From the NCBI RefSeq assembly GCF_002943425.1, contig NZ_PTRA01000010.1, positions 1-64,000 on the forward strand: 64,000 nt of DNA, in the 5' to 3' direction. Under the pieces are notes generated by a model, which searched no databases, was not told the origin of the DNA, and worked only from the letters and a program-made list of their open reading frames with translations. Source of the stretch: Siphonobacter curvatus. Its GTDB lineage: Bacteria; Bacteroidota; Bacteroidia; Cytophagales; Spirosomataceae. The position numbers and the translations under genes were made by a program. This document shows, piece by piece, positions 1 to 64,000 of this stretch. How positions within the stretch are numbered: the first letter of the stretch is position 1; every line of letters begins with the position of its first letter.

Positions 1-459
1 AGGTAAGTCATTTACTCGCCGCTTGTCAAGAAAAAAGTGAAAATTTATTTTCTTCCTTTTCTTAACTTCCCATCGCCTCATCCGCTACTTAACTGCCTTT
101 GCCTCAAGTATTTACACTCACTTTCAAGTGCCTTTCCCGTCGTTTGGGAGTGCAAAGATATCACTCAAAAACCGCCCTTGTCAAGTATGAAATCAAAATA
201 ATTAATAGCCCATCAAACCAATCGCTGATTATCAGTGTTTTAAAGCCCGGAAATTCCTGAAACTTTTTTAAACCAAGGTAGTTACCCCCTTTCAGCCCTA
301 AAATCCCCGTTTTTACGCACTTCTTTGGCCCTTCTGCACCTTGACTTTGATTTTCTACGGCTACCCTACAGCTTAACCTATCCTTTCTTTGGATTTCCCT
401 ATAAATCTAATATTTAGGACTCGTTTGTATAACTCCTACTCCTTCGCTATTCTTCCATC
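1..459. other. Left-edge intergenic region, no gene
   Basis: I see no coding region here. Positions 1-150 lie downstream, on the minus strand, of a strong Bacteroidota-type promoter (separate entry) and so look like the leader of a transcript that continues left of the window. The leader repeats short TTGACAAG-like words. An rRNA operon would fit this promoter context, but no rRNA sequence is inside the window. Confidence 0.5.
151..184 (-). promoter_or_regulatory. Candidate strong Bacteroidota promoter reading leftward
   Basis: Read on the minus strand, TTGACA (184-179) is followed by 18 bases and then TATCTTTGCA (160-151). This matches the Bacteroidota primary sigma consensus TTG-N18-20-TAnnTTTG, and resembles promoters often found before rRNA operons. 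No minus-strand gene lies between it and the window edge. Confidence 0.55.
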
Positions 460-493
460 AAAAAGGTTGCCGGAGTAATCCGGCAACCTTTTT
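460..493 (-). terminator. Intrinsic terminator after the asparaginase gene
   Basis: A perfect 15-bp stem (460-474 with 479-493) with a 4-base loop and A/T runs at both ends. It lies 70 bases past the stop of the minus-strand gene at 563-1618. The T-run exists on both strands, so it may work in both directions. Confidence 0.75.
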
Positions 494-509
494 GAATCTC
501 TTCCTACTT

Positions 510-544
510 GCTACTATATATATTACTGGCTACTATATATATTA
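510..544. repeat. Two exact 16-bp AT-rich direct repeats
   Basis: The word GCTACTATATATATTA occurs at 510-525 and again at 529-544, separated by three bases, and runs into further TATA repeats up to 551. A similar TATATA/GATA run lies on the other side of the asparaginase gene at about 1660-1680. Possibly a slippage-prone simple repeat; no function seen. Confidence 0.7.
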
Positions 545-562
545 TATATAAGGATACAAGGA

Positions 563-1618
563 TTAGTCTTTGTAGATCTCTATTTGAAGAGAGCCGTCTG
601 ACTTAATGTAGCCTCGGTACATTCCTTCCGAATTAAAAGGCATGGCAAAATTACCCTTTGCATCCAGGGCAATGACTCCACCTTCGCCTCCTCGTTCGAC
701 CAGTTTTTGATTTACCACTTCCTTGGCAGCCTCTTGTACAGATAGTCCTTTATAATGCATCAGGGCAGCGATGTCATAAGCGACTACTGATCGAATGAAG
801 TATTCACCGTGGCCCGTCGCTGAAATGGCACAGGTAGTATTGTCCGCATATGTACCCGCTCCGATAATGGGAGCATCCCCTACCCTACCGTATCGTTTGT
901 TGGTCATTCCCCCCGTAGAGGTGCCCGCAGCCAAGTTTCCGTACTGGTCCAATGCTACACAACCGACCGTACCAAATTTTTTCCCTTCCGTGAAAATTAA
1001 CTCTTCAGCCCGACTGCTGGCATTCTTAGGAGCCTTTGCTGGTTTCTTCGGAGCTTCTTCGGTATGATCCAGTTTGACCTTCTCTTCCTTTATGGCTTTT
1101 TGTAAACCCTGCCATCGGTTTTCGGTGTAGAAGTAGCTGGGGTCAACGATGGTGAGTCCTTTATCCTTGGCGAACGTTTCGGCTCCTTTTCCTATTAATA
1201 AAACGTGTTCGGATTTTTCCATCACCGCCCGAGCAGCCGATATGGGATTACGAACGGTGGTTACGCCCGCTACGGCTCCTGCTTTGAGCGTTTTTCCATC
1301 CATGATGGCGGCATCGAGTTCGTTTTTACCCTCGTGCGTAAACACGGCTCCCTTTCCAGCATTGAATAAAGGTGAGTCTTCCATGACGTGGACCGTAGCT
1401 TCTACCGCATCCAGACTCGTACCTCCTTTCTTTAAAATAGTATAACCCGTTTGTAAAGCCTGCTCTAACACTTGCCGGTACGCCTTTTCTTTCTCTGCCG
1501 TCATATTCTGCCGGGTAATGGTTCCAGCCCCGCCGTGTATGACCAGCGTTATTTTAGAAGGATCGGGACTTTGAGCAAAGGCCGGGGTACTCATTAGTAG
1601 CAATAACCATTTTTTCAT
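563..1618 (-). CDS. Isoaspartyl peptidase / L-asparaginase (Ntn hydrolase)
   Basis: 351 residues. This family hydrolyses isoaspartyl dipeptides and asparagine after splitting itself before a catalytic threonine. The hallmark is visible: residues 216-220 read GTVGC, making Thr217 the expected new N-terminus of the beta chain. It is followed by the GTSTGG stretch and the G-D-[AS]-P-I-I-G-A-G-T segment typical of the family. Residues 1-16 form a signal peptide ending in AFAQ, so the enzyme is probably periplasmic. A lysine/alanine/proline-rich linker at about 187-200 precedes the cleavage site, as expected for the exposed loop of the precursor. The gene lies 63 bases past an acyltransferase gene on the same strand and ends before a strong terminator. 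Confidence 0.93.
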   Translation of the reverse strand: MKKWLLLLMSTPAFAQSPDPSKITLVIHGGAGTITRQNMTAEKEKAYRQVLEQALQTGYTILKKGGTSLDAVEATVHVMEDSPLFNAGKGAVFTHEGKNELDAAIMDGKTLKAGAVAGVTTVRNPISAARAVMEKSEHVLLIGKGAETFAKDKGLTIVDPSYFYTENRWQGLQKAIKEEKVKLDHTEEAPKKPAKAPKNASSRAEELIFTEGKKFGTVGCVALDQYGNLAAGTSTGGMTNKRYGRVGDAPIIGAGTYADNTTCAISATGHGEYFIRSVVAYDIAALMHYKGLSVQEAAKEVVNQKLVERGGEGGVIALDAKGNFAMPFNSEGMYRGYIKSDGSLQIEIYKD

Positions 1619-1681
1619 GGGAAGTAGATTTAAGTGAAATAAACACGTCTCTTCTATACCTATATATATATAGATAGATAC

Positions 1682-2821
1682 TCAGACTCGAAGGAATATC
1701 TTCTTTTGATAAAGGATATACAGGAAAAGCCACTTCATCAAAATCATTCCGGCTACGGTCAGAACGGCCTTTAAGGGTTCGGAGCTGAGTTGATGAATGA
1801 GTCCTCCGAAAAAGAAGTCTGCGATGTGTTCAAAGTTAATGATTAAAACCGCCAGGTAGATTAAAATAGAGTTCATCCCAATCACGGTGAACAGAATCGT
1901 CCATTTCTGATACCGCTTTACATCAATGATCCAATAAAATAAAGCGAGCAAACCTAGACTACAGCCCCCCGTTACGAGTACGAACGAGCTCGTCCATAAG
2001 TTCTTGTTTACGGGAAAGACCATATTCCAGAGCCATCCTAGGATAAAGAAAATCACTCCGAGGCCGACTAAAGCTTGTATCTTCTCTTCGGGACGACGCA
2101 TCGCATTCCTTAAAATAGTACCGGCGTAAATACCGAGTAAAGCATTGCAGATGGCGGGGATGGTGGAGAGCAATCCTTCGGGGTCATGTACGGTTAGGTA
2201 CAGTTTTCCCGGGACTAGCAATCGATCTACGTAACCCGGCAGGCTACATTCCAGCGTAAGCACACCCGCTCCGCATCCGGGTACGGGAATGAGCATCAAG
2301 GCCGCCCAATAACCGAGTAAAATTCCGAAGAACCAGACATACTGAGCCCGCTCACTAGCGTACAGATAAATCAGCTGGGCAAACATCCCCGCCAGCCCAA
2401 TACGTCCGAGTACGCTACAAAAACGAATTTCCTCAATCGGCTTAACGAACAATCCATTATTATAGATAATACCGAAAATCACCAGGGTGATGCCTCGCGT
2501 AATAATCTTGCGGGCTAGCGGTCCCTTCTCATCGCCTTTCTCCAATCGGCTGCCTACGGAAAAGGGAGTGGATACGCCCGCCATAAATAGAAAGAGCGGA
2601 AAAATCAGGTCGTAAAAGCGAAAGCCATTCCACTCGGGATGCGTAAACTGGTCGGCCATAAAGGCGGCCCAGCCCCAAGTGGTCGTCTTGGCCAGGGCAT
2701 AGAAGATTTCATCCCCTCCCATAATCCAAAACATATCAAATCCCCGTAACGTATCCAGGGATAACAGCCGTTTGATGGGTACGGGTTGAGCAAGGGTAGG
2801 TTCAGTAGCAGTAAGGGACAT
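1682..2821 (-). CDS. Membrane acyltransferase, HGSNAT/DUF5009-like
   Basis: 379 residues from the chosen start. The N-terminal signature LLSLDTLRGFDMFWI with GGDE close behind is typical of the heparan-alpha-glucosaminide N-acetyltransferase-like (DUF5009/DUF1624) membrane family, which moves acetyl groups across membranes onto sugars. About ten hydrophobic segments follow. An upstream ATG (2914) would add 31 residues that do not resemble the family, so the ATG at 2821 is preferred. The actual substrate cannot be read from the sequence; peptidoglycan amino sugars or another glycan are possible. It precedes the asparaginase gene on the same strand and may be co-transcribed with it. Confidence 0.82.
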   Translation of the reverse strand: MSLTATEPTLAQPVPIKRLLSLDTLRGFDMFWIMGGDEIFYALAKTTTWGWAAFMADQFTHPEWNGFRFYDLIFPLFLFMAGVSTPFSVGSRLEKGDEKGPLARKIITRGITLVIFGIIYNNGLFVKPIEEIRFCSVLGRIGLAGMFAQLIYLYASERAQYVWFFGILLGYWAALMLIPVPGCGAGVLTLECSLPGYVDRLLVPGKLYLTVHDPEGLLSTIPAICNALLGIYAGTILRNAMRRPEEKIQALVGLGVIFFILGWLWNMVFPVNKNLWTSSFVLVTGGCSLGLLALFYWIIDVKRYQKWTILFTVIGMNSILIYLAVLIINFEHIADFFFGGLIHQLSSEPLKAVLTVAGMILMKWLFLYILYQKKIFLRV

Positions 2822-3284
2822 AGTAATACAGAATGGAGGAAAACGATTGGTGGCTAAAATATAGCTAAAATATTCACAGCTAAGCTGCGAAAAAACGCCT
2901 CTGAGCGTTTCCATCTCCTTTTAGGGGATACCTACGGCCTGTCCTAGCCCCATAGCCGAATGCCTTTCGCCCCACTTATCGTTAGGGTATAACGAATCGG
3001 CTAGCGTCTTCCCTGCCGTAGGCTCCCTGAAGGGTTTGCCTGAAATCCAAACTGATTAGCTGCAAAATAAATATCCTAGTGTACCTATCATTAGTTTCAA
3101 CGATCCCGCTTTCCAGCAAGCTTAAAAGCGTACTAGTTCACTTTTAAAAATCTAAAAAAATGCATAAAATAAGCTTCGGTAAGTCCTAAAATAAAACTGT
3201 AAGTCTATCAATCAACTGCTACTTTCTGGCTGAAATTATAATCAATCATTCGTTTATATAAGAGTTTCATACTCCCGAATAACA
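2822..3284. other. Intergenic region upstream of the acyltransferase
   Basis: No gene supported. On the minus strand, TTATTTTGCA at 3062-3071 is a one-mismatch match to the Bacteroidota -7 element, but I cannot place a convincing -33 element. The region becomes AT-rich towards 3285. Confidence 0.4.
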
Positions 3285-3318
3285 TAAAAAAACTCCTGTT
3301 GCCGCCACAACAGGAGTT
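3285..3318 (-). terminator. Intrinsic terminator of the WcaI-like gene
   Basis: An 11-bp perfect stem (3291-3301 with 3308-3318) and 6-base loop. On the minus strand the stem is followed by a T-run (plus-strand A-run 3285-3290). It lies about 140 bases past the stop of the gene at 3460-4755. Confidence 0.75.
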
Positions 3319-3459
3319 ATATTTTGCCTTATCAATATTACTATCGCTAAGACTTTACAAACATGCTACATTTAATTTAAAAAAGCAAATACAATCAAAG
3401 TTTTTTTAAAAAAAAATAAGCATATTTTATCTAAATCGAATAAGGCCAATGATCTTGCC

Positions 3460-4755
3460 TTACCCGGAGTAATACACTTCATTAACGGGTTGAAAAGAAG
3501 TTGATATTTCTGGCACACTCTTAACTAATTTCCCGCCTAAAAGTTCACGTTCCATGGCTGATAAAATCACCTTTTTACTTAAATGACGTTTGGCATAACT
3601 GCGCGCATTTGCTTGAAAAAAGGCCAGATTAGTTTTTAAAGCCATATCAATTCCTGCCACTAATGCTGATAAGGATTCTGGTTCCACCACTAATCCTAAT
3701 TGTCTATCAGACACCAGGTTATGCAGTGTGGTACCCGGATCAGCAGTTACTAAAACGCAACCACCCGCTGCTAAAATAGGTCCTAGTTTGGAAGGCAGTA
3801 ATAAATCGGCTGCTGCTTTCTTTTGTAAGACTAAGTGTAAATCTGCCGTAGCCAACAACCGTGACATATCTTCACTTTTCTGCAGGGGGAAAAACTTAAC
3901 GTTCGTCAGTTTATCCGCGTCAACCTTCTCAATTAATCGCTCTTTGGCTCCACCCGAACCTACCACAACAAAATAAATATGTGGAAATTTCTGATAGTGT
4001 TTAGCCGCTTCAATAATTAATTCCAAGCCTTGTTTCTCACCTAAATTTCCGGCATACAGAATAACTTTATCCGTATTACGTAAACCAAATTCTTTGCGCA
4101 AAGAAGCCGATTTAGGTAAGGGTTGAATGGCTTCCATGTCTACCCAATTGGGAAACACGTACGTTTTATTTTCACCTACTTCTTTTTGGATAATTTTCTT
4201 TTCCATTGCTAAGCTAATGGTGGAAACACGATCCGCTTTATTTAAAATAAACTTCTCCGCTTTAAAAAGAATGTTTAATAAGCTTTTGTTTTTAATCATC
4301 CCTAAATCTTTAGCCGCATCGACTTGAAGATCCTGTACATGAATGTAAAACAATGAACCTTTGAGTAAACTATACAAATAGGCAACAAAGCTTAAATGAA
4401 ACGGAGGAGCTACGCAAAGCACTACGTCCGCTTTGGGTTTAAAAAGTAAAGGAATCCAGTAAACTAAACTGCTGAGCAAAAAAGAAAACTCATGGATGAT
4501 GCGTTTGGCCGCACTTACTTGCTTGGGAACGTAAAAGGGACACCGGTGAACGGTCACGCCCTTGAGCAGATGCGTGTGCCATAACTTCCCTTTAAAATCG
4601 GTCTGTACTTCCCACTGCGGATAATAAGGAAACGTGGTAATCACTTCTACTTCGTGCCCAGTTTCCGCCAACCACGCCCCTAATTCTCCCGTATATTTAC
4701 CAATGCCCGTTAATTCAGGTGCATAATTGATGCCATAGATTAATACTTTTTTCAT
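3460..4755 (-). CDS. Glycosyltransferase family 4, WcaI-like
   Basis: 431 residues. The N-terminus (LIYGINYAPELTGIGKYTGE, then W-L-A-E-T-G-H-E-V-E-V-I-T-T-F-P-Y-Y-P) is the hallmark of WcaI/WbuB-type GT4 enzymes of colanic-acid-like polysaccharide pathways. The C-terminal half carries the nucleotide-sugar binding part (ILYAGNLGEKQGLE and the LLPSKLGPILAAGG segment). It presumably adds a sugar to a lipid-linked repeat unit at the inner face of the membrane. It stands alone: 712 bases separate it from the rest of the polysaccharide operon, and it has its own candidate promoter and terminator. Its base composition is visibly more AT-rich than the operon, suggesting a separate origin. Confidence 0.88.
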   Translation of the reverse strand: MKKVLIYGINYAPELTGIGKYTGELGAWLAETGHEVEVITTFPYYPQWEVQTDFKGKLWHTHLLKGVTVHRCPFYVPKQVSAAKRIIHEFSFLLSSLVYWIPLLFKPKADVVLCVAPPFHLSFVAYLYSLLKGSLFYIHVQDLQVDAAKDLGMIKNKSLLNILFKAEKFILNKADRVSTISLAMEKKIIQKEVGENKTYVFPNWVDMEAIQPLPKSASLRKEFGLRNTDKVILYAGNLGEKQGLELIIEAAKHYQKFPHIYFVVVGSGGAKERLIEKVDADKLTNVKFFPLQKSEDMSRLLATADLHLVLQKKAAADLLLPSKLGPILAAGGCVLVTADPGTTLHNLVSDRQLGLVVEPESLSALVAGIDMALKTNLAFFQANARSYAKRHLSKKVILSAMERELLGGKLVKSVPEISTSFQPVNEVYYSG

Positions 4756-5310
4756 AGGTTGAATTCATTATAACTCTTCGCAAGAGTTTAGTAGGACAAC
4801 ACGTTTATAGCACTAGCGTTGAAAAGCTAGCGAAAGTGGGCAACGGTCAACTACATCCTTGGCGGTGGAGGTATACTATAGGTAACGGACTATACTATAC
4901 GCGTTACTCCATACGAATCCCAGACAAACGCAACCAACCATGTTGGCACGCGTAAGCCGAAAAGGAGCTTCCGTACATTTCGCACCGACGGGCAATTCGG
5001 TACTTGAGATGATAACTTGAGAATACCGTCGTTGCTTTCATTTCATTGAAAGCAAAAGGATAGCTAGCGGAGTATCCGAAACGAAGGTTGCGTAGGCCTA
5101 ATGGCGGAAAGAGGCTAATCGCTTTTGTGTAGATGCCTTATTGGGGGGTATGGGCATCCATTCATAAATGTAAAAGAAAGGTGCTGAGCGAATGAGCGGA
5201 ATCTACCAGCAACCGGGTGTGTTCAAGTCAGAAATGAGTATGTTTAGCCGTTAAAATAACCAGATAAAACAGCTTCCTGACCAGACAAAAACTATACGTA
5301 CTCGATGTAA
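4756..5310 (-). other. Long untranslated leader of the WcaI-like gene
   Basis: About 550 bases without a supported gene, between the candidate promoter at 5311-5341 and the start codon at 4755. Several small hairpins are visible: AACTCTT/AAGAGTT near 4771-4789 and GCTTTCA/TGAAAGC at 5034-5053. TATACTATA occurs twice near 4872-4898. A regulated leader is possible; a simple non-functional gap is equally possible. Confidence 0.35.
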
Positions 5311-5341
5311 CAAATATATTTGACGCTTTGTTAAGATGCAA
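5311..5341 (-). promoter_or_regulatory. Candidate promoter for the WcaI-like gene
   Basis: On the minus strand TTG (5341-5339), a 20-base spacer, then TATATTTG (5318-5311), a full match to the Bacteroidota -33/-7 pattern. The nearest minus-strand gene downstream starts at 4755. Confidence 0.5.
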
Positions 5342-5467
5342 GCAAAACCATTAAAATCTGAACCTTTTTTATACTGTTTTTTAGGTAATAATGGCGAAAT
5401 ATTTTTTCCCTATTCCTTACCATTCCTTACGCACACACCTTACGCTAAAGTCCTGATTTATCGAAGT

Positions 5468-6286
5468 TTACTGTTCCTGAATTTTACAATAAATCTGGGT
5501 AAAATACGCGGTCTTTAGGATAGAAAAGGCTAACCCACGACTCCCGTCTTTAAATCCACCCATGAGAATAAAACTACCTAAAAAATAGGCGGGTCCAATC
5601 AGGGGGCTGTGCAAAAGTTTGTACTTCATCCACTGCTTCCAGGTCCAGTGCTTTCGTACTTCCTGGGTTTGAAACGCTTTGGCAAAGCGGGAGGCTTCCC
5701 AACTGGAGTATTCATCGTGCTTGCGAACATAGTGCGAGATCCCCTTGAAATCCCGATGATCAATCTTACTTTTGATCATGCCTACCTTTCCCTGCAGGAC
5801 GGGGTGCTCATGCACTTCCATATCCATCTTACTCCACGCATCTTCTTCAATACGCTCATACTGACCCGCATCGGCACGGAAGAGGGCCAACTTTCGTAAG
5901 GGATAGCCGCCCTTTAGTTGTTTGCCCATGAAATAAATGCTGTAGTTTAACCAAAAACCTACTTTTTCGGTCTGGTGCAGGGCCTGCCGCAGCTCCTCTT
6001 TAAACGCGGGCGTTACGTATTCATCCGCATCTAAAAAAAGAACCCATTGGGTTTGTAAATAACCACTTTGTAAAAACCAGTTACGCTTCTTTGGGAACTT
6101 TCCATCCCAAGTAAAGTCGATGAAATCAACGCCGTACTCGGCAGCAATGGCCCGCGTGCGATCGGTACTCCCCGAATCAATCAGGACAATAGCTTTGGCA
6201 AAATCCTTGCCCAGGGCGTCTAAACAATGAGGCAGATTTTGTTCCTCATTTTTAACCGGAATGGCAATTGTAATGTCAACTAACAT
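5468..6286 (-). CDS. Glycosyltransferase family 2
   Basis: 272 residues, compact GT-A transferase. The N-terminal ITIAIPVKNEEQNLPHCLDAL, the DSGSTDRT segment and the metal-binding DAD (86-88, within LFLDADEYVTP) are typical of GT2 enzymes related to the WaaE/KdtX and WcaA groups. A hydrophobic stretch near the C-terminus suggests membrane association. It is the last gene of the long polysaccharide operon, 4 bases after the acetyltransferase gene. Substrate unknown. Confidence 0.88.
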   Translation of the reverse strand: MLVDITIAIPVKNEEQNLPHCLDALGKDFAKAIVLIDSGSTDRTRAIAAEYGVDFIDFTWDGKFPKKRNWFLQSGYLQTQWVLFLDADEYVTPAFKEELRQALHQTEKVGFWLNYSIYFMGKQLKGGYPLRKLALFRADAGQYERIEEDAWSKMDMEVHEHPVLQGKVGMIKSKIDHRDFKGISHYVRKHDEYSSWEASRFAKAFQTQEVRKHWTWKQWMKYKLLHSPLIGPAYFLGSFILMGGFKDGSRGLAFSILKTAYFTQIYCKIQEQ

Positions 6287-6290
6287 AGCG

Positions 6291-6863
6291 TTATGAAACC
6301 AAACTTGGCGTTAGGGAATAATTATGGCGAGGTTTTAGGGGCCGACAGGGATGTCCTGCACAGACCATCCATTCGGGCATGTTCCGAGTGACGACGGAAC
6401 GGGCTCCGACGACGGCTCCTTCGGCTAGCTGCACTCCGGGATGTACAAAAGCTTGAGCGGCAATCCAGACGTGATCACCCACCTCAATGGGTCGCGTAAT
6501 GAGCGGGAAGCCAGGATCATTGTAATCATGCGTGCCCGCACAGAGATACACACCTTGCGAAATAACGGCCCGAAAACCGATGTGAATTTTACCCTGGCAG
6601 TACAAGACCGCTCCGCTGCCAACCCCGCATTCATCGTGTAACTCCAGATTCCAGGGTGCCCAGATTTTCACGCCGGGATACACGTGTACGCCCCGCCCTA
6701 CTTTAGCTCCGAACAAACGCAGTAAAGCCGAACGCCAGGCATGAAAAGGCGTCGGTGAAAATCGAAAGAGTGTATTTTCCACCAGCGTCCAAGCCAAGCG
6801 GGCCAGGCGATTTTGTAACGAGAAAGATGGGCCCGTCTGGGTCTGTTGATTAAGGGTGGACAT
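6291..6863 (-). CDS. WcaF-like hexapeptide acetyltransferase
   Basis: About 190 residues. The sequence carries isoleucine-patch hexapeptide repeats of the left-handed beta-helix fold (for example the stretches around GVHVYPGVKIW, GVGSGAVLYCQG and GDHVWIAAQAFVHPGV) and the conserved CAGTHDY segment of the WcaF group, which O-acetylates sugars of colanic acid. The start is placed at MSTLNQQ (6863); a further ATG six codons upstream is possible. It overlaps the preceding glycosyltransferase gene by 14 bases, supporting co-translation. Probable role: O-acetylation of the repeat unit. Confidence 0.85.
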   Translation of the reverse strand: MSTLNQQTQTGPSFSLQNRLARLAWTLVENTLFRFSPTPFHAWRSALLRLFGAKVGRGVHVYPGVKIWAPWNLELHDECGVGSGAVLYCQGKIHIGFRAVISQGVYLCAGTHDYNDPGFPLITRPIEVGDHVWIAAQAFVHPGVQLAEGAVVGARSVVTRNMPEWMVCAGHPCRPLKPRHNYSLTPSLVS

Positions 6864-8022
6864 GCAGCGATGACGGTTCAAAAAGGGTTTCGACTAAAGT
6901 ATGAGCGGTGGGTGCTACGGCAAAGGACTGTTCGTAAACCTGACGTGCTCGCTCGGCTAAAGTTTGTTGGGCAATGGGCGAGAGCTCCAGCCAAGTTTTC
7001 AGCAGACGGTAGGTACCTTCGAGGGTATCTTCCGCTACCAGACCGGCTTGGCCCTGGCTGATTTCCTGCCAGATATTGACTTGTTGTGAGATTAAAACGG
7101 GTTTACCACAGGCCAGGGCTTCTACGATAGCAATACCAAAATTTTCCTGATGGCTCGGTAGAACCATAGCCTGACAGCCGTAAAAGGCCCCCCATTTAGC
7201 CGCACCCGTTAGCATTCCAGCAAAAACGATATGGGTATGAGCCAGGGCTCGGCTACGAATCGCTTGTCCGTACGAAGTTTCCAGGCCTGGTCCGGCAATG
7301 ACCAGCGCGGGCAGTTGCGGGTATTGAGCACTGAGCCGCACGTAGGCTTCAATGAGTAGATCCAGCCCTTTCTTGGGATCAATCCGGCTCAGGAAAAGCC
7401 AGTAAGGCCTCCGCACCGGGCGTTCACAGGCCTGAGCAAACGCTTGGGTCATAGCTTTTTGAAACACGGGTGGTTCCAGTACTCCCATACCCACCACCGT
7501 TTCCTGTCGGGGCTGGTAGGGACGAAACGTCTGTCGGGCCAAGGTCTTCTCTGCTTCACAGGTAAATAATAACCCATCGGCATGATTAATCAGGTGGCGT
7601 TCGATGGCTTTCCAAAACAGCCAATTGCGTAAGGCCTTGAGTTTGCGGCCTTTTGCTTTCTGAAAATACGGATCCAGCATCCCGTGGGGCATCACAAAGA
7701 GCTTAGGCCGCGGCTCGGGTAGTTGTTTCCAAACCTGGTACACACTGAACGTGTGGTACTGCCACAAGCCGTGTACGAGGATCGTATCAAAGCGGGCCAA
7801 GTTCGCTTGTAACCAGTCCCGTAGGTTTGCATTATAATGCCAGGGCCCCTTACTCGGCCCAAGGGCATGCACCCGGTCGGGCAGTCCGGATGCGGGAACA
7901 TCCGAGCTAACTACCTCACTGGTTACGTGTAAGGTATCGAGTCCCTGCATCATGGTATGAACGGCCTGGCTTACCCCGCCGAGCCGCAAATCAATTTGAT
8001 CAATGACATGAAGAAGTCGCAT
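6850..8022 (-). CDS. Glycosyltransferase family 4
   Basis: 390 residues, GT-B fold. The N-terminus MRLLHVIDQIDLRLGGVSQAV is a classic GT4 acceptor-domain start. In the C-terminal half are LFLSRIDPKKGLDLLIEAY and the nucleotide-sugar contact segment LPSHQENFGIAIVEALACGKPV with the E-x7-E motif. It lies 12 bases after the preceding transferase gene in the polysaccharide operon. The sugar transferred cannot be told from the sequence. Confidence 0.9.
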   Translation of the reverse strand: MRLLHVIDQIDLRLGGVSQAVHTMMQGLDTLHVTSEVVSSDVPASGLPDRVHALGPSKGPWHYNANLRDWLQANLARFDTILVHGLWQYHTFSVYQVWKQLPEPRPKLFVMPHGMLDPYFQKAKGRKLKALRNWLFWKAIERHLINHADGLLFTCEAEKTLARQTFRPYQPRQETVVGMGVLEPPVFQKAMTQAFAQACERPVRRPYWLFLSRIDPKKGLDLLIEAYVRLSAQYPQLPALVIAGPGLETSYGQAIRSRALAHTHIVFAGMLTGAAKWGAFYGCQAMVLPSHQENFGIAIVEALACGKPVLISQQVNIWQEISQGQAGLVAEDTLEGTYRLLKTWLELSPIAQQTLAERARQVYEQSFAVAPTAHTLVETLFEPSSLHVHP

Positions 8023-8034
8023 ACATAGGGCTTG

Positions 8035-9207
8035 CTAAGGGGTAACGTAGTCCACTGATTTTTCCACAATTTGCTGATAGATCTCTTCCATGACGTCAAG
8101 GGCTCGCTCAGCATTGAAGCGTTGTGCATTGGCTAGGCTTTGCTCAATAACCTGGCGGCGTTCCTGCGGGGTTAGCGTCACTACGGCTTCTAATACGCCA
8201 GCGGCTCGCTGGGCCCAGTCCGTTCCCGCTTGCTGACGGGGAATCAAAAACGCTTGTCCTCCAGCTACTTCCGTCATGGGGGCCTCCTGGGTTGTAATGA
8301 CGGGGCAACCCGCAGCCATGGCTTCCGCAATGGGCCAGCCAAATCCTTCCGCCAATGAAGGAAAGACAAACGCAGTAGCTCCCTGATAGGCTTTTACCAC
8401 ATCGGCATCCGATTGCTGGGTTAAAAAGTAGATGTCCTGGCGGTAGGGCGATTGCTCATGAAAGGCTTCGAGCTCAGCGTTAGGCGCTTCCCCAATGCAC
8501 AGCAAGGGTAAGTTCTGCCGACTTTGATTTCGCCAAGCCGTATATAATTCGAGCAGGCCCATGCGGTTTTTGTACCATTGATTGCCGCCTACGTGCAGCA
8601 GATACCCACTGGTTAGATCACGCTGGAGCTGCTGACTCCACTGCTGCCGGGCTTCGCTAGTGGAACCAGGACGGTATTGGGATTTAACCCCATTATACAC
8701 CACCTCAGAGCACGCGGGGCGACGTTCCAGCAGCGTATGCAAATCCCGCTGGGTCTGATGAGAAATGGATATAAAGTTTTGGGCACGGGCGTAACCCTTC
8801 CAGATAAAGTTTTGATAAATCTGTCCGGTCCAACCCGTCGGATTTTCTTGGATGAGTCCTAAGGCACTACGCTGGGCCAAAAAATCGTGACAATGCACTA
8901 CGTGCCGGCGATGCTTCACCAAGGGGACCCAAGGGCCCAAGGCATGATCCGTAAACACAAATAATGTATCCGTTGGCACTTGCTTGAGTCTTCGCCGGAC
9001 CTGCCAGGGAAACAATACGTACTGGTCGAGGTAGCCCATCCATTTTTTGAGGGCCTGCGGAACGGGTAACGAAACAAACCGGGCTTTAGGCGTCCACTGG
9101 GCAATGCGGTGACCCCGCTCCTGCATACCCCAGGCTAGCCATTGCGCGTAGCGTGGCATGCTTTGATGCCCTAGAAAACTTGGATGCGTAAAGAAAATAA
9201 TATTCAT
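8035..9207 (-). CDS. Glycosyltransferase family 4
   Basis: 390 residues. The C-terminal domain shows the GT4 pattern LHVGGNQWYKNR and FVFPSLAEGFGWPIAEAMAAGCPVI with the paired glutamates that bind the nucleotide sugar. The N-terminal half is less conserved, as usual for the acceptor domain. Its start codon overlaps the stop of the polymerase gene by 4 bases, a translational-coupling layout. Substrate unknown. Confidence 0.88.
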   Translation of the reverse strand: MNIIFFTHPSFLGHQSMPRYAQWLAWGMQERGHRIAQWTPKARFVSLPVPQALKKWMGYLDQYVLFPWQVRRRLKQVPTDTLFVFTDHALGPWVPLVKHRRHVVHCHDFLAQRSALGLIQENPTGWTGQIYQNFIWKGYARAQNFISISHQTQRDLHTLLERRPACSEVVYNGVKSQYRPGSTSEARQQWSQQLQRDLTSGYLLHVGGNQWYKNRMGLLELYTAWRNQSRQNLPLLCIGEAPNAELEAFHEQSPYRQDIYFLTQQSDADVVKAYQGATAFVFPSLAEGFGWPIAEAMAAGCPVITTQEAPMTEVAGGQAFLIPRQQAGTDWAQRAAGVLEAVVTLTPQERRQVIEQSLANAQRFNAERALDVMEEIYQQIVEKSVDYVTP

Positions 9208-10547
9208 AGCTTTGGTTTAATGGTCGAACGGCTGGCGGCTAGGATTAAGCCAGCTACGAGGGTAGAAAAGCCCAGCGAAGTAGGTTGTGCCCACTGACCC
9301 TGAATGACATTGACAAAGGCGAAGCTCAGTAACATCCAGGGTAGGAAGTTGCCCTGGGCGATTAAGGCAAAGGCTTGCCAGCTAAGCTTCCAGGTGAAAT
9401 GAACGCGTATAAAAATGGTAATCAGTCCTAGTAATAGGCCCATTTCTCCAATGATGCGTCCCCATTCGCCTTCGGAAACCAAGAAATCCGTTTTCCCCGT
9501 CATTAATTTAGCTCCGGCATTGGTTCCCATCCCTAGGCCCATGCCCCAAAAAGGCAAGTGTTCTCCCTCGGATATGGCACTGCCCATACCCCCTAAAAAG
9601 CGATCAACCAGCGTTCCTTTCAAGCCTCCTTCTACATCGCTGGCCTCGTCGAAGCGGGAGGTAAAGGCTTCAATGCCCGTTTGAAAGACGGGCAGCGTAC
9701 TCAGCAAGCCCAATAAACATACCGTCCCAAAGGCGGCTCCGAGAATCTTACCCGTGTATTTCGGCTTCGAAGCGGCAATGACTAACGCAAAGAGGACCGA
9801 AAGCACCGTCTCAAATAACACGGTACGGCTGATCGACAAGGGGATGGCCAGCATTAAACAGGCCGTCGCGGCTATTAGGAGCGGACGCTTGACCGAAGGT
9901 TTCTCTTCCAGCCAGAAATACAGAACGTAAGCGGCCAGTAGTCCGTAGAAAGAGGCCAAACCCGTAATAAACGAAAAGGTACCCGGTGGCCGGAAAAACC
10001 CCAGGGCTCCGCTGAAACCAGCTCCTTCGGTATCCCCACCCAGCCCCCGATTCACCCAAGCGGACTGAGGGCTATAAAATTGAACCGCCATCAGCAGGGT
10101 CATCGGCAAGGCTAACATCAAAACCATTTTGCCTACTTTGAGGACGTCCTGACGGCTAAAAATTTGTCCAATGAGGAAGATCAATGGAAAGTGAATCAGC
10201 ATAATCCGTAGCCCATAGACTGCCACTACGACATTCCCATGGCCCCAAACCAAGGCGGTAAAGAAGCCCAGGGCACTGGTTATGATACTTAGGAGCAGGT
10301 AACCATTGCCGGCAAAGAGCCCCCGGTTACAGGCCCGGTAGATGAGCCATAAGGCTAGCGGGTCCCGAACAATGAGCAAGGGAGTCGCCAGTCCAGGTAG
10401 CACCCATTTACGCAGGGCTCCTTCAAAAATCAGTAAGAAGAAATAGAGCCAAATGCCCTGCTTCAACTGGGTAATGTAAGCCCGGCTGGCCGACTGGGCC
10501 AGGGGCGACGGAACAGTCCGGAAGGAGGTTAATGCAAGCGAAGCCAT
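9204..10547 (-). CDS. Polysaccharide polymerase, O-antigen ligase family (Wzy-like)
   Basis: 447 residues with about ten to twelve hydrophobic segments and a large periplasmic loop in the second half. The pattern of a central hydrophobic core with PLSISRTVLFETVLSVL and a loop containing GLGMGTNAGAK fits the Wzy/WaaL family. In this setting it is most likely the polymerase that joins repeat units on the periplasmic side of the inner membrane. It overlaps the next gene by 4 bases and starts 2 bases after the previous gene. Sequence conservation in this family is low, so the call rests on topology and context. Confidence 0.8.
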   Translation of the reverse strand: MASLALTSFRTVPSPLAQSASRAYITQLKQGIWLYFFLLIFEGALRKWVLPGLATPLLIVRDPLALWLIYRACNRGLFAGNGYLLLSIITSALGFFTALVWGHGNVVVAVYGLRIMLIHFPLIFLIGQIFSRQDVLKVGKMVLMLALPMTLLMAVQFYSPQSAWVNRGLGGDTEGAGFSGALGFFRPPGTFSFITGLASFYGLLAAYVLYFWLEEKPSVKRPLLIAATACLMLAIPLSISRTVLFETVLSVLFALVIAASKPKYTGKILGAAFGTVCLLGLLSTLPVFQTGIEAFTSRFDEASDVEGGLKGTLVDRFLGGMGSAISEGEHLPFWGMGLGMGTNAGAKLMTGKTDFLVSEGEWGRIIGEMGLLLGLITIFIRVHFTWKLSWQAFALIAQGNFLPWMLLSFAFVNVIQGQWAQPTSLGFSTLVAGLILAASRSTIKPKL

Positions 10548-10549
10548 TT

Positions 10550-11806
10550 CTACAATTGATTAAAGGCGGGACTATGGGTTCGGGTGGGCAGGCCTTGCAA
10601 AGCGGTAGCAATCCGCTGACCGTACCGTTCCCAGGTATAGCGGGCGGCGTGCTGCTGGGCTTGCCGACCCATTTCCGGAATAGCATCCCGGTGTTCCAGG
10701 AACCAGACGAGTTTCTCAGCAATGCGTTCGGGCGATCGAATGGGAACTAAAAAGCCGGTTTCCCCTTCCCGGATCAAATCTGCTCCACCTGTATTGGGCG
10801 TAATAATCAGCGGTAAGCCCTGACTCATGGCCTCCTGCATTACTAAGGCCCGACCTTCTACAATCGAAGGCAGACAGAACACATCGCAGGAACGCATCAA
10901 CGCCAGTACTTGATCGTGGGGCCGTCCCGCTTCGTAGGTAAAGTCCGCGTACTGCTGGCGGTAAAACGCAAGCGGTGCCAGTAAACTGCCCATGACGACG
11001 AGTTCGATACTTCCTTTGGGTAGTTGCTTCACGGCGGCAAACAAATCTGCCAACCCTTTACGCTGTCCCATCGACCCGGCAAATAAAACGCGGAGGGGTC
11101 CTCTACCGGCCGGCCGGGGCTCGGTGGTCGCGGTAAGCGGCGAGCCGAAGGGAGAAACAATTTGATCTTTGGCCCGGGCAAACGCCGGCAACGAATCCGA
11201 AACGAAACTACCCGAGGTAATGACCACATCGGCCAAGGCCAGTTCCTGCGTTTTACGATCCGTTTTTTCGGATGAATCCTGAATACTTCCGCCCAGGGTT
11301 TGTACCCAGTCCGGATAGCGTTCGGCTTCCTGTTGCATGAGCTGACGTCCGGTTTCCCAGTAGGCAATCGGTAAATCATAGATACACGTCAGGCCCAGGT
11401 CCTTGGCTCGCCGAAAGGTTTCTAACGCTCCATCTTCGTAGGCATATACGGCGTCCAGCGAGGAGCTCCGAAGCGACTGTGCGACCCGATGATCTAAGTC
11501 CCGATAAATGGCATCAATGCTAGCCCAGCCCGTTTCGGGTTGCAAGAGACGTTGCAGGCGTCCTTTTTGAGCCACCATGCGAAGCACCTCCCGCCAGGGG
11601 TGGGCTTTGATGAGCGTACTGGGTATCGGATAACTCCTCCGCAATAGTTCCTGTTGCAGCGTTGCGGGCAGCCTTTGGAGCCAGGCTTCCTCGCCCGTCA
11701 GCGCCACCGTGGAATGAAAGTCCGCTAGCATCTGCCGCTCGAACAAACTGGAAAGGATGGCTCGTACGTTACGATTACCAGTCGGATGTGCTACTAGAAT
11801 TTTCAC
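10550..11806 (-). CDS. Glycosyltransferase family 4
   Basis: 418 residues. The GT4 C-terminal domain is clear: VLFAGSMGQRKGLADLF and then LPSIVEGRALVMQEAMSQGLPLIIT, with GETGFLVP near the end. The N-terminal part starts MKILVAHPTGNRNVRA, a slightly unusual acceptor domain that includes a long charged segment at about 150-200. It is part of the polysaccharide operon, 7 bases after the GT2 gene. Confidence 0.88.
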   Translation of the reverse strand: MKILVAHPTGNRNVRAILSSLFERQMLADFHSTVALTGEEAWLQRLPATLQQELLRRSYPIPSTLIKAHPWREVLRMVAQKGRLQRLLQPETGWASIDAIYRDLDHRVAQSLRSSSLDAVYAYEDGALETFRRAKDLGLTCIYDLPIAYWETGRQLMQQEAERYPDWVQTLGGSIQDSSEKTDRKTQELALADVVITSGSFVSDSLPAFARAKDQIVSPFGSPLTATTEPRPAGRGPLRVLFAGSMGQRKGLADLFAAVKQLPKGSIELVVMGSLLAPLAFYRQQYADFTYEAGRPHDQVLALMRSCDVFCLPSIVEGRALVMQEAMSQGLPLIITPNTGGADLIREGETGFLVPIRSPERIAEKLVWFLEHRDAIPEMGRQAQQHAARYTWERYGQRIATALQGLPTRTHSPAFNQL

Positions 11807-11813
11807 AATACGT

Positions 11814-12824
11814 CTAGGCCTTGGTTAATGAAAAAGAAGATCGCCAGGATAAAAGCAGGCGTTTGGCCCACGTTCTAGGTACCTGTTGCAGGCGATTATA
11901 GCCCTGAATCCAGGAGCCGTACTCATGCTGGTATAGCCAGATCCATAGCCGGGTGAGCCCGGCCGAAGACAGGGATAGCAAGGCGTCCTTTAGTTCTTGT
12001 TTTTCAACGGCGGTATAGGTACGCCAGGTTAAGCAGTCCGCGTGTTGACACGCATGCTGGCGTCGTTGCGCGTGCAAGGAAGTCAGTCCCCAGCCGCGGT
12101 CTTGGTAGGCGGGTTGTAGAACTTCCTCGAATACCGCCCGGATGCCCCGGATTTCGGCTAATTTTCGCCGCTGACGAACGTGTCCCTGATCCGTCCAGAC
12201 CCGGTAATTGGATAGAACTTCACTCGAATAATAATTAGCATAGCCCAGGGCCGCTAACGAGGCACACAGGTAATAATCTTCCGCAAAATCAACACTCGAG
12301 GCAATGAAGTGGGCTGCTTGCAGGGCTTGCCGGCGGAACATGAGAATGTTAGCCGCTACTTTATAGCCCTGCCCGGCTAGCTTCAAGGCCTGGCCAGCCG
12401 TCTGTACACCCGTCGGACGATTCAAGCGGCGGATGCGTAAAGGCTGACTGTACTGATCCATTTCTTCAACGGCCGCGTGGGCATAGCCTAATTGGGGGTA
12501 CGCCTGAAATGCGGTACCCAGGGTTTCGGCAAATTCAGGCAAGAGGCGATCGTCAGAATCCAGTCGAATGATGAGTTCATAGCGGGCTGCCCGTAAGCAG
12601 AGGTCGGTATTGCGCGAAATCCCTTGATTGACCGCTTGACGCACGACGCGTAAGGTAGGAATCTGGGCTTGCAAACCAGCCAAAATAGCCGGCGTTGCAT
12701 CGGTACTGCAATCATCGTAGACGATAATCTCAGCCGGCGGGCAGCTTTGGGTATAGGCACTCCAGACGGCCTCTTCCAGGTAAGCCGACTGATTATAGGT
12801 AGGAATGCAAACAGAATACTTCAT
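11814..12824 (-). CDS. Glycosyltransferase family 2
   Basis: 336 residues. The GT-A domain fills the first ~220 residues: SVCIPTYNQSAYLEEAV at the N-terminus, DDCSTDAT at 37-44, and the metal-binding DSD at 89-91 within RLDSDDRLLP. The C-terminal ~110 residues are rich in arginine, tryptophan and leucine and may sit at the membrane. Its ATG overlaps the stop of the upstream GT4 gene by 4 bases. Confidence 0.88.
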   Translation of the reverse strand: MKYSVCIPTYNQSAYLEEAVWSAYTQSCPPAEIIVYDDCSTDATPAILAGLQAQIPTLRVVRQAVNQGISRNTDLCLRAARYELIIRLDSDDRLLPEFAETLGTAFQAYPQLGYAHAAVEEMDQYSQPLRIRRLNRPTGVQTAGQALKLAGQGYKVAANILMFRRQALQAAHFIASSVDFAEDYYLCASLAALGYANYYSSEVLSNYRVWTDQGHVRQRRKLAEIRGIRAVFEEVLQPAYQDRGWGLTSLHAQRRQHACQHADCLTWRTYTAVEKQELKDALLSLSSAGLTRLWIWLYQHEYGSWIQGYNRLQQVPRTWAKRLLLSWRSSFSLTKA

Positions 12825-13936
12825 AACAATGTCGAATAAGACCGGCGAGGACTCAACTGCCGGGTTAACTGCTCAGCCGTCCGTGCAATCCGATTTTTCG
12901 GTGGATGCTTTTGCAACGAATCCAGGAGCTGGAATACCTGCCCTACGCGGTACGCATAGACGTGTAGGGGCAGTGGAGGACTAGGAACACCGCGCGGCTG
13001 CCAGGCACTGGCAATACACAAAACGGGTAAGCCGTGTTCAAGCATGGCGGCTACGGTTCCGCTTTTTTCCACCATAGGCAAGGCCGTCGAGGTCAGGCCG
13101 ATATCCGCTTGGCTTAGAACAAAAGAGATCCGCTCCAGGGCTTGTTCTCCCAGCAAGCGTACGGGCAACTGCATCTGGGTACACCATTCGATACAGGCCT
13201 TGGCATGGGAGCCATTACGACCAATGAAGGTGAGTCGCATAGGCCGATCCTGTTGACTTAATTCCTGAATGGCTTCCCGCCACAAGGCATCGGCATGAAC
13301 CGTCCCGAAAACAATGATTTCCAGGTAATCGTGGGTATTGACGCGGAAGGGTTGCGGTTGTAAAGGCACATTGCCAAACAAAGGGAGCAGACCCGCCTGG
13401 ACCTTCTGACGAGCCAGAAAGGCTTGGTACAATTGACTTTGCGTATGGATCTGTTGGGGGGCTAATTGCTTGACCAGCCGCCGCAGGATCGCTTGCTGCA
13501 AACTACCCCACAACATTTGTTTCACCGAAGAGCCCTGCCGGGTTCCCACCCAGATTTCATGAAACATGACATGCCAGGGTACATTCTTGCCCAAGGTTTT
13601 TAATTGCCCGGCCAAGCCCCAGGGTAATCCCTTGGCGTCGTAGGAGAAGGGGACGTATTGCAAGCTTAAGACTTCAGGATTCTGCTGAGCCACCCAGGCC
13701 TGTGCATAGCGCATTCGCTCCGGCCAGGACAAACACTGCGATAAACGGAGTACCGGCACGGGGATTTGCTCATCGAACTGCTGACCACTGAAGACCCATT
13801 CCCGACCCGGCTCGTGCAGGGCTAAAATCCCCGCCGTGTGCCCCTGCCGAATGAGCTCCGCCGCCAACCGACGCGTATAATCACCGACCCCATCGTTACC
13901 GGGCTCTAAACAACCGCAAACGAATACGATTCTCAT
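12821..13936 (-). CDS. Glycosyltransferase, GT4-like (GT-B fold)
   Basis: 371 residues. The N-terminus IVFVCGCLEPGNDGVGDYTRRLA matches GT4-type enzymes with the G-x-G-D-Y segment. The C-terminal half is more divergent: IVFGTVHADALWREAI and LTFIGRNGSHAKA are recognisable, but the usual E-x7-E segment is weak (STALPMVEKSGTVAAMLEHGLPVL). It may have an unusual donor or reduced activity. The gene overlaps both neighbours by 4 bases. Confidence 0.78.
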   Translation of the reverse strand: MRIVFVCGCLEPGNDGVGDYTRRLAAELIRQGHTAGILALHEPGREWVFSGQQFDEQIPVPVLRLSQCLSWPERMRYAQAWVAQQNPEVLSLQYVPFSYDAKGLPWGLAGQLKTLGKNVPWHVMFHEIWVGTRQGSSVKQMLWGSLQQAILRRLVKQLAPQQIHTQSQLYQAFLARQKVQAGLLPLFGNVPLQPQPFRVNTHDYLEIIVFGTVHADALWREAIQELSQQDRPMRLTFIGRNGSHAKACIEWCTQMQLPVRLLGEQALERISFVLSQADIGLTSTALPMVEKSGTVAAMLEHGLPVLCIASAWQPRGVPSPPLPLHVYAYRVGQVFQLLDSLQKHPPKNRIARTAEQLTRQLSPRRSYSTLL

Positions 13937-15030
13937 AGCGTAGCTCGGTTAATAAAGTTCACCAGTGTATGCGTCAAGGTCGTGGCGTTAAAGCGTTCAC
14001 TGACGCAGCGGTAGGTGTAGGCTCCAATGGGGCTTAAGTCGGCAGCTGCCTGCCAGGCTTTCAACCGATCCGCTAAGACACCGCGTTGGGAAAAATCGGC
14101 CAAGCCTTCGTACGCTTCGCCAAAGACATATTTCCCCCCTTCGTGCATGTGACTCAGTACGGGTAACTGATGGGCGGCTGCTTCCAGCAAAACAGCCGCT
14201 AAGCCCTCGTGTAAGCTCGGCAAGACGAACACATCGGCGGCACTGTAGGCCAGGGATAAGTCCTGTCGCGTCAGCGTATGCCACTGAACATCCAGGCCTA
14301 AATCTTGGGCCATCGCTTGGAGTTCTTGGGTTTCCTGCTCGGGCTGTCCGCACAAAAGCAGGGTAATCTCCGGTCGCTGGAGCTGAGCCACTTCCTGGAG
14401 TAAATAGTCAATGCGTTTATGATGCTTGTTCCAGGCGGCCACGCAAATAATGACAAACCGATCGGATGCCAGGCCAAAGTGGGCACGGGCGTCGGCTTTA
14501 CTCGTCGGATATACCGTCACATCTGCCACGTGCGGAATCACCGCACAGCGGCGAGCAGCAATGCCATCGGCCAGCGCCGCTTGCAGGGCATACGCGTGCA
14601 AAAAGATCAAGTAGTCAAATTGCTGGGCAAAGGCGTGACCGACGGGAGCCCCATCGCAAAACATAATTCGGTACCGAAAATGAAACATTTTCTTAAAGCG
14701 TAGCATAAGGGAAGCCAGCGTTGCCTCCTGTAACCAGACGACGTCCAGCTTGCCCCGAAATAAATACGGCAACAAGCCCAGGCCGAAGGACAATTGTTCC
14801 AGGCGGCATCCGTCTTGAATCAGCCGTAGTGAACGCAGCAAGCGGGCTACTTTCCCATTCCGTGGTAAATTCCAAATACGGGTTGCCTGCGGTTGCGGAC
14901 CACCGGCAAAAAGCTCAACGGCCAGTTCCTTTTCCCGGGCTAAGGCCTGATACCACAAACTGGCGGAGGTTTCAAAGCCCCGGGAAACATTTCCCAGGCC
15001 GGCACTCAAAATGGCTACGTTCTTTTTCAT
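13933..15030 (-). CDS. Glycosyltransferase family 4
   Basis: 365 residues from the start at MKKNVAILSAGLGNVSRGFE (15030). An ATG 21 codons upstream is rejected because those residues overlap the acetyltransferase gene and look non-coding. GT4 features: CVAAWNKHHKRIDYLL, LCGQPEQE and VFVLPSLHEGLAAVLLEAAAHQLPVL with the paired glutamates. The gene belongs to the polysaccharide operon and ends in a 4-base overlap with the following transferase gene. Confidence 0.88.
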   Translation of the reverse strand: MKKNVAILSAGLGNVSRGFETSASLWYQALAREKELAVELFAGGPQPQATRIWNLPRNGKVARLLRSLRLIQDGCRLEQLSFGLGLLPYLFRGKLDVVWLQEATLASLMLRFKKMFHFRYRIMFCDGAPVGHAFAQQFDYLIFLHAYALQAALADGIAARRCAVIPHVADVTVYPTSKADARAHFGLASDRFVIICVAAWNKHHKRIDYLLQEVAQLQRPEITLLLCGQPEQETQELQAMAQDLGLDVQWHTLTRQDLSLAYSAADVFVLPSLHEGLAAVLLEAAAHQLPVLSHMHEGGKYVFGEAYEGLADFSQRGVLADRLKAWQAAADLSPIGAYTYRCVSERFNATTLTHTLVNFINRATL

Positions 15031-15043
15031 GCGGTTCGTTGCT

Positions 15044-15583
15044 TTACTGGAATAGTCGTTTGTACGAAGCATCGTAGGTATACGCCTGTTCACTGGAGCG
15101 TTTCTTGATTTCCTGAGCGGGAATACCCGCTACTACGCTGTAGGGAGCCGTGGACTTGGTGACCACAGAACCGGCCGCCGCAACGGCCGCCTCACGTAGG
15201 GTTACGCCGGGTAAGATCATCGCCCGGGTTCCTATCCAAACGTAATCTTCCAGGGTTACGGCTTTTTCCCGGCCCGCCATCGTCGGGGAATTCATGTCGT
15301 GATCGGCCGTCAAGATGATCACCTCATTGGAAATGGAAACGTTGTTGCCAATCGTCACCGAACCCCGCGTATCAATGCGGCAGTTGGGATTAATTACGGA
15401 GCCCCTGCCCATGGATAATCCTCCGGCACAATCAAAGGAGCAACCCATCAAAATGTAACTTTTGGGACCAATGGTAAACTTCATCACCCGGCGGTAGTAC
15501 CACAGGCGAATGCGGTGGCTGGGAATGCGGCTAATCCACTGATTACATACATACAATCGGAATTCAGAAAGGTATCTTGCCAT
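15044..15583 (-). CDS. Hexapeptide-repeat acyltransferase (WbbJ/maltose acetyltransferase-like)
   Basis: 179 residues of left-handed beta-helix type. Hexapeptide repeats are visible at FTIGPKSYILMGCSFDCAGG, SVTIGNNVSISNEVIILTADHD and DYVWIGTRAMILPGVTLREA, followed by the usual VVTKSTAPYSVVAGIPA tail. Members transfer an acetyl group from acetyl-CoA to a sugar hydroxyl. It is the second such enzyme of this operon, suggesting acetylation at two positions of the polymer. Confidence 0.88.
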   Translation of the reverse strand: MARYLSEFRLYVCNQWISRIPSHRIRLWYYRRVMKFTIGPKSYILMGCSFDCAGGLSMGRGSVINPNCRIDTRGSVTIGNNVSISNEVIILTADHDMNSPTMAGREKAVTLEDYVWIGTRAMILPGVTLREAAVAAAGSVVTKSTAPYSVVAGIPAQEIKKRSSEQAYTYDASYKRLFQ

Positions 15584-15606
15584 GGCAAACCATGATTAAA
15601 ATCGGT

Positions 15607-16431
15607 TCAAATAAGGCCCCGCTGCTGGGCCTGCTTACTGAGGTAGGCCACGTAGGTCCGTACGCTCTCCTGGGTCAGGTGAATCCCATCCCAGGTTCGA
15701 TACTGGTAGGCAGAGTCCTGCTCAATCCATTCGTAGGATTCCGGCGGAAATAAGCTACGCACGTACTGCTTCTGGAGCTTGTATAAGTCGGTCTCCTTCA
15801 GGCTCTCTTCAATGGGCATTTCAAAAAATAGAATCTGGCAGCCCTGAGCCGTGAGGCCGTTGATGCGTTGCTTCAAGCGTTCCAGCTCGCGCGTAAATGG
15901 CTCACTGATATGGAAATGCTCGTAATTCTTCCGGTGTAAGGCCAGCCACTCCTGGAAATGCGGCGTCTGCCCTGAAAGAGCGGGTGCAGGTCTTACCTGG
16001 TGCAACAGCCGTTTCACCCAACGCAAGGGATTATTTTTCCGTTGAAAACCCGGCAGATAGTACTGGACAGGATACCCAATCCGGTGAAACAGACGATCGA
16101 CGAGCTTCGCATCCGAGCCCTTGAATAAATAATTGGTTTCTACGAAGATCACCCGTGGCGTCCGGCGGCGGCGGGCAATAATTTCAATCCCTAAACAGCT
16201 ACTGCTGTAGGGGAAGAACAGATTAAAGCTACGCGAAGGCTCGGGCAGGTATTTGGTAAAGTCACCGATAAGCCCGGAGCCCACCCATACGATTTCAAAA
16301 GGTTTTCGGGCATAGATGTATTCCTGTGCCCGACCCTCCGGGGTAAAGTGGACCCGGGGTGGCGAGGGAAACAGCCAAAAAAAACCGTGATAACCCAGAA
16401 ATCCGCCTAGTAGAAGTAACGTTGCCGTCAT
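15607..16431 (-). CDS. SGNH-hydrolase-like protein of the polysaccharide operon
   Basis: 274 residues from the ATG at 16431; an upstream ATG would run far into the neighbouring gene. One N-terminal membrane segment (residues 4-21) should anchor it with the rest in the periplasm. I do not recognise a close family, but two SGNH-like marks are present: IVWVGSGLIGDF with Ser52 in the place of the nucleophile, and WDGIHLT near the end with Asp248 and His251 matching the D-x-x-H block. The role could be removal or transfer of acyl groups on the polymer. The nucleophile block is not canonical (G-S-G-L), so catalytic activity is uncertain. Confidence 0.6.
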   Translation of the reverse strand: MTATLLLLGGFLGYHGFFWLFPSPPRVHFTPEGRAQEYIYARKPFEIVWVGSGLIGDFTKYLPEPSRSFNLFFPYSSSCLGIEIIARRRRTPRVIFVETNYLFKGSDAKLVDRLFHRIGYPVQYYLPGFQRKNNPLRWVKRLLHQVRPAPALSGQTPHFQEWLALHRKNYEHFHISEPFTRELERLKQRINGLTAQGCQILFFEMPIEESLKETDLYKLQKQYVRSLFPPESYEWIEQDSAYQYRTWDGIHLTQESVRTYVAYLSKQAQQRGLI

Positions 16432-16442
16432 CGGTATCCAGA

Positions 16443-17390
16443 TTAAGCCCGCCGATAAAACCGACCGATTGCCGAAGCAATGGTCAGACCTACCTGCTTG
16501 CGTTGAATGTGCCAGGAATGGTACGTAGCGATGGGTCCTTGCACGTTTTGCCAGAAGCATTTATCCGGCAAGGACGGACTATTGCCCTGCAGGGCACTCC
16601 AGATGTAGTTCTTTTTCCAGGGCTTGGGGGAGCCGACCGCGTGCGACATGGTATACCCGCCGTACACAAAGTCCATCCCTTCTGGTCCTATTTCACTCAA
16701 GGGAAACTCCGAACACATGGCCGTCATATTTAAGGCATCCTGATCGGTACCGTAGAAAGGATGTTCCCGGTTGGTAGGCATGAACTTGCTGGGATCAAAC
16801 TGGTAATAGCTAAAACCCGTCTTTAGAATCAGCGACCAAATATCAAGAAAGCCCAAATCCCGGCGTGATACGCCGCAAAAGCCCCCGTTGATGTAGGACT
16901 GTAGTTTACGCTGCGGCTGGAGATTACAGCGATCGATTAATTTGAGCCATTCCATCCGAATGGGATGCGAATAGGGCATGTCGTTACTCGTAATCTCATG
17001 AACAAGGGCTACGCCATAACTCACCCAATTCAGGTAGAATTCCCATTGGCACTTCACGACAATATCCGGATCGAAATACAGGATCGCATCGGCCCCACTG
17101 CCGTAGTTATTGAAAATGCGGAGCATAAACTCCGGCTTGTAATTCGTCAGATGCCAAGTTGTTTCTAAGGGCAGAAAATGAATGTCTAATCCTTGGGAAG
17201 GGCTGAAACTTTGGCTGCCGGGCCACCCTAAAGCCGGATTTTCAACGGCCTGTTCGGCCCAGAAGGGAACGCTTCCACGGTAACCCACGTAGAGCACGCC
17301 ACGAAATCCTCTGTTGTACAGAGAATTCGCCAGAGCCGCAACGCCGTAATGATAATGACCTTCAAAAAGAGTACATACTATCGCATTCAT
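16443..17390 (-). CDS. GT-A type glycosyltransferase-like protein
   Basis: 315 residues. The start NAIVCTLFEGHYHYGVAALANSLYNRGF and the D-P-D motif at 107-109 (LYFDPDIVV) fit nucleotide-diphospho-sugar transferases related to GT8, where the D-x-D holds the metal and the sugar nucleotide. The later segments INGGFCGVSRRDLGFLDIW and YGTDQDALN also fit GT8-type enzymes. The gene lies between the flippase and the SGNH-like gene in the operon. Donor and acceptor unknown. Confidence 0.7.
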   Translation of the reverse strand: MNAIVCTLFEGHYHYGVAALANSLYNRGFRGVLYVGYRGSVPFWAEQAVENPALGWPGSQSFSPSQGLDIHFLPLETTWHLTNYKPEFMLRIFNNYGSGADAILYFDPDIVVKCQWEFYLNWVSYGVALVHEITSNDMPYSHPIRMEWLKLIDRCNLQPQRKLQSYINGGFCGVSRRDLGFLDIWSLILKTGFSYYQFDPSKFMPTNREHPFYGTDQDALNMTAMCSEFPLSEIGPEGMDFVYGGYTMSHAVGSPKPWKKNYIWSALQGNSPSLPDKCFWQNVQGPIATYHSWHIQRKQVGLTIASAIGRFYRRA

Positions 17391-17430
17391 AAAGGGAGAA
17401 AGACAGTCTTTGAGTGTGGCTTATCTGCAC

Positions 17431-18732
17431 TTAAAAAGCTGCAGGATCGGTTTGTCGAGGTGTTTGGTATATTTTAAAGCAACTGTAGGTAATGCTGACA
17501 CAAACCTGTACGCAGGCTATACAAATGTTCAAGGTGATGACGCCGAGCAGCGTTCCTACTTCCAGAAACCAGGTACCTGCTACAATGGGAAGTAAACTCA
17601 AGGGAATGGAAACCAGCGGCTTCATGGCCCATCCCCGGCTACTGTACAAGGCGTAGGTAGAACCGGCAATCCAGTTCAAACAATTGCCCGTCATGTTCAG
17701 GGTCAATTCCCCTTCCAAACCCGTATACTCTGGTCCCAGTACCCAAAGAATGGGAGTAGCCGCCATCCGTACACCCGCGATGGTGCAGAAAGCGACGACT
17801 AACAGCCCCAGTTGAATGCGTAAAAAATGCCGGAAGAGCTGCGATCGATCGCCAGACAGCCGGGCAAAACGCGGGGAAATCAAGGTCGTAAACAAGGTAC
17901 TAAAGACCGTAACCACTACCGACAAGCGATCCAGGGCTCCAATACGGGCAATGGAAGCGGTACTTCCCAAAAAGGAAAGTAGCCAGATGGTGATTTGTCC
18001 GGAAACGCAGTAATACAACGTGTAGGGCAAAATTCGCTTCACCATGCCCAAAAGCTCCTTTTGTACGGCGGGATCGGGCGTTTGCTTGAGGTCGAGCAAT
18101 TCGCCAGACAGGGCTTTCAACTGCTTGTTTCCCCACAGACGCGGGAATCCATTGGCCAGTAGGGCCACAAACGTCCAAGGACACGTAAACAAGGTTAGGG
18201 CCGTCAGTACCAAGCGTCCCAAACTCACGGCGAGCTGGTTTTTTTGCAAAGGCTTTACCCGCTGGTGTAGCTTGGGGGCTACTTCCCAAAGCGTGTCCGA
18301 TAAAGCCGCAAAAAAGGCGGGAATCAGGGCCAGCACGATCAAGGTAGTCATTAACGCACTCGCCCCGTGATGGAGTAACAGGTAGGCTAATAAGGGTAGC
18401 GCCAGTACTAAACTCCCCACCGCCAAACGGAGTCTTAGTTTCAATCCCGTTGCCACTACGGCTCCCAATTGGCTCGGATTCTGCCACACTTTGCCTCCCT
18501 GGGCCATCACCCCCGCTCCGATTCCACTATCGGCCAGTACTACCATGCTTCCCAGCAGGGTATTCGCCAGCGTATACAAGGCGTATTCACTGGCGGGCAA
18601 TAAACGAATAACCAAGATTCCACCGACTAAACTGGAACCTTGTACGAGCACTTGAGCAGCTCCCGTCAAAGACAGGAGTTTGCCCCATTGCCACAAATAA
18701 CTCGCCTTAGTGGTTAATTTTATCTCATTCAT
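17431..18732 (-). CDS. Polysaccharide flippase (Wzx-like, MATE/oligosaccharidyl-lipid superfamily)
   Basis: 433 residues from MNEIKLTT (18732), 13 bases after the gmd stop; a longer reading would overlap gmd and adds arginine/tryptophan-rich non-family sequence. About 12 to 14 hydrophobic segments cover the protein, and LVGGILVIRLLPASEYALYTLANTL is a typical Wzx first-to-second helix segment. It should move lipid-linked repeat units across the inner membrane before polymerisation. Confidence 0.85.
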   Translation of the reverse strand: MNEIKLTTKASYLWQWGKLLSLTGAAQVLVQGSSLVGGILVIRLLPASEYALYTLANTLLGSMVVLADSGIGAGVMAQGGKVWQNPSQLGAVVATGLKLRLRLAVGSLVLALPLLAYLLLHHGASALMTTLIVLALIPAFFAALSDTLWEVAPKLHQRVKPLQKNQLAVSLGRLVLTALTLFTCPWTFVALLANGFPRLWGNKQLKALSGELLDLKQTPDPAVQKELLGMVKRILPYTLYYCVSGQITIWLLSFLGSTASIARIGALDRLSVVVTVFSTLFTTLISPRFARLSGDRSQLFRHFLRIQLGLLVVAFCTIAGVRMAATPILWVLGPEYTGLEGELTLNMTGNCLNWIAGSTYALYSSRGWAMKPLVSIPLSLLPIVAGTWFLEVGTLLGVITLNICIACVQVCVSITYSCFKIYQTPRQTDPAAF

Positions 18733-18745
18733 CCAAGCAGCGGTT

Positions 18746-19843
18746 TTACCCGATGAGGTGTTCAATTTGCATTTTACTCGAGCGGCGGAAGACCTCCACA
18801 TCCTTCTCCACCATCTCCCGAACCAGCATCGCCAGATCGTACTTAGGCTCCCAGCCCAGCTTCGTCTTCGACTTGGTCGGATCCCCAATCAACAGCTCCA
18901 CCTCCGTCGGACGGAAGTAGGCCGGATCCACTGCCACTACGCAGCTGCCTGCCTCTAACTGAAATTCTTCGTTGGAGCAGCTCACCACGTAGCCCTTCTC
19001 CTCTACGCCCTCGCCCTTGAAGGCTACTTCCACGCCAATTTCAGCAAAGGCCAGTTTCACAAACTCCCGCACCCGCGTGGTCACCCCCGTGGCAATCACG
19101 TAATCCTCCGGAGTCTCCTGCTGCAGAATCCGCCACATCGCCTCCACGTAATCCTTGGCATGACCCCAGTCCCGCTCGGCGTTCAGATTCCCCAGATACA
19201 AGCACTTCTGCATCCCCAAGCCAATCGCTGCTACCGCCCGCGTGATCTTGCGCGTGACGAAGGTCTCCCCCCGAAGCGGTGATTCGTGGTTAAACAAAAT
19301 CCCGTTGCAGGCGTACATGCCGTAGGCCTCGCGGTAGTTGACCGTGATCCAGTAGCCGTAGAGTTTAGCTACGGCGTAGGGACTCCGGGGATAGAAAGGC
19401 GTCGTCTCCGATTGAGGAACGGCCTGCACTAAGCCATACAGCTCCGAGGTCGAAGCCTGGTAGATTTTCGTCTTCTTCTCCAGACCCAGAATCCGTACCG
19501 CTTCCAGAATCCGAAGCGTGCCGATGCCGTCGGCGTTAGCCGTGTACTCGGGGGTATCAAAGCTCACCTTCACGTGCGACATAGCCGCCAGGTTGTAGAT
19601 CTCATCAGGCTGCGTCTCCTGGATGATGCGAATCAGGTTCGTGGAATCGGTCATGTCCCCGTAGTGCAGCTTGAAGCGCACGTTAGACTCGTGAGGATCC
19701 TGATAGAGATGATCGATCCGCTCGGTGTTGATCAAAGAGGCACGGCGCTTGACACCGTGCACCAGGTAGCCTTTTTCTAAGAGTAACTCCGACAGGTAAG
19801 CGCCGTCTTGGCCGTTCACACCCGTAATTAATGCCGTTTTCAT
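18746..19843 (-). CDS. gmd: GDP-mannose 4,6-dehydratase
   Basis: 365 residues, the usual length. It converts GDP-D-mannose to GDP-4-keto-6-deoxymannose, the first step to GDP-L-fucose. Visible are the Rossmann motif [10 protein letters not shown] (8-17), the STSELYG segment and the catalytic YAVAK (YxxxK). [14 protein letters not shown] is strongly conserved in the family. Codon use differs clearly from its neighbours: AAG, GAG, CTG, ATC and GTG dominate, whereas neighbours mix in AAA, GAA and TTA. This may mean a separate origin or selection for high expression. It is followed directly by the flippase gene and preceded by fcl. Confidence 0.97.
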
Positions 19844-19859
19844 TGGAAGAAAGAATAAG

Positions 19860-20819
19860 TTAATAGGTCACCGGATACGCAGTTCTAGGATTAAGGTGTG
19901 CGCCCAGAAAATCCTGGTAGGTCATTCGCAAGCCTTCTTTTAATGAGGTTCGATGCCGCCAGCCCAACGCGTATAAGGGCGACACGTCCAGGAGTTTCCG
20001 CGGGGCTCCATCGGGTTGGGCGAAGTCGAAGGCAATCTCGCCCGCATAGCCGACCGTGCTTTTCACCAAGTCAGCCAACTCCCGAATACTTATGCCCTCC
20101 CCCGTACCCACGTTCATGGGCTCCCGGCCTTGGTAATGCTGCATGAGATACACGCAAGCATCGGCCAGATCATCGGCAAAGAGAAATTCCCGGCGGGGTG
20201 TACCCGTTCCCCATACGTTCACGCTAGGCGATCCCGCTAGAGTAGCTTGGTGGAACCGCTGCACTAATGCCGGCAGTACCTGGGCCTCTTGCGGGTGGTA
20301 ATTATCTCCCAGCCCGTACACATTGGTGGGTACAGCCGTTATGAAATTGGCTCCGTACTGATCGCGGTAGGCTTGGCAAAGTTTAAGCCCCGCGATTTTA
20401 GCTACGGCGTAGGATTCCGTAAGCGGTTCCAAGGGGCCTTGCAGCAAATAATCCGTCTTTACGGGCTGAGCAGCCAAACGGGGATACATACAGCTACTCC
20501 CCAAAAACAACAGTTTTTTTACCCCATATTGATAAGCCGCGTGCAGGACATTGGCTTCGATCATCAAGTTATCGTAGAGAAACTCCGCCTGGTACGTATC
20601 ATGGGCCGTGAGCCCCCCTACCCGAGCCGCCGCAAGAAATACATACTCGGGTCGCTCCTGAGCAAAGAAACGATTTACTGCTGCCTGATTACGCAAATCG
20701 AGCTCTACCGAACTACGTTTAAGAAGTTTACGATAGCCCCGCTGTTGCAAATGATGGATAAGGGCCCCACCCACCATTCCTCGATGGCCAGCTACATAAA
20801 TTTTACTAGATACGTCCAT
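19860..20819 (-). CDS. fcl: GDP-L-fucose synthase
   Basis: 319 residues. This NADPH-dependent epimerase/reductase completes GDP-L-fucose from the gmd product. The Rossmann motif GHRGMVGG is at residues 11-18, and [12 protein letters not shown] and YAVAKIAG carry the catalytic Ser and Tyr-x3-Lys. The NVYGLGDNY segment is also family-typical. It sits 16 bases upstream of gmd in the same operon, so the polymer very probably contains L-fucose or a derivative. Confidence 0.96.
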
Positions 20820-20843
20820 ACGGGCGATTTAGAGATAAACAAA

Positions 20844-21512
20844 TCAGTGAGCTTTTTCGTCGCCTTGGATCATTTTCTGTACGGTCCACCAGCAAATCTT
20901 CACGTCCAAGCCGGGTGACTGCTTTTTTATGTACCATTGATCGAGTTTCAAGCGATGTTTCATCTGCAACAGATTGGCCTCCCCGCGATAGCCGCGACTT
21001 TGGGCTAAACCGGTGATACCGGGTTTGATGAGGTAACGAATGGCGTAGTCAGGAACCAAATCCCAGTACTGCGCATCGTGTTCCAGCGCGTGCGGCCGGG
21101 GCCCTACAATGCTCATGTCTCCCCAGAGCACGTTTAAAAATTGCGGCATCTCATCCAGATTGGTTTTGCGGAGGAACTTGCCTAGGTTGGTCACACGCGG
21201 ATCGTTGGGAATAGCCTGACAAAAGGGGGCATTGACCTGATACCGCATGGTGCGAAATTTCAAACAGTTAAAGTGGCGTCCGCGCCGACCGGTTCGTCGT
21301 TGAATGTAGAAGATCGGGCCCGGAGAAGAAAGCTTGATCCAAATACCAATCAGGGGTATCATCCAGGAGAGAACCGTTGTGATCACTAGCCCAGCCATCA
21401 GCACATCAAAGGCCCGTTTTCCCCAGACCGGTACGACGGGTGATGAGGCAGGTACTGGTTTAGGTTTGAGACGTAGTTTAGGAACAGTGAATACAGGTTC
21501 TACATAGCTCAT
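20844..21512 (-). CDS. Priming sugar-phosphate transferase (WcaJ/WbaP C-terminal type)
   Basis: About 222 residues from MSYVEPVF; ATGs at 21554 and 21620 are possible but add low-complexity sequence. One membrane segment ([22 protein letters not shown]) is followed by the catalytic domain: [47 protein letters not shown] and the SIVGPRP signature. It transfers a sugar phosphate to undecaprenyl phosphate and so starts each repeat unit. It is the short form without the extra N-terminal membrane domain of WcaJ. Spacing to fcl is 24 bases. Confidence 0.92.
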
Positions 21513-21723
21513 GGTTTCAGGTGTGTTAGTAGCATGGGAGGTAATCGCCCTCATGGGGCTAATCCTGGGCAGTTCCGCTGGGCAAAGCGGGTGGAAGTAG
21601 TGCACGGACGAGTCCGGCACTACCTACCCTTTTCCTGGCATACAGTTGTTCGATTCAGAAGCGATTGGCGTCTAACGCTTCGCTACATACGTTACCTAAG
21701 TCCGTGCGTTCCCCGGGCGGAGG

Positions 21724-24021
21724 TTAGGATAATTTCTGAAGTTCCTTGGGACTATAGGCATATTGATAATAGGCCGAATCCCGTTTGTTCTTACCCATGC
21801 CGTTAAGAATGATATTCAGCTTTTGGAAACGCTGTTCGCGGTACAGTGTATCGAGCGTCTTTAAGTACGTTTTGGGGGTTACATCCTGCCGTACCAGATA
21901 CATCGTTGAATCGGCGTAGGGAGCTATCAACTGAGCATCCGTGACTAGCCCAATGGGTGGGGAGTCGACGAGAATATGCGTAAACCGCTGCCGTAGTTCT
22001 TCAAAGAGTTGCTTGAGCCGTGGGCTACTGAGGAGCTCGGAAGGGTTGGGTGGAATGGGCCCGCTAGGAATGATGTAATAGTTGGTATAGCCGGGGATTT
22101 CGTACAAAATTTCATCCAAGGTAGCTTCTTCGATGAGGTAGTTGGAAATGCCCACGGTATGATTCAGATCCAAACTCTTTTGTAACTGCGGGCGACGCAA
22201 ATCCATTTCTAAAATCACCGTTGGGTAGTTGACCAACGCTAAGCTGGCTCCCAGGTTCAAGGACACAAAAGATTTACCTTCCCCACTGATGCTGGAAGTA
22301 AATAAAAGCACCTGACTGTCCGTAGCCGCCTTTAAAAACTGTAGGTTCGTACGCAGGGACCGGATTTGCTCGCTGAGTACGGACCGGTCCGCAATGACAA
22401 GTCCGCCACCGCCTTTACTCTTAACGACTTCCCCCAGAATGGGAATCTGCGTCACACCTTCCACGTCGTTGCGTTGCATGACGCGGTTATTGACCGAGTC
22501 CCGGCCGTAGATAAAGCCAATGGGTAAGAGAAAGCCTAACAGGGCAAAGGCCAGGTACACGTTTCGCTTGACGGGTTGAATCGGTAACTTCCCGCTACGG
22601 GCCGCATCGACCGTCCGGCTATCGGCAATCGTAGCCGCGTGCGTTACCGCCGTTTCCTCCCGCTTCTTGAGTAAGAACGTATACAGGTCGTTTTTGATGG
22701 CCTGCTGGCGAGAAATATCGAGTAACAGACGCTCCTTACGGGGAATGCCGCGGAGTACCCTTTCCATTTTGGAATTGGTGGCCAGCGTTTGTGCTTTGGA
22801 GGTGACCAGCATGGTACGCATGGTCTGCACATTATCCCGAATGTTGGCTTTCACGTTGCGAATCTGACTCTCCATGATTTGAAGCAATGGGTTCATTTCA
22901 TTGGAAGTCCGCAGGAGTTGCTCCCGCTTGAGTTCCAGTTCAGATACCTGGCCGATTAATCCTAAAAGTACCTGATCATTCAAACCCAGCGTGGAAGGAG
23001 CGCCGCTGCGGTCTTTACCCCGCGAATCCAAATACCGCTCGATGTCACCCAGGGTTCCTAATTGAATATTGATTTCGTTCAATCGGGAGTCGTTTTCCTG
23101 AACGCCGTGCAAGAATTTTTCGGCCTGAACGCTTAGATCCGTAATGCCGTGCGTACTCTTATAAGACTCGACGTCTTTTTCAACCGTTTCCAGCTCGCCC
23201 GAAACCAAACCCAGACGTTCGTCGAGAAAGCTTAAGGTATTTAATGCCGTTTTATTTTTATCACTTATGGCCGCCGCGTTATAGGCTTCAATCAGCCCAT
23301 TCAAAATGGCTTTCGCCTTGGCGGGAACCGGGTCGGTGATGCTTAGTTCAATGACCGTAGACTGTTTACTTTTCGTATCAGCCGTTAACTGGCTTAAGTA
23401 GCCTTCTACCACTTCATCCCGGGACAGGACCTGTACCTGCAGCTCAGGCATGGCTTTGAGGGGTGTCCAGGCCGGAATAAGCCGTAGCTTTCCGTAAGGC
23501 GTTTGAACGCTTTTATTCAAGGGATATTCGACGCCATCGATGGCCACGCGATTATTGCCAGGGAAAGTCACTAGCAAAGGGTTAGCATAGATCGACTCGT
23601 TCAGACGTTCGACGACCACGTGCACGGGTATTAAATCATAAATCTCCCGTTTACCAAAGTTAGATTCTACAAAATAGCGCACATCCAAATCCAGCTTATC
23701 GACCACCTCATCCATGAGGGTATACGACTTTAAAATCTCGATTTCATTATCCACGAGCTTTTGCTGACCGAAGATGTCCAGGCCTTTGAGCATTTCATCA
23801 TTGGCGGCTCCTTTCTGTTCATCCTTTACCAGTAAGCTGGCTTTGGCCCGGTAAATCGGAGCCTGATACAGCAGGTAAACATAGGCCAGCCCTAGGGCAC
23901 AAGCCACAGACAATACAAACCAGGGCCAACTTTTCAGGTAGCGTCGAACGGCCGTCCAAAGTTTGGATTGCTCAGGATCAATGACCTGGTAGACTTCATA
24001 AGCGGTAGCGGGCGTTTCCAT
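21724..24021 (-). CDS. Wzc-like polysaccharide co-polymerase with BY-type tyrosine kinase
   Basis: 765 residues, first gene of the operon. Membrane segments at about 34-51 and 488-506 enclose a long periplasmic Wzz-type domain with coiled coil (about 260-450). The cytoplasmic part is a BY-kinase: Walker A SSISGEGKS (576-584), Walker A' ILEMDLRRP (603-611) and Walker B HILVDSPPIG. The C-terminus carries a tyrosine cluster (SAYYQYAYS) expected to be autophosphorylated. Such proteins control polymer length and link the inner membrane to an outer-membrane Wza channel. No Wza-like gene is next to it. Confidence 0.93.
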   Translation of the reverse strand: METPATAYEVYQVIDPEQSKLWTAVRRYLKSWPWFVLSVACALGLAYVYLLYQAPIYRAKASLLVKDEQKGAANDEMLKGLDIFGQQKLVDNEIEILKSYTLMDEVVDKLDLDVRYFVESNFGKREIYDLIPVHVVVERLNESIYANPLLVTFPGNNRVAIDGVEYPLNKSVQTPYGKLRLIPAWTPLKAMPELQVQVLSRDEVVEGYLSQLTADTKSKQSTVIELSITDPVPAKAKAILNGLIEAYNAAAISDKNKTALNTLSFLDERLGLVSGELETVEKDVESYKSTHGITDLSVQAEKFLHGVQENDSRLNEINIQLGTLGDIERYLDSRGKDRSGAPSTLGLNDQVLLGLIGQVSELELKREQLLRTSNEMNPLLQIMESQIRNVKANIRDNVQTMRTMLVTSKAQTLATNSKMERVLRGIPRKERLLLDISRQQAIKNDLYTFLLKKREETAVTHAATIADSRTVDAARSGKLPIQPVKRNVYLAFALLGFLLPIGFIYGRDSVNNRVMQRNDVEGVTQIPILGEVVKSKGGGGLVIADRSVLSEQIRSLRTNLQFLKAATDSQVLLFTSSISGEGKSFVSLNLGASLALVNYPTVILEMDLRRPQLQKSLDLNHTVGISNYLIEEATLDEILYEIPGYTNYYIIPSGPIPPNPSELLSSPRLKQLFEELRQRFTHILVDSPPIGLVTDAQLIAPYADSTMYLVRQDVTPKTYLKTLDTLYREQRFQKLNIILNGMGKNKRDSAYYQYAYSPKELQKLS

Positions 24022-24935
24022 AAAATTCGGTCAATCAACGGGATTGGGTTTGTAAGGGTATGGGACTATCAAAGGGGCATACGCTGACCATCGCTCCAGC
24101 GTGACAAGCTGAGCTTCGGGCAGGGCGTGCCAGGCTTTCCTATCGGAGAAAGGCACGCGGTTTCGTACGGTTTGGTGGCGGATACAAATCGTTTGCTGCC
24201 CGTTGAGGCAGGTAACGAAAGGATATAGCAATAGCCCGGAAGATCTCACGCTACAAGTTATACGTCTAAACAAAGCCCTGGGCCCGTTCACGCATACCTA
24301 CGTGTACTTCCATTGAGTACTGCTTTAAAGTTTTCTGCTGAGACAACCGCTAGAGGACAAGAAAACGGAGTCTAAAAGACCAAGTCTCTGTTTCTAGAGC
24401 AATCGCTTATGCTACTGTTATGGCTCAAGGGGGATTGACTTAAGCCCGGTGGAAAGATACGTTTCTTGAGGGTAGATTCAGAGCTAATCCTTCCCCTGAC
24501 ACACATGCCTGCATACTAATTCTCAGGTAGTCTTGGTCTGGCGGAGCTAGGACTAACAGCTAAATTTGAAACTAGCACAAGGGGCAACTTGAGCAAGGAA
24601 ACGTACGGATACTAAAAATAGAAGCAGATATGGGCGGAATAATCTGGCCTCAAAGACAACTCGACAATAGTTCAGGTTAAACCGTGTAATGAGTCTGGCC
24701 TCATAATAGAAGCTTAGGTCAAAAGTAATCTTAAATTTCAATTAATTTAATACTTAGCAGGAAAAAATATTTAATTTTTTTAAAATCTAACTAAAGTTCA
24801 GTTTTTCAGTTAATTAATCCTCTTAAAACCCTATTTAGTGGATAAATCGCTGGGTATTATGCTTTTTCAGAAGGCTCTAGCGTACTTACGAAAAGATAAA
24901 GGGTAGATCATTTTCGTTACGGTCCCGAGGATAGA
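24022..24935. other. Intergenic region upstream of the polysaccharide operon
   Basis: About 900 bases without a convincing gene; an 86-codon minus-strand frame at 24031-24291 has no recognisable features. The operon promoter should be here. TACTTTTG at 24727-24720 (minus) fits the -7 element but lacks a -33 TTG at the right distance. Positions 24735-24830 are strongly AT-rich. Confidence 0.4.
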
Positions 24936-24979
24936 CCATCAAAAAAGGTCGCCTTGCCTAAGACGACCTTTTTTGATGG
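24936..24979 (-). terminator. Intrinsic terminator of the DUF2911 gene
   Basis: A 16-bp perfect stem (24936-24951 with 24964-24979) containing runs of six A and six T, 12-base loop. It lies just past the stop of the minus-strand gene at 24990. Confidence 0.8.
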
Positions 24980-24989
24980 TTACGAAACT

Positions 24990-25517
24990 TTATTTCACTT
25001 TAAAATCCACCAGCGTATTCGCCCAAGCCATACTAACGGTACCGGAGTTGGCTACCGTAATGGTAAACTTCTCGGTCATTTGTGGAGCCTTGCGTGCAGG
25101 TACCGTTACCCGTAACACGTCATCGGTCTGCTGGTACTTATAAGCACCCCACTGCTGAGCCGTCTTATTAAAGATGATGGTCCACTCCTTTTCCCCGGGA
25201 ATGGTAAACAGGCCGTACTTACCGGCGGGTAATTTTTTACCTTCTACTTTCAAATCACCCGAAGTTTCAAAGGTGGTGGCCTCATTGGCACCCGTACGCC
25301 ATACCTGACCGTAGGGAGCTATCTTCCCGCTTTTATCCCATACATCGCGGCCCTTTACCGAAGGCTGCGAATACTCAATGGTAATGGTTTTTCCATTGAC
25401 TTTACCCATGGCCTGAGCCGGGGGGCTGGGGCGTTTGGATTTGTCTTCAGGTTGATTTTGAGCAAAGCCTACGAAGGCAAAGCAAAGAACAAGGAGGGTA
25501 AGAAGTGCTTTTTTCAT
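24990..25517 (-). CDS. DUF2911 family secreted protein
   Basis: 175 residues from MKKALLTLL (25517). Signal peptide of about 19 residues ending AFVGFAQ. The body matches the DUF2911 family: PSVKGRDVW, YGQVWRTGANEATTFE, LPAGKYGLFTIPGEKEWTIIFNK and the closing AWANTLVDFKV. The family is common in Bacteroidota; its function is not known. Divergent from the M28 peptidase gene. Confidence 0.9.
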   Translation of the reverse strand: MKKALLTLLVLCFAFVGFAQNQPEDKSKRPSPPAQAMGKVNGKTITIEYSQPSVKGRDVWDKSGKIAPYGQVWRTGANEATTFETSGDLKVEGKKLPAGKYGLFTIPGEKEWTIIFNKTAQQWGAYKYQQTDDVLRVTVPARKAPQMTEKFTITVANSGTVSMAWANTLVDFKVK

Positions 25518-25718
25518 GTGATGCAATACAGTTAAGACCTACAAAAAACGTCGCTACGCATTAAATGTTCGTGATTTTGTGCGGTTTTTTTGATGAATGG
25601 CACCTACAGGCCAAACTTTTCAAGCAATTTAGCAGATATGAAAGCCCTTTTCAAGGTCAGTAAGCTCTCCCAAAGCGCGTCTACCGGGCTTAAAGGCAAG
25701 AACCTAACAGAACACCGA

Positions 25719-27230
25719 ATGAAATTTTTGCTTCAGGCGGCCCTTTGCGGCGTGCTGGCGAGTGCCTCTTTACAGGCCCAAACACCCAAAAAATCCAAAG
25801 CAGCTACCCCAACCAAAGCCTTGCCCGAATTCGCCCTAAAGGAAGCCACGGTCGGGCAACACGTTCGCTTTTTGGCTGCGGATGAAATGCTGGGTCGGCG
25901 TACGGGTGAAATCACCAATAATGTAGCGGCCCGCTACCTGGCTGAATACTACCGCAGTTTGGGGCTTAAACCAGCGGCTGGCGAAGACTACCTGCAAACG
26001 GTAAACCTCGAACGGGTAACGCCCGGCAGTCAGGGTTATTTGACCTACGGTAGTGATACCTTAAAGGTGAAAGAGCATTTCATCAGCTTTTCGGGGGAGT
26101 CGGCCTCGTTTCAGCAGGCTCCCGTCGTTTTTGCGGCCTATGGCCTGGAAAACGATTACCAGGGCCTCGACGTGAAAGGAAAAATTGTCGTTGCTCAGTT
26201 TGGCACGGCCGATGCTAAATCACCCATGGAAGGTTTTGAATCGGCCGAGCAAAAGTCAAAGATCGCGGCTCAGCACGGAGCCTTGGCTTTGATTGAAGTA
26301 TTACCGCCGCAGTTGCCCTGGATGAGCGTAGCCAATTATTTTGGCCGGGAGCAAGTCCGTTTAGCCGCGGACGGTACTTCGCCCGCCTCACTCCCCCACT
26401 TATGGCTGGGCGGAAAAGCAGCCAAAGGTTTCAACCGCGACCAAGTCAAACAACTCTCCGGTCAAACGCCCAGTCAGAGCAAACAGGCGATTCGCTCCTT
26501 TAACGTAGCCGCCGTACTAGAAGGTACGGATCCGGTTCTCAAGCAGGAATACGTGGTTTTATCCGCCCACTTCGATCACGTAGGTACGGGTAAAAACGGG
26601 GGCGGTACCTTTACGGCCGCTGACAGCATCTTCAACGGAACCCGCGACAATGCCTTCGGAACGGCAGCCGTACTCAGTGCCGCCCAGACGCTTACCAGCG
26701 TGAAGCCTAAACGCTCGATTCTGTTTTTAAACTTTACGGGCGAAGAACTCGGGCTCCTGGGTAGTAAGTATTACGCCGAACACCCACTCCTACCCATGAA
26801 ATCCTGCGTGTATAACCTGAATTGCGATGGTGCAGGCTACAATGATACGACGCTGGTTACCGTCATTGGCTTGGAGCGTACGGGTACGCAAACCGAATTT
26901 GAAACCGCCGCGGCGGCGTTTGGATTGAAGGTGAATGCCGATCCCGCCCCCGAGCAGGGACTCTTTGACCGATCCGACAACGTTAGCTTTGCCGCCAAGG
27001 GCGTACCTGCCCCGACGTTTGCGCCCGGCTTCACGAAGTTTGATGCCGGTTTATTTAAATTCTACCATCAGGTCAGTGACAATCCGGACTCGATTAGTTA
27101 TCCGTATTTACTTAAATATTGCCAGACCTACGCTTATGTGGCACGTCTGATTGCCAACCGTGCGAGTCGTCCCCGCTGGAGTAAGGGCGACAAATACGAA
27201 GCCGTCAGTCAGCAATTATACGGTCAATAG
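25719..27230 (+). CDS. M28 family zinc peptidase with PA-like insert
   Basis: 503 residues from MKFLLQAALCG (25719), which gives a signal peptide ending LQAQ; earlier ATGs add non-signal sequence. The M28 zinc site is complete: His284 and Asp286 in LSAHFDHVG, bridging Asp310 in DNAFG, Glu342/Glu343 in TGEELGLLGS, Asp370 in NCDGAG and His450 in FYHQVSDNPD. A protease-associated type domain lies between about residues 110 and 240. It is probably an aminopeptidase exported to the periplasm or beyond. A GC-rich hairpin follows the stop. Confidence 0.92.
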   Translation: MKFLLQAALCGVLASASLQAQTPKKSKAATPTKALPEFALKEATVGQHVRFLAADEMLGRRTGEITNNVAARYLAEYYRSLGLKPAAGEDYLQTVNLERVTPGSQGYLTYGSDTLKVKEHFISFSGESASFQQAPVVFAAYGLENDYQGLDVKGKIVVAQFGTADAKSPMEGFESAEQKSKIAAQHGALALIEVLPPQLPWMSVANYFGREQVRLAADGTSPASLPHLWLGGKAAKGFNRDQVKQLSGQTPSQSKQAIRSFNVAAVLEGTDPVLKQEYVVLSAHFDHVGTGKNGGGTFTAADSIFNGTRDNAFGTAAVLSAAQTLTSVKPKRSILFLNFTGEELGLLGSKYYAEHPLLPMKSCVYNLNCDGAGYNDTTLVTVIGLERTGTQTEFETAAAAFGLKVNADPAPEQGLFDRSDNVSFAAKGVPAPTFAPGFTKFDAGLFKFYHQVSDNPDSISYPYLLKYCQTYAYVARLIANRASRPRWSKGDKYEAVSQQLYGQ

Positions 27231-27237
27231 CAGCGAC

Positions 27238-27270
27238 GCATGGGGGGCCAGGTTTGGACCCCCCATGCCT
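27238..27270 (+). terminator. Hairpin after the M28 peptidase gene
   Basis: A 10-bp GC-rich stem (27238-27247 with 27259-27268) plus three inner pairs, 7 bases past the stop, followed by CTTTCTT. Likely terminator or transcript-stabilising hairpin; the T-run is weak. Confidence 0.55.
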
Positions 27271-27287
27271 TTCTTATCCTTAAACTT

Positions 27288-27575
27288 ATGGCCATGCCGG
27301 CGGAGTTACTCCTTGAGGTCGAACGCATCCATCAGCAGCTTCAGGATCAGACCTATGCCAAACGAAATGCACGGGACCCTTGGGTACGCCACTGGGCCTT
27401 TCAGTGCTTGGTGAAGGCCGGGCTTCTCGTCTCTCGGGGTAAAACGTACTACAGTCTAACCGAAAAAGGCTACGACATTAGCCATAATCCGGGACTACTC
27501 CCCTGGGTAAGCCAGCATGTTCAGCTCAGTTGGTGGGAACAGCTACAATGGAAATTGACCCGGTTGCTGGCTTAA
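27288..27575 (+). CDS. Small unknown protein, winged-helix-like
   Basis: 95 residues from MAMPAELLLEVE (27288) or two codons later. I do not recognise a family. The sequence has an N-terminal helix rich in charge and glutamine, then ALVKAGLLVSRG-like spacing followed by KTYYSLTEKGYDI, which resembles the recognition helix and wing of PadR/MarR-type or other winged-helix domains. The C-terminus is hydrophobic and tryptophan-rich (LSWWEQLQWKLTRLL). It ends 3 bases from the convergent Wzi gene. Confidence 0.55.
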   Translation: MAMPAELLLEVERIHQQLQDQTYAKRNARDPWVRHWAFQCLVKAGLLVSRGKTYYSLTEKGYDISHNPGLLPWVSQHVQLSWWEQLQWKLTRLLA

Positions 27576-27578
27576 CCA

Positions 27579-29036
27579 CTACGGGTGTCCCCAGCCCCCT
27601 ACTTTACGCAGACTGAATAGCAACCCGGCATTCTGGGAAAACAGATCACCCCGATCCAGGGCTAGCTTCAACCCGCCGAAGAGTCCCCGCCCTAAAGGAA
27701 TGGCGGGTAGAGCCACGCTCATGGAAAATTGCCTAAACCGATGCGAATCGGAGCGGAAGGGATCATCTACGTAGGTCGTACGCGTGAGGAGAATCTGCAC
27801 GGGCACCCATACTTGCGCTTCCAAGCCCACATGCCAGGCCCGAAGGGCATTATTATTGACCGAACGTGGCCGGTTTAGATCACTGTAGGTTTGGCGTAGG
27901 GCGTAGGGAATATCTTTGGTGCGGGTAAACAAGGGGGTACCAATGATGTAATTTTCGTGCACCCAGCCGTCTAAATATTGGCCGTTATAAAAGTAGTCGT
28001 CATACCCCTTGGGTCCCCGGCCACTGCGGTTGAGCGTCGTAATATATTCCAGGGTCAGCTGCCGAAGTTGAAAGGCTTTACCAGGGGTCGTTGTTTTCCA
28101 GCGTAGACCGAAGATGCCGTCGGGAAAGTTTTGAAAAGCAACTCCGGACATGTCTTCGTAGGCGTGCTGATGATAGAATAGCAGTTGAAAGCTCCGTAGG
28201 TTGAGTTCCAATCCCAGATCAATCGAACCTAGTTGATTCCCCACCCGATTCAGGGTATCGTGCCCCGTTAACTGATCATTCGCATTTCCTTCCAAACTTC
28301 CCGGCCAGAGTACATTTTTAAACGCGGTCCAGTTGCGAGGCAAGTGGCCATTACGCGTCAAACCCGGTTCGAGGTAAGCGGAATACCCTCCCCATTGGAC
28401 GAAGTGAGTCACGCCACCGTATAGATGCCATTTTTGCTTCCCTAGGCGCACAAACAGGGCTTTGCTGTGCAACCAGACGTTTTTCATGGAATCCGTATCG
28501 GTAAACCAGCCGTGACTCATGAAGGCATTAACCGCCACCCAGCCTTTGGTAAAGCCTAAGGGAGCGTAATCACGCGTTCCTAGCCTTACCTGCGTAATAG
28601 GCACGGCATTTCCCGAATACGCATACGAACCCGAGGTCAACAGGGTGTCCGTCAAGCCGTTTATCTCCCGACGCCGCCCCACGTATAATTCAACATGGCC
28701 CCGCTCCAGCCCTACGTATGCCTGAGGCAGTACCACCTGAGGCGAGCGGGTAAGCTGCCCTACGGCCTGTACACTGGCTTTCAGCGTCCAGTTTCCCGCC
28801 TGCCACCGCCCCCCCAGGCTCCCGTTGAACAAAGCTCCCGGCGAAGCCCAGGGTAAGGCTCCAAACTGATTCGTTCGCAACCAGAAAGGGGTTTGGCTAC
28901 GCTGAGCCGTCCAGCCACTGAGTTCAGCCTGATAATAGAGTCCGGTATGAGACAAGGTATCTGGTCGGTTGAATTGGGCACAGGCCGATCCATACGCCAA
29001 AAACCATAGGCAATACCGAAGGAAACGAAAAGACAT
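27579..29036 (-). CDS. Wzi-family capsule assembly / outer-membrane beta-barrel protein
   Basis: 485 residues with a signal peptide (to about residue 21, GSACAQF). The features fit the Bacteroidota 'capsule assembly Wzi' family: TPFWLRTNQFGALP near the N-terminus, YVGLERGHVELYVGRRRE and alternating aromatic beta strands to the end. Wzi is an outer-membrane lectin-like barrel that holds capsular polysaccharide on the surface. It lies 3.5 kb from the polysaccharide operon and may act on its product. Confidence 0.85.
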   Translation of the reverse strand: MSFRFLRYCLWFLAYGSACAQFNRPDTLSHTGLYYQAELSGWTAQRSQTPFWLRTNQFGALPWASPGALFNGSLGGRWQAGNWTLKASVQAVGQLTRSPQVVLPQAYVGLERGHVELYVGRRREINGLTDTLLTSGSYAYSGNAVPITQVRLGTRDYAPLGFTKGWVAVNAFMSHGWFTDTDSMKNVWLHSKALFVRLGKQKWHLYGGVTHFVQWGGYSAYLEPGLTRNGHLPRNWTAFKNVLWPGSLEGNANDQLTGHDTLNRVGNQLGSIDLGLELNLRSFQLLFYHQHAYEDMSGVAFQNFPDGIFGLRWKTTTPGKAFQLRQLTLEYITTLNRSGRGPKGYDDYFYNGQYLDGWVHENYIIGTPLFTRTKDIPYALRQTYSDLNRPRSVNNNALRAWHVGLEAQVWVPVQILLTRTTYVDDPFRSDSHRFRQFSMSVALPAIPLGRGLFGGLKLALDRGDLFSQNAGLLFSLRKVGGWGHP

Positions 29037-29198
29037 GGGGTAGCTGGTTTGGGGAAAGGTACGAAAAAAACGCGGTTCGATGGACGGCTTTAAAAATCGG
29101 ACGCTAGCCGGAAGGTAAGACGTTCATGAAACGTGTAAGCAGTGCCCTAAACGCTTGTCACCGCCTGTGCATCGGTGTCGCTTGTTTCATTGAAACAT
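29037..29198. other. Short leader region of the Wzi gene
   Basis: No gene seen. It lies between the Wzi start and the minus-strand terminator at 29199-29228 and presumably contains the Wzi promoter, which I could not place. Confidence 0.3.
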
Positions 29199-29228
29199 TA
29201 AAAAACCCCAGGCTCGTTTGCCTGGGGT
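29199..29228 (-). terminator. Minus-strand terminator without an assigned gene
   Basis: A 9-bp perfect GC-rich stem (29205-29213 with 29220-29228), 6-base loop, with a T-run on the minus strand (plus-strand A-run 29199-29205). No minus-strand gene is seen between it and 31199, so it may end an unrecognised small RNA or small gene. Confidence 0.65.
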
Positions 29229-29728
29229 GAGATGTTACTCCCTTCTTTTGTCATACCGCCATATGACGAAATAATGTTTGAATATACATTAATTACGTTT
29301 GCGTGTCAAGACCCTACTTTTGGGGCTATCCTAGCTTTACTAACGTAACGAAAGTCTAAACGCCGCATAAAAAAGTCTTTAGCAATCGTATGAAGCCTTT
29401 TTTGGAGTTAAACCTCTAGTAACGCTTTTATGCAGTCTTTTCAACAATGTAACCTCAACGCTATCATTCGTAACGTCAGTGCTAGACATTTTTTAAGCTA
29501 TAATAGATATAGACAATGCATAGACACGCTTGCAAGGCAACGAATAATTGTAGTTCTATGCATCTAGGTAACGCCTGTCGTATCAATTGAAACATTTTTG
29601 ATGCCCTTTCTGGGAAGGTGAGGGCATATTTGCTCTCGTTATTGTTTTACCAAAAGCCCTATCAATACTCCTTAATCAATCCCCCCGGCTGTGGCTGCCT
29701 CCACGGCTGATTTACCCCCGCTTTAATT
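29229..29728. other. Gene-poor region, possible small RNA on the minus strand
   Basis: About 500 bases with no coding frame I can support. It lies upstream of an orphan minus-strand terminator. The words GTAACG/CGTAAC recur between 29340 and 29475. A small hairpin ATGCCCT/AGGGCAT is at 29601-29627. A noncoding transcript is possible but not shown. Confidence 0.3.
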
Positions 29729-29884
29729 ATGTCCTTTATTTCTAATTCCGCCAATTGTCCCTATTGCCGTTGTAAAGACACAGAAAGACGCCGACGTCCG
29801 TTACTGGTCAAGTTTTCGCTATTCTTTTTAAATACGCGTTATTACCAGTGCATGCGTTGCCGCCGTTCCTTTCTGCAACTATAA
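29729..29884 (+). CDS. Small zinc-ribbon protein, 51 residues
   Basis: A short open frame that begins MSFISNSANCPYCRCKD and ends CMRCRRSFLQL. Two C-x2-C pairs (CPYC and CMRC) separated by a basic stretch with four arginines in a row and an aromatic FLNTRYYQ segment are the layout of a small zinc ribbon. Similar tiny Cys4 proteins are common in Cytophagales, with unknown role. A good terminator follows 41 bases after the stop, which supports a real transcription unit. Confidence 0.75.
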   Translation: MSFISNSANCPYCRCKDTERRRRPLLVKFSLFFLNTRYYQCMRCRRSFLQL

Positions 29885-29924
29885 AGCTATTGTATTAACC
29901 CCCCTGAACCCCTAATCGGGCATT

Positions 29925-29963
29925 CCCGGGCTTCTGTTGGCTGGACAGAAGTTCCGGGTTTTT
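29925..29963 (+). terminator. Intrinsic terminator of the zinc-ribbon gene
   Basis: Stem 29925-29936 with 29946-29958 (CCCGG...CTTCTG / CAGAAG...CCGGG, one small bulge) followed by TTTTTATTTG. Confidence 0.7.
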
Positions 29964-30271
29964 ATTTGTTACGCCTGCAAGCTCATCTCCCTTGGCTGCT
30001 TTCCCAAATCCATCCGCCTGTCTATCAAGCTCCTATAAAAAAAAAGAGGTATTTGTCGCTTGTACAACTACGTAGGATTTACTAGTTTTGATGCGTATCC
30101 CCGCCTATCCTTTACACCAACCTATACCTATCTACGTCACGTCCGAAGTAAAGGACCTACGGCTCCTGCTTTTTCTATTCCTTCCTTTTCGAGCAGATCG
30201 CCCCGAATCCCGCTTTCTTTTCTGTTTATCCTACGCTTTCTGTATGTTTTCTAATCACTTAACGTCTTCGT
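29964..30271. other. Leader region of the methyltransferase gene
   Basis: No gene supported. Contains the candidate promoter at 30060-30090 and then about 180 bases of leader. Confidence 0.35.
30060..30090 (+). promoter_or_regulatory. Candidate promoter of the methyltransferase gene
   Basis: TTG (30060-30062), 20-base spacer, TAGTTTTG (30083-30090), a full match to the Bacteroidota promoter pattern, about 180 bases before the start codon. Confidence 0.45.
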
Positions 30272-31156
30272 ATGATGACTGCTACTCGATTACAGGAAAC
30301 GCTTGCCCCGTATTTGACCGCCCCGGGTCAGGAAAAAGATGGCTACCTGGCCTTTCCCATTACCCATCCCACGGAAGGCCTGCGGGCCAACGCTCATTAT
30401 TTTGACCATCCCGAATGGGCCGAAGAGTATTTAATCTACTGTCACCGCAGTGAACCCTTCAAAAGCCGCTGGCAGGCCGCCACTGGGGACTGGACGGACA
30501 AAGTCGTCGTTGACATTGGTTGCGGTCCGGGTAACATTTTTGCTACGCTGCAGGGCAAACCCAAATTGCTCATCGGCGTAGACGTCGCGCCAGGATCACT
30601 GGCTTTTGCCGCCCAACAGGGCTATGTGCCCGTACTAGCCGATGCCACGGCCCTTCCCTTTACCTCGGGCTTTGCCGATTTGGTTACGCTTAATGCTACG
30701 CTTCATCACTGCGATGATATGCAAGCCGTTTTAGCGGAGGCCGCTCGCCTGGTCAAGCCCGGAGGCTTGCTCATTACTGACCACGATCCCCAATTAAGTG
30801 CCTGGAACTACAAAGGCATGGCTAAACTGCTTTGGAATGCCCGACTTTGGTATTATAACTGGATTGGCCACAGCTTTCACAAATCCAATGTGCAGCAGGA
30901 AGCCGCGCTGGCCTCGGAAATCCACCACAAACCCGGACACGGCGTTACCCCGGAGCTTTTCCAACAAACCCTGGAGCCCGCAGGCTTTCGGGTGAACCTA
31001 TACCCGCATAATCACGAAGTGGGTGCGGAAGCCCTGCAGGGCGTTCACGGAAAAGCCGAGTTGAAGTACCGCTTAGGCAACCTGCTTTCCGCCCGCAATC
31101 CCGACGCGAAGACCAGTGCCTTATCGCTGATGTGCGTCGCTCAGAAGCGCGCGTAA
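30272..31156 (+). CDS. Class I SAM-dependent methyltransferase
   Basis: 294 residues. The SAM-binding motif I is DIGCGPGN (81-88), followed by GVDVAPGSL, a LADATALPF acidic turn and LNATLHHCDDM, then LVKPGGLLITDHDP, the standard order of methyltransferase domains of the UbiE/Methyltransf_11 type. Substrate unknown. It stands alone, facing the end of the conjugation module, with its own promoter and terminator. Confidence 0.88.
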   Translation: MMTATRLQETLAPYLTAPGQEKDGYLAFPITHPTEGLRANAHYFDHPEWAEEYLIYCHRSEPFKSRWQAATGDWTDKVVVDIGCGPGNIFATLQGKPKLLIGVDVAPGSLAFAAQQGYVPVLADATALPFTSGFADLVTLNATLHHCDDMQAVLAEAARLVKPGGLLITDHDPQLSAWNYKGMAKLLWNARLWYYNWIGHSFHKSNVQQEAALASEIHHKPGHGVTPELFQQTLEPAGFRVNLYPHNHEVGAEALQGVHGKAELKYRLGNLLSARNPDAKTSALSLMCVAQKRA

Positions 31157-31165
31157 CCTACCTTC

Positions 31166-31190
31166 GCCAGCCGCCACTGGCTTTTTCTTT
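31166..31190 (+). terminator. Intrinsic terminator of the methyltransferase gene
   Basis: GCCAG/CTGGC stem (31166-31170 with 31177-31181) followed by TTTTT and further T-rich sequence. Short stem but correct position. Confidence 0.5.
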
Positions 31191-31198
31191 GCTTTCGC

Positions 31199-33169
31199 TT
31201 AACGCTTTTTCTGCACCAGCAGATGCTGCAAGCGCGGATCCCGCTGCATCTCATCCAGGCAATCCCCTACCAGCGTGATTACCTCTTCACGTATACGTTT
31301 CACCGTCTGATCAAGCGTATCCGCCCCCAGGGTTCTTACGATGGGCACATCCGTAAATTGTTTTTCCTCCCGGGCGAGTGCTGCATGGTCATTGCGAATG
31401 CGCGCGTGAAAAGCCTTGCGCGGAATCTCACACCCGGGCTCATCGCCCACGAGTCCCACAAACTCCCCCGAAGACAACGTAGCAATCCGTGAAACGGGCA
31501 AGGCATAGTCCAGGTGCTGGGCGTGACTAAAAGAAGTATCCGTACGATTGACGGAATAGCTCCTGCGATCCTGCACAATCTTACCGATGCGCTCGGAAAG
31601 CTGCCGGGCCGTCTCGCCCGTTACCTGGCCCGCGATGACGTTACTCGTTAAATTAAAAAGCACGTCAGCGGGGTCCTTGCCATAATCTTTGCGTAACTGA
31701 CTTAAATCCTGCAGGGCTAAGGTCACCGCGATTTGATTGGAGCGCGCCGTAGCCAGGGTTTTGTCCATTTCGTGCAGGTAAATCGTCGGAAACTCATCAA
31801 ACACCAGACTGGCCGGATGGCGCCCTTTCTGGTTACAGAGCTTGAGCAGACGATTGACGTACAGGGACACGATCGCCCCGTTGGCCGCCGAGCGCAGGGG
31901 GTTGTTGCCCATGCAAATGATCTTAGGACGGGCGGGGTCATTGAGATTCAAATCAAAATCATTGCCGGATAGCAGATAATACATCGTGGGGGAAACCAGC
32001 TTGGCCAGCGAAATTTTTACCGAAGCCAGCTGCCCTTCAACCTGCTCCATGGCATTGTTGAGATACGCCGAGACAAAGGGACTGACGCGTTTACGCAGGT
32101 CTTCGTCGCGTTGCAGCACGCTAAACAGGCGGTCATAATCCATGTGCAGGAGTTCAATGGCGTGCGGGAGCGTGCAGTAGCGACCGTCTTGGTAGAGCCG
32201 CAGAAACCAGAGTAAGGCCGCCAGCAGACTAAACGAGGAGCTGACAAAAAAGTCCTTCCGCTGAATCCAGTCCCGGTTCAGACTCAGCAGCAAGGTTTCG
32301 GCCGATTCATCGGCGTCCTGCAGGGTCAGCAAATACGTTGCCGCTACGGGGTTACAGCGGTGCGAGCGGGACAAATCATCAAAATTCAGCACGTAGAAGG
32401 ACAGGCAGGAGCGCTGCTGGCGATAGTGGTAATAGGCAATGCGGGTTAAATCATCGTACTTAAAATCGTAGATAAACATCGCAAAGCCCTTGGCCAGATG
32501 CTGCTGGATGACGTGCCGAATGACAAAGTAGGATTTTCCCGCGCCGGGCATGCCCAATACCATCAGCCCCCGAAAGGGATTAATGACGTTGATCCAGCCG
32601 CGGTGGCGTTTACCCCGGTACATAAAGTCCGTCGGAAAATGCAAAGCGTAGGCATTGGGAAGCCGGCGCTGCTCCTGGGGAAAGGTTTCATTGGCGTGAT
32701 TAAAGGGCTCGCCCTGCCAGTGCTTTTGAATAATGCGCGAGACTTGACTCCCGCCGCGCAACAGCAGTAAATACCCTCCACCCGTTAGGCCCAGGTACGT
32801 GCTCACCAGCGTCGGGGTGGGCCAAGCGGTAACGAACACCCAGGGACTCGTTGCGTAGAGGACCAGGCCCACCCCCATCCATAGGGCCGCGGCAGTTACC
32901 GAGTAGCGTTCATCCTTTCGCCCCTGGACGCCGAGTAAGGAAAGGGCTAAAAATCCCAGGGCTAATAGTTTAGAGGTAGCCAGGGTATCAAAGAGGCCCG
33001 TCTGGGCGATGTGCCGCAGCAAACGGTCCGTAATCGGATGGGTGAGCTGCCAGCCCAGAAAGGCCTGATACCCGTAGTAATAGCCGTGAAGGCCCAGCAG
33101 ACTGACGCTAATGAGTCGCGTCAGGTCGAGGATGCCGCGTAGCGCCTGCGTGTTTTCTCCCGTGTTCAT
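31199..33169 (-). CDS. mobC: Conjugation coupling ATPase MobC (VirD4/TraG-type)
   Basis: 656 residues. Four N-terminal hydrophobic segments (about 15-35, 65-80, 93-110, 120-140) are followed by a P-loop ATPase domain with Walker A GMPGAGKS (206-213). Later are the family segments FDEFPTIYLHEMD (Walker B-like) and RSNQIAVTLALQDLSQLRKDYG. This is the Bacteroidetes MobC, which brings the relaxase-DNA complex to the secretion channel. It is the last gene of the module, 14 bases after mobB. Confidence 0.92.
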   Translation of the reverse strand: MNTGENTQALRGILDLTRLISVSLLGLHGYYYGYQAFLGWQLTHPITDRLLRHIAQTGLFDTLATSKLLALGFLALSLLGVQGRKDERYSVTAAALWMGVGLVLYATSPWVFVTAWPTPTLVSTYLGLTGGGYLLLLRGGSQVSRIIQKHWQGEPFNHANETFPQEQRRLPNAYALHFPTDFMYRGKRHRGWINVINPFRGLMVLGMPGAGKSYFVIRHVIQQHLAKGFAMFIYDFKYDDLTRIAYYHYRQQRSCLSFYVLNFDDLSRSHRCNPVAATYLLTLQDADESAETLLLSLNRDWIQRKDFFVSSSFSLLAALLWFLRLYQDGRYCTLPHAIELLHMDYDRLFSVLQRDEDLRKRVSPFVSAYLNNAMEQVEGQLASVKISLAKLVSPTMYYLLSGNDFDLNLNDPARPKIICMGNNPLRSAANGAIVSLYVNRLLKLCNQKGRHPASLVFDEFPTIYLHEMDKTLATARSNQIAVTLALQDLSQLRKDYGKDPADVLFNLTSNVIAGQVTGETARQLSERIGKIVQDRRSYSVNRTDTSFSHAQHLDYALPVSRIATLSSGEFVGLVGDEPGCEIPRKAFHARIRNDHAALAREEKQFTDVPIVRTLGADTLDQTVKRIREEVITLVGDCLDEMQRDPRLQHLLVQKKR

Positions 33170-33183
33170 GCGTAGTAGCCAGG

Positions 33184-34236
33184 TTACAGGTGAAGACGCG
33201 GGCGTAGGTTGGGTGCCGCGTCAAGTTCGGGTACATGCCGGGCGCGTAGGCCCTGTTGGAGGTGAGTCGGACTGAGTTGAAAGGCTTTTTCCAGGCCCGG
33301 TCCCTGCAGGCCTGCCGACAGGCGCGTGGCCTGCACGGCAATCGCCCGCCCGTGATCGACGTACACCAGCGCGCTATCCGTTAGCACGGCCTGGATTGCC
33401 TGACCCCGCAAGGACGCCAGGAAGTCGCTTAGGCTTGGCGAGCGCTCCAGACACCAGCGTAGCTTGTTTTCCAAAGCGCGGGGGGCACTGGGCTGGAGGG
33501 CGTGCCAGGCAAATTGTTTTTCCAGCGCCGCTAACGTGGGCTTGCCCGGCAGCTTACTGGCCGGAATGGGAACCGAATGCGACTGCCCTTGCCCATCCAG
33601 CCGCTGGTAATACAGGCCCGGCACGTGACCGGGGCCCGGGTTCCGCTGGCGCACCTGTAGCGCATACCCCTGCAGAATCGCATTGAATTCCACCAGGCTG
33701 GTGTAGGCGTAGGTTTGGCGGATGTGGGCTACCGTGGCAGCCAGTGTAGGCGTCTGGGCCGGGTAAAGCGCACGCGCCTGGCGCGCGGGGATTAGGCCCC
33801 AAGTCAGTTCCAGGTGCTGAGCGGCTTGCTTGATGGCGTAAGGCGCCGCATTGATGCGCCGCCCCTGCGCCGTAATATTGGTCGTGAGCACGTGTAGGTG
33901 CGGGTGCGCTACGTCGTGGTGCTGGTAGACCAGATAGGGCTGGCGGGCGTAGCCAATGCGCTCGAGGTAGGCTTCGGCCATCTGTTTGAGCCGCCGCGGG
34001 GACAGGGCATCCTTCGGGTGAAAATTAAGCGTCAGGTGAACGTAGGGCTTTTTTACTTTTTTATTGAGCTCAGCCCGCTGTTGCAGGCGCAGGCGTTTCT
34101 GGGACAGGCTTAAGGTTTCGGCCGCCCGGGGATAATAGCCCGCATCGAGGCACTGCGCCTGGCCCTGGGCTACTTTTTGCTCGTTGTAGTGCAGGGCCCG
34201 CTGAATCTGCCGGGTGGCACTCATGATGGCAACCAT
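33184..34236 (-). CDS. mobB: Conjugative relaxase MobB
   Basis: 350 residues. The relaxase nicks oriT and stays bound to the 5' end. The metal-binding core is visible: HHDVAHPHLHV at residues 106-116, giving His111, His113 and His115 (H-P-H-L-H), preceded by KPYVHLTLNFHPKD. The nucleophile tyrosine is probably Tyr18 in ALHYNEQK near the N-terminus, as in MobP-type enzymes. The start overlaps mobA by 16 bases. The C-terminal half is rich in leucine, alanine and glutamine and unassigned. Confidence 0.9.
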   Translation of the reverse strand: MVAIMSATRQIQRALHYNEQKVAQGQAQCLDAGYYPRAAETLSLSQKRLRLQQRAELNKKVKKPYVHLTLNFHPKDALSPRRLKQMAEAYLERIGYARQPYLVYQHHDVAHPHLHVLTTNITAQGRRINAAPYAIKQAAQHLELTWGLIPARQARALYPAQTPTLAATVAHIRQTYAYTSLVEFNAILQGYALQVRQRNPGPGHVPGLYYQRLDGQGQSHSVPIPASKLPGKPTLAALEKQFAWHALQPSAPRALENKLRWCLERSPSLSDFLASLRGQAIQAVLTDSALVYVDHGRAIAVQATRLSAGLQGPGLEKAFQLSPTHLQQGLRARHVPELDAAPNLRPRLHL

Positions 34237-34538
34237 AGCGGAGTAAGGGTTTCAATGAGCGTTTGTAAGCGTTGAATAGCTGCGGCCAGCGCCGGTTCCT
34301 GGGGACGTTCCAGTAAGGTTTCCAGGTGATGGCGTAGCAGGACTAATTCTTCCAGGGCATCGTCCAGGGAAGCATTGCGGTAGCGCAGGGTCACCGGTTT
34401 TTGCAGGAGCAAGCGGCGGGCATAGGCCGCCGCCGACGGGTAATTACTTTGCTGTACCTGCTGACGGAACGTCGCGTACTCTTCCAGACTTAACCGGGTG
34501 CATACATACCGCCCTTGAGCTGTTGCTTTTTTTGACAT
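34221..34538 (-). CDS. mobA: Mobilisation accessory protein MobA
   Basis: 105 residues. The N-terminal part (YVCTRLSLEEYATFRQQV) followed by YPSAAAYARRLLL has the ribbon-helix-helix pattern of relaxosome accessory proteins that bind oriT. The C-terminal half is a helix with leucine-rich heptads (LEELVLLRHHLETLLER). Lies between traN and mobB, overlapping mobB. Confidence 0.85.
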   Translation of the reverse strand: MSKKATAQGRYVCTRLSLEEYATFRQQVQQSNYPSAAAYARRLLLQKPVTLRYRNASLDDALEELVLLRHHLETLLERPQEPALAAAIQRLQTLIETLTPLWLPS

Positions 34539-34542
34539 AACC

Positions 34543-35292
34543 TTACAGGGGACGGGCGGTTTGCAGGTGACGCGGCGAAAGGGTCAGGGTCAGGCGCCCC
34601 CCGCCGGTTTTTTCGGCTAGTTCCAGGCGAAGGACCTTGCGGGGGTTCCAGGACTGGGCCGGCAGGGCCACCACCAGCGGCTGCTGCTGACCGGGCGCGA
34701 CCTTGACGGGCACGAACTGTAGCCCCGCAATCGGCACGTGTTGCCGGGCCGTTCGCTTCGGCAGGCGGCGATCCTGCAGGCGGGCCTCCACGGTTCCCGT
34801 CACCCAAGGAAGGCGCGCGGCATTCGTCAGCGCCAACAGCACATACAATCGCTGCTCGTGCCGGTAGAGTCCCCGTACCCGTAGCTTGGCTCCACCCCGC
34901 CGGACGTGGGGCCGGCGCAGAAAAGGCCGCGCCTGCAAGGCCCGCTGGGCAGTCTCACTAAAAGTCACCGATCCTTCCCGGTGCCGCCAGACCAGGGGCT
35001 GAGGCTGCTCCTGGTAGCGCAGTTCAAAGCTGTAGAGTTTCCCGTCGCTGGTAATGACGGTGAGGTTGGTGGGCTCGAAAGCTTTGCGGGCCGCCTTCAC
35101 GAGCAACACGTTGTCCAGAGCCTGGGACGACTCGGCGAGCACCTGGCCACTGCCCCGATCTACGCTCAGGATGGACGTCGGAAAAATCAAGTGGGTGGTT
35201 TTTCGAAAGCTTAGCGCTAAAGTATCCGGTGGGGTTTGCCCGCGACTAGCTAGGCTTAGGGCCAGGAGCCCCAGTAGAAGCAAACGTTTCAT
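34543..35292 (-). CDS. traN: Conjugative transfer protein TraN (DUF4138)
   Basis: 249 residues with signal peptide (to about residue 18). The sequence THLIFPTSILSVDRGSGQVLAE, NVLLVKAARKAFEPTNLTVIT and DGKLYSFELRYQEQP is typical of Bacteroidetes TraN, a VirB9-like component of the outer-membrane part of the channel. It overlaps traM by 4 bases. Confidence 0.9.
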   Translation of the reverse strand: MKRLLLLGLLALSLASRGQTPPDTLALSFRKTTHLIFPTSILSVDRGSGQVLAESSQALDNVLLVKAARKAFEPTNLTVITSDGKLYSFELRYQEQPQPLVWRHREGSVTFSETAQRALQARPFLRRPHVRRGGAKLRVRGLYRHEQRLYVLLALTNAARLPWVTGTVEARLQDRRLPKRTARQHVPIAGLQFVPVKVAPGQQQPLVVALPAQSWNPRKVLRLELAEKTGGGRLTLTLSPRHLQTARPL

Positions 35293-36332
35293 AAACGGCT
35301 AGGATTTAAGGGTTGAAGTAGCACCTGATAGCCCGCGGGCAAGGTCACCTTGCGGGCCCGGCCGTGTTTCTGCAGCAGCGTTTGCGCCGTCTGCAAGCCG
35401 AGTTGCGCCGCCTGCGTTTCCAAGCCCCCGACGGGGAGCATCAGCCGCTGGGCCGAGCGCTGGGCGGATTCCTGGAGGGATTCCCGCGTCAGCGAGCCCG
35501 GAACCAACAGGCCTTCGATGCCGTCGACATCGTAGACCGTCAGTTGGACGGGCAGTAGCGTTTGCCCCCGTCGCAGGCTCACGATGGAAATCAGCAACCG
35601 CTCCCCCCGGAGCTGCGCCTGTCCACAGAGCGGCTGCTGGGCGGGCAGTTCCATGGTCCCCAGGCGTCCGGGTTCGGTCAGGCGCAAGCAGACAGTAGCC
35701 CCCGGCTGAATTGTTTGGGTGTGAGCAATCTCTGCCCGCAAGGCCGCAGGCGGGCCTGCCTGGAGGCTTAGCCCGTAGAAGGCATTGGATAAACTGTCGG
35801 GTCGAGTGGCCACGACGGGGGCGGTAGCCGCGGGAAGGGAATCCGTCGCCCCGCGTTGCACGAGAATCACCTTGTCCAGCAAGGCATGCAAGGCTTTCAA
35901 TTCCGGATCTGGCCCGGGATCGGGTCGCGGTAAACGCGGCAACCCGGGGGAATCGTGCTCGGTGGCTAGCACCGGCGGCAAGCGGACCGGGACTTCGGCG
36001 TAGCGATGCTCTAAGGCATCGAGTTGGTGCATCACCTGGGTCCGCTGGCGCTGACTGCGCTGCCAGGCCTGCTGCTCGAGGGAATCCGCCGGAAAGCGTA
36101 CCTGGTCCAGTCGGCTGGAATCCAGGGCGGCCTTTTCGTAGGTCTTGAGCTTGTCGAGGATACCGGCCTCTTTAAATACCGCCTCGGGCAACCGATCGTT
36201 CAGTTTACTTTCCACCGGAGCCTGGGGTCCGCCCCCGCCCAGCGCGTAAAAGGCCAACGTGAGTAGCGGAACCACGAGCAGAGGCAACCAAAGCAGGGCC
36301 CGCTGCGGCGGAGTCAAAGTCGAGAGCATCAT
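35289..36332 (-). CDS. traM: Conjugative transfer protein TraM (VirB10-like)
   Basis: 347 residues. One membrane segment near the N-terminus (LLWLPLLVVPLLTLAFYAL), a proline- and charge-rich middle, and a C-terminal domain with QTIQPGATVCLRLTE, VYDVDGIEGLLVPGS and the TLPAGYQVLLQP end are typical of Bacteroidetes TraM. It should span the periplasm to link both membranes. Followed by traN with a 4-base overlap. Confidence 0.9.
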   Translation of the reverse strand: MMLSTLTPPQRALLWLPLLVVPLLTLAFYALGGGGPQAPVESKLNDRLPEAVFKEAGILDKLKTYEKAALDSSRLDQVRFPADSLEQQAWQRSQRQRTQVMHQLDALEHRYAEVPVRLPPVLATEHDSPGLPRLPRPDPGPDPELKALHALLDKVILVQRGATDSLPAATAPVVATRPDSLSNAFYGLSLQAGPPAALRAEIAHTQTIQPGATVCLRLTEPGRLGTMELPAQQPLCGQAQLRGERLLISIVSLRRGQTLLPVQLTVYDVDGIEGLLVPGSLTRESLQESAQRSAQRLMLPVGGLETQAAQLGLQTAQTLLQKHGRARKVTLPAGYQVLLQPLNPSRL

Positions 36333-36343
36333 CGCAAGAAGGG

Positions 36344-36493
36344 TTAAGGATGTAAGGAAGAATCCGCAAAGCGCGCATTGGCGGGATTAAAAAGCTCCAA
36401 AGCCAAGAGCAGGACCAGGAGCGCCAGGGGTAAGGCCCAGGCCAGCAGCAGGCCATAGGTGCGCCAGGGTTCGGGCCAGGAGCGCCACTTCAT
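36344..36493 (-). CDS. Very small membrane protein in the traL position
   Basis: 49 residues (MKWRSWPEPWRTY... ending SSLHP) with a single hydrophobic helix (about 13-34). Its ATG overlaps the TGA of traK (ATGA), and traM starts 11 bases later. In Bacteroidetes elements traL lies between traK and traM, but TraL is normally about twice this length, so this could be a shortened TraL or a substitute. No frame damage is seen. Confidence 0.65.
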   Translation of the reverse strand: MKWRSWPEPWRTYGLLLAWALPLALLVLLLALELFNPANARFADSSLHP

Positions 36494-37098
36494 GGCCGAA
36501 TGTCCCGGTTTTCCAGCGTCGTCCAGCGCTCGATTAAAAAGCCATGGGGATTGTGCTCGGAGCGTCCCACGCTGCGCAGACGTCCCTGCGTGACCAGGCG
36601 CCGCCGCACGGTATGACTGCTGCGAATCAAGCGTTGCGTGGCCACGCAGCGAAAACGATAGGGATGCTCCGTGGTATTCACGCTGATGCTGTCGACCTCG
36701 ATGCGCTGACTTATATTGCCAGCGACCACCCCGGCATAGTACCCGCTCTCTTTTAAATTGTCGTAGGCTTGCTTGGCTGAACCATCGGCCAGGTAGAAGG
36801 CCTGACGCAGATTGGCCTGAATGAGTTTTTCGTCGGGATCCAGCGTAAAAAAGTGCTGATGAAAGGTTTTGACGTGATCGCGGGTTTCAATGGCTAGTTG
36901 CTCCTTTTGGCCGGCGGCGTACGCTTCCAGGGCCTGACCAGCCGCCAGAACGTAGACGCGCTGGCGGCTTTCTGTAATCAAGCGGTGGCTTAGATACAGG
37001 GCAAAGGCTCCCAGGGCCAGACTACCGGCGATGACGCAAAGGGTAAAGGTGCGCAGGATGCGAAAAGCGGCATCCAGGCTACGAAGTCGTTGGAACAT
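36490..37098 (-). CDS. traK: Conjugative transfer protein TraK (VirB8-like)
   Basis: 202 residues. One N-terminal membrane segment (about 17-37), then the TraK pattern SRQRVYVLAAGQALEA, DHVKTFHQHFFTLDPDEKLI and SGYYAGVVAGNISQRIEVDSI. It should form part of the inner-membrane core of the mating channel. Starts 23 bases after traJ and overlaps the small traL-like gene. Confidence 0.92.
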   Translation of the reverse strand: MFQRLRSLDAAFRILRTFTLCVIAGSLALGAFALYLSHRLITESRQRVYVLAAGQALEAYAAGQKEQLAIETRDHVKTFHQHFFTLDPDEKLIQANLRQAFYLADGSAKQAYDNLKESGYYAGVVAGNISQRIEVDSISVNTTEHPYRFRCVATQRLIRSSHTVRRRLVTQGRLRSVGRSEHNPHGFLIERWTTLENRDIRP

Positions 37099-37121
37099 AG
37101 CGGTGGAACAATTCGACCGAC

Positions 37122-38189
37122 TTAACTGCGGTCCGTTTTGGAGGAAGCAAGCAGAGCCTGAATCCCGGATGCCGTCCTACTCAGGTATTGCGTCACCCGC
37201 ATTTGCAGGATCTGGCTGCCACTACTCTGTACGAGGTAGCTGGCTACTGAGGGTACGGCCACATAGCCCAGGATGCCCATGAGTAAAAAGATTAAATACG
37301 CCGAATCGGCGGGGCTAAAAAAGGTATCGCCCGTGCTGTCAATCTGTTGCAAATCCAGTTTAAGCAGGTTCTCCTGAATTTTGCCGATGATGCTCCCAAA
37401 GAGATTGGCCACCGGCAACCACAAATACACCTGCACATAGCGCGCCAGCCAGGCCGTCAGGGTCGCTTGAAAGCCATCAAAAATGGCGATTCCAAACACC
37501 AGGGGTCCCAGAATCGCCAGGACAATCAGCGTAAACGTGCGAATCGTATTGATGCACAGGGCGGCCGCTTCAAAAAGCAGCTGCAATATTTCGCTCATCC
37601 ATTCTTTGACCGAGTTGCGGAAGCGGTAGGCCGCTTTGGCCATCGCAAATTCCACGTCATGCCCGAGGCTTTCCAAGGGCCCCTCCCCTAGGGCTTCGTG
37701 CGTGTACTCAAACCAGCGGTCGCGGTCGCCTTCCCCACTCAGCCCGACGTACATTTGCCAGGTATCGGTTTGTTCCAGGGCTTTTTGCTTCCGCTCGAGC
37801 AAGGTCTCAATGGCCTGATTGGAGCGGGTGACCATCCCCTCGGTAACGGTGGTGACGGGTTTGAGCAGGCCATTGATCAGCGCCAGCACACTGGGATAAG
37901 CTACAATGCAGAAGCCCAGGGCAAAGGGGCGCAGCAGGGGAAACAGGTCCACGGGTTCGGCGGCGGCCAAATGTCGCCATACCCGTACGGCGATGTAAAA
38001 CAGGGCGGCAAAACTCCCCAGCCCCCGGGCTACGCCCGTGAGTTGACTACAGAGGGGAATCATCTCATCGTAAATCTGGGCGAGTACGGCATGCAGACTC
38101 GCCGCCGTTTGGGCCTGACTCCCCAGGGGCAGCAGCACGAGCGCGCCCGTGAGCAGCCAAGAAGATCGAAAGGTTACGGGTGGTACCAT
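37122..38189 (-). CDS. traJ: Conjugative transfer protein TraJ (VirB6-like)
   Basis: 355 residues with a signal peptide and about seven membrane segments. Family segments: LTGVARGLGSFAALFYIAVRVWRHL, PFALGFCIVAYPSVL and YLWLPVANLFGSIIGKIQ. TraJ is the polytopic inner-membrane channel protein. It overlaps the preceding secreted-protein gene by 16 bases. Confidence 0.92.
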   Translation of the reverse strand: MVPPVTFRSSWLLTGALVLLPLGSQAQTAASLHAVLAQIYDEMIPLCSQLTGVARGLGSFAALFYIAVRVWRHLAAAEPVDLFPLLRPFALGFCIVAYPSVLALINGLLKPVTTVTEGMVTRSNQAIETLLERKQKALEQTDTWQMYVGLSGEGDRDRWFEYTHEALGEGPLESLGHDVEFAMAKAAYRFRNSVKEWMSEILQLLFEAAALCINTIRTFTLIVLAILGPLVFGIAIFDGFQATLTAWLARYVQVYLWLPVANLFGSIIGKIQENLLKLDLQQIDSTGDTFFSPADSAYLIFLLMGILGYVAVPSVASYLVQSSGSQILQMRVTQYLSRTASGIQALLASSKTDRS

Positions 38190-38788
38190 TGGAACAAGCG
38201 TTGGATTTGCTGGGTTTCTCGCCGGCGGCTCAGGGCTAACACGGCCACCTGCCCTTTGAATTGCCGCAGAAAGACGAGCTGCGCCTGCCCCCTTTCAAAC
38301 AGGCGATCAATGGCCGCGAGGCGTTCCTGATCCGACATGCGCAGTTGCTGAGCCGTCAGCACCAGGGTGAGACTCTCGAGGTTTTTGAAGCTTTCTTCGT
38401 AGAGTCGGGTATACACCCGGCCTACGTAGGCCCGTTCCGAAGCAGTGATGCCCGGACCGAGTTGCGCCCGAGCGGTTTGCATTTCGGATAGCAACTGGCG
38501 TTGCTGCGAAAGGAGCTGGGCCACGCGGGCGTAGTTTTGCACGGCCGGGCTTACCTCAAGCAGCTGGTTTAAGAAAGCTTCGTGTAGTTTAAAATTTCCC
38601 TGGGCCAGGTTCTTAATGGTAGTATATCCGGATTCCAGCAAGGTGTACCCCCGCTCCAAGTCGCTGAGGATTTCTTTGAGTTGAGCGAGTTTTTCCACAT
38701 TGAGTAGCAGTTGCTGTATTTCATCGCTTTGCGCCTGCAGGGAACCACTTCCCAGGCCCAGCAATAGGGTTACCCAAAGTTTTTTCAT
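38174..38788 (-). CDS. Secreted conjugation protein, third of a tandem set
   Basis: 204 residues from MKKLWVTLLLG (38788). Signal peptide to about residue 20 (LQAQ), then helical sequence with LEKLAQLKEILSDLERGYTLLESGY and ERAYVGRVYTRLYEES. The middle and end resemble TraI-like proteins of Bacteroidetes elements, with a D-Q-E-R-L-A-A-I-D segment. The C-terminus reads QWYHP. The two genes upstream encode secreted helical proteins with the same W-Y-x-P-like end. Possibly a VirB5-like minor pilus component; function not established. Confidence 0.75.
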   Translation of the reverse strand: MKKLWVTLLLGLGSGSLQAQSDEIQQLLLNVEKLAQLKEILSDLERGYTLLESGYTTIKNLAQGNFKLHEAFLNQLLEVSPAVQNYARVAQLLSQQRQLLSEMQTARAQLGPGITASERAYVGRVYTRLYEESFKNLESLTLVLTAQQLRMSDQERLAAIDRLFERGQAQLVFLRQFKGQVAVLALSRRRETQQIQRLFQWYHP

Positions 38789-38792
38789 CGCG

Positions 38793-39386
38793 TTAGGGGT
38801 TATACCAGCGGCGCTGGTGGGTGAGGACAAGCCGGCTGCGGCTTTGCTGCCGGCCCAACCCTTGCGCGTCCAGCCAGAGCGCCCGATGGGTGGCCCGGAG
38901 CGAGCGCCACTCGGTGAGCAGCGCCTGTCTCCGCTGCCAGCGGGCCTGGTCGCTTAAGGTGTAGTGGGAGGCGGTAGCCAGGGCTTGCGCCTCCTGCATG
39001 AGCTGGTCCGCCTGCCTGCGCAGCTGTGCGTCCACCGCGCGCAGGTAAGCGGCCTGCCGCAAGGGCAAGCGGGGTTCAGCCGCCGGCGCGACCAGGGCAC
39101 TAAGCGCGGGCACCGGCACCGCCGGATTAATCGCCGCTTGCCGCGCGTAGTGGTCCTGGTGCTGGGACTGGTCCCGCCCGCTGATCCGCCCCCAGAGGGA
39201 AAGTCCCTGCCGAGCTACGGCGTAGCCTTCCTGGAGTATTTGCCCATACGTCCGGACGGCTACGATTTGCTCGATGAGGTACTTTTTCTGGGTTTGCTTT
39301 TGCTGCAGCCATTCTTCCGGCAGTTGCCCAGCCGCGCCGGGCGCGACGGCCAGCAGCGTCGTTACGGCAAGGAGGATCCGTACCAT
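38793..39386 (-). CDS. Secreted conjugation protein, second of a tandem set
   Basis: 197 residues, signal peptide to about residue 20. Helical with the segment KKYLIEQIVAVRTYGQILQEGY, then an alanine/proline-rich stretch and a C-terminal helix ending QRRWYNP. I do not recognise a named family beyond proteins regularly found between traI and traJ in Bacteroidetes tra regions. Overlaps the preceding gene by 25 bases. Confidence 0.7.
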   Translation of the reverse strand: MVRILLAVTTLLAVAPGAAGQLPEEWLQQKQTQKKYLIEQIVAVRTYGQILQEGYAVARQGLSLWGRISGRDQSQHQDHYARQAAINPAVPVPALSALVAPAAEPRLPLRQAAYLRAVDAQLRRQADQLMQEAQALATASHYTLSDQARWQRRQALLTEWRSLRATHRALWLDAQGLGRQQSRSRLVLTHQRRWYNP

Positions 39387-40045
39387 CGGCGTAAGGCTTC
39401 GCGTTCCCGCTGGGAGTGCGCCCGCCCCAGCCGGATTTCCAGGTTCTGTTGATTAAAACGCAGCAGGTCTTCGTAGTTTTTCTCCACTGCATCAGCCGCC
39501 GCTTCAATCAGCGCCAGGCGCTCGGCATCGGTCATGCGGGTGCGAAAGGATTCCACCACCAGTAACAGGCGCTGCATGTTTTCCCCGCTAGCTTGCAGAA
39601 TGCCCCGGTACACCCGGTTCATATGCGCCCGCTCGTTCGGCGTGAAGGTGGGATCCTGCTGCAACTGCGTCCAGGTCCGCTGGTAGAGCGCTTCCAGGGC
39701 GTAGTAACGCAGCGAAACCGCCCGAATCCGGTGAAAGAAGGCCAGGGTTTGTTTGACCCGAGCGAGTTCCTCAAAGTAATCCGCGTAGAGTTTGCGGTGC
39801 TGCTCGAGCCAGTCGGCAATTTGCTCGAGTTTGAGCTTGGCCATGGTATTCTCCAGCGCCTTCTGCGCATTTTGCAACCAGATGACCTTGTTCTGCTCCC
39901 GCTGAATGACTAAATCCGCGGCTTTGATGACCTTGACGATGGCCTGCTTGATGATTTCGGCCAGGGGCAGAGCCGCCTGGACCGATGGGCGGGGACCCGC
40001 CAGGCATAGGCCCAGCGTCAAGAGAAGTACACGTGCGGTTTTCAT
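39362..40045 (-). CDS. traI: Secreted conjugation protein TraI (Bacteroidetes type)
   Basis: 227 residues, signal peptide to about residue 24. The core AADLVIQREQNKVIWLQNAQ, ENTMAKLKLEQIADWLEQHRKLY and DYFEELARVKQTLAFFHRI is the hallmark of the protein annotated TraI in Bacteroidetes transfer regions (not the F-plasmid relaxase). Mostly helical; probably periplasmic. Ends RRWYGSSLP. Overlaps traG by 4 bases. Confidence 0.85.
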   Translation of the reverse strand: MKTARVLLLTLGLCLAGPRPSVQAALPLAEIIKQAIVKVIKAADLVIQREQNKVIWLQNAQKALENTMAKLKLEQIADWLEQHRKLYADYFEELARVKQTLAFFHRIRAVSLRYYALEALYQRTWTQLQQDPTFTPNERAHMNRVYRGILQASGENMQRLLLVVESFRTRMTDAERLALIEAAADAVEKNYEDLLRFNQQNLEIRLGRAHSQREREALRRWYGSSLP

Positions 40046-42522
40046 GGGCTTTCAAGGGTAGTAGAGTCACGCCGTTCCGCGGCTAACATCGCTAGGCCCT
40101 GCTGAAAGCTGCCGTAGCGCCGGGCGTAAGCCGTCACCTGCATTTTTTCGCGCTCCTCCGTCGTGTAGCACAAGTACTCGGTCGGCGATACCTGTACGCG
40201 GTAGACGTTGGACCACTCACTGCCCAGGCTAATGAACACTTCCTTGTAGGATTCGCCGGCAGCGCGGGCTTTGTTGAGGGACATGACCTGCGCCTTTTGC
40301 TTTTCGGTTAAGCCCAGCAGTTGCTGGAGTTGCTCCATCTTCGGGGCCTGTTTGAATTGGCCCAGAAGAATTTTACAATCCGCATTGGCCAGGATCGCTT
40401 GCTTGACGATTGGACTTGAGATGATGTCATCAATTTCCTGGGTAACCACAATTGCCTCCCCAAAGGATTTGCGCACGGTTTTAAAGACGTAGCGAATGTA
40501 TTCCCCCATTCCTTCGCGGGCAATGGCCTTCCAGGCTTCCTCAATGAGCAGTATTTTCCGGACGCCCTGGAGTTCCAGCTTTTTCATAAAGACCTCCATA
40601 ATCATCAGCGTGACCACGGGCAAAAGAATCCGGTGATCCTGAATCTGCGAGAGCTCGAAAATGATGAGCCGCTGCTCCACCAGATCCAATTGGGTTTCGG
40701 CGTTGAGCAGGTAGTCAAACTCCCCTCCTTGGTAAAAGGGCCGCAAGACGTAGAGCAGGTTGTCGAGATCAAACGCCTGGGTTTGTTGCACCGGATCGTT
40801 TTTCACCTGGCTGGCGTATTCGACAAACAAGTATTCGTAAAAACGATTAAAACAGGGAAATACGTCCGGATGCGCCGCCTGCCAACGGGCATAGCCCCGC
40901 AGCGCACTCGATAGTCCAGTGTACTCACTCGGGGTTAACTCGGAATGCTGTTTTTTCCAAAGCGCCCCCAGCAATCCTTTCAGCAGTTCCATTTTTGCCG
41001 GTTCCCAGGGCTGGCCCGGCTCGCCGTAAAAGGGATTAAACGCCAGGGGCGCCTGGGAGGTATACGTAAAATAGTAGCCCTGTACCAGTTCACACAGCCC
41101 CGCATAGCTATGGCCAATATCGACTAACACAATGTGTGCCCCTTGCTCATAGTAACTGCGTACCAAGTGATTGGTAAAAAACGATTTGCCGCTCCCACTC
41201 GGGCCCACAATAAACTTGTTTCGGTTGTCAATATGGCCCTGCTCCCGCGGCTCATCGCTCAGGTCTACGTGCAGCGGGTAGCCCGTCAGCCGCTCGCCCA
41301 AACGTAGGCCGACCGGACTCAGCGACGTGCGGGTACTGCGTTCGAGCATCAGCCAGCAAGCAACGGGCTCCAGCAGGGTTTGTACGGTTTCCTCCCGGGG
41401 AAGCTCGGCCGCATTGCCCGGCAGTCCCGCCCAGAACAGTTGCGCTTCGATCACGGTTTCTTCTTTGGCCACGGCCTCCAGCCGCTGAAAGGCGGCGACC
41501 ACCTGGGGCTTGATGGCCTGTAATTCGGCCTCGGTAGGGGCCCAGCAAAGCACATTGATGTGGGCTTTGACCGGACGGCGGCCCTGGGCAAAGGCTTCGT
41601 CTAAAAAGGCCTGTACCGATGCATAGGTTCGTTGATTTTCCCGGGAATGCTGTGAAAGCGCCTGTAAACGAAGACGCTGCTGTTCCCAGCCCTGAAGCAC
41701 CTGCGCATCCGACTCCAGCACTAGGTATTGGTTGTAAATGTGGTTGCAGGGCAGCAGTTGGCCCAGTACACTACTTAAGCCCGTAGCCACGGGTGCCTTT
41801 TCCGACGAATAGGCTTCCAAGGGCCGGCTTACGCCACAAAGGGTGGGCCAACTGGCCGCCTCGGCTAGGGTATACACACAGGTAGCCTGACTACCCACGC
41901 GGAGTTTGGGCTTTAAGGTGACCTCCTTAATCTGCGGCGCATCCGAAGCCCCGGCTAGGTGCCAATACCGCTCCACGAGCCCTGGTCGATGGGCCGTAGA
42001 CCAGTAGTCGTCCCGGGTCAACTTTCGCAAGCGCAGCCAACCACTTTGCTCCAATTCATGCCTAAACTGCTGTACGCTTTGCTCGAAAGCGCTTAGGGCT
42101 TCAGCATCTAGGGTCTGCTGGGGCAGTAAAGAAGGTTTAAGCAAGGTATTCCAGAGCGAGGTGGCCGCTCGCCGCTGGCGGGGTTTACACGTGATATACA
42201 AATAACACTCCTGGGCGAGATACGGCCGGCCGGCAAAGAAGCGATCACTGCTGCGGCTAAGAAAACTAGGCGTTTGGGTCGGGGCGGGCAGGGAAACCTG
42301 CTCCCTTACAAACCAATCCTGCTTGTGTAGCAGGCAGCCGGCGGGAAGGCCTTTAATCGCTTTTACCCAGCTTTGGTGCAAAGTCTCATAATCCCTTGCA
42401 TCCATTGAAAAGAGCTCGGGCAACTCCACTTGAAAGCCAAGGGTGACGTCCCCCTGTTTGGAAAGCAGCACATCCTCTTCAACATCCAATAAGGGATAGC
42501 ATTCATTCAGGTCTTTTCTCAT
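40042..42522 (-). CDS. traG: Conjugation ATPase TraG (VirB4-like)
   Basis: 826 residues, the usual size. This motor powers pilus or channel assembly. Walker A is GPSGSGKS (440-447), followed by HIVLVDIGHSYAGLCE. Further conserved are LIFELSQI, LLIEEAWKAIA (Walker B) and RKSFGEAIVVTQEIDDI. The N-terminal DLNECYPLLDVEEDVLLSKQGD is the typical start. Overlaps traF by 20 bases. Confidence 0.95.
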   Translation of the reverse strand: MRKDLNECYPLLDVEEDVLLSKQGDVTLGFQVELPELFSMDARDYETLHQSWVKAIKGLPAGCLLHKQDWFVREQVSLPAPTQTPSFLSRSSDRFFAGRPYLAQECYLYITCKPRQRRAATSLWNTLLKPSLLPQQTLDAEALSAFEQSVQQFRHELEQSGWLRLRKLTRDDYWSTAHRPGLVERYWHLAGASDAPQIKEVTLKPKLRVGSQATCVYTLAEAASWPTLCGVSRPLEAYSSEKAPVATGLSSVLGQLLPCNHIYNQYLVLESDAQVLQGWEQQRLRLQALSQHSRENQRTYASVQAFLDEAFAQGRRPVKAHINVLCWAPTEAELQAIKPQVVAAFQRLEAVAKEETVIEAQLFWAGLPGNAAELPREETVQTLLEPVACWLMLERSTRTSLSPVGLRLGERLTGYPLHVDLSDEPREQGHIDNRNKFIVGPSGSGKSFFTNHLVRSYYEQGAHIVLVDIGHSYAGLCELVQGYYFTYTSQAPLAFNPFYGEPGQPWEPAKMELLKGLLGALWKKQHSELTPSEYTGLSSALRGYARWQAAHPDVFPCFNRFYEYLFVEYASQVKNDPVQQTQAFDLDNLLYVLRPFYQGGEFDYLLNAETQLDLVEQRLIIFELSQIQDHRILLPVVTLMIMEVFMKKLELQGVRKILLIEEAWKAIAREGMGEYIRYVFKTVRKSFGEAIVVTQEIDDIISSPIVKQAILANADCKILLGQFKQAPKMEQLQQLLGLTEKQKAQVMSLNKARAAGESYKEVFISLGSEWSNVYRVQVSPTEYLCYTTEEREKMQVTAYARRYGSFQQGLAMLAAERRDSTTLESP

Positions 42523-42838
42523 GGTTCATTGGCATGAATAGGGTACGGGAAGTCAGTGAAAGATGAGACGGCAGCTGGCGGCGGGCCCAGAATTTAAGCA
42601 AGCCCTGCGCCCCGTACCGCTGACTCCAGCGGTGCAGCAGGTAGGCCCAGCCGCCGCCCAGACCGCCTACCAGACTCACACACCCCAGAGCTGGCAGGCC
42701 CAGCGCGTAGAGCAGAACAAAGCTTAAAAACAGGCCGATCAGACTCAGCACCAGATAGAGCAGATACTGCGCTTTAAACCCATAAAGCTCAACGGGGCGA
42801 TTTATGCCCTGATGCGTAGCGTAGGAACGGTTCGTCAT
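42503..42838 (-). CDS. traF: Conjugative transfer protein TraF (DUF4133)
   Basis: 111 residues with two membrane segments (about 26-44 and 49-66). The start YATHQGINRPVELYGFKAQYL is diagnostic of DUF4133/TraF, a VirB3-like partner of the TraG ATPase. Begins 18 bases after the end of the second traE exon. Confidence 0.92.
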   Translation of the reverse strand: MTNRSYATHQGINRPVELYGFKAQYLLYLVLSLIGLFLSFVLLYALGLPALGCVSLVGGLGGGWAYLLHRWSQRYGAQGLLKFWARRQLPSHLSLTSRTLFMPMNHEKRPE

Positions 42839-42856
42839 CGTCTATACCGGTATGAA

Positions 42857-45082
42857 CTATACGCCGAAAAACGATTTAATAACCGTAGCCACGACGACCA
42901 GAAAAACGCAACTACCAAACCAGGCCGCAGCCACTTTGTTGGTGTCCTGATCACCGGAATTCCACTTTTGAATCGAGTAGGTAAGGGGAATCGCACCCCA
43001 AACCTCTCACAGAACCGTGCGTGAACGTCTCCGCTCACACGGCTCTTCTTATTCAGCCAACTGCCCGTTGCTTGCGATTACGCAGACTTGCAGTGGGTTT
43101 GACCCCATAAGACCAGTGGGCAAACAAGTGGGGTTTGGTCAAACAGATGTCCCCCAGCCTATGAATAGCACGTGTCTTATGCTTTCTAAACCCTTTGAAC
43201 TTATTGCGAATCCAACGAGACAACTTCATGTTTATGCGCATGAGCACTTCTTTCAGTACTCGTGGGTTGTACTTGCCATAGTAGTTGATCCACCCCTGAA
43301 TGATAGGATTGATCTTGTCTGCGATTTGCTCCAGGGTGAGATAGTTCCAGTAGTGCTGGTTCCAGTCCCTGATGGTGCTCCAGATTTTCGTCCTTGCCGT
43401 CTTACTGATGGCCGGTGAGAAATTCAGGAATACTACGCCGTGCGCGTCGATAGACCTTCTGGGCTTGAAGGTGTAACCAAGGAAATCGAACTGGATCGTA
43501 TCGTATTCGATGTCACGATGGTTCTTCTTACAGTACACAATCGTTGTCGCATTGAGTTCCAGCTTGCAATCCGCCAAACGCTGCTTAATCAGGCGTTGGA
43601 TGAATTGGGCTTGTTTCAGACTTACACAGTGCACCAGGATCTCATCGGCGTACCGCTCGAATGAGAGGTTAGAATGATTTATTTTCATCCATTCGTCGAA
43701 TACATAGTGCAAGAACAGGTTTGCCAGTATCGGCCCAAGGACCGAACCTTGTGGTACTCCTTTGGTTCTTTGCACGTGTCTCCCCGCGGCTAACCGGTAA
43801 GGAACCATTAACCAACGTTTGATGTACAACATCGCCCACTGGCAGGTCACGTGCCTTTCGAGGGCTTTGATGAGAAGCGTATGGTCTATGTTATCGAAGA
43901 ACTCCTTGAGGTCAAGGTCAACCACCCAATGAAACAGGTAAGCGCGATCTTTCGCTTTTCCCAGGGCCTGGTGTGCTGATTTGTTCTTCCGATACGCATA
44001 GGAATCTTCATGGAAGTGTGGTTCTATCTCAGGCTCTATGGTCATCACGACCACCATCTGAGCCACACGATCCTCAACCGTTGGAATCCCAAAAGGTATT
44101 TTACCACCACCGGTTTTCGGTATTTCTACCCATTGTACCGGATCAGGCAGGTAACAGCCAGAACTCATGCGGTTCCAGATTTTATAGAGGTTGTCGCTGC
44201 GCTTTTGCTCAAAGTCCCGTATCGATGCAGCATCGATCCCCGCTGCGCCCTGATTGGCCTTTACCTGCTGGTAAGCTTCCCTGACAAGCTGTTGCTTAAT
44301 TTCAAATGGCTTTGCGTCTTTCATTTCAAATCCTCCTAATTCTTCATTAGTTGTTTGAATTAAATTCGCTGAATAAGTCAGTCCCTTCGCTCTACTTCCA
44401 TTACAGAAGCTTCCACGCTACTACAGACTGATCTGTCCCTGTGCGGGGCATCGGTACGCTCATTCTTACAGGATCTCTGCTTGAATTTCTCCCTTAGCAT
44501 CCCCACGACAGGTTCCCGTGTTCCTTGTAAAAGCCTCTATGCAACTCGTGCCGTCTCTATACCGGATGCCGCCAAAGCAGTAAGCAGGTTTCCCTCTGGC
44601 TTATCCCGAACCAAGTTTTGGAGTTCGGTTTTGACATCGTCTTCTGTATTTCGGTACCTCCTCAACGGTTCACTTGTGTTCACCTTTTGCATAGTCACCT
44701 GCCGGAATCTAGTCCGACTTTTCACGTATCGCTCACGACCAAAGCTCTTAACTAAAGCCGCATACGCTGGTTTGAAACCTCCTCCTGTAAGGCGGTTCCG
44801 AGGGGCCTACCCTCATCTTCTACAAAGCACCGGCGTTGTTGTTATTCAGGCAACAACACCGTTCACGGCACACAAAACTTTTACTGCGCCAATCAGCCCC
44901 AGAATGGCGCCTACGGCGTACATGAGTTGGGTACCGGAGTCAAAATACCCCCGGACCAGGGTATTGGCTTCTTCAATGCCGGAGTTGCCGTCTTGCGCAT
45001 AGGTACGCAGGCTCAACAATAGACAGGCACTGAGGAGGGCAAAGGGCCGGGCCGCTTGCCGGGTCATCCACGTAGTTTTCAT
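42857..45082 (-). CDS. traE: Conjugative transfer protein TraE (DUF4134), split by an intron
   Basis: Exon 1 is 44874-45082 (209 nt), exon 2 is 42857-42971 (115 nt); joined they give 324 nt, exactly 107 codons plus stop. Exon 1 encodes a signal peptide and ANTLVRGYFDSGTQLMYAV-GAILGLIGAVKV; exon 2 encodes QKWNSGDQDTNKVAAAWFGS and the hydrophobic tail ending IKSFFGV. Together they rebuild a normal DUF4134 protein (VirB2-like small membrane subunit), with Phe encoded across the junction. Without splicing the frame stops after nine extra codons (78 residues), losing the second membrane segment. Transfer should therefore depend on intron splicing. Confidence 0.9.
42972..44873 (-). mobile_element. 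Group II intron inserted in traE
   Basis: 1902 nt. The 5' end is GTGTG (44873-44869), matching GUGYG, and the 3' end is CTACTCGAT (42980-42972), matching a final AY with a candidate branch-point A seven bases from the end. Domain V is recognisable as a 34-nt hairpin at 43045-43012 (GAGCCG...CGGTTC), followed by a 40-nt domain VI. The last exon bases AAGTTTT (44880-44874) can pair with AAAACTT at 44619-44613, a candidate EBS1, about 255 nt into the intron. The reverse transcriptase gene sits in the expected domain IV. Confidence 0.9.
43053..44324 (-). CDS. ltrA: Group II intron reverse transcriptase/maturase
   Basis: 423 residues, RT plus maturase (X) domains, no HNH endonuclease domain. RT blocks: GAAGIDAASI, IPKTGGGKIPFGIPT, VVDLDLKEFFDNIDH (catalytic Asp136), RTKGVPQGSVLGPILANLFLH and RYADEILVH. 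The catalytic YADD box reads YADE (225-228): Glu228 replaces the second Asp, from a GAG codon. PQGS also replaces the usual PQGG. FDFLGYTFKPR, IIQGWINYYGKY and the basic C-terminus are normal, so maturase function may be intact while reverse transcription is doubtful. Confidence 0.93.
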   Translation of the reverse strand: MKDAKPFEIKQQLVREAYQQVKANQGAAGIDAASIRDFEQKRSDNLYKIWNRMSSGCYLPDPVQWVEIPKTGGGKIPFGIPTVEDRVAQMVVVMTIEPEIEPHFHEDSYAYRKNKSAHQALGKAKDRAYLFHWVVDLDLKEFFDNIDHTLLIKALERHVTCQWAMLYIKRWLMVPYRLAAGRHVQRTKGVPQGSVLGPILANLFLHYVFDEWMKINHSNLSFERYADEILVHCVSLKQAQFIQRLIKQRLADCKLELNATTIVYCKKNHRDIEYDTIQFDFLGYTFKPRRSIDAHGVVFLNFSPAISKTARTKIWSTIRDWNQHYWNYLTLEQIADKINPIIQGWINYYGKYNPRVLKEVLMRINMKLSRWIRNKFKGFRKHKTRAIHRLGDICLTKPHLFAHWSYGVKPTASLRNRKQRAVG

Positions 45083-45102
45083 TGGAGAAAGGGATTAAGG
45101 TG

Positions 45103-45170
45103 AAAAAAAGAAAAACTCGTCGGCTTTAAAGGCACCCACCCCGTCAACCAGGGAGGCGGGGCCTTTAAAG
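45103..45170 (-). terminator. Hairpin and T-run between the unknown gene and traE
   Basis: Long stem CTTTAAAGGC/GCCTTTAAAG (45124-45133 with 45161-45170) with inner CCCCG/CGGGG pairs. On the minus strand it is followed by T-rich sequence (plus-strand A-rich 45103-45115). It lies 5 bases after the stop at 45176 and before traE, so tra expression may need read-through or a second promoter. Confidence 0.65.
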
Positions 45171-45175
45171 GAGCT

Positions 45176-45604
45176 TTATCCGATCGCCTCCCAAAGGTTT
45201 GCTTGCTCGGTAGCATTGAGGGGGATAAAGCCCGTACGTTGGTAGGCTTCGTTAATGACTCCGTAGATGAAGCGCTGAAAGGGCTCGGACTTCAGTTCCG
45301 GATACCGCTGTAGCACTTGCTGCAGATAGGCAAAAAGAGCCTGTGGACTTTGCTCAGCCAGGGATGCCTGCTGCACCCCGTGGGTAATTTCACTGGTCAA
45401 CATCACCAGGCTTTGCAGCCGGGCATCCAATTCCGGGGTTGGGGGCGCTAGCTCCGGGGATGGGGGCTGCGGGAATGACTGGTCCGATCGGGGACTAGGG
45501 CGTTTAAGTCCACCGGCATAGCGCCAAAACCACCAGCCATAATAGAGAATCAGGCCCCCACTCAGTGCTTGGGCATAGCTAGCCCAGGATATCATTTTCA
45601 GCAT
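45176..45604 (-). CDS. Unknown membrane-anchored protein at the head of the tra region
   Basis: 142 residues from MLKMISWASYAQA (45604; another ATG is three codons later, and one at 45688 would add sequence overlapping a repeat). One hydrophobic segment (SGGLILYYGWWFWRYAGGL), a serine/proline-rich linker (about 35-57) and a helical C-terminal domain with QALFAYLQQVLQRYPELKSE. I do not recognise the family. Position suggests a role in transfer or its control. Confidence 0.6.
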   Translation of the reverse strand: MLKMISWASYAQALSGGLILYYGWWFWRYAGGLKRPSPRSDQSFPQPPSPELAPPTPELDARLQSLVMLTSEITHGVQQASLAEQSPQALFAYLQQVLQRYPELKSEPFQRFIYGVINEAYQRTGFIPLNATEQANLWEAIG

Positions 45605-45692
45605 AGGACCTTGAAGTTGCTTTGGTTTCAAGTCATTTAAAAAGCTTGAAACAAAGCAAGGCAATAGCTGAAACGCTTGGGGATACAATTTT

Positions 45693-45714
45693 GCTGTATC
45701 TCTGCTGTATCTAT
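45693..45714. repeat. 11-bp tandem repeat with flanking GATAC/GTATC words
   Basis: GCTGTATCTCT (45693-45703) is followed directly by GCTGTATCTAT (45704-45714). GATACAA lies at 45682 and GATACAAG at 45753, giving inverted arrangements. The 11-bp period is one helical turn, and the repeat is just upstream of the first gene of the conjugation module. Possible operator or initiation site. Confidence 0.5.
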
Positions 45715-46382
45715 TGATAATCAGACGATTATTTTTATTTCCAATAATAAAAGATACAAGTCTGAGCTAGTAAAAGTGGCTAGCAAAGAAGGCTCCCCTT
45801 ACCAACATGGACTTAATTTTTAAAAAAATTGATGAAGACACTTTCGGCGCATTTATCTTATCATTTGTCAGTTTAATCTTTAGAAAATGTCTTTTCAAAA
45901 AATTAACTCTATTCACTATACGCACATATAATTATTTTTATTAATTTTATAGCATAAATCAGTACCAACCTACGTTTTAAGCTATTGCTCCAGCCCTTTG
46001 TTATCGGGACACGTCTTTTTTGACCCTAGCAAAAAGGAGCCGAACTAGTCAGCCGCTACTGACTAGTTTTTTTTAGGGTACTCTTTAAGGGAAGAAGCCC
46101 GGTTTTCTGAGGCGTCTTTGGCCGCCTGAGTAGTTTTGATTAAGCGTTTTTTAAAATTCAATGGTCCGTTGACCTAGCGTTAAATTTTAGGCTTTTAAAC
46201 GATACAAGCGAAGGCTTCATTACTTACCTTTACCCTAGCCCCTGCGTTATCCCCTGACGCTGAGGATCATTCCTTTGGATTGCCGCCTCGCTGGGGCTTT
46301 CTATTACTGCGTAGCGCTTTCTTACGTTTAGTCCCCTTTCGCTTGTTTCGAGTCTTTTCACCACCTACCGTCATGTATCCTT
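45715..46382. other. AT-rich gap between the conjugation module and the receiver gene
   Basis: No convincing gene. A 45-codon plus-strand frame at 45807-45944 (lysine/phenylalanine-rich) is weak. The stretch 45800-45960 is strongly AT-rich. A plus-strand terminator is at 46043-46074. Origin of transfer or a small RNA could lie here; neither is proven. Confidence 0.35.
46043..46074 (+). terminator. Plus-strand terminator without an assigned gene
   Basis: A 10-bp perfect stem (46043-46052 with 46059-46068), 6-base loop, ending in a run of eight T (46067-46074). No plus-strand gene lies upstream within the conjugation module. It may end a short transcript from the AT-rich gap. Confidence 0.65.
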
Positions 46383-46769
46383 ATGCACACGTTTCCTTTG
46401 GTATTAATTGTAGACGACGATGAAGATGATCAGGAATTCTTAAAGATTGTCGCTGAACAATCGGCGTTTCCCGGTCAACTACTCTTTGCTCAGGATGGCC
46501 GGCAGGCCTTGGAGCTGCTGGCCTCTCAACAGCCCGATCTGGTTATTTCCGACGTCAACATGCCCCGCATGAACGGATTGGAGCTCTTAGCGCACCTAAA
46601 GACATCTACGCAGTGGCAACAAATCCCCTTTATTTTGCTCACAACGAATGGAAGCCAGGAAGCCAGCGAACGAGCTTACGCGCAGGGAGTTACTCAGTTT
46701 TTAAGTAAGCCCAGTTCGCAGACCGAACTCGCGCAACTCTGGAAGCAACTCACGCACGCCTACTGCTAA
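46383..46769 (+). CDS. CheY-like stand-alone response regulator receiver
   Basis: 128 residues, a single receiver domain. Acidic pocket Asp11-Asp13 (LIVDDDEDDQEF), phosphorylation site Asp57 in LVISDVNMPRMNG, Thr87 in ILLTTNG and Lys109 in FLSKPSS are all present. The extended acidic N-terminal run is typical of receivers that pair with hybrid or bacteriophytochrome kinases (Rcp1-like). No kinase is next to it. Confidence 0.92.
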   Translation: MHTFPLVLIVDDDEDDQEFLKIVAEQSAFPGQLLFAQDGRQALELLASQQPDLVISDVNMPRMNGLELLAHLKTSTQWQQIPFILLTTNGSQEASERAYAQGVTQFLSKPSSQTELAQLWKQLTHAYC

Positions 46770-46828
46770 GCACGAGCGGATTCAGCCCTTGCCAAGCATT
46801 TCCCTAAGCACCCCTTATGCTGAAAAGT

Positions 46829-46850
46829 AAGCCCCAAACTAGGGGCTTCT
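46829..46850 (+). terminator. Hairpin after the receiver gene
   Basis: AAGCCCC/GGGGCTT stem (46829-46835 with 46842-46848), 60 bases after the stop. The following T-run is weak. Confidence 0.45.
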
Positions 46851-47125
46851 GGTGTAGTCTTAACGCCTGTACCCCAGAAAGTCGTTTGGTCCTTCTTTAG
46901 GCACAAAAGCCTCTTCTGAAGCAAAACTCCTGTATAGCGTAGCCGGACTCCTACCCTTTTATAAAAAAACGGTCCTGGCTTTAGTCCTGGTCTGAGGGCA
47001 CCGTAAAAAAGCTACGCTAGCTGGGGCCCCTGGGGACTCCTCTGCCGGCTCGTTTACCGTAGGCATGCGGCGTAGAAGGACTTTCGGGGAAAACAAAGGA
47101 CAGCGTCTTTTAGGAGCGCATACGC
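46851..47125. other. Gap with no gene
   Basis: I see no coding frame or clear signal between the receiver terminator and the hydrolase remnant. Confidence 0.35.
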
Positions 47126-47550
47126 CTACTTTTTAAGTGTATTAAACCATTCAAGGGTGCGTCATAGATGACTTCCGTGGGTACCTGATAGCCGTTGGGA
47201 ATGCGCGTAAGCTGCGTGGTAGAGGCGCCCAGGCTCAGCATCGACTTTACGACTTCGGCCGTATCTAAATAGGCCATGTATTCGTCCTGATCGCTGTGCA
47301 ATAAATGCAAAGGCGTTTTTGGAGCCAGCCCGTTAGATCATTGTCGGCCAGGGCTTTGCCAATCTCCGAGTCGGGATTCTGCACATCCGCCTTATACTAA
47401 TCCGTACAGATCCCGTGAAAACTTTCGGTAATCAGCTGCGCCTCCGTAGGCCGGTTCCAAATCCGCTCCGCATAGGGTGCGTTGACTTACACATGCGCAG
47501 GTAACCGAATACCTTTCATGAGCACGAAAGACTTTTACTAGGGATCGTTC
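47126..47550 (-). pseudogene. Decayed alpha/beta hydrolase (lipase/S9-like C-terminal part)
   Basis: Reading the minus strand, pieces of one protein appear in different frames: VNAPYAERIWNRPTEAQLI, then PDSEIGKALADNDLTGW, then LHLLHSDQDEYMAYLDTAEV and TQLTRIPNGYQVPTEV, then LEWFNTLKK and a stop at 47126. At least two in-frame stops (after RLPAHV and after HGICTD) and two frameshifts (near 47310 and 47150) separate them. The HSDQDEY segment is the catalytic-aspartate region of alpha/beta hydrolases. The expected catalytic His appears as Gln (NGYQ instead of NGYH). Confidence 0.7.
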
Positions 47551-47578
47551 TGCTACAGTTTATGTTAGCCGTCATCCC

Positions 47579-47607
47579 TTGTTTTTACGGGTAATCATTT
47601 ATATTTC
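47579..47607 (+). promoter_or_regulatory. Candidate promoter of the first PAS-LuxR gene
   Basis: TTG (47579-47581), 18-base spacer, TATATTTC (47600-47607), one mismatch to TAnnTTTG, 36 bases before the ATG. The paralogue at 51405 has the similar TATTTTTCTTCC at 51376-51387, 17 bases before its ATG. Confidence 0.35.
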
Positions 47608-47643
47608 TTCTTTCAAACTTACCCTATTCTTACTACCACACTA

Positions 47644-48414
47644 ATGAACTCAATCGCACTCACGGAAGCAAAGAAATTTTGGAAAAAAGCTACGCAGTAC
47701 AAGCAGGCGCCGGACCTGGATCTGGAAACGGAACTGCTGGTCCACCAGCGGATTCTTACGCTTTTTCACGTAGGCCCCTACTATTACTTTATCTTTAATT
47801 TAACCAATAGCCAGGTTGAATACACCAGTGAATCGATACGCGAAGTACTGGGCTGCGCGCCGGAGGACTTTGGCCCCCCCTTTACCCTAGCTCAGATCCA
47901 TCCTGAAGATCTATCCTACTTTCTGAACTTTGAGCACACGGCCGTTGACTTTTTCGGTCAACTACCGCCCGAGCAGATTCGCCGCTACAAGGTTAGTTAT
48001 GATTACCGCATTAAACGAAGGGATGGTCAGTACATCCGTTTACTCCATCAACTCGTCACCCTGCAAGGGGATGAAGAAGGGAGTGTACTCCGCAGCTTAG
48101 GTATTCATACGGATATCACCTCTTTTAAAAAGGAGGGAAAGCCCATGCTTTCTTTTATCGATTTAGAAGGCGACGACTCCTTTATCAATGTAACGCCCAT
48201 GGAAGTGTTTGCTCCGGTTAAGCCCGTCTTGACTCAACGCGAAAAGCAGGTGCTTCGGGCCCTGATGAACGGCATGGCCAGTAAACAGGTAGCCGGCTAT
48301 TTATCGATTGCCAAAGAAACCGTAGACCGACACCGCAAAAACATGCTGGCCAAAACCAGCACTAGCTCGACGGCCGAACTCATCAGTAAAGCCGTTAATG
48401 AAGGCTGGTTATAA
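47644..48414 (+). CDS. PAS domain - LuxR-type HTH regulator (copy 1)
   Basis: 256 residues. A PAS fold at about 45-160 (YYYFIFNLTNSQVEYTSES..., IHPEDLSYFLNFE, VSYDYRIKRRDGQYIRLLHQ, LGIHTDITSFK) senses an unknown signal. The GerE/LuxR HTH at about 192-256 shows LTQREKQVLRALMNGMASKQ and KETVDRHRKNMLAKT. There is no receiver or kinase domain, so it looks like a one-component regulator. It is very similar along its whole length to the protein at 51405-52175, including the last residues (E-G-W-[LV]). Confidence 0.9.
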   Translation: MNSIALTEAKKFWKKATQYKQAPDLDLETELLVHQRILTLFHVGPYYYFIFNLTNSQVEYTSESIREVLGCAPEDFGPPFTLAQIHPEDLSYFLNFEHTAVDFFGQLPPEQIRRYKVSYDYRIKRRDGQYIRLLHQLVTLQGDEEGSVLRSLGIHTDITSFKKEGKPMLSFIDLEGDDSFINVTPMEVFAPVKPVLTQREKQVLRALMNGMASKQVAGYLSIAKETVDRHRKNMLAKTSTSSTAELISKAVNEGWL

Positions 48415-48425
48415 GACATTGCTAG

Positions 48426-48471
48426 AAAAAGCCTAGGTTTGCTCCCCCGCGGGGCATTCCAAAGGCTTTTT
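48426..48471. terminator. Bidirectional terminator between convergent genes
   Basis: Stem AAAAAGCCT/AGGCTTTTT (48426-48434 with 48463-48471) with an inner CCCCGCGGGG palindrome. A- and T-runs on both sides suit both the PAS-LuxR gene and the convergent lipoprotein gene. Confidence 0.7.
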
Positions 48472-48528
48472 CAGACGTTTGCAAGGCGGCACAAACGCTT
48501 TTCGCAAAAGCGGCACCCGGGTAATTAG

Positions 48529-50538
48529 TTAATAACTACAATTTGATTTTTCCGTAACGTTGATTCGGATGCTGTACATGTCGTAATCACGCAGGTAATA
48601 GGTGCTGGCCGCCACATCTACCTTTGAAGAACTCACCAGATTATCCGTTTTATCACTGATCTGAGCCAGATCCGATTTTAAGGGAACGGAAATGGCAAAG
48701 TCGGGACTGATATACAAGCGTTGCGTAAAGTTGCCGGCCGATAGCCAAACGATGGAATTAACGGGTAGGTAAAACCATACCTTGCCATCGATCATGGTGG
48801 CGTATGAGCGGCCGTAGGTTCGACCACAGCCGTAATCCACACCGGTGTTCTGATAATCGATCCAAAGGGTACCATTGGGCTTAGCACTTAGCTTATTGGG
48901 GCAGTTATAGGTCACGTCCACTTCGACGAAGGCCATGGCTGCATTGGTATACTGCGGCAACGTCGAGCTAGGCTTACCTGTCACGCTTACCGTCAGGGCC
49001 GGGCTCGCCGTAAAAGCCTTTTCACTAAGCACCTTGCGCGCACAGGTTCCCTGCCCTGAACTTTCGTACAGTACCGCCTTACACTTGAGGTTATTCGGCA
49101 GAATTACACTGTATTGCGTGGCCGTACCATAGAGGCTGATGTAGGGCAGACTTAAGCCAATGGGCAAATCCTGGCCAGGCTGTAGGTCAATGCCGTAGTC
49201 ATAGCCCGGGAAGTAATAATTGGTGAGGCGGTCGCTTACCTCCCGAATGGGGGGACGGGTCAAGGTACCGTCGATGGTGACCAGCGACGCATTGACGTCA
49301 ACGCTGGCCTGCAGACCACCCGCTAGTGGCGTCCGTGCGGTGGCACTAGCCAGCCCCCGGATCAGGAGCCGGTTATTTTCGGATTTTATTCGGACTTGAT
49401 TTCCCGTTTTTTCGGCATCCTGCACACTAGAAATCATGCCTTTATAATCGTAGAGCAACAGATCCCCCGCTTTGACGGTCGCATTGGTGTTGGGATTGTA
49501 ATTAGTAGATGGAATTTCCAGGCTTAGTTCACTTTGTCCCTGGAAGGTAACCACCTGATAGATTTTATACGTCCGGGTCACGGGCCTATCGTATTCCTGA
49601 CACACCTCATGGTCTTTTTCCAGCGTTTGGGTAGCCGTTCCGTTTTTAATGACGGACCCCGCTTTCATGACTTCGCATTTGAAGTCTTTGACCAGGTAGG
49701 TCACCGTCGTATCCTTTAAAGGGGCCTGTATTTTCCAGTCCGCCCAAGCTATGTCTACCTTGCTTTTCAAGTCATTGGCCGAATTGGCGTATCCGTTCTG
49801 GTAATACTGATACGTATCATAGGTAATGAAAAACGAAGCATCCTTGGTAGCGAGTTGCTCTAAGGTCAGCCGCGTCGTATCGCTTTTATAGTTGACCCGG
49901 GTAGCTCCGCTCAAACGAAGCTTGGCCTGGTAGCCATTCCAGGTCTGGGGGCTGGCAATTTCGTAGTAGACGTTTTCATCGGCGAGGGTTTTGGGGCCAC
50001 CCAACGTTTGGATTTGATCCGGCTGCGCGAATCTTTTGAGGGACTGGCGTAAGGGCACCTCCGCATAGACCACTTCCCGGGGTAATTTCGCTTTGGTGAA
50101 CACGGGGGCAAAGAGCATCTGATAATCCGTACGCGAGGTCAAGGTAAAGTGATGGGTTTGACTGAGCACATCCGGACCCTCCAGCGTCACATCAATTTGC
50201 AACGGAGTCGCGGGCGTCGGATTGACTCCGGGTTTCAATGCAAAGGGCAAACGGCCTTGCGTAAACGTTAAGGTACGCAAGGTATTACCTTTTTCATCGG
50301 TGAGCTTACCCGCATCCCGACCCGTGATTCGGCCAATGATCAGACCCGGCAAGGGTTCCGAAGCCACGGCGTTGCTAAGTTTAATTTCCCCGACCCGGCC
50401 TAAGAAAGCCGTGCTTACGGTAAGATTAACTCCCTCAAAGGGGTTGAGTTGCTGACAACTGTTGAGCACAAGGCCCAGCAAAAGAAGGGCCAGGGGCCAG
50501 CGGCCCCGAGTGTAGATAAGCGAACTGATAAAGTGCAT
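48529..50538 (-). CDS. Large unknown lipoprotein
   Basis: 669 residues. Signal sequence with lipobox LVLNSC (Cys about residue 28), so it is probably a lipidated envelope protein. The body is beta-rich with many Thr/Ser/Tyr and seven or so cysteines after the lipobox, several in the last third (NLKCKAVLYESSGQGTC, YGCGRTYG, SNCSY at the very end). I do not recognise a family. It is the second gene after the outer-membrane protein gene (11 bases apart), suggesting a two-gene envelope operon flanked by the two PAS-LuxR regulators. Confidence 0.7.
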   Translation of the reverse strand: MHFISSLIYTRGRWPLALLLLGLVLNSCQQLNPFEGVNLTVSTAFLGRVGEIKLSNAVASEPLPGLIIGRITGRDAGKLTDEKGNTLRTLTFTQGRLPFALKPGVNPTPATPLQIDVTLEGPDVLSQTHHFTLTSRTDYQMLFAPVFTKAKLPREVVYAEVPLRQSLKRFAQPDQIQTLGGPKTLADENVYYEIASPQTWNGYQAKLRLSGATRVNYKSDTTRLTLEQLATKDASFFITYDTYQYYQNGYANSANDLKSKVDIAWADWKIQAPLKDTTVTYLVKDFKCEVMKAGSVIKNGTATQTLEKDHEVCQEYDRPVTRTYKIYQVVTFQGQSELSLEIPSTNYNPNTNATVKAGDLLLYDYKGMISSVQDAEKTGNQVRIKSENNRLLIRGLASATARTPLAGGLQASVDVNASLVTIDGTLTRPPIREVSDRLTNYYFPGYDYGIDLQPGQDLPIGLSLPYISLYGTATQYSVILPNNLKCKAVLYESSGQGTCARKVLSEKAFTASPALTVSVTGKPSSTLPQYTNAAMAFVEVDVTYNCPNKLSAKPNGTLWIDYQNTGVDYGCGRTYGRSYATMIDGKVWFYLPVNSIVWLSAGNFTQRLYISPDFAISVPLKSDLAQISDKTDNLVSSSKVDVAASTYYLRDYDMYSIRINVTEKSNCSY

Positions 50539-50549
50539 GGTGTGGGAGA

Positions 50550-51221
50550 TTACAAAAGTTTAAAAGCCAAGTTGATATTCAGCACGGGCCAGAACCGCCA
50601 GTCTTCCATATTTTTCTGCACTATGGCTTGTTGACCGGCCATGGGTGTAAACAAATTCGTTCCGCTCAGATGCACCTTCGGCGCTTGCGTATAATAGGTA
50701 CCCAGCTCCAGGCCTACGCTAAAGCGTTTACGAGGCAGCGCCCGGCCGATACCGATTCCCGCAAAGGGAACTACCTGCCCACTGTAATCGGCTTCAAAGG
50801 ACATTGAACCCAGCTGTTCGGGCGTTAATTCCGTATCCCCATACACGTAACCCTGGTTCGGTTGAGCCGTCAAATGGGCCTTAGCCCCTAGGGTATAACC
50901 CACGCCTCCAAACACGCGAAACGCACTTTGAGCAAAGGGATGATAGTCTACCGATACGTTCACCGTAGACAAATTGATTTTCCCCTTCACGTTGACGGAT
51001 TCATCGGAAATATCCAGGGAGCGATTTAAGTTGACGCCTAACCAGTTATACCCAGCTTTCAGCGTCACGTGCGGGCTAAGACCGTAAGCCAGTTTCGCGC
51101 CGGGGGTCGTGCCCAGATCCAGCACCAGGCCTAGTTTAGTGGAAGAGTGCTGTGCCAGGCAAGGGCAATAGTTCAGCAGAAGCAGGGCTAGTAAAGCCCC
51201 GCAAATGTACAGGTGTTTCAT
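50550..51221 (-). CDS. Outer-membrane beta-barrel protein (OmpA/OprF-barrel or OmpW-like size)
   Basis: 223 residues from MKHLYICGALLAL (51221), which gives a signal peptide ending CLAQ; an ATG 20 codons upstream adds no signal. Alternating strands such as KLAYGLSPHVTLKAGYNWLG, NVSVDYHPFAQSAFRVFGGV-GYTLG and PFAGIGIGRALPRKRFSVGL with a C-terminal LNINLAFKLL strongly suggest an eight-stranded barrel. First gene of the operon with the large lipoprotein; transcribed divergently from PAS-LuxR copy 2. Confidence 0.8.
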   Translation of the reverse strand: MKHLYICGALLALLLLNYCPCLAQHSSTKLGLVLDLGTTPGAKLAYGLSPHVTLKAGYNWLGVNLNRSLDISDESVNVKGKINLSTVNVSVDYHPFAQSAFRVFGGVGYTLGAKAHLTAQPNQGYVYGDTELTPEQLGSMSFEADYSGQVVPFAGIGIGRALPRKRFSVGLELGTYYTQAPKVHLSGTNLFTPMAGQQAIVQKNMEDWRFWPVLNINLAFKLL

Positions 51222-51311
51222 AGAGTGGCGGTATGGGTAAAACAGGGCCAAGACACGCGCCGGTCTTGGTTTTAATTGCAAAATAAGCCCGCGTCCTTCC
51301 CCAAGAAAATA

Positions 51312-51340
51312 CCTATAAATGGCCAGACGCTCCTATAAAT
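51312..51340. promoter_or_regulatory. Direct repeats CCTATAAAT spaced 20 bp, divergent promoter region
   Basis: CCTATAAAT occurs at 51312-51320 and again at 51332-51340, exactly two helical turns apart. It lies between the outer-membrane protein gene and PAS-LuxR copy 2. This is a good layout for a regulator binding site, possibly for one of the PAS-LuxR proteins. Confidence 0.45.
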
Positions 51341-51404
51341 CTCCGGACAGGCTGGTAGCATTGCCTAACAATGAGTATTTTTCTTCCATGAAACTACTGA
51401 ACCC

Positions 51405-52175
51405 ATGACCTTACTTGCGTTTCAAGAAGCAAAAGAGATTTGGCAAAAAGCGGCCTATTATCAGGAAGCTAGCCCACTGGATTTAGCACTAGAACTACAA
51501 ATCCACCGAAAACTGCTCAATGTTTTCCAGGTCGGTCCCTACTACTATTACTTTTTTAACGTATCTACCGGTGAAATCGAGCACACCAGTGATGCCGTTC
51601 AAAAGGTACTCGGCTGCCCGCCCGAGGCCTTTTCCGTGCCCTACGCCTTTTCGCACATGCACCCGGAAGACTTGCCTTATTTTATCCAGTTCGAACGTAA
51701 AGTAACTGAATTTTTCAGGCAGCTAACCCCTAGCCAGGCCCTGCAATACAAGGTAAGCTATGACTTTCGTATCCGGCGGACGAATGGTGTTTACATACGC
51801 ATCCTTCATCAGGTGGTTACCCTGGAAGTAGGTGCTCCGGGTAGCGTGCTGCGGACTCTGGGGATTCATACCGACATTTCTGCCTTTAAACAGGCAGGCA
51901 CGCCCACCCTATCTCTTATCGGCATGGAAGGCCAGCCCTCCTATTTAAACGTCGCCACGGATTCCGTAGGACTGCCGAGCAAACCGGTGCTGACGCTGCG
52001 GGAAAAGCAAGTGCTTTCGGCCATTATGCTCGGAAAAGCCAGTAAGCAAATCGCCGATCTTTTTTCGATTACCAAAGAAACGGTAGATCGGCATCGGAAG
52101 AATATGCTCGAAAAGACCCAGACGCATTCGACGGCTGAGCTGGTAGCCAAAGCCCTGCAAGAAGGCTGGGTATAA
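51405..52175 (+). CDS. PAS domain - LuxR-type HTH regulator (copy 2)
   Basis: 256 residues, the same length and order as copy 1 at 47644-48414. PAS part: YYYYFFNVSTGEIEHTSDAV, MHPEDLPYFIQFERKV, YKVSYDFRIRRTNGVYIRIL, LGIHTDISAFK. HTH part: LTLREKQVLSAIMLGKASKQ and KETVDRHRKNMLEKTQ. The recognition helix (KETVDRHRKNML) is identical in the two copies, so they could compete for the same sites, while the PAS cores differ more. Confidence 0.9.
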   Translation: MTLLAFQEAKEIWQKAAYYQEASPLDLALELQIHRKLLNVFQVGPYYYYFFNVSTGEIEHTSDAVQKVLGCPPEAFSVPYAFSHMHPEDLPYFIQFERKVTEFFRQLTPSQALQYKVSYDFRIRRTNGVYIRILHQVVTLEVGAPGSVLRTLGIHTDISAFKQAGTPTLSLIGMEGQPSYLNVATDSVGLPSKPVLTLREKQVLSAIMLGKASKQIADLFSITKETVDRHRKNMLEKTQTHSTAELVAKALQEGWV

Positions 52176-52391
52176 GGCGTTCCGGAAAATTTACCAGCGT
52201 TGCACTAGCACTACTTTTGCAAATTATTCCCATCTTTAAGCGCCTAAGTTAGGCTACGCTTTAACCCCCACACCCTTTATGCACCTGAACTCCCTGAACG
52301 TATTTCGGGCTCCTAGGCTTTATTCATTGCCCTAGGTAAGGCTAGCGTTGATCTGCCTTTGAAAAGCATTCGTTTAATCCGCCACAATTCT

Positions 52392-53012
52392 ATGAAATTT
52401 CACTTCGGTTTCCTGCTCGCAGGAATCCTAACCGCGTGTACACCTGCCAAGGAGGTGACACCCGTCTTCCCGCGTTACTTTATCGGCGACAAAATTACCG
52501 TCACCCATCCGTTACGCTTACTACTGAAAGGGGGAGAAATTAAAGACCCTACCCTCATTCAGGCGTTCGTCAATCGCCAATCCCTGGGTTCGGTATTTTC
52601 GTTTGAAAATACGGCCATTCAGGGTGACACGGCCCTGTTCTTTGCTAGCCCTGATACCCTGCAGTTTAGCTTTGTAGCGGGTAAGCATACGGTCCAACAA
52701 ACCGGTAAGGAATTTACCATCACTGGTCCCCAAACGTCCGATGAAGCGTATCCCGAAGAGCTCGAGCGTTACTTTACCACTAAAAGTCTGCGCGCGGGTG
52801 ATACGGAGCCCGTGCAGCGGGTGTATAAAGCCTACGGCGATTACAATTACCTTGAGCTACCCGTACTCAGCTACTTTTTTAAAAGTAGTAAGGGGTATAC
52901 CTATGGCGGCGGCCGGGCGTATACGGAGCTGGATGAATCCAGCGCCCGTAATCTGCCCGCCGGGGATACGCTGCTGGTAAAAGCCTACCGGTTAGGCGTA
53001 AAGGCCCAGTAA
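52392..53012 (+). CDS. Unknown lipoprotein
   Basis: 206 residues from MKFHFGFLLAG (52392), giving a lipobox LTAC (Cys at about residue 16). An ATG 11 codons upstream is possible. The rest is beta-rich with no recognised family; a TYGGGRAYTELDES stretch lies near the end. TACTTTTGCA at 52212-52221 resembles a -7 element but without a -33 partner. Convergent with the gene at 53054. Confidence 0.65.
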   Translation: MKFHFGFLLAGILTACTPAKEVTPVFPRYFIGDKITVTHPLRLLLKGGEIKDPTLIQAFVNRQSLGSVFSFENTAIQGDTALFFASPDTLQFSFVAGKHTVQQTGKEFTITGPQTSDEAYPEELERYFTTKSLRAGDTEPVQRVYKAYGDYNYLELPVLSYFFKSSKGYTYGGGRAYTELDESSARNLPAGDTLLVKAYRLGVKAQ

Positions 53013-53047
53013 GCAGGGCTGGATAAGCAAGTTTATCCAGTCCTGCT
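53012..53047 (+). terminator. Hairpin between convergent genes
   Basis: 15-bp stem with one G-T pair (53012-53026 with 53033-53047), 6-base loop, starting at the stop codon. No long T-run, but the position between convergent genes fits termination. Confidence 0.5.
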
Positions 53048-53053
53048 GATCTA

Positions 53054-54217
53054 TTACCAATAGCTTTCAATGGTCTTCATCAGGTCGTTGAGTATTTCCA
53101 GTAGTCGCTTTCTATCATATTCTTCCACTACGTAGGCGTTGCTACGGAGGCTTTGGGCCGAAACCTGCGCTTTTTGAGGCGTAGCGACATAGGGAGCCAG
53201 CCGCTTAAAGAGTCCGCTCAGAGAAGTAGCCTTGAGATACTTACGCTCAAAGGCTACTTTGAGCAGCAGGCCCAATTGAGTCACCGTAAGAGTGGTTTGC
53301 ACGCTTTGATCAGCAGCCGGTTCGGACCAGTCGTCTGCTTGCTGCAACGCTCGTTTTTTTTCGAGGTAGTCGATTTCTTCGGCTAACCAGCGGCTCAGGA
53401 ATTCACGCGGGGTTTCTAGGCCCGGGTACAAAGCTTCCGGCACTTGCTGGGGAAGCTGTTTGAGTTCCTTGGCCAGTTTCCATGTCCGGATCAGCTGCTC
53501 CTGCTCATCTTCGCTATCCGATACATACGCCTGCACCCAGCCCTGTACATACGAAAGGTAAAACGGCGGATTCACCTGAAAAGCCATCAAGTGCGCGTCC
53601 AGCCAGGAAAAGCCGCGTTCTGCGGCTTGCGCAGGGGGGCCTTGCTCAAGAGCGGTTAACAGGCGCTGCAGGTGCAGAACCTGCTGAAAGGTCAGGGGCT
53701 GTTGGCCGGATTCACGCATCACATACGCGTGTAGCGCTTTTATAAACCCCGCAACCAGGGCAGGATCACAGGCCTGGGCGAGTAGCTGGCCCTCGAGTTG
53801 TTGCAAACGGACTTGCTGCTGGGGCCGGGCCCGCTCTTGGTAAAGCTGAGGAATAGGCGTTTGTAAACTCAACTGGGCCGCATACCGGCTTTGTACAAAA
53901 TGCAGGAGTGCGTCCAGACTCGATAGCGACTGCGCATAGAGTTGTTGCAGCTCCAAAGGCGTTGCTTCCTGACTTTTGGCTAGCGTAGTATCGTGTAAGG
54001 CAATGAGCGTGGCGTGATAGGTTTGCAGGCGCTGGTGACACTGGTCCCTGCTTTCTACCTGGAGCAAGTCGGCCTGGAGTGCCGCCGGAAAGCGTTCTTT
54101 TTCTTCTTGCAAAAGAGCTAAGGTTTGCTGGCGCTGCTGGGAAGTGAATTGAGCCACGCGCTGCAGTGGAAGCACGGCAAATGCTTCCGTTGCCCGTAGG
54201 GCATACGAGTGATCCAT
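53054..54217 (-). CDS. Unknown helical protein, glutamine/leucine-rich
   Basis: 387 residues from MDHSYALRATE (54217); an ATG ten codons upstream is possible. Almost entirely helical, very rich in Leu and Gln. The last ~85 residues (TLTVTQLGLLLKVAFERKYL, then ATPQKAQVSAQSLRSNAY and a final helix) resemble the C-terminal domain pattern of regulators and unknown proteins on Bacteroidetes mobile elements (RteC-like arrangement), but this is a weak similarity. No signal peptide, so cytoplasmic. Confidence 0.6.
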   Translation of the reverse strand: MDHSYALRATEAFAVLPLQRVAQFTSQQRQQTLALLQEEKERFPAALQADLLQVESRDQCHQRLQTYHATLIALHDTTLAKSQEATPLELQQLYAQSLSSLDALLHFVQSRYAAQLSLQTPIPQLYQERARPQQQVRLQQLEGQLLAQACDPALVAGFIKALHAYVMRESGQQPLTFQQVLHLQRLLTALEQGPPAQAAERGFSWLDAHLMAFQVNPPFYLSYVQGWVQAYVSDSEDEQEQLIRTWKLAKELKQLPQQVPEALYPGLETPREFLSRWLAEEIDYLEKKRALQQADDWSEPAADQSVQTTLTVTQLGLLLKVAFERKYLKATSLSGLFKRLAPYVATPQKAQVSAQSLRSNAYVVEEYDRKRLLEILNDLMKTIESYW

Positions 54218-54508
54218 AACTTGGGAAGATTTAATGAACAATCGCATGCTCAGCCCGTGAGCTGAGCCTACGCAGGCTATGCGGCGAAAGCCTTGGTGTA
54301 CGTCTGGTTAGGTGACTGGCCTAACGTTGGGAAAGCTTTCCTAACGAGTGCGACCTCCCGGAGTGAAGCTTTTCGAAGGTAGTAAAAAAGGCGAATCGCT
54401 CCTAGGGCTTACCGAAATCACGCTTGTTTTTCACTCAAGGCTGGAGTAATCTCCCTTTCACTAAGGGGGCTAAAGGTTCCGAAAGGGGACCTGCTCCTAG
54501 AGAACCCC
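54218..54508. other. Region with small inverted repeats upstream of the helical-protein gene
   Basis: No gene. GCTCAG/CTGAGC hairpin at 54248-54267 and two adjacent hairpins (GTTAGG/CCTAAC at 54307-54325, and GTTGGGAAAG/CTTTCCTAAC at 54326-54345) lie upstream of the minus-strand start at 54217. Possible control sites. Confidence 0.35.
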
Positions 54509-54904
54509 CTAGATTGGTTGACTAAGCCTTAACCGGGTCCCTGATCCAACCAGCGCTATTCCCATGATAGCATAGCTGTAATGCAGGATTGATACCTCAC
54601 GAATCATCCCCACTTGAACACTGATCCAGGCAATCAAGAGCAGACCTTGCCCTACTACGAAAAGGGGATAGTAGCGTCTTTTTTGAATCACGGTCCAGAT
54701 CGTATACAGACTAGGCATTCCGTTTATGATCAATAGCCCGAGACCGGGGATTAGAAAAGTAGTAAAGGGGCTATGCCTTAGCAGGCCAAGCGGCAGTTGC
54801 AAGGCGCCACCACTGGGATCCATAATCAGCGCCAGCCCTCCCGCCAGGGCCGAAAGCCCATTGCCTAGCAAAAGAATAATAATCAGTGTACGAAGACCTT
54901 TCAT
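54509..54904 (-). CDS. Unknown small membrane protein
   Basis: 131 residues from MKGLRTLIIILLLG (54904). Four hydrophobic segments (about 6-25, 38-60, 73-91, 101-117) with short loops. No recognised family. Standing alone, with no clear operon. Confidence 0.6.
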   Translation of the reverse strand: MKGLRTLIIILLLGNGLSALAGGLALIMDPSGGALQLPLGLLRHSPFTTFLIPGLGLLIINGMPSLYTIWTVIQKRRYYPLFVVGQGLLLIAWISVQVGMIREVSILHYSYAIMGIALVGSGTRLRLSQPI

Positions 54905-55513
54905 AAACCGGCGCAAGATGTGTACGTTAGTCGAGCCCAGTGCTGTTTATCCTTAGGACCTCGGCTGATGTTTATCACTTAGACGTGGTATGGATGATCT
55001 CAGCCAGAGCGTACGAACGGTGATCAGTAGAGGGAGGCGATTACCCCAGCAAGGATTACTCACTTGTAGGAAAGGATTATTAAGTAATACCTCGCATGCC
55101 TTGCGAGGTATTACGTTAAAGGCTGGCGGGAATCGTTTCAGAGTGCTGTTGCTTGCGTTATGCTAGTTTATAAGTCTATTTAGGTTTTGGGCCCGTTCTT
55201 TGTAAGTCAACCAGCCCCCAACAGAGCCATTTTAGCCTCCTATCTTTTCTAAAGTAATGATCAAGAGTGGAATCGAATACTCATCCTTACGGCTATCCAT
55301 TCGCAGACCGGCTCAGTCCGAGCTAATTCGGTACGTACCTGGGAGGAGTCCAGAAATATTTTCTTTTAGACGCCGACAAAGCTGACAAATGTTAATTAAT
55401 CAACTCCGTTGCTAAAATTGGCGCCTGTTTTCTTTTAGAAGCATGTTTTAAAGAATTAATATTGTTTACATAAAAGCCGTTGTATTCCCCCAACGTTGCT
55501 TTTACCGCCACTT
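54905..55513. other. Intergenic region before the hybrid regulator
   Basis: No gene seen. It holds a strong hairpin at 55084-55114 (13-bp perfect stem GTAATACCTCGCA/TGCGAGGTATTAC, 5-base loop) without a T-run. TAATATTG near 55457 is a one-mismatch -7-like element. Confidence 0.4.
55084..55114. repeat. Perfect 13-bp inverted repeat
   Basis: Arms 55084-55096 and 55102-55114 with a 5-base loop, in the gap between the small membrane protein gene and the hybrid regulator. It could be an operator, an orphan terminator or a remnant; nothing decides. Confidence 0.6.
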
Positions 55514-58500
55514 ATGCGCTCTTTATCCCGAAGCTATCGCCAATGGTTTGGGTTATTGCTTATCTGTCTGTACCCCTTGTACAGTACGGGTCAGATAGAC
55601 GTGGCCGCTGGTCTAACCTATCCTAAACGCATTCTAACGCCCCGTAACGGTCTTCCACAATCCTTTGTTTCGGGGCTGGTTCAGGATAAACAAGGCTTTG
55701 TCTGGGTAGGTACCCGCAATGGTCTGGCCCGCTTCGACGGCAAAGCATTCAAAGTTTTTCAGCACAATCAGCACGACAGCACCACCCTTAGCTCCAATGT
55801 AATTGCCTACCTGACGCCTGACGCCCAGAACCGCATCTGGATTCAGTACGAAAGCACGGCACTCGATGTGTTTGATCCGGTTACCGAGCAAGTCATCCAC
55901 GTGAGTAAGGACCCCCTCTTTCAAAAGTATCCCAAGTACTTTGTTAGCCAGGGTCTACTCATTGACCATGAAAGCAAAATCTGGGGCATTGAGCGCGCAA
56001 ACGGTCTTTACTGCTATGATTTAAAAGCTCAAAAGCTGACCCATTATACGCAGCAAACCCACGGTTTACCTTCCAATATTGTGCGGGGGGTATTCGAGGA
56101 TCGTCAGCACCGCATCTGGGTGATTACCATGGCGGGCCTGGCCCGGTTGCAAGGGGGCCGTTTTCAAAGCACTCCTACGCCTTTCCCCTTGGAGTTTGGT
56201 ACCAGTCGCTCGCTTTCCACCGACATGATTTCCATGCTGGAACGGCCCAATGGGGAATTGATGTTTAGTGATGCCCGCAAGCTCATTTTCTACCATCCCG
56301 AGCGCCGTAGCTTCCGACAGGTGTCGTTTCCACACGAGGAGAACCTGTCCATTCGCTGGATTCGCCGGGGACCCGATCAAAAAGAATACTGGGAATTAAA
56401 CGGAAAAGTATATCAGTACGGCGATGCGCAGGGCATTCGGCAGGTAGCCGAAACATCGCTAACCACGATCAAAGAAGCCTGTAGCTTTTTGGTAGACCGA
56501 TCGGGTCTGATCTGGCTGGGTACGAATGCCGCAGGTCTGCACCAGATTGATTTGAATGCCCCCTATTTTCGGACGTTTGAAAATACGCATTCCTTTCACG
56601 AGGATTTATTTCAAAAGGAGTTTGGCATTTCTTTGGGTCAGACCTTTGGCTGGCCGCCCCAGCACCCCGAATACCAGCTCTCCAGCTACAACGTTCGCTC
56701 GGCTTACGATGCCCATCATCGCTTGTGGGTAGGCTTGTGGAAAAATCTGGGGTATTGGGATGCCGCGGCCCGGCGCTTTGTACTGCTGCCCTTACCACCC
56801 GACCTGCTTTCACAACAGTATCTCTACCAAGGCATCCGGGGCTTAACCTTCGATGCACAGGGCCAGGTCTGGATTTCTGGTCAGGATGGCTACGTGGCTA
56901 GCTTTAATGAAGCCACCCGGCAATGGACGACCCAAAGTCCAGCGTCGGCCTTTGCCCAGGCCGTGCAAAAAAAGAATAGCCGCCCGGTGATCCCCGTGGC
57001 TTTACTCGTCGACGAGCAAAGCATCTACCTGACTACGGAGTTTGATGGCCTGGTCATTATTGACCGGAAAACCCATCAAATTCAGACCCTTACCCACGAA
57101 AATGCTCCCAAGGTAATCCCTACGAATCAGCTCATTGGCCTGGCAGCCGATCCCACCCGGAAAGACATCTTTTGGATGGGGAGCTACGACGGGCTGATCT
57201 GTTTTCATAAATCCACCCGTACCAGCGAAACCTTTTCCCTCGAAGAGGGGCTACCCGATAATGCCATTTACTCCCTATTGCCCGATGCGAAGGGCAGCTT
57301 ATGGCTAGCCACCAACAAGGGGCTTTGCCAATTCCATCCCCTAACCCATCAGATTCGCCTATTTCAGGCATCCGACGGTCTACCCGGCGAGGAATTCAAC
57401 CGCTTTCACTACCTGCGCCTGCCTGACGACCGGCTGGCCTTTGGGGGCATTGAAGGCTGGACCCTGTTTAAACCTGCTGGCTCCTTTGTGGACACGTACC
57501 AGCCTACGGTGGGCCTCACCCAGGTGCTGATCAATAACAGTCCCATCGACCAAACGCCGTTTAAACAGCCGCTGGAAGCCCTGCAAGCCCTCCAGCTTCC
57601 TTACGATCAGAACTCCCTGGTTTTTAATTTTGCCGGCCTGCACTACGCCCAGCCCGAGAAGCTTACCTATCGCTATCAACTCGAAGGCTACGATGAGGGC
57701 TGGAACCACATTGGCACGGCCTCCGAGGCGCATTACACCAAATTACCTCCGGGCCACTACACGCTCCGCGTAAACGTCACCAATACCAGCGGGGAGTGGA
57801 GCCATCATACCTATTCACTTTCTCTGATCATCCATCCGCCCTTTTATCAATCCTGGTGGGCGTACGCCCTGTATGTACTGCTAGCGGGCTCCTTAGCCTG
57901 GCTATTTGTGCAATACCGTATCCGACAGGACCGCTTTGCCCAGGCGATGGTACTCAAAGAAAAGGAAGCCCAGCAGTTGCGCTGGATTGATGAGCTGAAG
58001 ACGAAGTTTTTCTCCAACATTACCCACGAGTTTCGTACGCCCTTGACGCTGATTCTCACGCCTACCGAACGGCTCAAGCAGGAAATTGAACTTCCCCACC
58101 AGCAGCGCTGGCTATCGGCCATTGAACGCAATGCCCACCAATTGCTTGGCCTGATTAATCAGCTCATGGATCTTTCCAAGCTCGAGTCGGGGATGATGAA
58201 ACTTTCGCTGGCTCGGGGCAGTGTACAAGAAGTGTTAACGCGCCTGATCCAATCGTTTCAGATTGAAGCCGAACAAAAAGGCATCCAGCTTACGTGGAGC
58301 TTTCCCTCATCCCTCGGTACGTATTGGTTTGACGTGGATAAGTTTGAACGCATTGCCTATAACTTGCTTTCAAACGCCATCAAATTTTCCCAGAGTGGCG
58401 ACGAGGTCCAAGTCAGTCTGAGCACTCAGCCTCCGGCCCAATCCACCCGGAGGGAAATCCATACGGGCATCTACCTAACCGTGTCCGATACGGCCTTGGG

Positions 58501-59503
58501 CATTGCGCCGGAGGTGCTGCCCCACATTTTTGACCGTTTCTACCAGGTCGATGAAAGCCATTTTAGGCAGGGAACGGGCATTGGTCTAGCCTTGGTTAAA
58601 GAACTCGTCGAACTTCAGATGGGCTTTATCGAAGTGGCCAGTGAGCAAAACCGCGGAACGTCCTTTGTGATCTTTCTACCCTACGCAAAAGCCGAACCGG
58701 CGATCGTCGAAACGTCGGGGGCCTCTGCTCCGGAAACGCCCGAGGAGACCCAAGCGCACGTGTTACTCGTGGAAGACAACGCCGAGCTGGCGGCCTTCAT
58801 CATTGATAGTCTCCCTAGTGCTTACCGGGTGAGTCTAGCCACCAACGGCGCCGAAGGCTACGAGCAGGCCCTCTTGCTGGGACCCGATTTAATCATTAGT
58901 GACATCATGATGCCCGTGATGGATGGATTGGCTATGTGTCAGGCCATTCGAAACGATGAGCAGGTAAGTCACATTCCCATCATCCTACTCACGGCGAAAT
59001 CCGCTTACGAAAGCCGGATTGATGGGCTTTCGCGCGGCGCTAATGCCTATATCACCAAGCCTTTTCACGTCGAGGAGCTCCACCTGAAGATTCGAAATCT
59101 GCTCGCCCAGCAAAAGCTCAGCCAGCAGCACGCCCGTCAGGGCTTAATGCAGCCGGCGCCGGTCCAAAAGACCGTCGAAGATCCCTTTCTGACCCGGTGC
59201 TATGCGCTACTCGAAGAACGGCTCGACGATTCTTCGCTGAGCGTGGAAACCTTTGCTAGTCTGGTCAATATGAGCCGGGTCAATTTGCACCGGAAAATCA
59301 AGGCCTTGACGGGTCTTTCCGTTAGCGAGGTGATCCGCAACTACCGCCTCAAACGTGCAACGGCCTTCTTAGAACAGGGACTTAACAGCTCCCAGACGGC
59401 CTACCAGGTGGGCTTTGAAAATCCTTCCTACTTTATCAAGTGTTTCCGCGACCTCTACCACATGACGCCTTCCGAGTATGTAAAGAAGGTAAATGCACTG
59501 TAA
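55514..59503 (+). CDS. Hybrid two-component system sensor/regulator (HTCS)
   Basis: 1329 residues from MRSLSRSYRQWFG (55514), with a signal peptide ending YSTGQ. Order: periplasmic two-component propeller repeats (G-F-V-W-V-G-T-R-N-G-L type, about residues 30-670), Y_Y_Y domain (about 680-745), membrane helix (about 775-795), histidine kinase with FFSNITHEFRTPLTLIL (His about 838), ATPase with NLLSNAIKFS and GTGIGLALVKEL, a receiver with Asp1130 in IISDIMMPVMDG, and an AraC-type HTH ending TPSEYVKKV. All catalytic motifs are present. HTCS usually sit by polysaccharide utilisation genes; none are next to this one. NTALGI replaces the usual D-x-G-x-G at the first ATPase glycine box (SDTALGIAP). 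Confidence 0.95.
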   Translation: MRSLSRSYRQWFGLLLICLYPLYSTGQIDVAAGLTYPKRILTPRNGLPQSFVSGLVQDKQGFVWVGTRNGLARFDGKAFKVFQHNQHDSTTLSSNVIAYLTPDAQNRIWIQYESTALDVFDPVTEQVIHVSKDPLFQKYPKYFVSQGLLIDHESKIWGIERANGLYCYDLKAQKLTHYTQQTHGLPSNIVRGVFEDRQHRIWVITMAGLARLQGGRFQSTPTPFPLEFGTSRSLSTDMISMLERPNGELMFSDARKLIFYHPERRSFRQVSFPHEENLSIRWIRRGPDQKEYWELNGKVYQYGDAQGIRQVAETSLTTIKEACSFLVDRSGLIWLGTNAAGLHQIDLNAPYFRTFENTHSFHEDLFQKEFGISLGQTFGWPPQHPEYQLSSYNVRSAYDAHHRLWVGLWKNLGYWDAAARRFVLLPLPPDLLSQQYLYQGIRGLTFDAQGQVWISGQDGYVASFNEATRQWTTQSPASAFAQAVQKKNSRPVIPVALLVDEQSIYLTTEFDGLVIIDRKTHQIQTLTHENAPKVIPTNQLIGLAADPTRKDIFWMGSYDGLICFHKSTRTSETFSLEEGLPDNAIYSLLPDAKGSLWLATNKGLCQFHPLTHQIRLFQASDGLPGEEFNRFHYLRLPDDRLAFGGIEGWTLFKPAGSFVDTYQPTVGLTQVLINNSPIDQTPFKQPLEALQALQLPYDQNSLVFNFAGLHYAQPEKLTYRYQLEGYDEGWNHIGTASEAHYTKLPPGHYTLRVNVTNTSGEWSHHTYSLSLIIHPPFYQSWWAYALYVLLAGSLAWLFVQYRIRQDRFAQAMVLKEKEAQQLRWIDELKTKFFSNITHEFRTPLTLILTPTERLKQEIELPHQQRWLSAIERNAHQLLGLINQLMDLSKLESGMMKLSLARGSVQEVLTRLIQSFQIEAEQKGIQLTWSFPSSLGTYWFDVDKFERIAYNLLSNAIKFSQSGDEVQVSLSTQPPAQSTRREIHTGIYLTVSDTALGIAPEVLPHIFDRFYQVDESHFRQGTGIGLALVKELVELQMGFIEVASEQNRGTSFVIFLPYAKAEPAIVETSGASAPETPEETQAHVLLVEDNAELAAFIIDSLPSAYRVSLATNGAEGYEQALLLGPDLIISDIMMPVMDGLAMCQAIRNDEQVSHIPIILLTAKSAYESRIDGLSRGANAYITKPFHVEELHLKIRNLLAQQKLSQQHARQGLMQPAPVQKTVEDPFLTRCYALLEERLDDSSLSVETFASLVNMSRVNLHRKIKALTGLSVSEVIRNYRLKRATAFLEQGLNSSQTAYQVGFENPSYFIKCFRDLYHMTPSEYVKKVNAL

Positions 59504-59634
59504 GAGCTAGCGGCGGCAAAGGGATTATAATGAGTGACACCTATCCAATCGCCAGGATTACGCCTGTCTAAGACCGTCACTACCCTAGCTACGTAGCTTT
59601 GATGGACCCCAACATCCTTAGTATAGAAGCCAGT
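59504..59634. other. Gap after the hybrid regulator
   Basis: No gene or clear terminator seen in these 131 bases. Confidence 0.3.
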
Positions 59635-59945
59635 TTACTCGTAAGACTCCTTGCCTTTGATTTGAACGTGAGCCGGACTGTTTACCCAAACGGCTGCTCG
59701 CAAAATTCCTTTCTCAGGCGTATGGTTAGATAGCCGGGCCCGTCTTTCGGTAGATAAAGGGGATAAGAAACGCCACTAACCTCGCGGGCTTTATTAGCTG
59801 TGAGCGTACCGGGCGCCTTTACTAGCGATCAGGTCTCTTAATCACTTTAGATACCCCAATAGCGCAGATAAGCGCCTACCATTTTTGTAAGCTCCTGGTC
59901 TTGACTTACTACGAAAAGGGAGACCTGCAGCCACATGCCTTGCTT
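59635..59945 (-). pseudogene. Decayed unknown gene, C-terminal fragment
   Basis: Minus-strand reading gives KQGMWLQVSLFVVSQDQEL and then GAYLRYWGI, three stops within about ten codons, then LVKAPGTLTANKAREVSG, VSYPLYLPKDGPGYLTIRL in one frame, and after a frameshift near 59720 GILRAAVWVNSPAHVQIKG and a stop at 59635. The composition and strand-like pattern look like a real secreted or beta-sandwich protein that has lost its frame. I do not recognise the family. Confidence 0.45.
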
Positions 59946-60094
59946 TTAGAAAGCCTTGGCGCAAGCAAAATTGGTTAGCCGCTTTTACAGGCCTGGTATA
60001 TCTTTTTGCTTTTGAGAACGTGTTTTAAATCACTCAGCAAAACAAAGCAATAGGCCGACCTAGAATTAAAAGGGAACTGATCCCAACACCTTGT

Positions 60095-60547
60095 ATGCAC
60101 CGTAGATGGCTAACCTTCCCCTTCAAGCATAGACAGACGTATCGATTAGGAGTCGCCCTCCTGTTACTAACGCTTCAATCGTGCCAGTCTAAAAAATACA
60201 CGTTTGCCTCTTCAGCGGTTGTACCGGCTGCCGAAGGAACGATCAAAGTCGAACCCGAAGACAATGGCAATTATGAAATAGAACTACAGGTGACGAACCT
60301 TGCCGAGCCCAGTCGGCTGCAGCCGGCTCGAAAATTATATATCGTTTGGGCGCAGACGGAAAAAGAAGGAAATCGAAACATTGGGCAATTAAAAATGTCC
60401 ACGGGATTTCTTTCCTCCACGCTTAAGAGTTCCCTGCACAGCCTCAGCCCCTTTAAACCCGTAGGCTTTTTAATTTCTGCGGAAGACAACCTCAGCGTGG
60501 CTCAACCCCGCGGGCCAATCGTCCTACAAACGGCTACCGAGCCCTAA
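60095..60547 (+). CDS. Small unknown lipoprotein
   Basis: 150 residues. Basic N-terminus, hydrophobic segment and lipobox LQSC (Cys about residue 30). The mature part is short and beta-like (GTIKVEPEDNGNYEIELQVTNL, then RKLYIVWAQTEKEGNRNIGQ), resembling a single Ig-like or anti-sigma-factor-type extracellular domain, but no family is recognised. Flanked by gene remnants. Confidence 0.65.
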   Translation: MHRRWLTFPFKHRQTYRLGVALLLLTLQSCQSKKYTFASSAVVPAAEGTIKVEPEDNGNYEIELQVTNLAEPSRLQPARKLYIVWAQTEKEGNRNIGQLKMSTGFLSSTLKSSLHSLSPFKPVGFLISAEDNLSVAQPRGPIVLQTATEP

Positions 60548-60784
60548 AATCAACCAGGCCTTCATTTTCTCAACATTAGAAATCACTACTCGTTCGCTTT
60601 ATTTGGTGGTACGCTCCTGCCAGCAGTTGATTGGCTCATCTAAGCGCATACGGTTTGGGGTCATGGCGAACAAAGCCAGGAGGCTTTTCCGCTCATGGAA
60701 CTACCGCTGACTACTTGGCTGGACTAGGTGATCATGACTGGCAGATGATAAGCCCGGTCTAGTAGCCCTTTATCTTGTAAACAA
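60548..60784. other. Degenerate region before the AraC remnant
   Basis: No frame is kept; the stretch may be earlier parts of the decayed regulator that follows, but I cannot align it. Confidence 0.3.
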
Positions 60785-60870
60785 AATCCTTCCTACAGTA
60801 TTAATCGTTTCCGCGAGTATTTACCCCCCTGACGCCTGCTGAATACGTGAAGAAAGTAAGTACTCAGTAA
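60785..60870 (+). pseudogene. Remnant of an AraC-type HTH C-terminus
   Basis: The plus strand reads NPSYSINRFREYLPP and, after a +1 shift near 60828, LTPAEYVKKVSTQ and a stop at 60868-60870. This lines up with the end of the hybrid regulator 1.3 kb upstream (NPSYFIKCFRDLYHMTPSEYVKKVNAL). It is the broken tail of a second AraC-output regulator, perhaps another HTCS. Confidence 0.7.
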
Positions 60871-61009
60871 GACTACTCTAGGGGTAATTACTTTAGTCTA
60901 AAGAAAATGCTCAGTGATTAGCGATTTTTCCAGTGTAAAGGATTCTTGCTTTTAAACGGTGCGTATTCAATGCATGCAGCCATTAATTTTTCACTTTCTC
61001 TTTGCTAGG
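60871..61009. other. Short gap after the AraC remnant
   Basis: Nothing recognised. Confidence 0.3.
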
Positions 61010-64000
61010 TTACTGCTTGATAAATCGTTGCTCTAACGTATGCCCAGTTTTAGTAAAAATTCGTAGGATATAGGCACCTTTAGGCAAGGTGTTTACCTGG
61101 ATCTTCTTATCGAATACTGCTTTCTGCCAGAGCACGAGTCCTTGTAGGTTCAAAACCTGGATTTTAGCTACATCGAGGGTAGGTGATAATTCGATTGCTA
61201 ACTCACCTTCGGTTGGATTGGGATATATTGTCAAATCGTAGCTGATGCCCGCATTCTTTACAGAAATCATCTTCGAATCATGAGTAGTACCATCCTCATC
61301 TATTTGTTTCAGGCGATAATAGGTGATTGGACTACACGGCAAACGGTCCCAAAAGGTATAACCTTGCAGCGTAGTTGTCGTTCCCGCACCTTTGACTAAG
61401 CCTATGACCTCAAATTGTTTACCGTTGGGACTTCGCTCAATCAGAAAATGGCTATTGGTGGTCTCCTGAGCCGTTGACCATAAAAGTTGATTCCCTAGTT
61501 CTGCTTTATTTTTTCCAGAAAAGTGGATGAATGTAACGGGTAAGGGGGTCTCAATGGCTACGTACACCTGAATGGGAACCCGGGTTGAGCTGCCCAAATA
61601 TTGCACGGTTAAGGTGTCCCGGCCCATTTGATTTCCCTGAACCTGGCCTTCTCCCAGATAAGAAGCGATATTTTCTTTAAACTGATACGTTACTCCTGCC
61701 AAAGCTGATAAGTCCCGTTCTACTCCGTCGTCAAACAGCCCCGTTACAGTTAATTGCTGCGTACCCTGTAAACTCACGAGTACGCTAGCAGGTTGTACGG
61801 AGATACTTTTCAAATTCACGTTTGGAACCACCTGGAGGGTTACCGTAGTATCCATCAATTCATACCCTGCTTCCCCAAATCCTAACGCTGCTAAGCGTAA
61901 GGTACCGATAGCGTTAGTCGGCACCTGATAAGTAAAAGTGGTCGTAGTGGGATCAACTATCTTTTGATACGTTCCGACGGAAGCGTTTCCGGCAAAAAAC
62001 ACGATATTTTTTATATCTTGACTAACGTTGACGGAAACCGTAACGAATTGATTGGGTCGTACAGTTGTACCGGAAAGGGGCTGAGCAATGTGTAGAGTCG
62101 ATGCTTGGGTTGCAGCAGCCGTGTAGCCCCTAGCCCCCTTATTCGTTTCGCTTAGAAAATCAGGTATTTTTTCTGGGAAAGGGTCATACCACGTTTTACT
62201 AAATAGTGGATCTGCTGGACTCTTTTTAAGCAATTCTTTTACCTTTTCAATAACAATGGGGTTTACGGTAGAACCCATGTGATTTTGATTTGCCGGGATC
62301 AACGTTACATTGGATGGACTTAAGCCCCCCCTTTGGCTCTGATCAGATACTGTAATGTCATTGTAGCCGTCAAACAATTCCTGCGTCAATCTATTTAATA
62401 AAATCGCAATATCATTTCCGGGGGAAGGTAGCATAGACTTGTATTTAAAGAGGGCCGCCTGCAGTACTAGAGCTGACCAATCATTGATTACTGAAAGAGG
62501 GTCTACCTGATCCATCGGAATTTCATACCTGGTCACAATCGCATGGCAGGGAACCGAATTATGAGTTCTTGTCGGACCATTTAATAATTCAGTAAGGGCA
62601 ACACTGCCTACCCGTAAATCTCTGATCGCTTGAAATTTCCACTCTCCACCCATTATAAAACTGGCCACTGTCAAAGCTCCGTAAAAAACTTGATGATCAA
62701 CTAGATTACCTACTTGAGATCCTCCGTGTGGCGTATTCAGCGTAATAACTCGATTAACGGCTGAGTGATAATTCGTTTGAACATGGATTCGGCTCAGAAT
62801 CCCCCCCATGCTATGCCCAATTAAATCACATTTTCCAGCTGATATTTGAGCATTATTGCAATCCAATAAAATGAGTTTTAATCGTTCCTGCAACAAGGCA
62901 GAATTGTCCCAAAAGCCCATACCTGACCGATCGGAATATCTCACTATATGCACTTGCCTATCGCTATAGAGCTCTGCTTGCAAGCCCACTTTCATCAATT
63001 CAAAAATTTTCCCTTTAGATAACAAGCCATGAATCAAAGCTACAGGAGGCCGGACAACAGTCAGCTTTAATTTACCCACTTGAGTAGCACCTTGGTAAAT
63101 GAGTAAGGTAATCAAATACTCTCGTTGGGCCCTTTCACTATTAAAAAAGGAAGGATGCTTATACGTTATTCTAAATTTATCGACTTGCTTAATAGGGTTA
63201 ATTAATTCACCATCCCGCTCTTCATTCCCTATTGATGTATTTTCAATTTTAATCGAAACATCATTAGCTTGTTTACCCTTCACTTCGATAACGGTTGCCT
63301 CCGATCCATCCGCACATACTTTTGTTTTAGCATTAATATTTTTGTTAATCCCCAGATTTATTTCCTCAAGAAAAGTGCGAGTGAGGGGTGCCGCTTGATT
63401 TCCAATCTTGAATTCATTGTAAAGTGATAATAGGGTAGTATTCTTTTCATATACTTTAACACTAGCCACTACCTCCTGGCCGGCGTATGTATTCGTATTA
63501 GATACAGTGCCTAGGCTTGCCGTTTCTTCGCCCGTTCGCGTATCTTTGAAATAACGAAATTGGTATTCCCAATCTTGGGTGGAAGACCCCACGATTCGAA
63601 AGGCCCCTACCGATAAAGTCATCCAAATTTTCTTGTAGCCTTCTGCATCGTACTTAACGGCAATAAAACTAGATGCACCGGTTCTGTTAATACGAGGCCC
63701 CCTAACGTTCTCGGGAAAATTAGGGACCACCCTAACTTCATAAAAGATGGCCCCTGACTCAACCTGTTTACTGTAAAAAGGGTTACCCTTTTCATTTTTA
63801 TTATTAGAGCCTTGAAAAGTAGTCGTCGGCCCAACGAAACTTTTAACTACTATCTTAGTAGAAGGCAAGGTAAACTGGCTTGACGCTTTCCCGCCTAACA
63901 TACTCACTTCAATACTATCTAGCTCCATTAGTTGACCATACGATCTATCATAAGTCAAGAGAGAAAGTAATAGAATAAACAGGTAGAATTTCTTTTTCAT
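61010..64000 (-). CDS. Secreted alpha/beta hydrolase with type IX secretion sorting domain
   Basis: 996 residues; the ATG is the complement of the last three bases of the window, so the gene is complete. Signal peptide MKKKFYLFILLLSLL (to about 22, SYGQ). The middle holds a lipase-like hydrolase: ALIHGLLSKG (oxyanion region), the nucleophile elbow GHSMGG with Ser397, and NTPHGGSQVG. Ig-like (Big_2-type) repeats follow at about 640-840, then a C-terminal sorting domain (about 922-996) with DLTIYPNPTEGELAIEL, VLNLQGLVLW and GAYILRI. It should be exported through the type IX system to the surface or medium. Substrate unknown. Confidence 0.9.
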   Translation of the reverse strand: MKKKFYLFILLLSLLTYDRSYGQLMELDSIEVSMLGGKASSQFTLPSTKIVVKSFVGPTTTFQGSNNKNEKGNPFYSKQVESGAIFYEVRVVPNFPENVRGPRINRTGASSFIAVKYDAEGYKKIWMTLSVGAFRIVGSSTQDWEYQFRYFKDTRTGEETASLGTVSNTNTYAGQEVVASVKVYEKNTTLLSLYNEFKIGNQAAPLTRTFLEEINLGINKNINAKTKVCADGSEATVIEVKGKQANDVSIKIENTSIGNEERDGELINPIKQVDKFRITYKHPSFFNSERAQREYLITLLIYQGATQVGKLKLTVVRPPVALIHGLLSKGKIFELMKVGLQAELYSDRQVHIVRYSDRSGMGFWDNSALLQERLKLILLDCNNAQISAGKCDLIGHSMGGILSRIHVQTNYHSAVNRVITLNTPHGGSQVGNLVDHQVFYGALTVASFIMGGEWKFQAIRDLRVGSVALTELLNGPTRTHNSVPCHAIVTRYEIPMDQVDPLSVINDWSALVLQAALFKYKSMLPSPGNDIAILLNRLTQELFDGYNDITVSDQSQRGGLSPSNVTLIPANQNHMGSTVNPIVIEKVKELLKKSPADPLFSKTWYDPFPEKIPDFLSETNKGARGYTAAATQASTLHIAQPLSGTTVRPNQFVTVSVNVSQDIKNIVFFAGNASVGTYQKIVDPTTTTFTYQVPTNAIGTLRLAALGFGEAGYELMDTTVTLQVVPNVNLKSISVQPASVLVSLQGTQQLTVTGLFDDGVERDLSALAGVTYQFKENIASYLGEGQVQGNQMGRDTLTVQYLGSSTRVPIQVYVAIETPLPVTFIHFSGKNKAELGNQLLWSTAQETTNSHFLIERSPNGKQFEVIGLVKGAGTTTTLQGYTFWDRLPCSPITYYRLKQIDEDGTTHDSKMISVKNAGISYDLTIYPNPTEGELAIELSPTLDVAKIQVLNLQGLVLWQKAVFDKKIQVNTLPKGAYILRIFTKTGHTLEQRFIKQ

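Follow-up and report, generated by a model that had tools for sequence, protein, structure and literature searches.

The group II intron Ll.LtrB interrupts the ltrB relaxase gene and lowers conjugation 3-4-fold, and it can do so through an EBS-IBS-guided attack on the spliced mRNA (PMC6003770). B.th.I1 and B.th.I2 likewise interrupt genes in the transfer region of pAW63 (PMC1196294). At 37 C the intron TeI4h was mobile at 2.5e-5% with its natural YAGD, compared with 3.4% when provided with YADD (PMC2882425). Degenerate intron-encoded proteins (IEPs) are rare in bacteria; according to a 2015 review, O.i.I2 in radC was the only known example, and the loss of mobility with splicing kept was regarded as a step towards the splicing-only introns of organelles (PMC4424553).

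The window, i.e. the whole stretch of 64,000 nucleotides of Siphonobacter curvatus DNA that was analysed, contains at 42857-45082 a traE (DUF4134) gene in two halves around an insertion of 1902 nt. A group II intron had been proposed at this place in an earlier reading of the DNA (the original prediction); its location was correct, while the strand, which had been left out, is the minus strand. The following features were identified:

42857..42971, minus: traE exon 2, 115 nt with the stop, starting T CAA AAG TGG; PF13572 positions 59-93
42972..44873, minus: group II intron of 1902 nt in the same orientation as traE; recognised by Rfam, ends conserved in relatives, single genome copy
42972..43047, minus: domains V and VI, RF00029 (full model, 66.5 bits, E 7.2e-11, gathering 40)
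43056..44324, minus: IEP, 423 aa, with RVT_1 (68-286) and GIIM/domain X (314-385), YADE replacing YADD
44614..44619, minus: EBS1, AAAACT, in a hairpin loop
44697..44814, minus: ribozyme 5' core, RF01999 group-II-D1D4-2 (110.1 bits, E 7.8e-22, gathering 36)
44874..44879, minus: IBS1, AGTTTT, the last six nt of exon 1, pairing 6/6 with EBS1
44874..45082, minus: traE exon 1, 209 nt, ending ...GCA GTA AAA GTT TT; PF13572 positions 3-62

The intron begins with GTGTG at 44873, directly after exon 1, and ends with CTACTCGAT. The borders 42972-44873 given in the original prediction were exact; the RF00029 match ends at 42972, the 3' border. Joining the exons in silico (209 + 115 nt) yielded a TraE of 107 residues that matched PF13572 with 128.3 bits over profile positions 3-93 of 93, and the separate halves scored 56.6 and 53.9 bits; the restoration of the traE frame was thus borne out. 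The cut itself had been described as lying after the V of GAVKV. It falls instead within the following codon: the junction splits a Phe codon, TT^T, in GAVKV-F-QKWNSGDQDT. The unspliced frame encodes 78 aa and reaches a stop after the junction codon and 8 sense codons inside the intron. By eye, its product lacks the last hydrophobic segment, in line with the early stop and lost membrane segment foreseen for unspliced RNA.

A second intact traE, which would have spoken against the proposal, was rejected: the search of the own genome, an assembly of 6.39 Mb in 19 contigs with 99.93% completeness, returned one DUF4134 gene, the one in two halves. Because this sole traE is restored exactly by removal of the intron, TraE production should need splicing, and the claimed dependence of TraE on splicing is likely. 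An assembly artefact was rejected as well, as the window and two relatives (L005 and L008, below) share one insertion site.

Covariance models, suggested earlier as a check on the intron ends, matched with RF01999 and RF00029 and did not displace them. The fold of domains V/VI had a z of -5.54, and in it the A at 42978 is bulged, at a distance of 7 nt from the intron 3' end. For the 5' part (549 columns) a consensus structure was predicted from the same four intron sequences, towards which it leans; compensatory changes were seen at 14 of its 158 pairs. Consensus pair 14-42, otherwise U-A, is G-C in the window intron alone, altered on both sides, and 1/158 consensus pairs was broken in this intron (460-483; read from the pair table). 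The ends are fixed independently by the Rfam domains V/VI, the bulged branch-point A, the 6-bp EBS1-IBS1 pairing and the identical site in two relatives. With a domain V/VI hairpin carrying the branch A, a domain I core with EBS1-IBS1 and an RT/maturase, the element in the window is a complete group II intron as judged from these parts, for which lariat splicing is predicted.

Searching genome contigs with the window protein gave two close relatives, L005 (Sphingobacteriales MAG 44-61, 85%) and L006 (Dyadobacter sp. 50-39, 73%), together with one distant RT, L007. With the L005 protein, L008 (genus g8, 85%) and L010 (83%) were found among 222 genomes of the same family; the L010 intron is identical to that of L006 and the two were counted once. 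In the family, 12/222 genomes including the own had a match at E<=1e-60, two others being close (L008 and L010). In the class, 3/395 genomes had one at E<=1e-130 (own included, two others at 50-52%), in the order 1/390 (own only) and in the phylum 15/395 (own included, others at 47-52%). No intron relative was found on the viral contigs searched, and no close relative on plasmids, where all matches were distant introns.

The introns of L005 and L008, the latter from another genus of the same family, occupy a traE codon position identical to that in the window, with the junctions GCGGTAAAAGTTTA^CCAGAAG and GCGGTAAAGGTTTT^CCAGAAG, respectively. Behind the L008 intron gene lie a DUF4133 gene (112.1 bits) and a frame that by eye resembles TraG. 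Downstream of L005 come a DUF1896-like gene and a long open frame, and its module therefore differs. The L006 intron lies inside a transposase-like frame (junction GGCGTAAAAGCATA^TGTGG), which from its sequence we take to be an IS3-type transposase. Upstream of this intron the host frame is read in two different frames (L006:2070-2457 and 4361-4430), so the host gene looks frameshifted. As one of the four close introns is in a transposase gene, the lineage is not confined to traE. When flanks were joined for eight distant introns (46-61% protein identity to L005), six gave an open transposase-like frame, presumably IS3- and IS66-like, and L011 and L020 were not open.

Identity to the window was 89.6% (L005) and 78.8% (L008) for the intron and 62.3% and 61.3% for traE. 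Overall, intron identity was 79-90% and traE identity 61-64%. Synonymous divergence between the window and L005 was 0.42 for the IEP and 3.27, near saturation, for traE. Intron identity far above traE identity indicates that the intron moved horizontally between traE genes that had already diverged.

The EBS1 loops read AAAACT (window), TAGACT (L005), AATACT (L008) and TATGCT (L006), and the last six exon bases AGTTTT, AGTTTA, GGTTTT and AGCATA in the same order. Six Watson-Crick pairs were formed in the window and in L006, one pair was G-U in L005, and L008 had one mismatch and one G-U. By inspection L014 also seems to carry a mismatch, and the pairing is therefore not always perfect. When each of 13 introns was paired with its own exon the score was 182, compared with an average of 117 and a maximum of 160 in 20,000 random re-pairings; this is not a strict probability because the introns are related, the loops were hand-picked in the alignment and the pairing offset could vary. 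L017, L018, L021-L024, L026, L058 and L059 were left out of this test, being copies, fragments, introns with an unclear or cut 5' end, or sequences that had not been extracted. An EBS2-IBS2 match was visible by eye only for L012/L020. Among the four close introns, one candidate EBS3 column tracked the first base of exon 2; it was dropped, as by eye it failed in the distant ones.

We then surveyed uninterrupted traE loci, namely the 30 best-scoring ones from the 104 genomes with a match among 390 order genomes. The motif GA[VI]KV[Y/F] was present in 28/30, and in 25 of these 28 the exon end could pair over its whole length, counting G-U pairs, with at least one of the EBS1 loops found in the four close introns. 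By this pairing evidence, the homing target is the codons of the conserved TraE motif GAVKV[Y/F], with EBS1 loop variants matching its synonymous forms. A Bacteroidota conjugation gene here serves as a recurrent landing site defined by its codons. The traE intron of L008 (L008:950-1215) mispairs with its own GGTTTT through its EBS1 AATACT and pairs fully with other traE alleles, such as AGTATT of L038, L052 and L054, which hints at a recent arrival from another allele or at drift of the exon codon. Separately, partial DUF4134 matches were seen at G071:C13:16827-16994 (profile 38-93) and G051:C4:549016-549180 (profile 39-93). One of the two contains a stop, and both may be broken traE genes.

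The IEP scored 362.5 bits against TIGR04416 (cut-off 300), and no endonuclease domain was reported in it by Pfam or NCBIfam. Compared with L005 and L006 it lacks two residues and has YADE for YADD, KIPFGIPT for KRPLGIPT and LKEFFDN for IKGFFDN. When it was aligned with 25 relatives, L019, L021-L024 and L026 being left out, 39 columns were invariant, counted with at most one gap allowed and among relatives that are not independent. The window IEP departs at four of them, all in the RT: R76I, L78F, D228E and K261A (L005 numbering). D228 was present in 25/25 relatives, and R76, L78 and K261 in 24, the remaining one having a gap. By a leave-one-out count of the same kind, each relative had two departures at most, with L018 and L066 (truncated) and L061 (aberrant with 23 departures, probably through a wrong frame or a divergent RT) left out; L017 had two departing columns and a stop. 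Each of the four close introns has an AGGAGG ribosome-binding-like sequence ahead of its IEP start (44331-44337, minus, in the window), although sites of this kind are seldom used in Bacteroidota.

Four-sequence codon models gave the window branch an omega of 0.253 for residues 1-300 compared with 0.080 elsewhere (p 1.2e-4), and of 0.103 compared with 0.091 for residues 301-425 (p 0.78). With Pfam borders the same test resulted in p 7.3e-4 for RVT_1 and p 0.61 for GIIM. Omega = 1 was rejected on the window branch for both parts (p 1.6e-5 and p 4.0e-6, respectively). None of the three other tips showed a significant rise in residues 1-300 when taken as foreground; with L008 omega was lower in RVT_1 (p 0.024) and tended to be higher in residues 301-425 (0.577, p 0.066). 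Codon changes seen in a single row, the other three agreeing, numbered 38 nonsynonymous and 26 synonymous in the window and 17.5 and 56.5 when summed over the other three rows (p 5.3e-5 in a Fisher test with the counts rounded). The location of unique residue changes did not differ significantly (26 in residues 1-300 and 6 beyond them in the window, 10 and 6 in the other rows; Fisher, p 0.18). L022 had no usable reading frame in the other-tip and Fisher analyses. By these models, on an estimate from four sequences, the relaxation in the window IEP is RT-specific. With YADE and the three other RT changes, the RT active site appears lost in the window copy. Some RT activity may remain, because the D-to-E exchange is conservative. 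The maturase part, residues 301-425, is under purifying selection according to the same models, and maturase activity is predicted. No other group II RT that might act as a helper in trans was found in the own genome.

The reading we hold to be probable is that a full-length intron homed into traE, is now largely immobile and is retained as a splicing-only element since the conjugation module needs TraE. An RT/maturase intron without endonuclease would have entered traE through RNA-guided homing, its EBS1 pairing with the GAVKV[Y/F] codons. The ribozyme, aided by its own maturase, would excise from the transcript and join the exons to give TraE; without splicing TraE would be truncated ahead of its last hydrophobic segment. 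The RT active site would have been lost in the window copy through YADE and three other residues, with the ribozyme and the maturase domain still constrained. Mobility would thereby be largely given up, and the intron would be kept for splicing in a module that needs TraE. Splicing in vivo, the loss of RT activity and the reason for retention are what we infer from the DNA.

The same element could also be an ordinary mobile group II intron, which splices and still retrohomes, its IEP having changed through drift without harm or through adaptation to the host. The open IEP frame, an overall omega on the window branch of 0.189, well below 1, and the carboxylate retained in YADE agree with this, and adaptive point changes in the IEP have been described for Ef.PcfG/Ll.LtrB (PMC5072309). 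However, the intact YADD expected of an active retromobile intron is YADE here, the four residues lost are invariant in the relatives and lie without exception in the RT, and the rise in omega is confined to the RT part. The natural YAGD variant TeI4h is poorly mobile (PMC2882425). In the own-genome search (6.39 Mb, 19 contigs) the intron copy number was one; further copies, which are usual but not required for a retromobile intron, were not found. We consider continued mobility rather unlikely.

Whether the intron has instead ceased to splice, with traE knocked out and the conjugation module decaying, can be weighed against the state of the surrounding genes, all of which are on the minus strand:

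31199..33169, minus: type IV coupling protein, PF14293 and PF02534
33184..34236, minus: relaxase, PF03432
34543..35292, minus: DUF4138 gene, PF13595, TraN-like, presumably TraN
35289..36332, minus: TraM, PF12508 (127 bits), TIGR03779 (142.6 bits, cut-off 172.45)
36490..37098, minus: TraK, TIGR03781
37122..38189, minus: TraJ, TIGR03782
40042..42522, minus: TraG conjugation ATPase, TIGR03783 (889.4 bits)
42503..42838, minus: DUF4133 gene, PF13571, TraF-like, which we take to be TraF

TraM was above the Pfam cut-off and below that of NCBIfam, and Pfam gave no match for three genes between TraG and TraJ or for the small gene before traE. CTnDOT-type elements have the tra gene order TraE-F-G-J-K-M-N. 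The window has this order together with a relaxase and a coupling protein, as in a Bacteroidetes module. All frames in this list, including those of the relaxase and the coupling protein, are open over their length, which fits a functional element with TraE from spliced RNA, without proving it. A dead insertion is very unlikely: the adjoining tra frames are open, both traE exons and the ribozyme core, domain V/VI, branch A and EBS1-IBS1 are intact, and the maturase part is under purifying selection.

Elsewhere in the window, two similar frames of 256 aa (47644-48414 and 51405-52175, plus) flank others and have, by eye, a PAS-like start and a LuxR-like end, possibly a local duplication. A long run of frames at 3460-24021 (minus) resembles by eye glycosyltransferases, a flippase, acetyltransferases, nucleotide-sugar enzymes and a Wzc-like protein, and is apparently a polysaccharide cluster.

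The original prediction had gone further and seen in the intron a potential switch for transfer. This would mean that controlled splicing efficiency decides when the element transfers; we find this scarcely tenable, for although TraE should depend on splicing and Ll.LtrB reduces relaxase mRNA and conjugation (PMC6003770), no regulatory feature came up in the analyses described here, nothing they brought out of the sequence indicates regulated splicing where simple inhibition or neutrality would look alike, inhibition is no switch, and the close relative in a transposase gene argues for target availability rather than control. Since its EBS1-IBS1 match is perfect, the window intron could inhibit transfer as Ll.LtrB does, by attack on the spliced mRNA.

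Returning to an intron retained for splicing, introns in conjugation genes (Ll.LtrB) and an RT-degenerate bacterial intron (O.i.I2) are known in kind. Among the open-licence papers listed for group II introns, Bacteroidetes conjugation and degenerate IEPs, none describes a traE intron. New are the departures of the window IEP at four otherwise invariant RT positions, YADE included, and the rise of omega in the RT part. Neither the changed RT active site nor the repeated occupation of one traE position in several hosts had been part of the original prediction. We put forward, tentatively and at somewhat less than even chances, that the intron, locked in the single traE copy, is on its way from a mobile retroelement to one that is obligate and only splices, its RT decaying while selection for TraE preserves ribozyme and maturase. 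It would be a bacterial parallel to organellar MatK, in a lineage whose YADD sisters home to synonymous forms of these TraE codons. The sisters L005 and L008, with YADD at the same traE position, are a natural control, so that the order and cost of RT loss are testable. If true, this would be a further bacterial intron passing from mobile to splicing-only, where the 2015 review knew one bacterial case (PMC4424553).

In domain content, an RT/maturase without endonuclease, the window intron is like the RmInt1-type (class D) rhizobial introns, and many of the plasmid matches are rhizobial; it is unlike them in that these plasmid matches reach at most about 55% protein identity among the matches listed. 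RmInt1 homes into a transposase gene. LtrA has an endonuclease domain, for which no counterpart was reported in the window IEP, and Ll.LtrB belongs to group IIA. The host gene of Ll.LtrB encodes a relaxase whereas that in the window encodes TraE, and the mobility of Ll.LtrB has been demonstrated. Ll.LtrB (Lactococcus lactis pRS01) and Ef.PcfG resemble the window intron as maturase-bearing group II introns in a conjugation gene that needs splicing (PMC6003770), and homologous introns are present in other hosts (PMC6003770, PMC4256276, PMC5072309). B.th.I1 and B.th.I2 also interrupt conjugation genes, B.th.I1 in a well-conserved domain; the genes and hosts are others, and splicing was inferred there (PMC1196294). 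O.i.I2 of Oceanobacillus iheyensis is alike in its IEP without YADD, its open frame and a host gene, radC, that needs splicing (PMC4424553). The window IEP has the same combination of lost RT residues, open frame and conserved domain X, but O.i.I2 has an ML-class IEP without YADD and other motifs and a DNA-repair host gene, and the window RT is less decayed. The chloroplast trnK intron with MatK shares the loss of RT, the kept domain X and an essential host gene (PMC4424553), whereas MatK is organellar, far more divergent and binds several introns.
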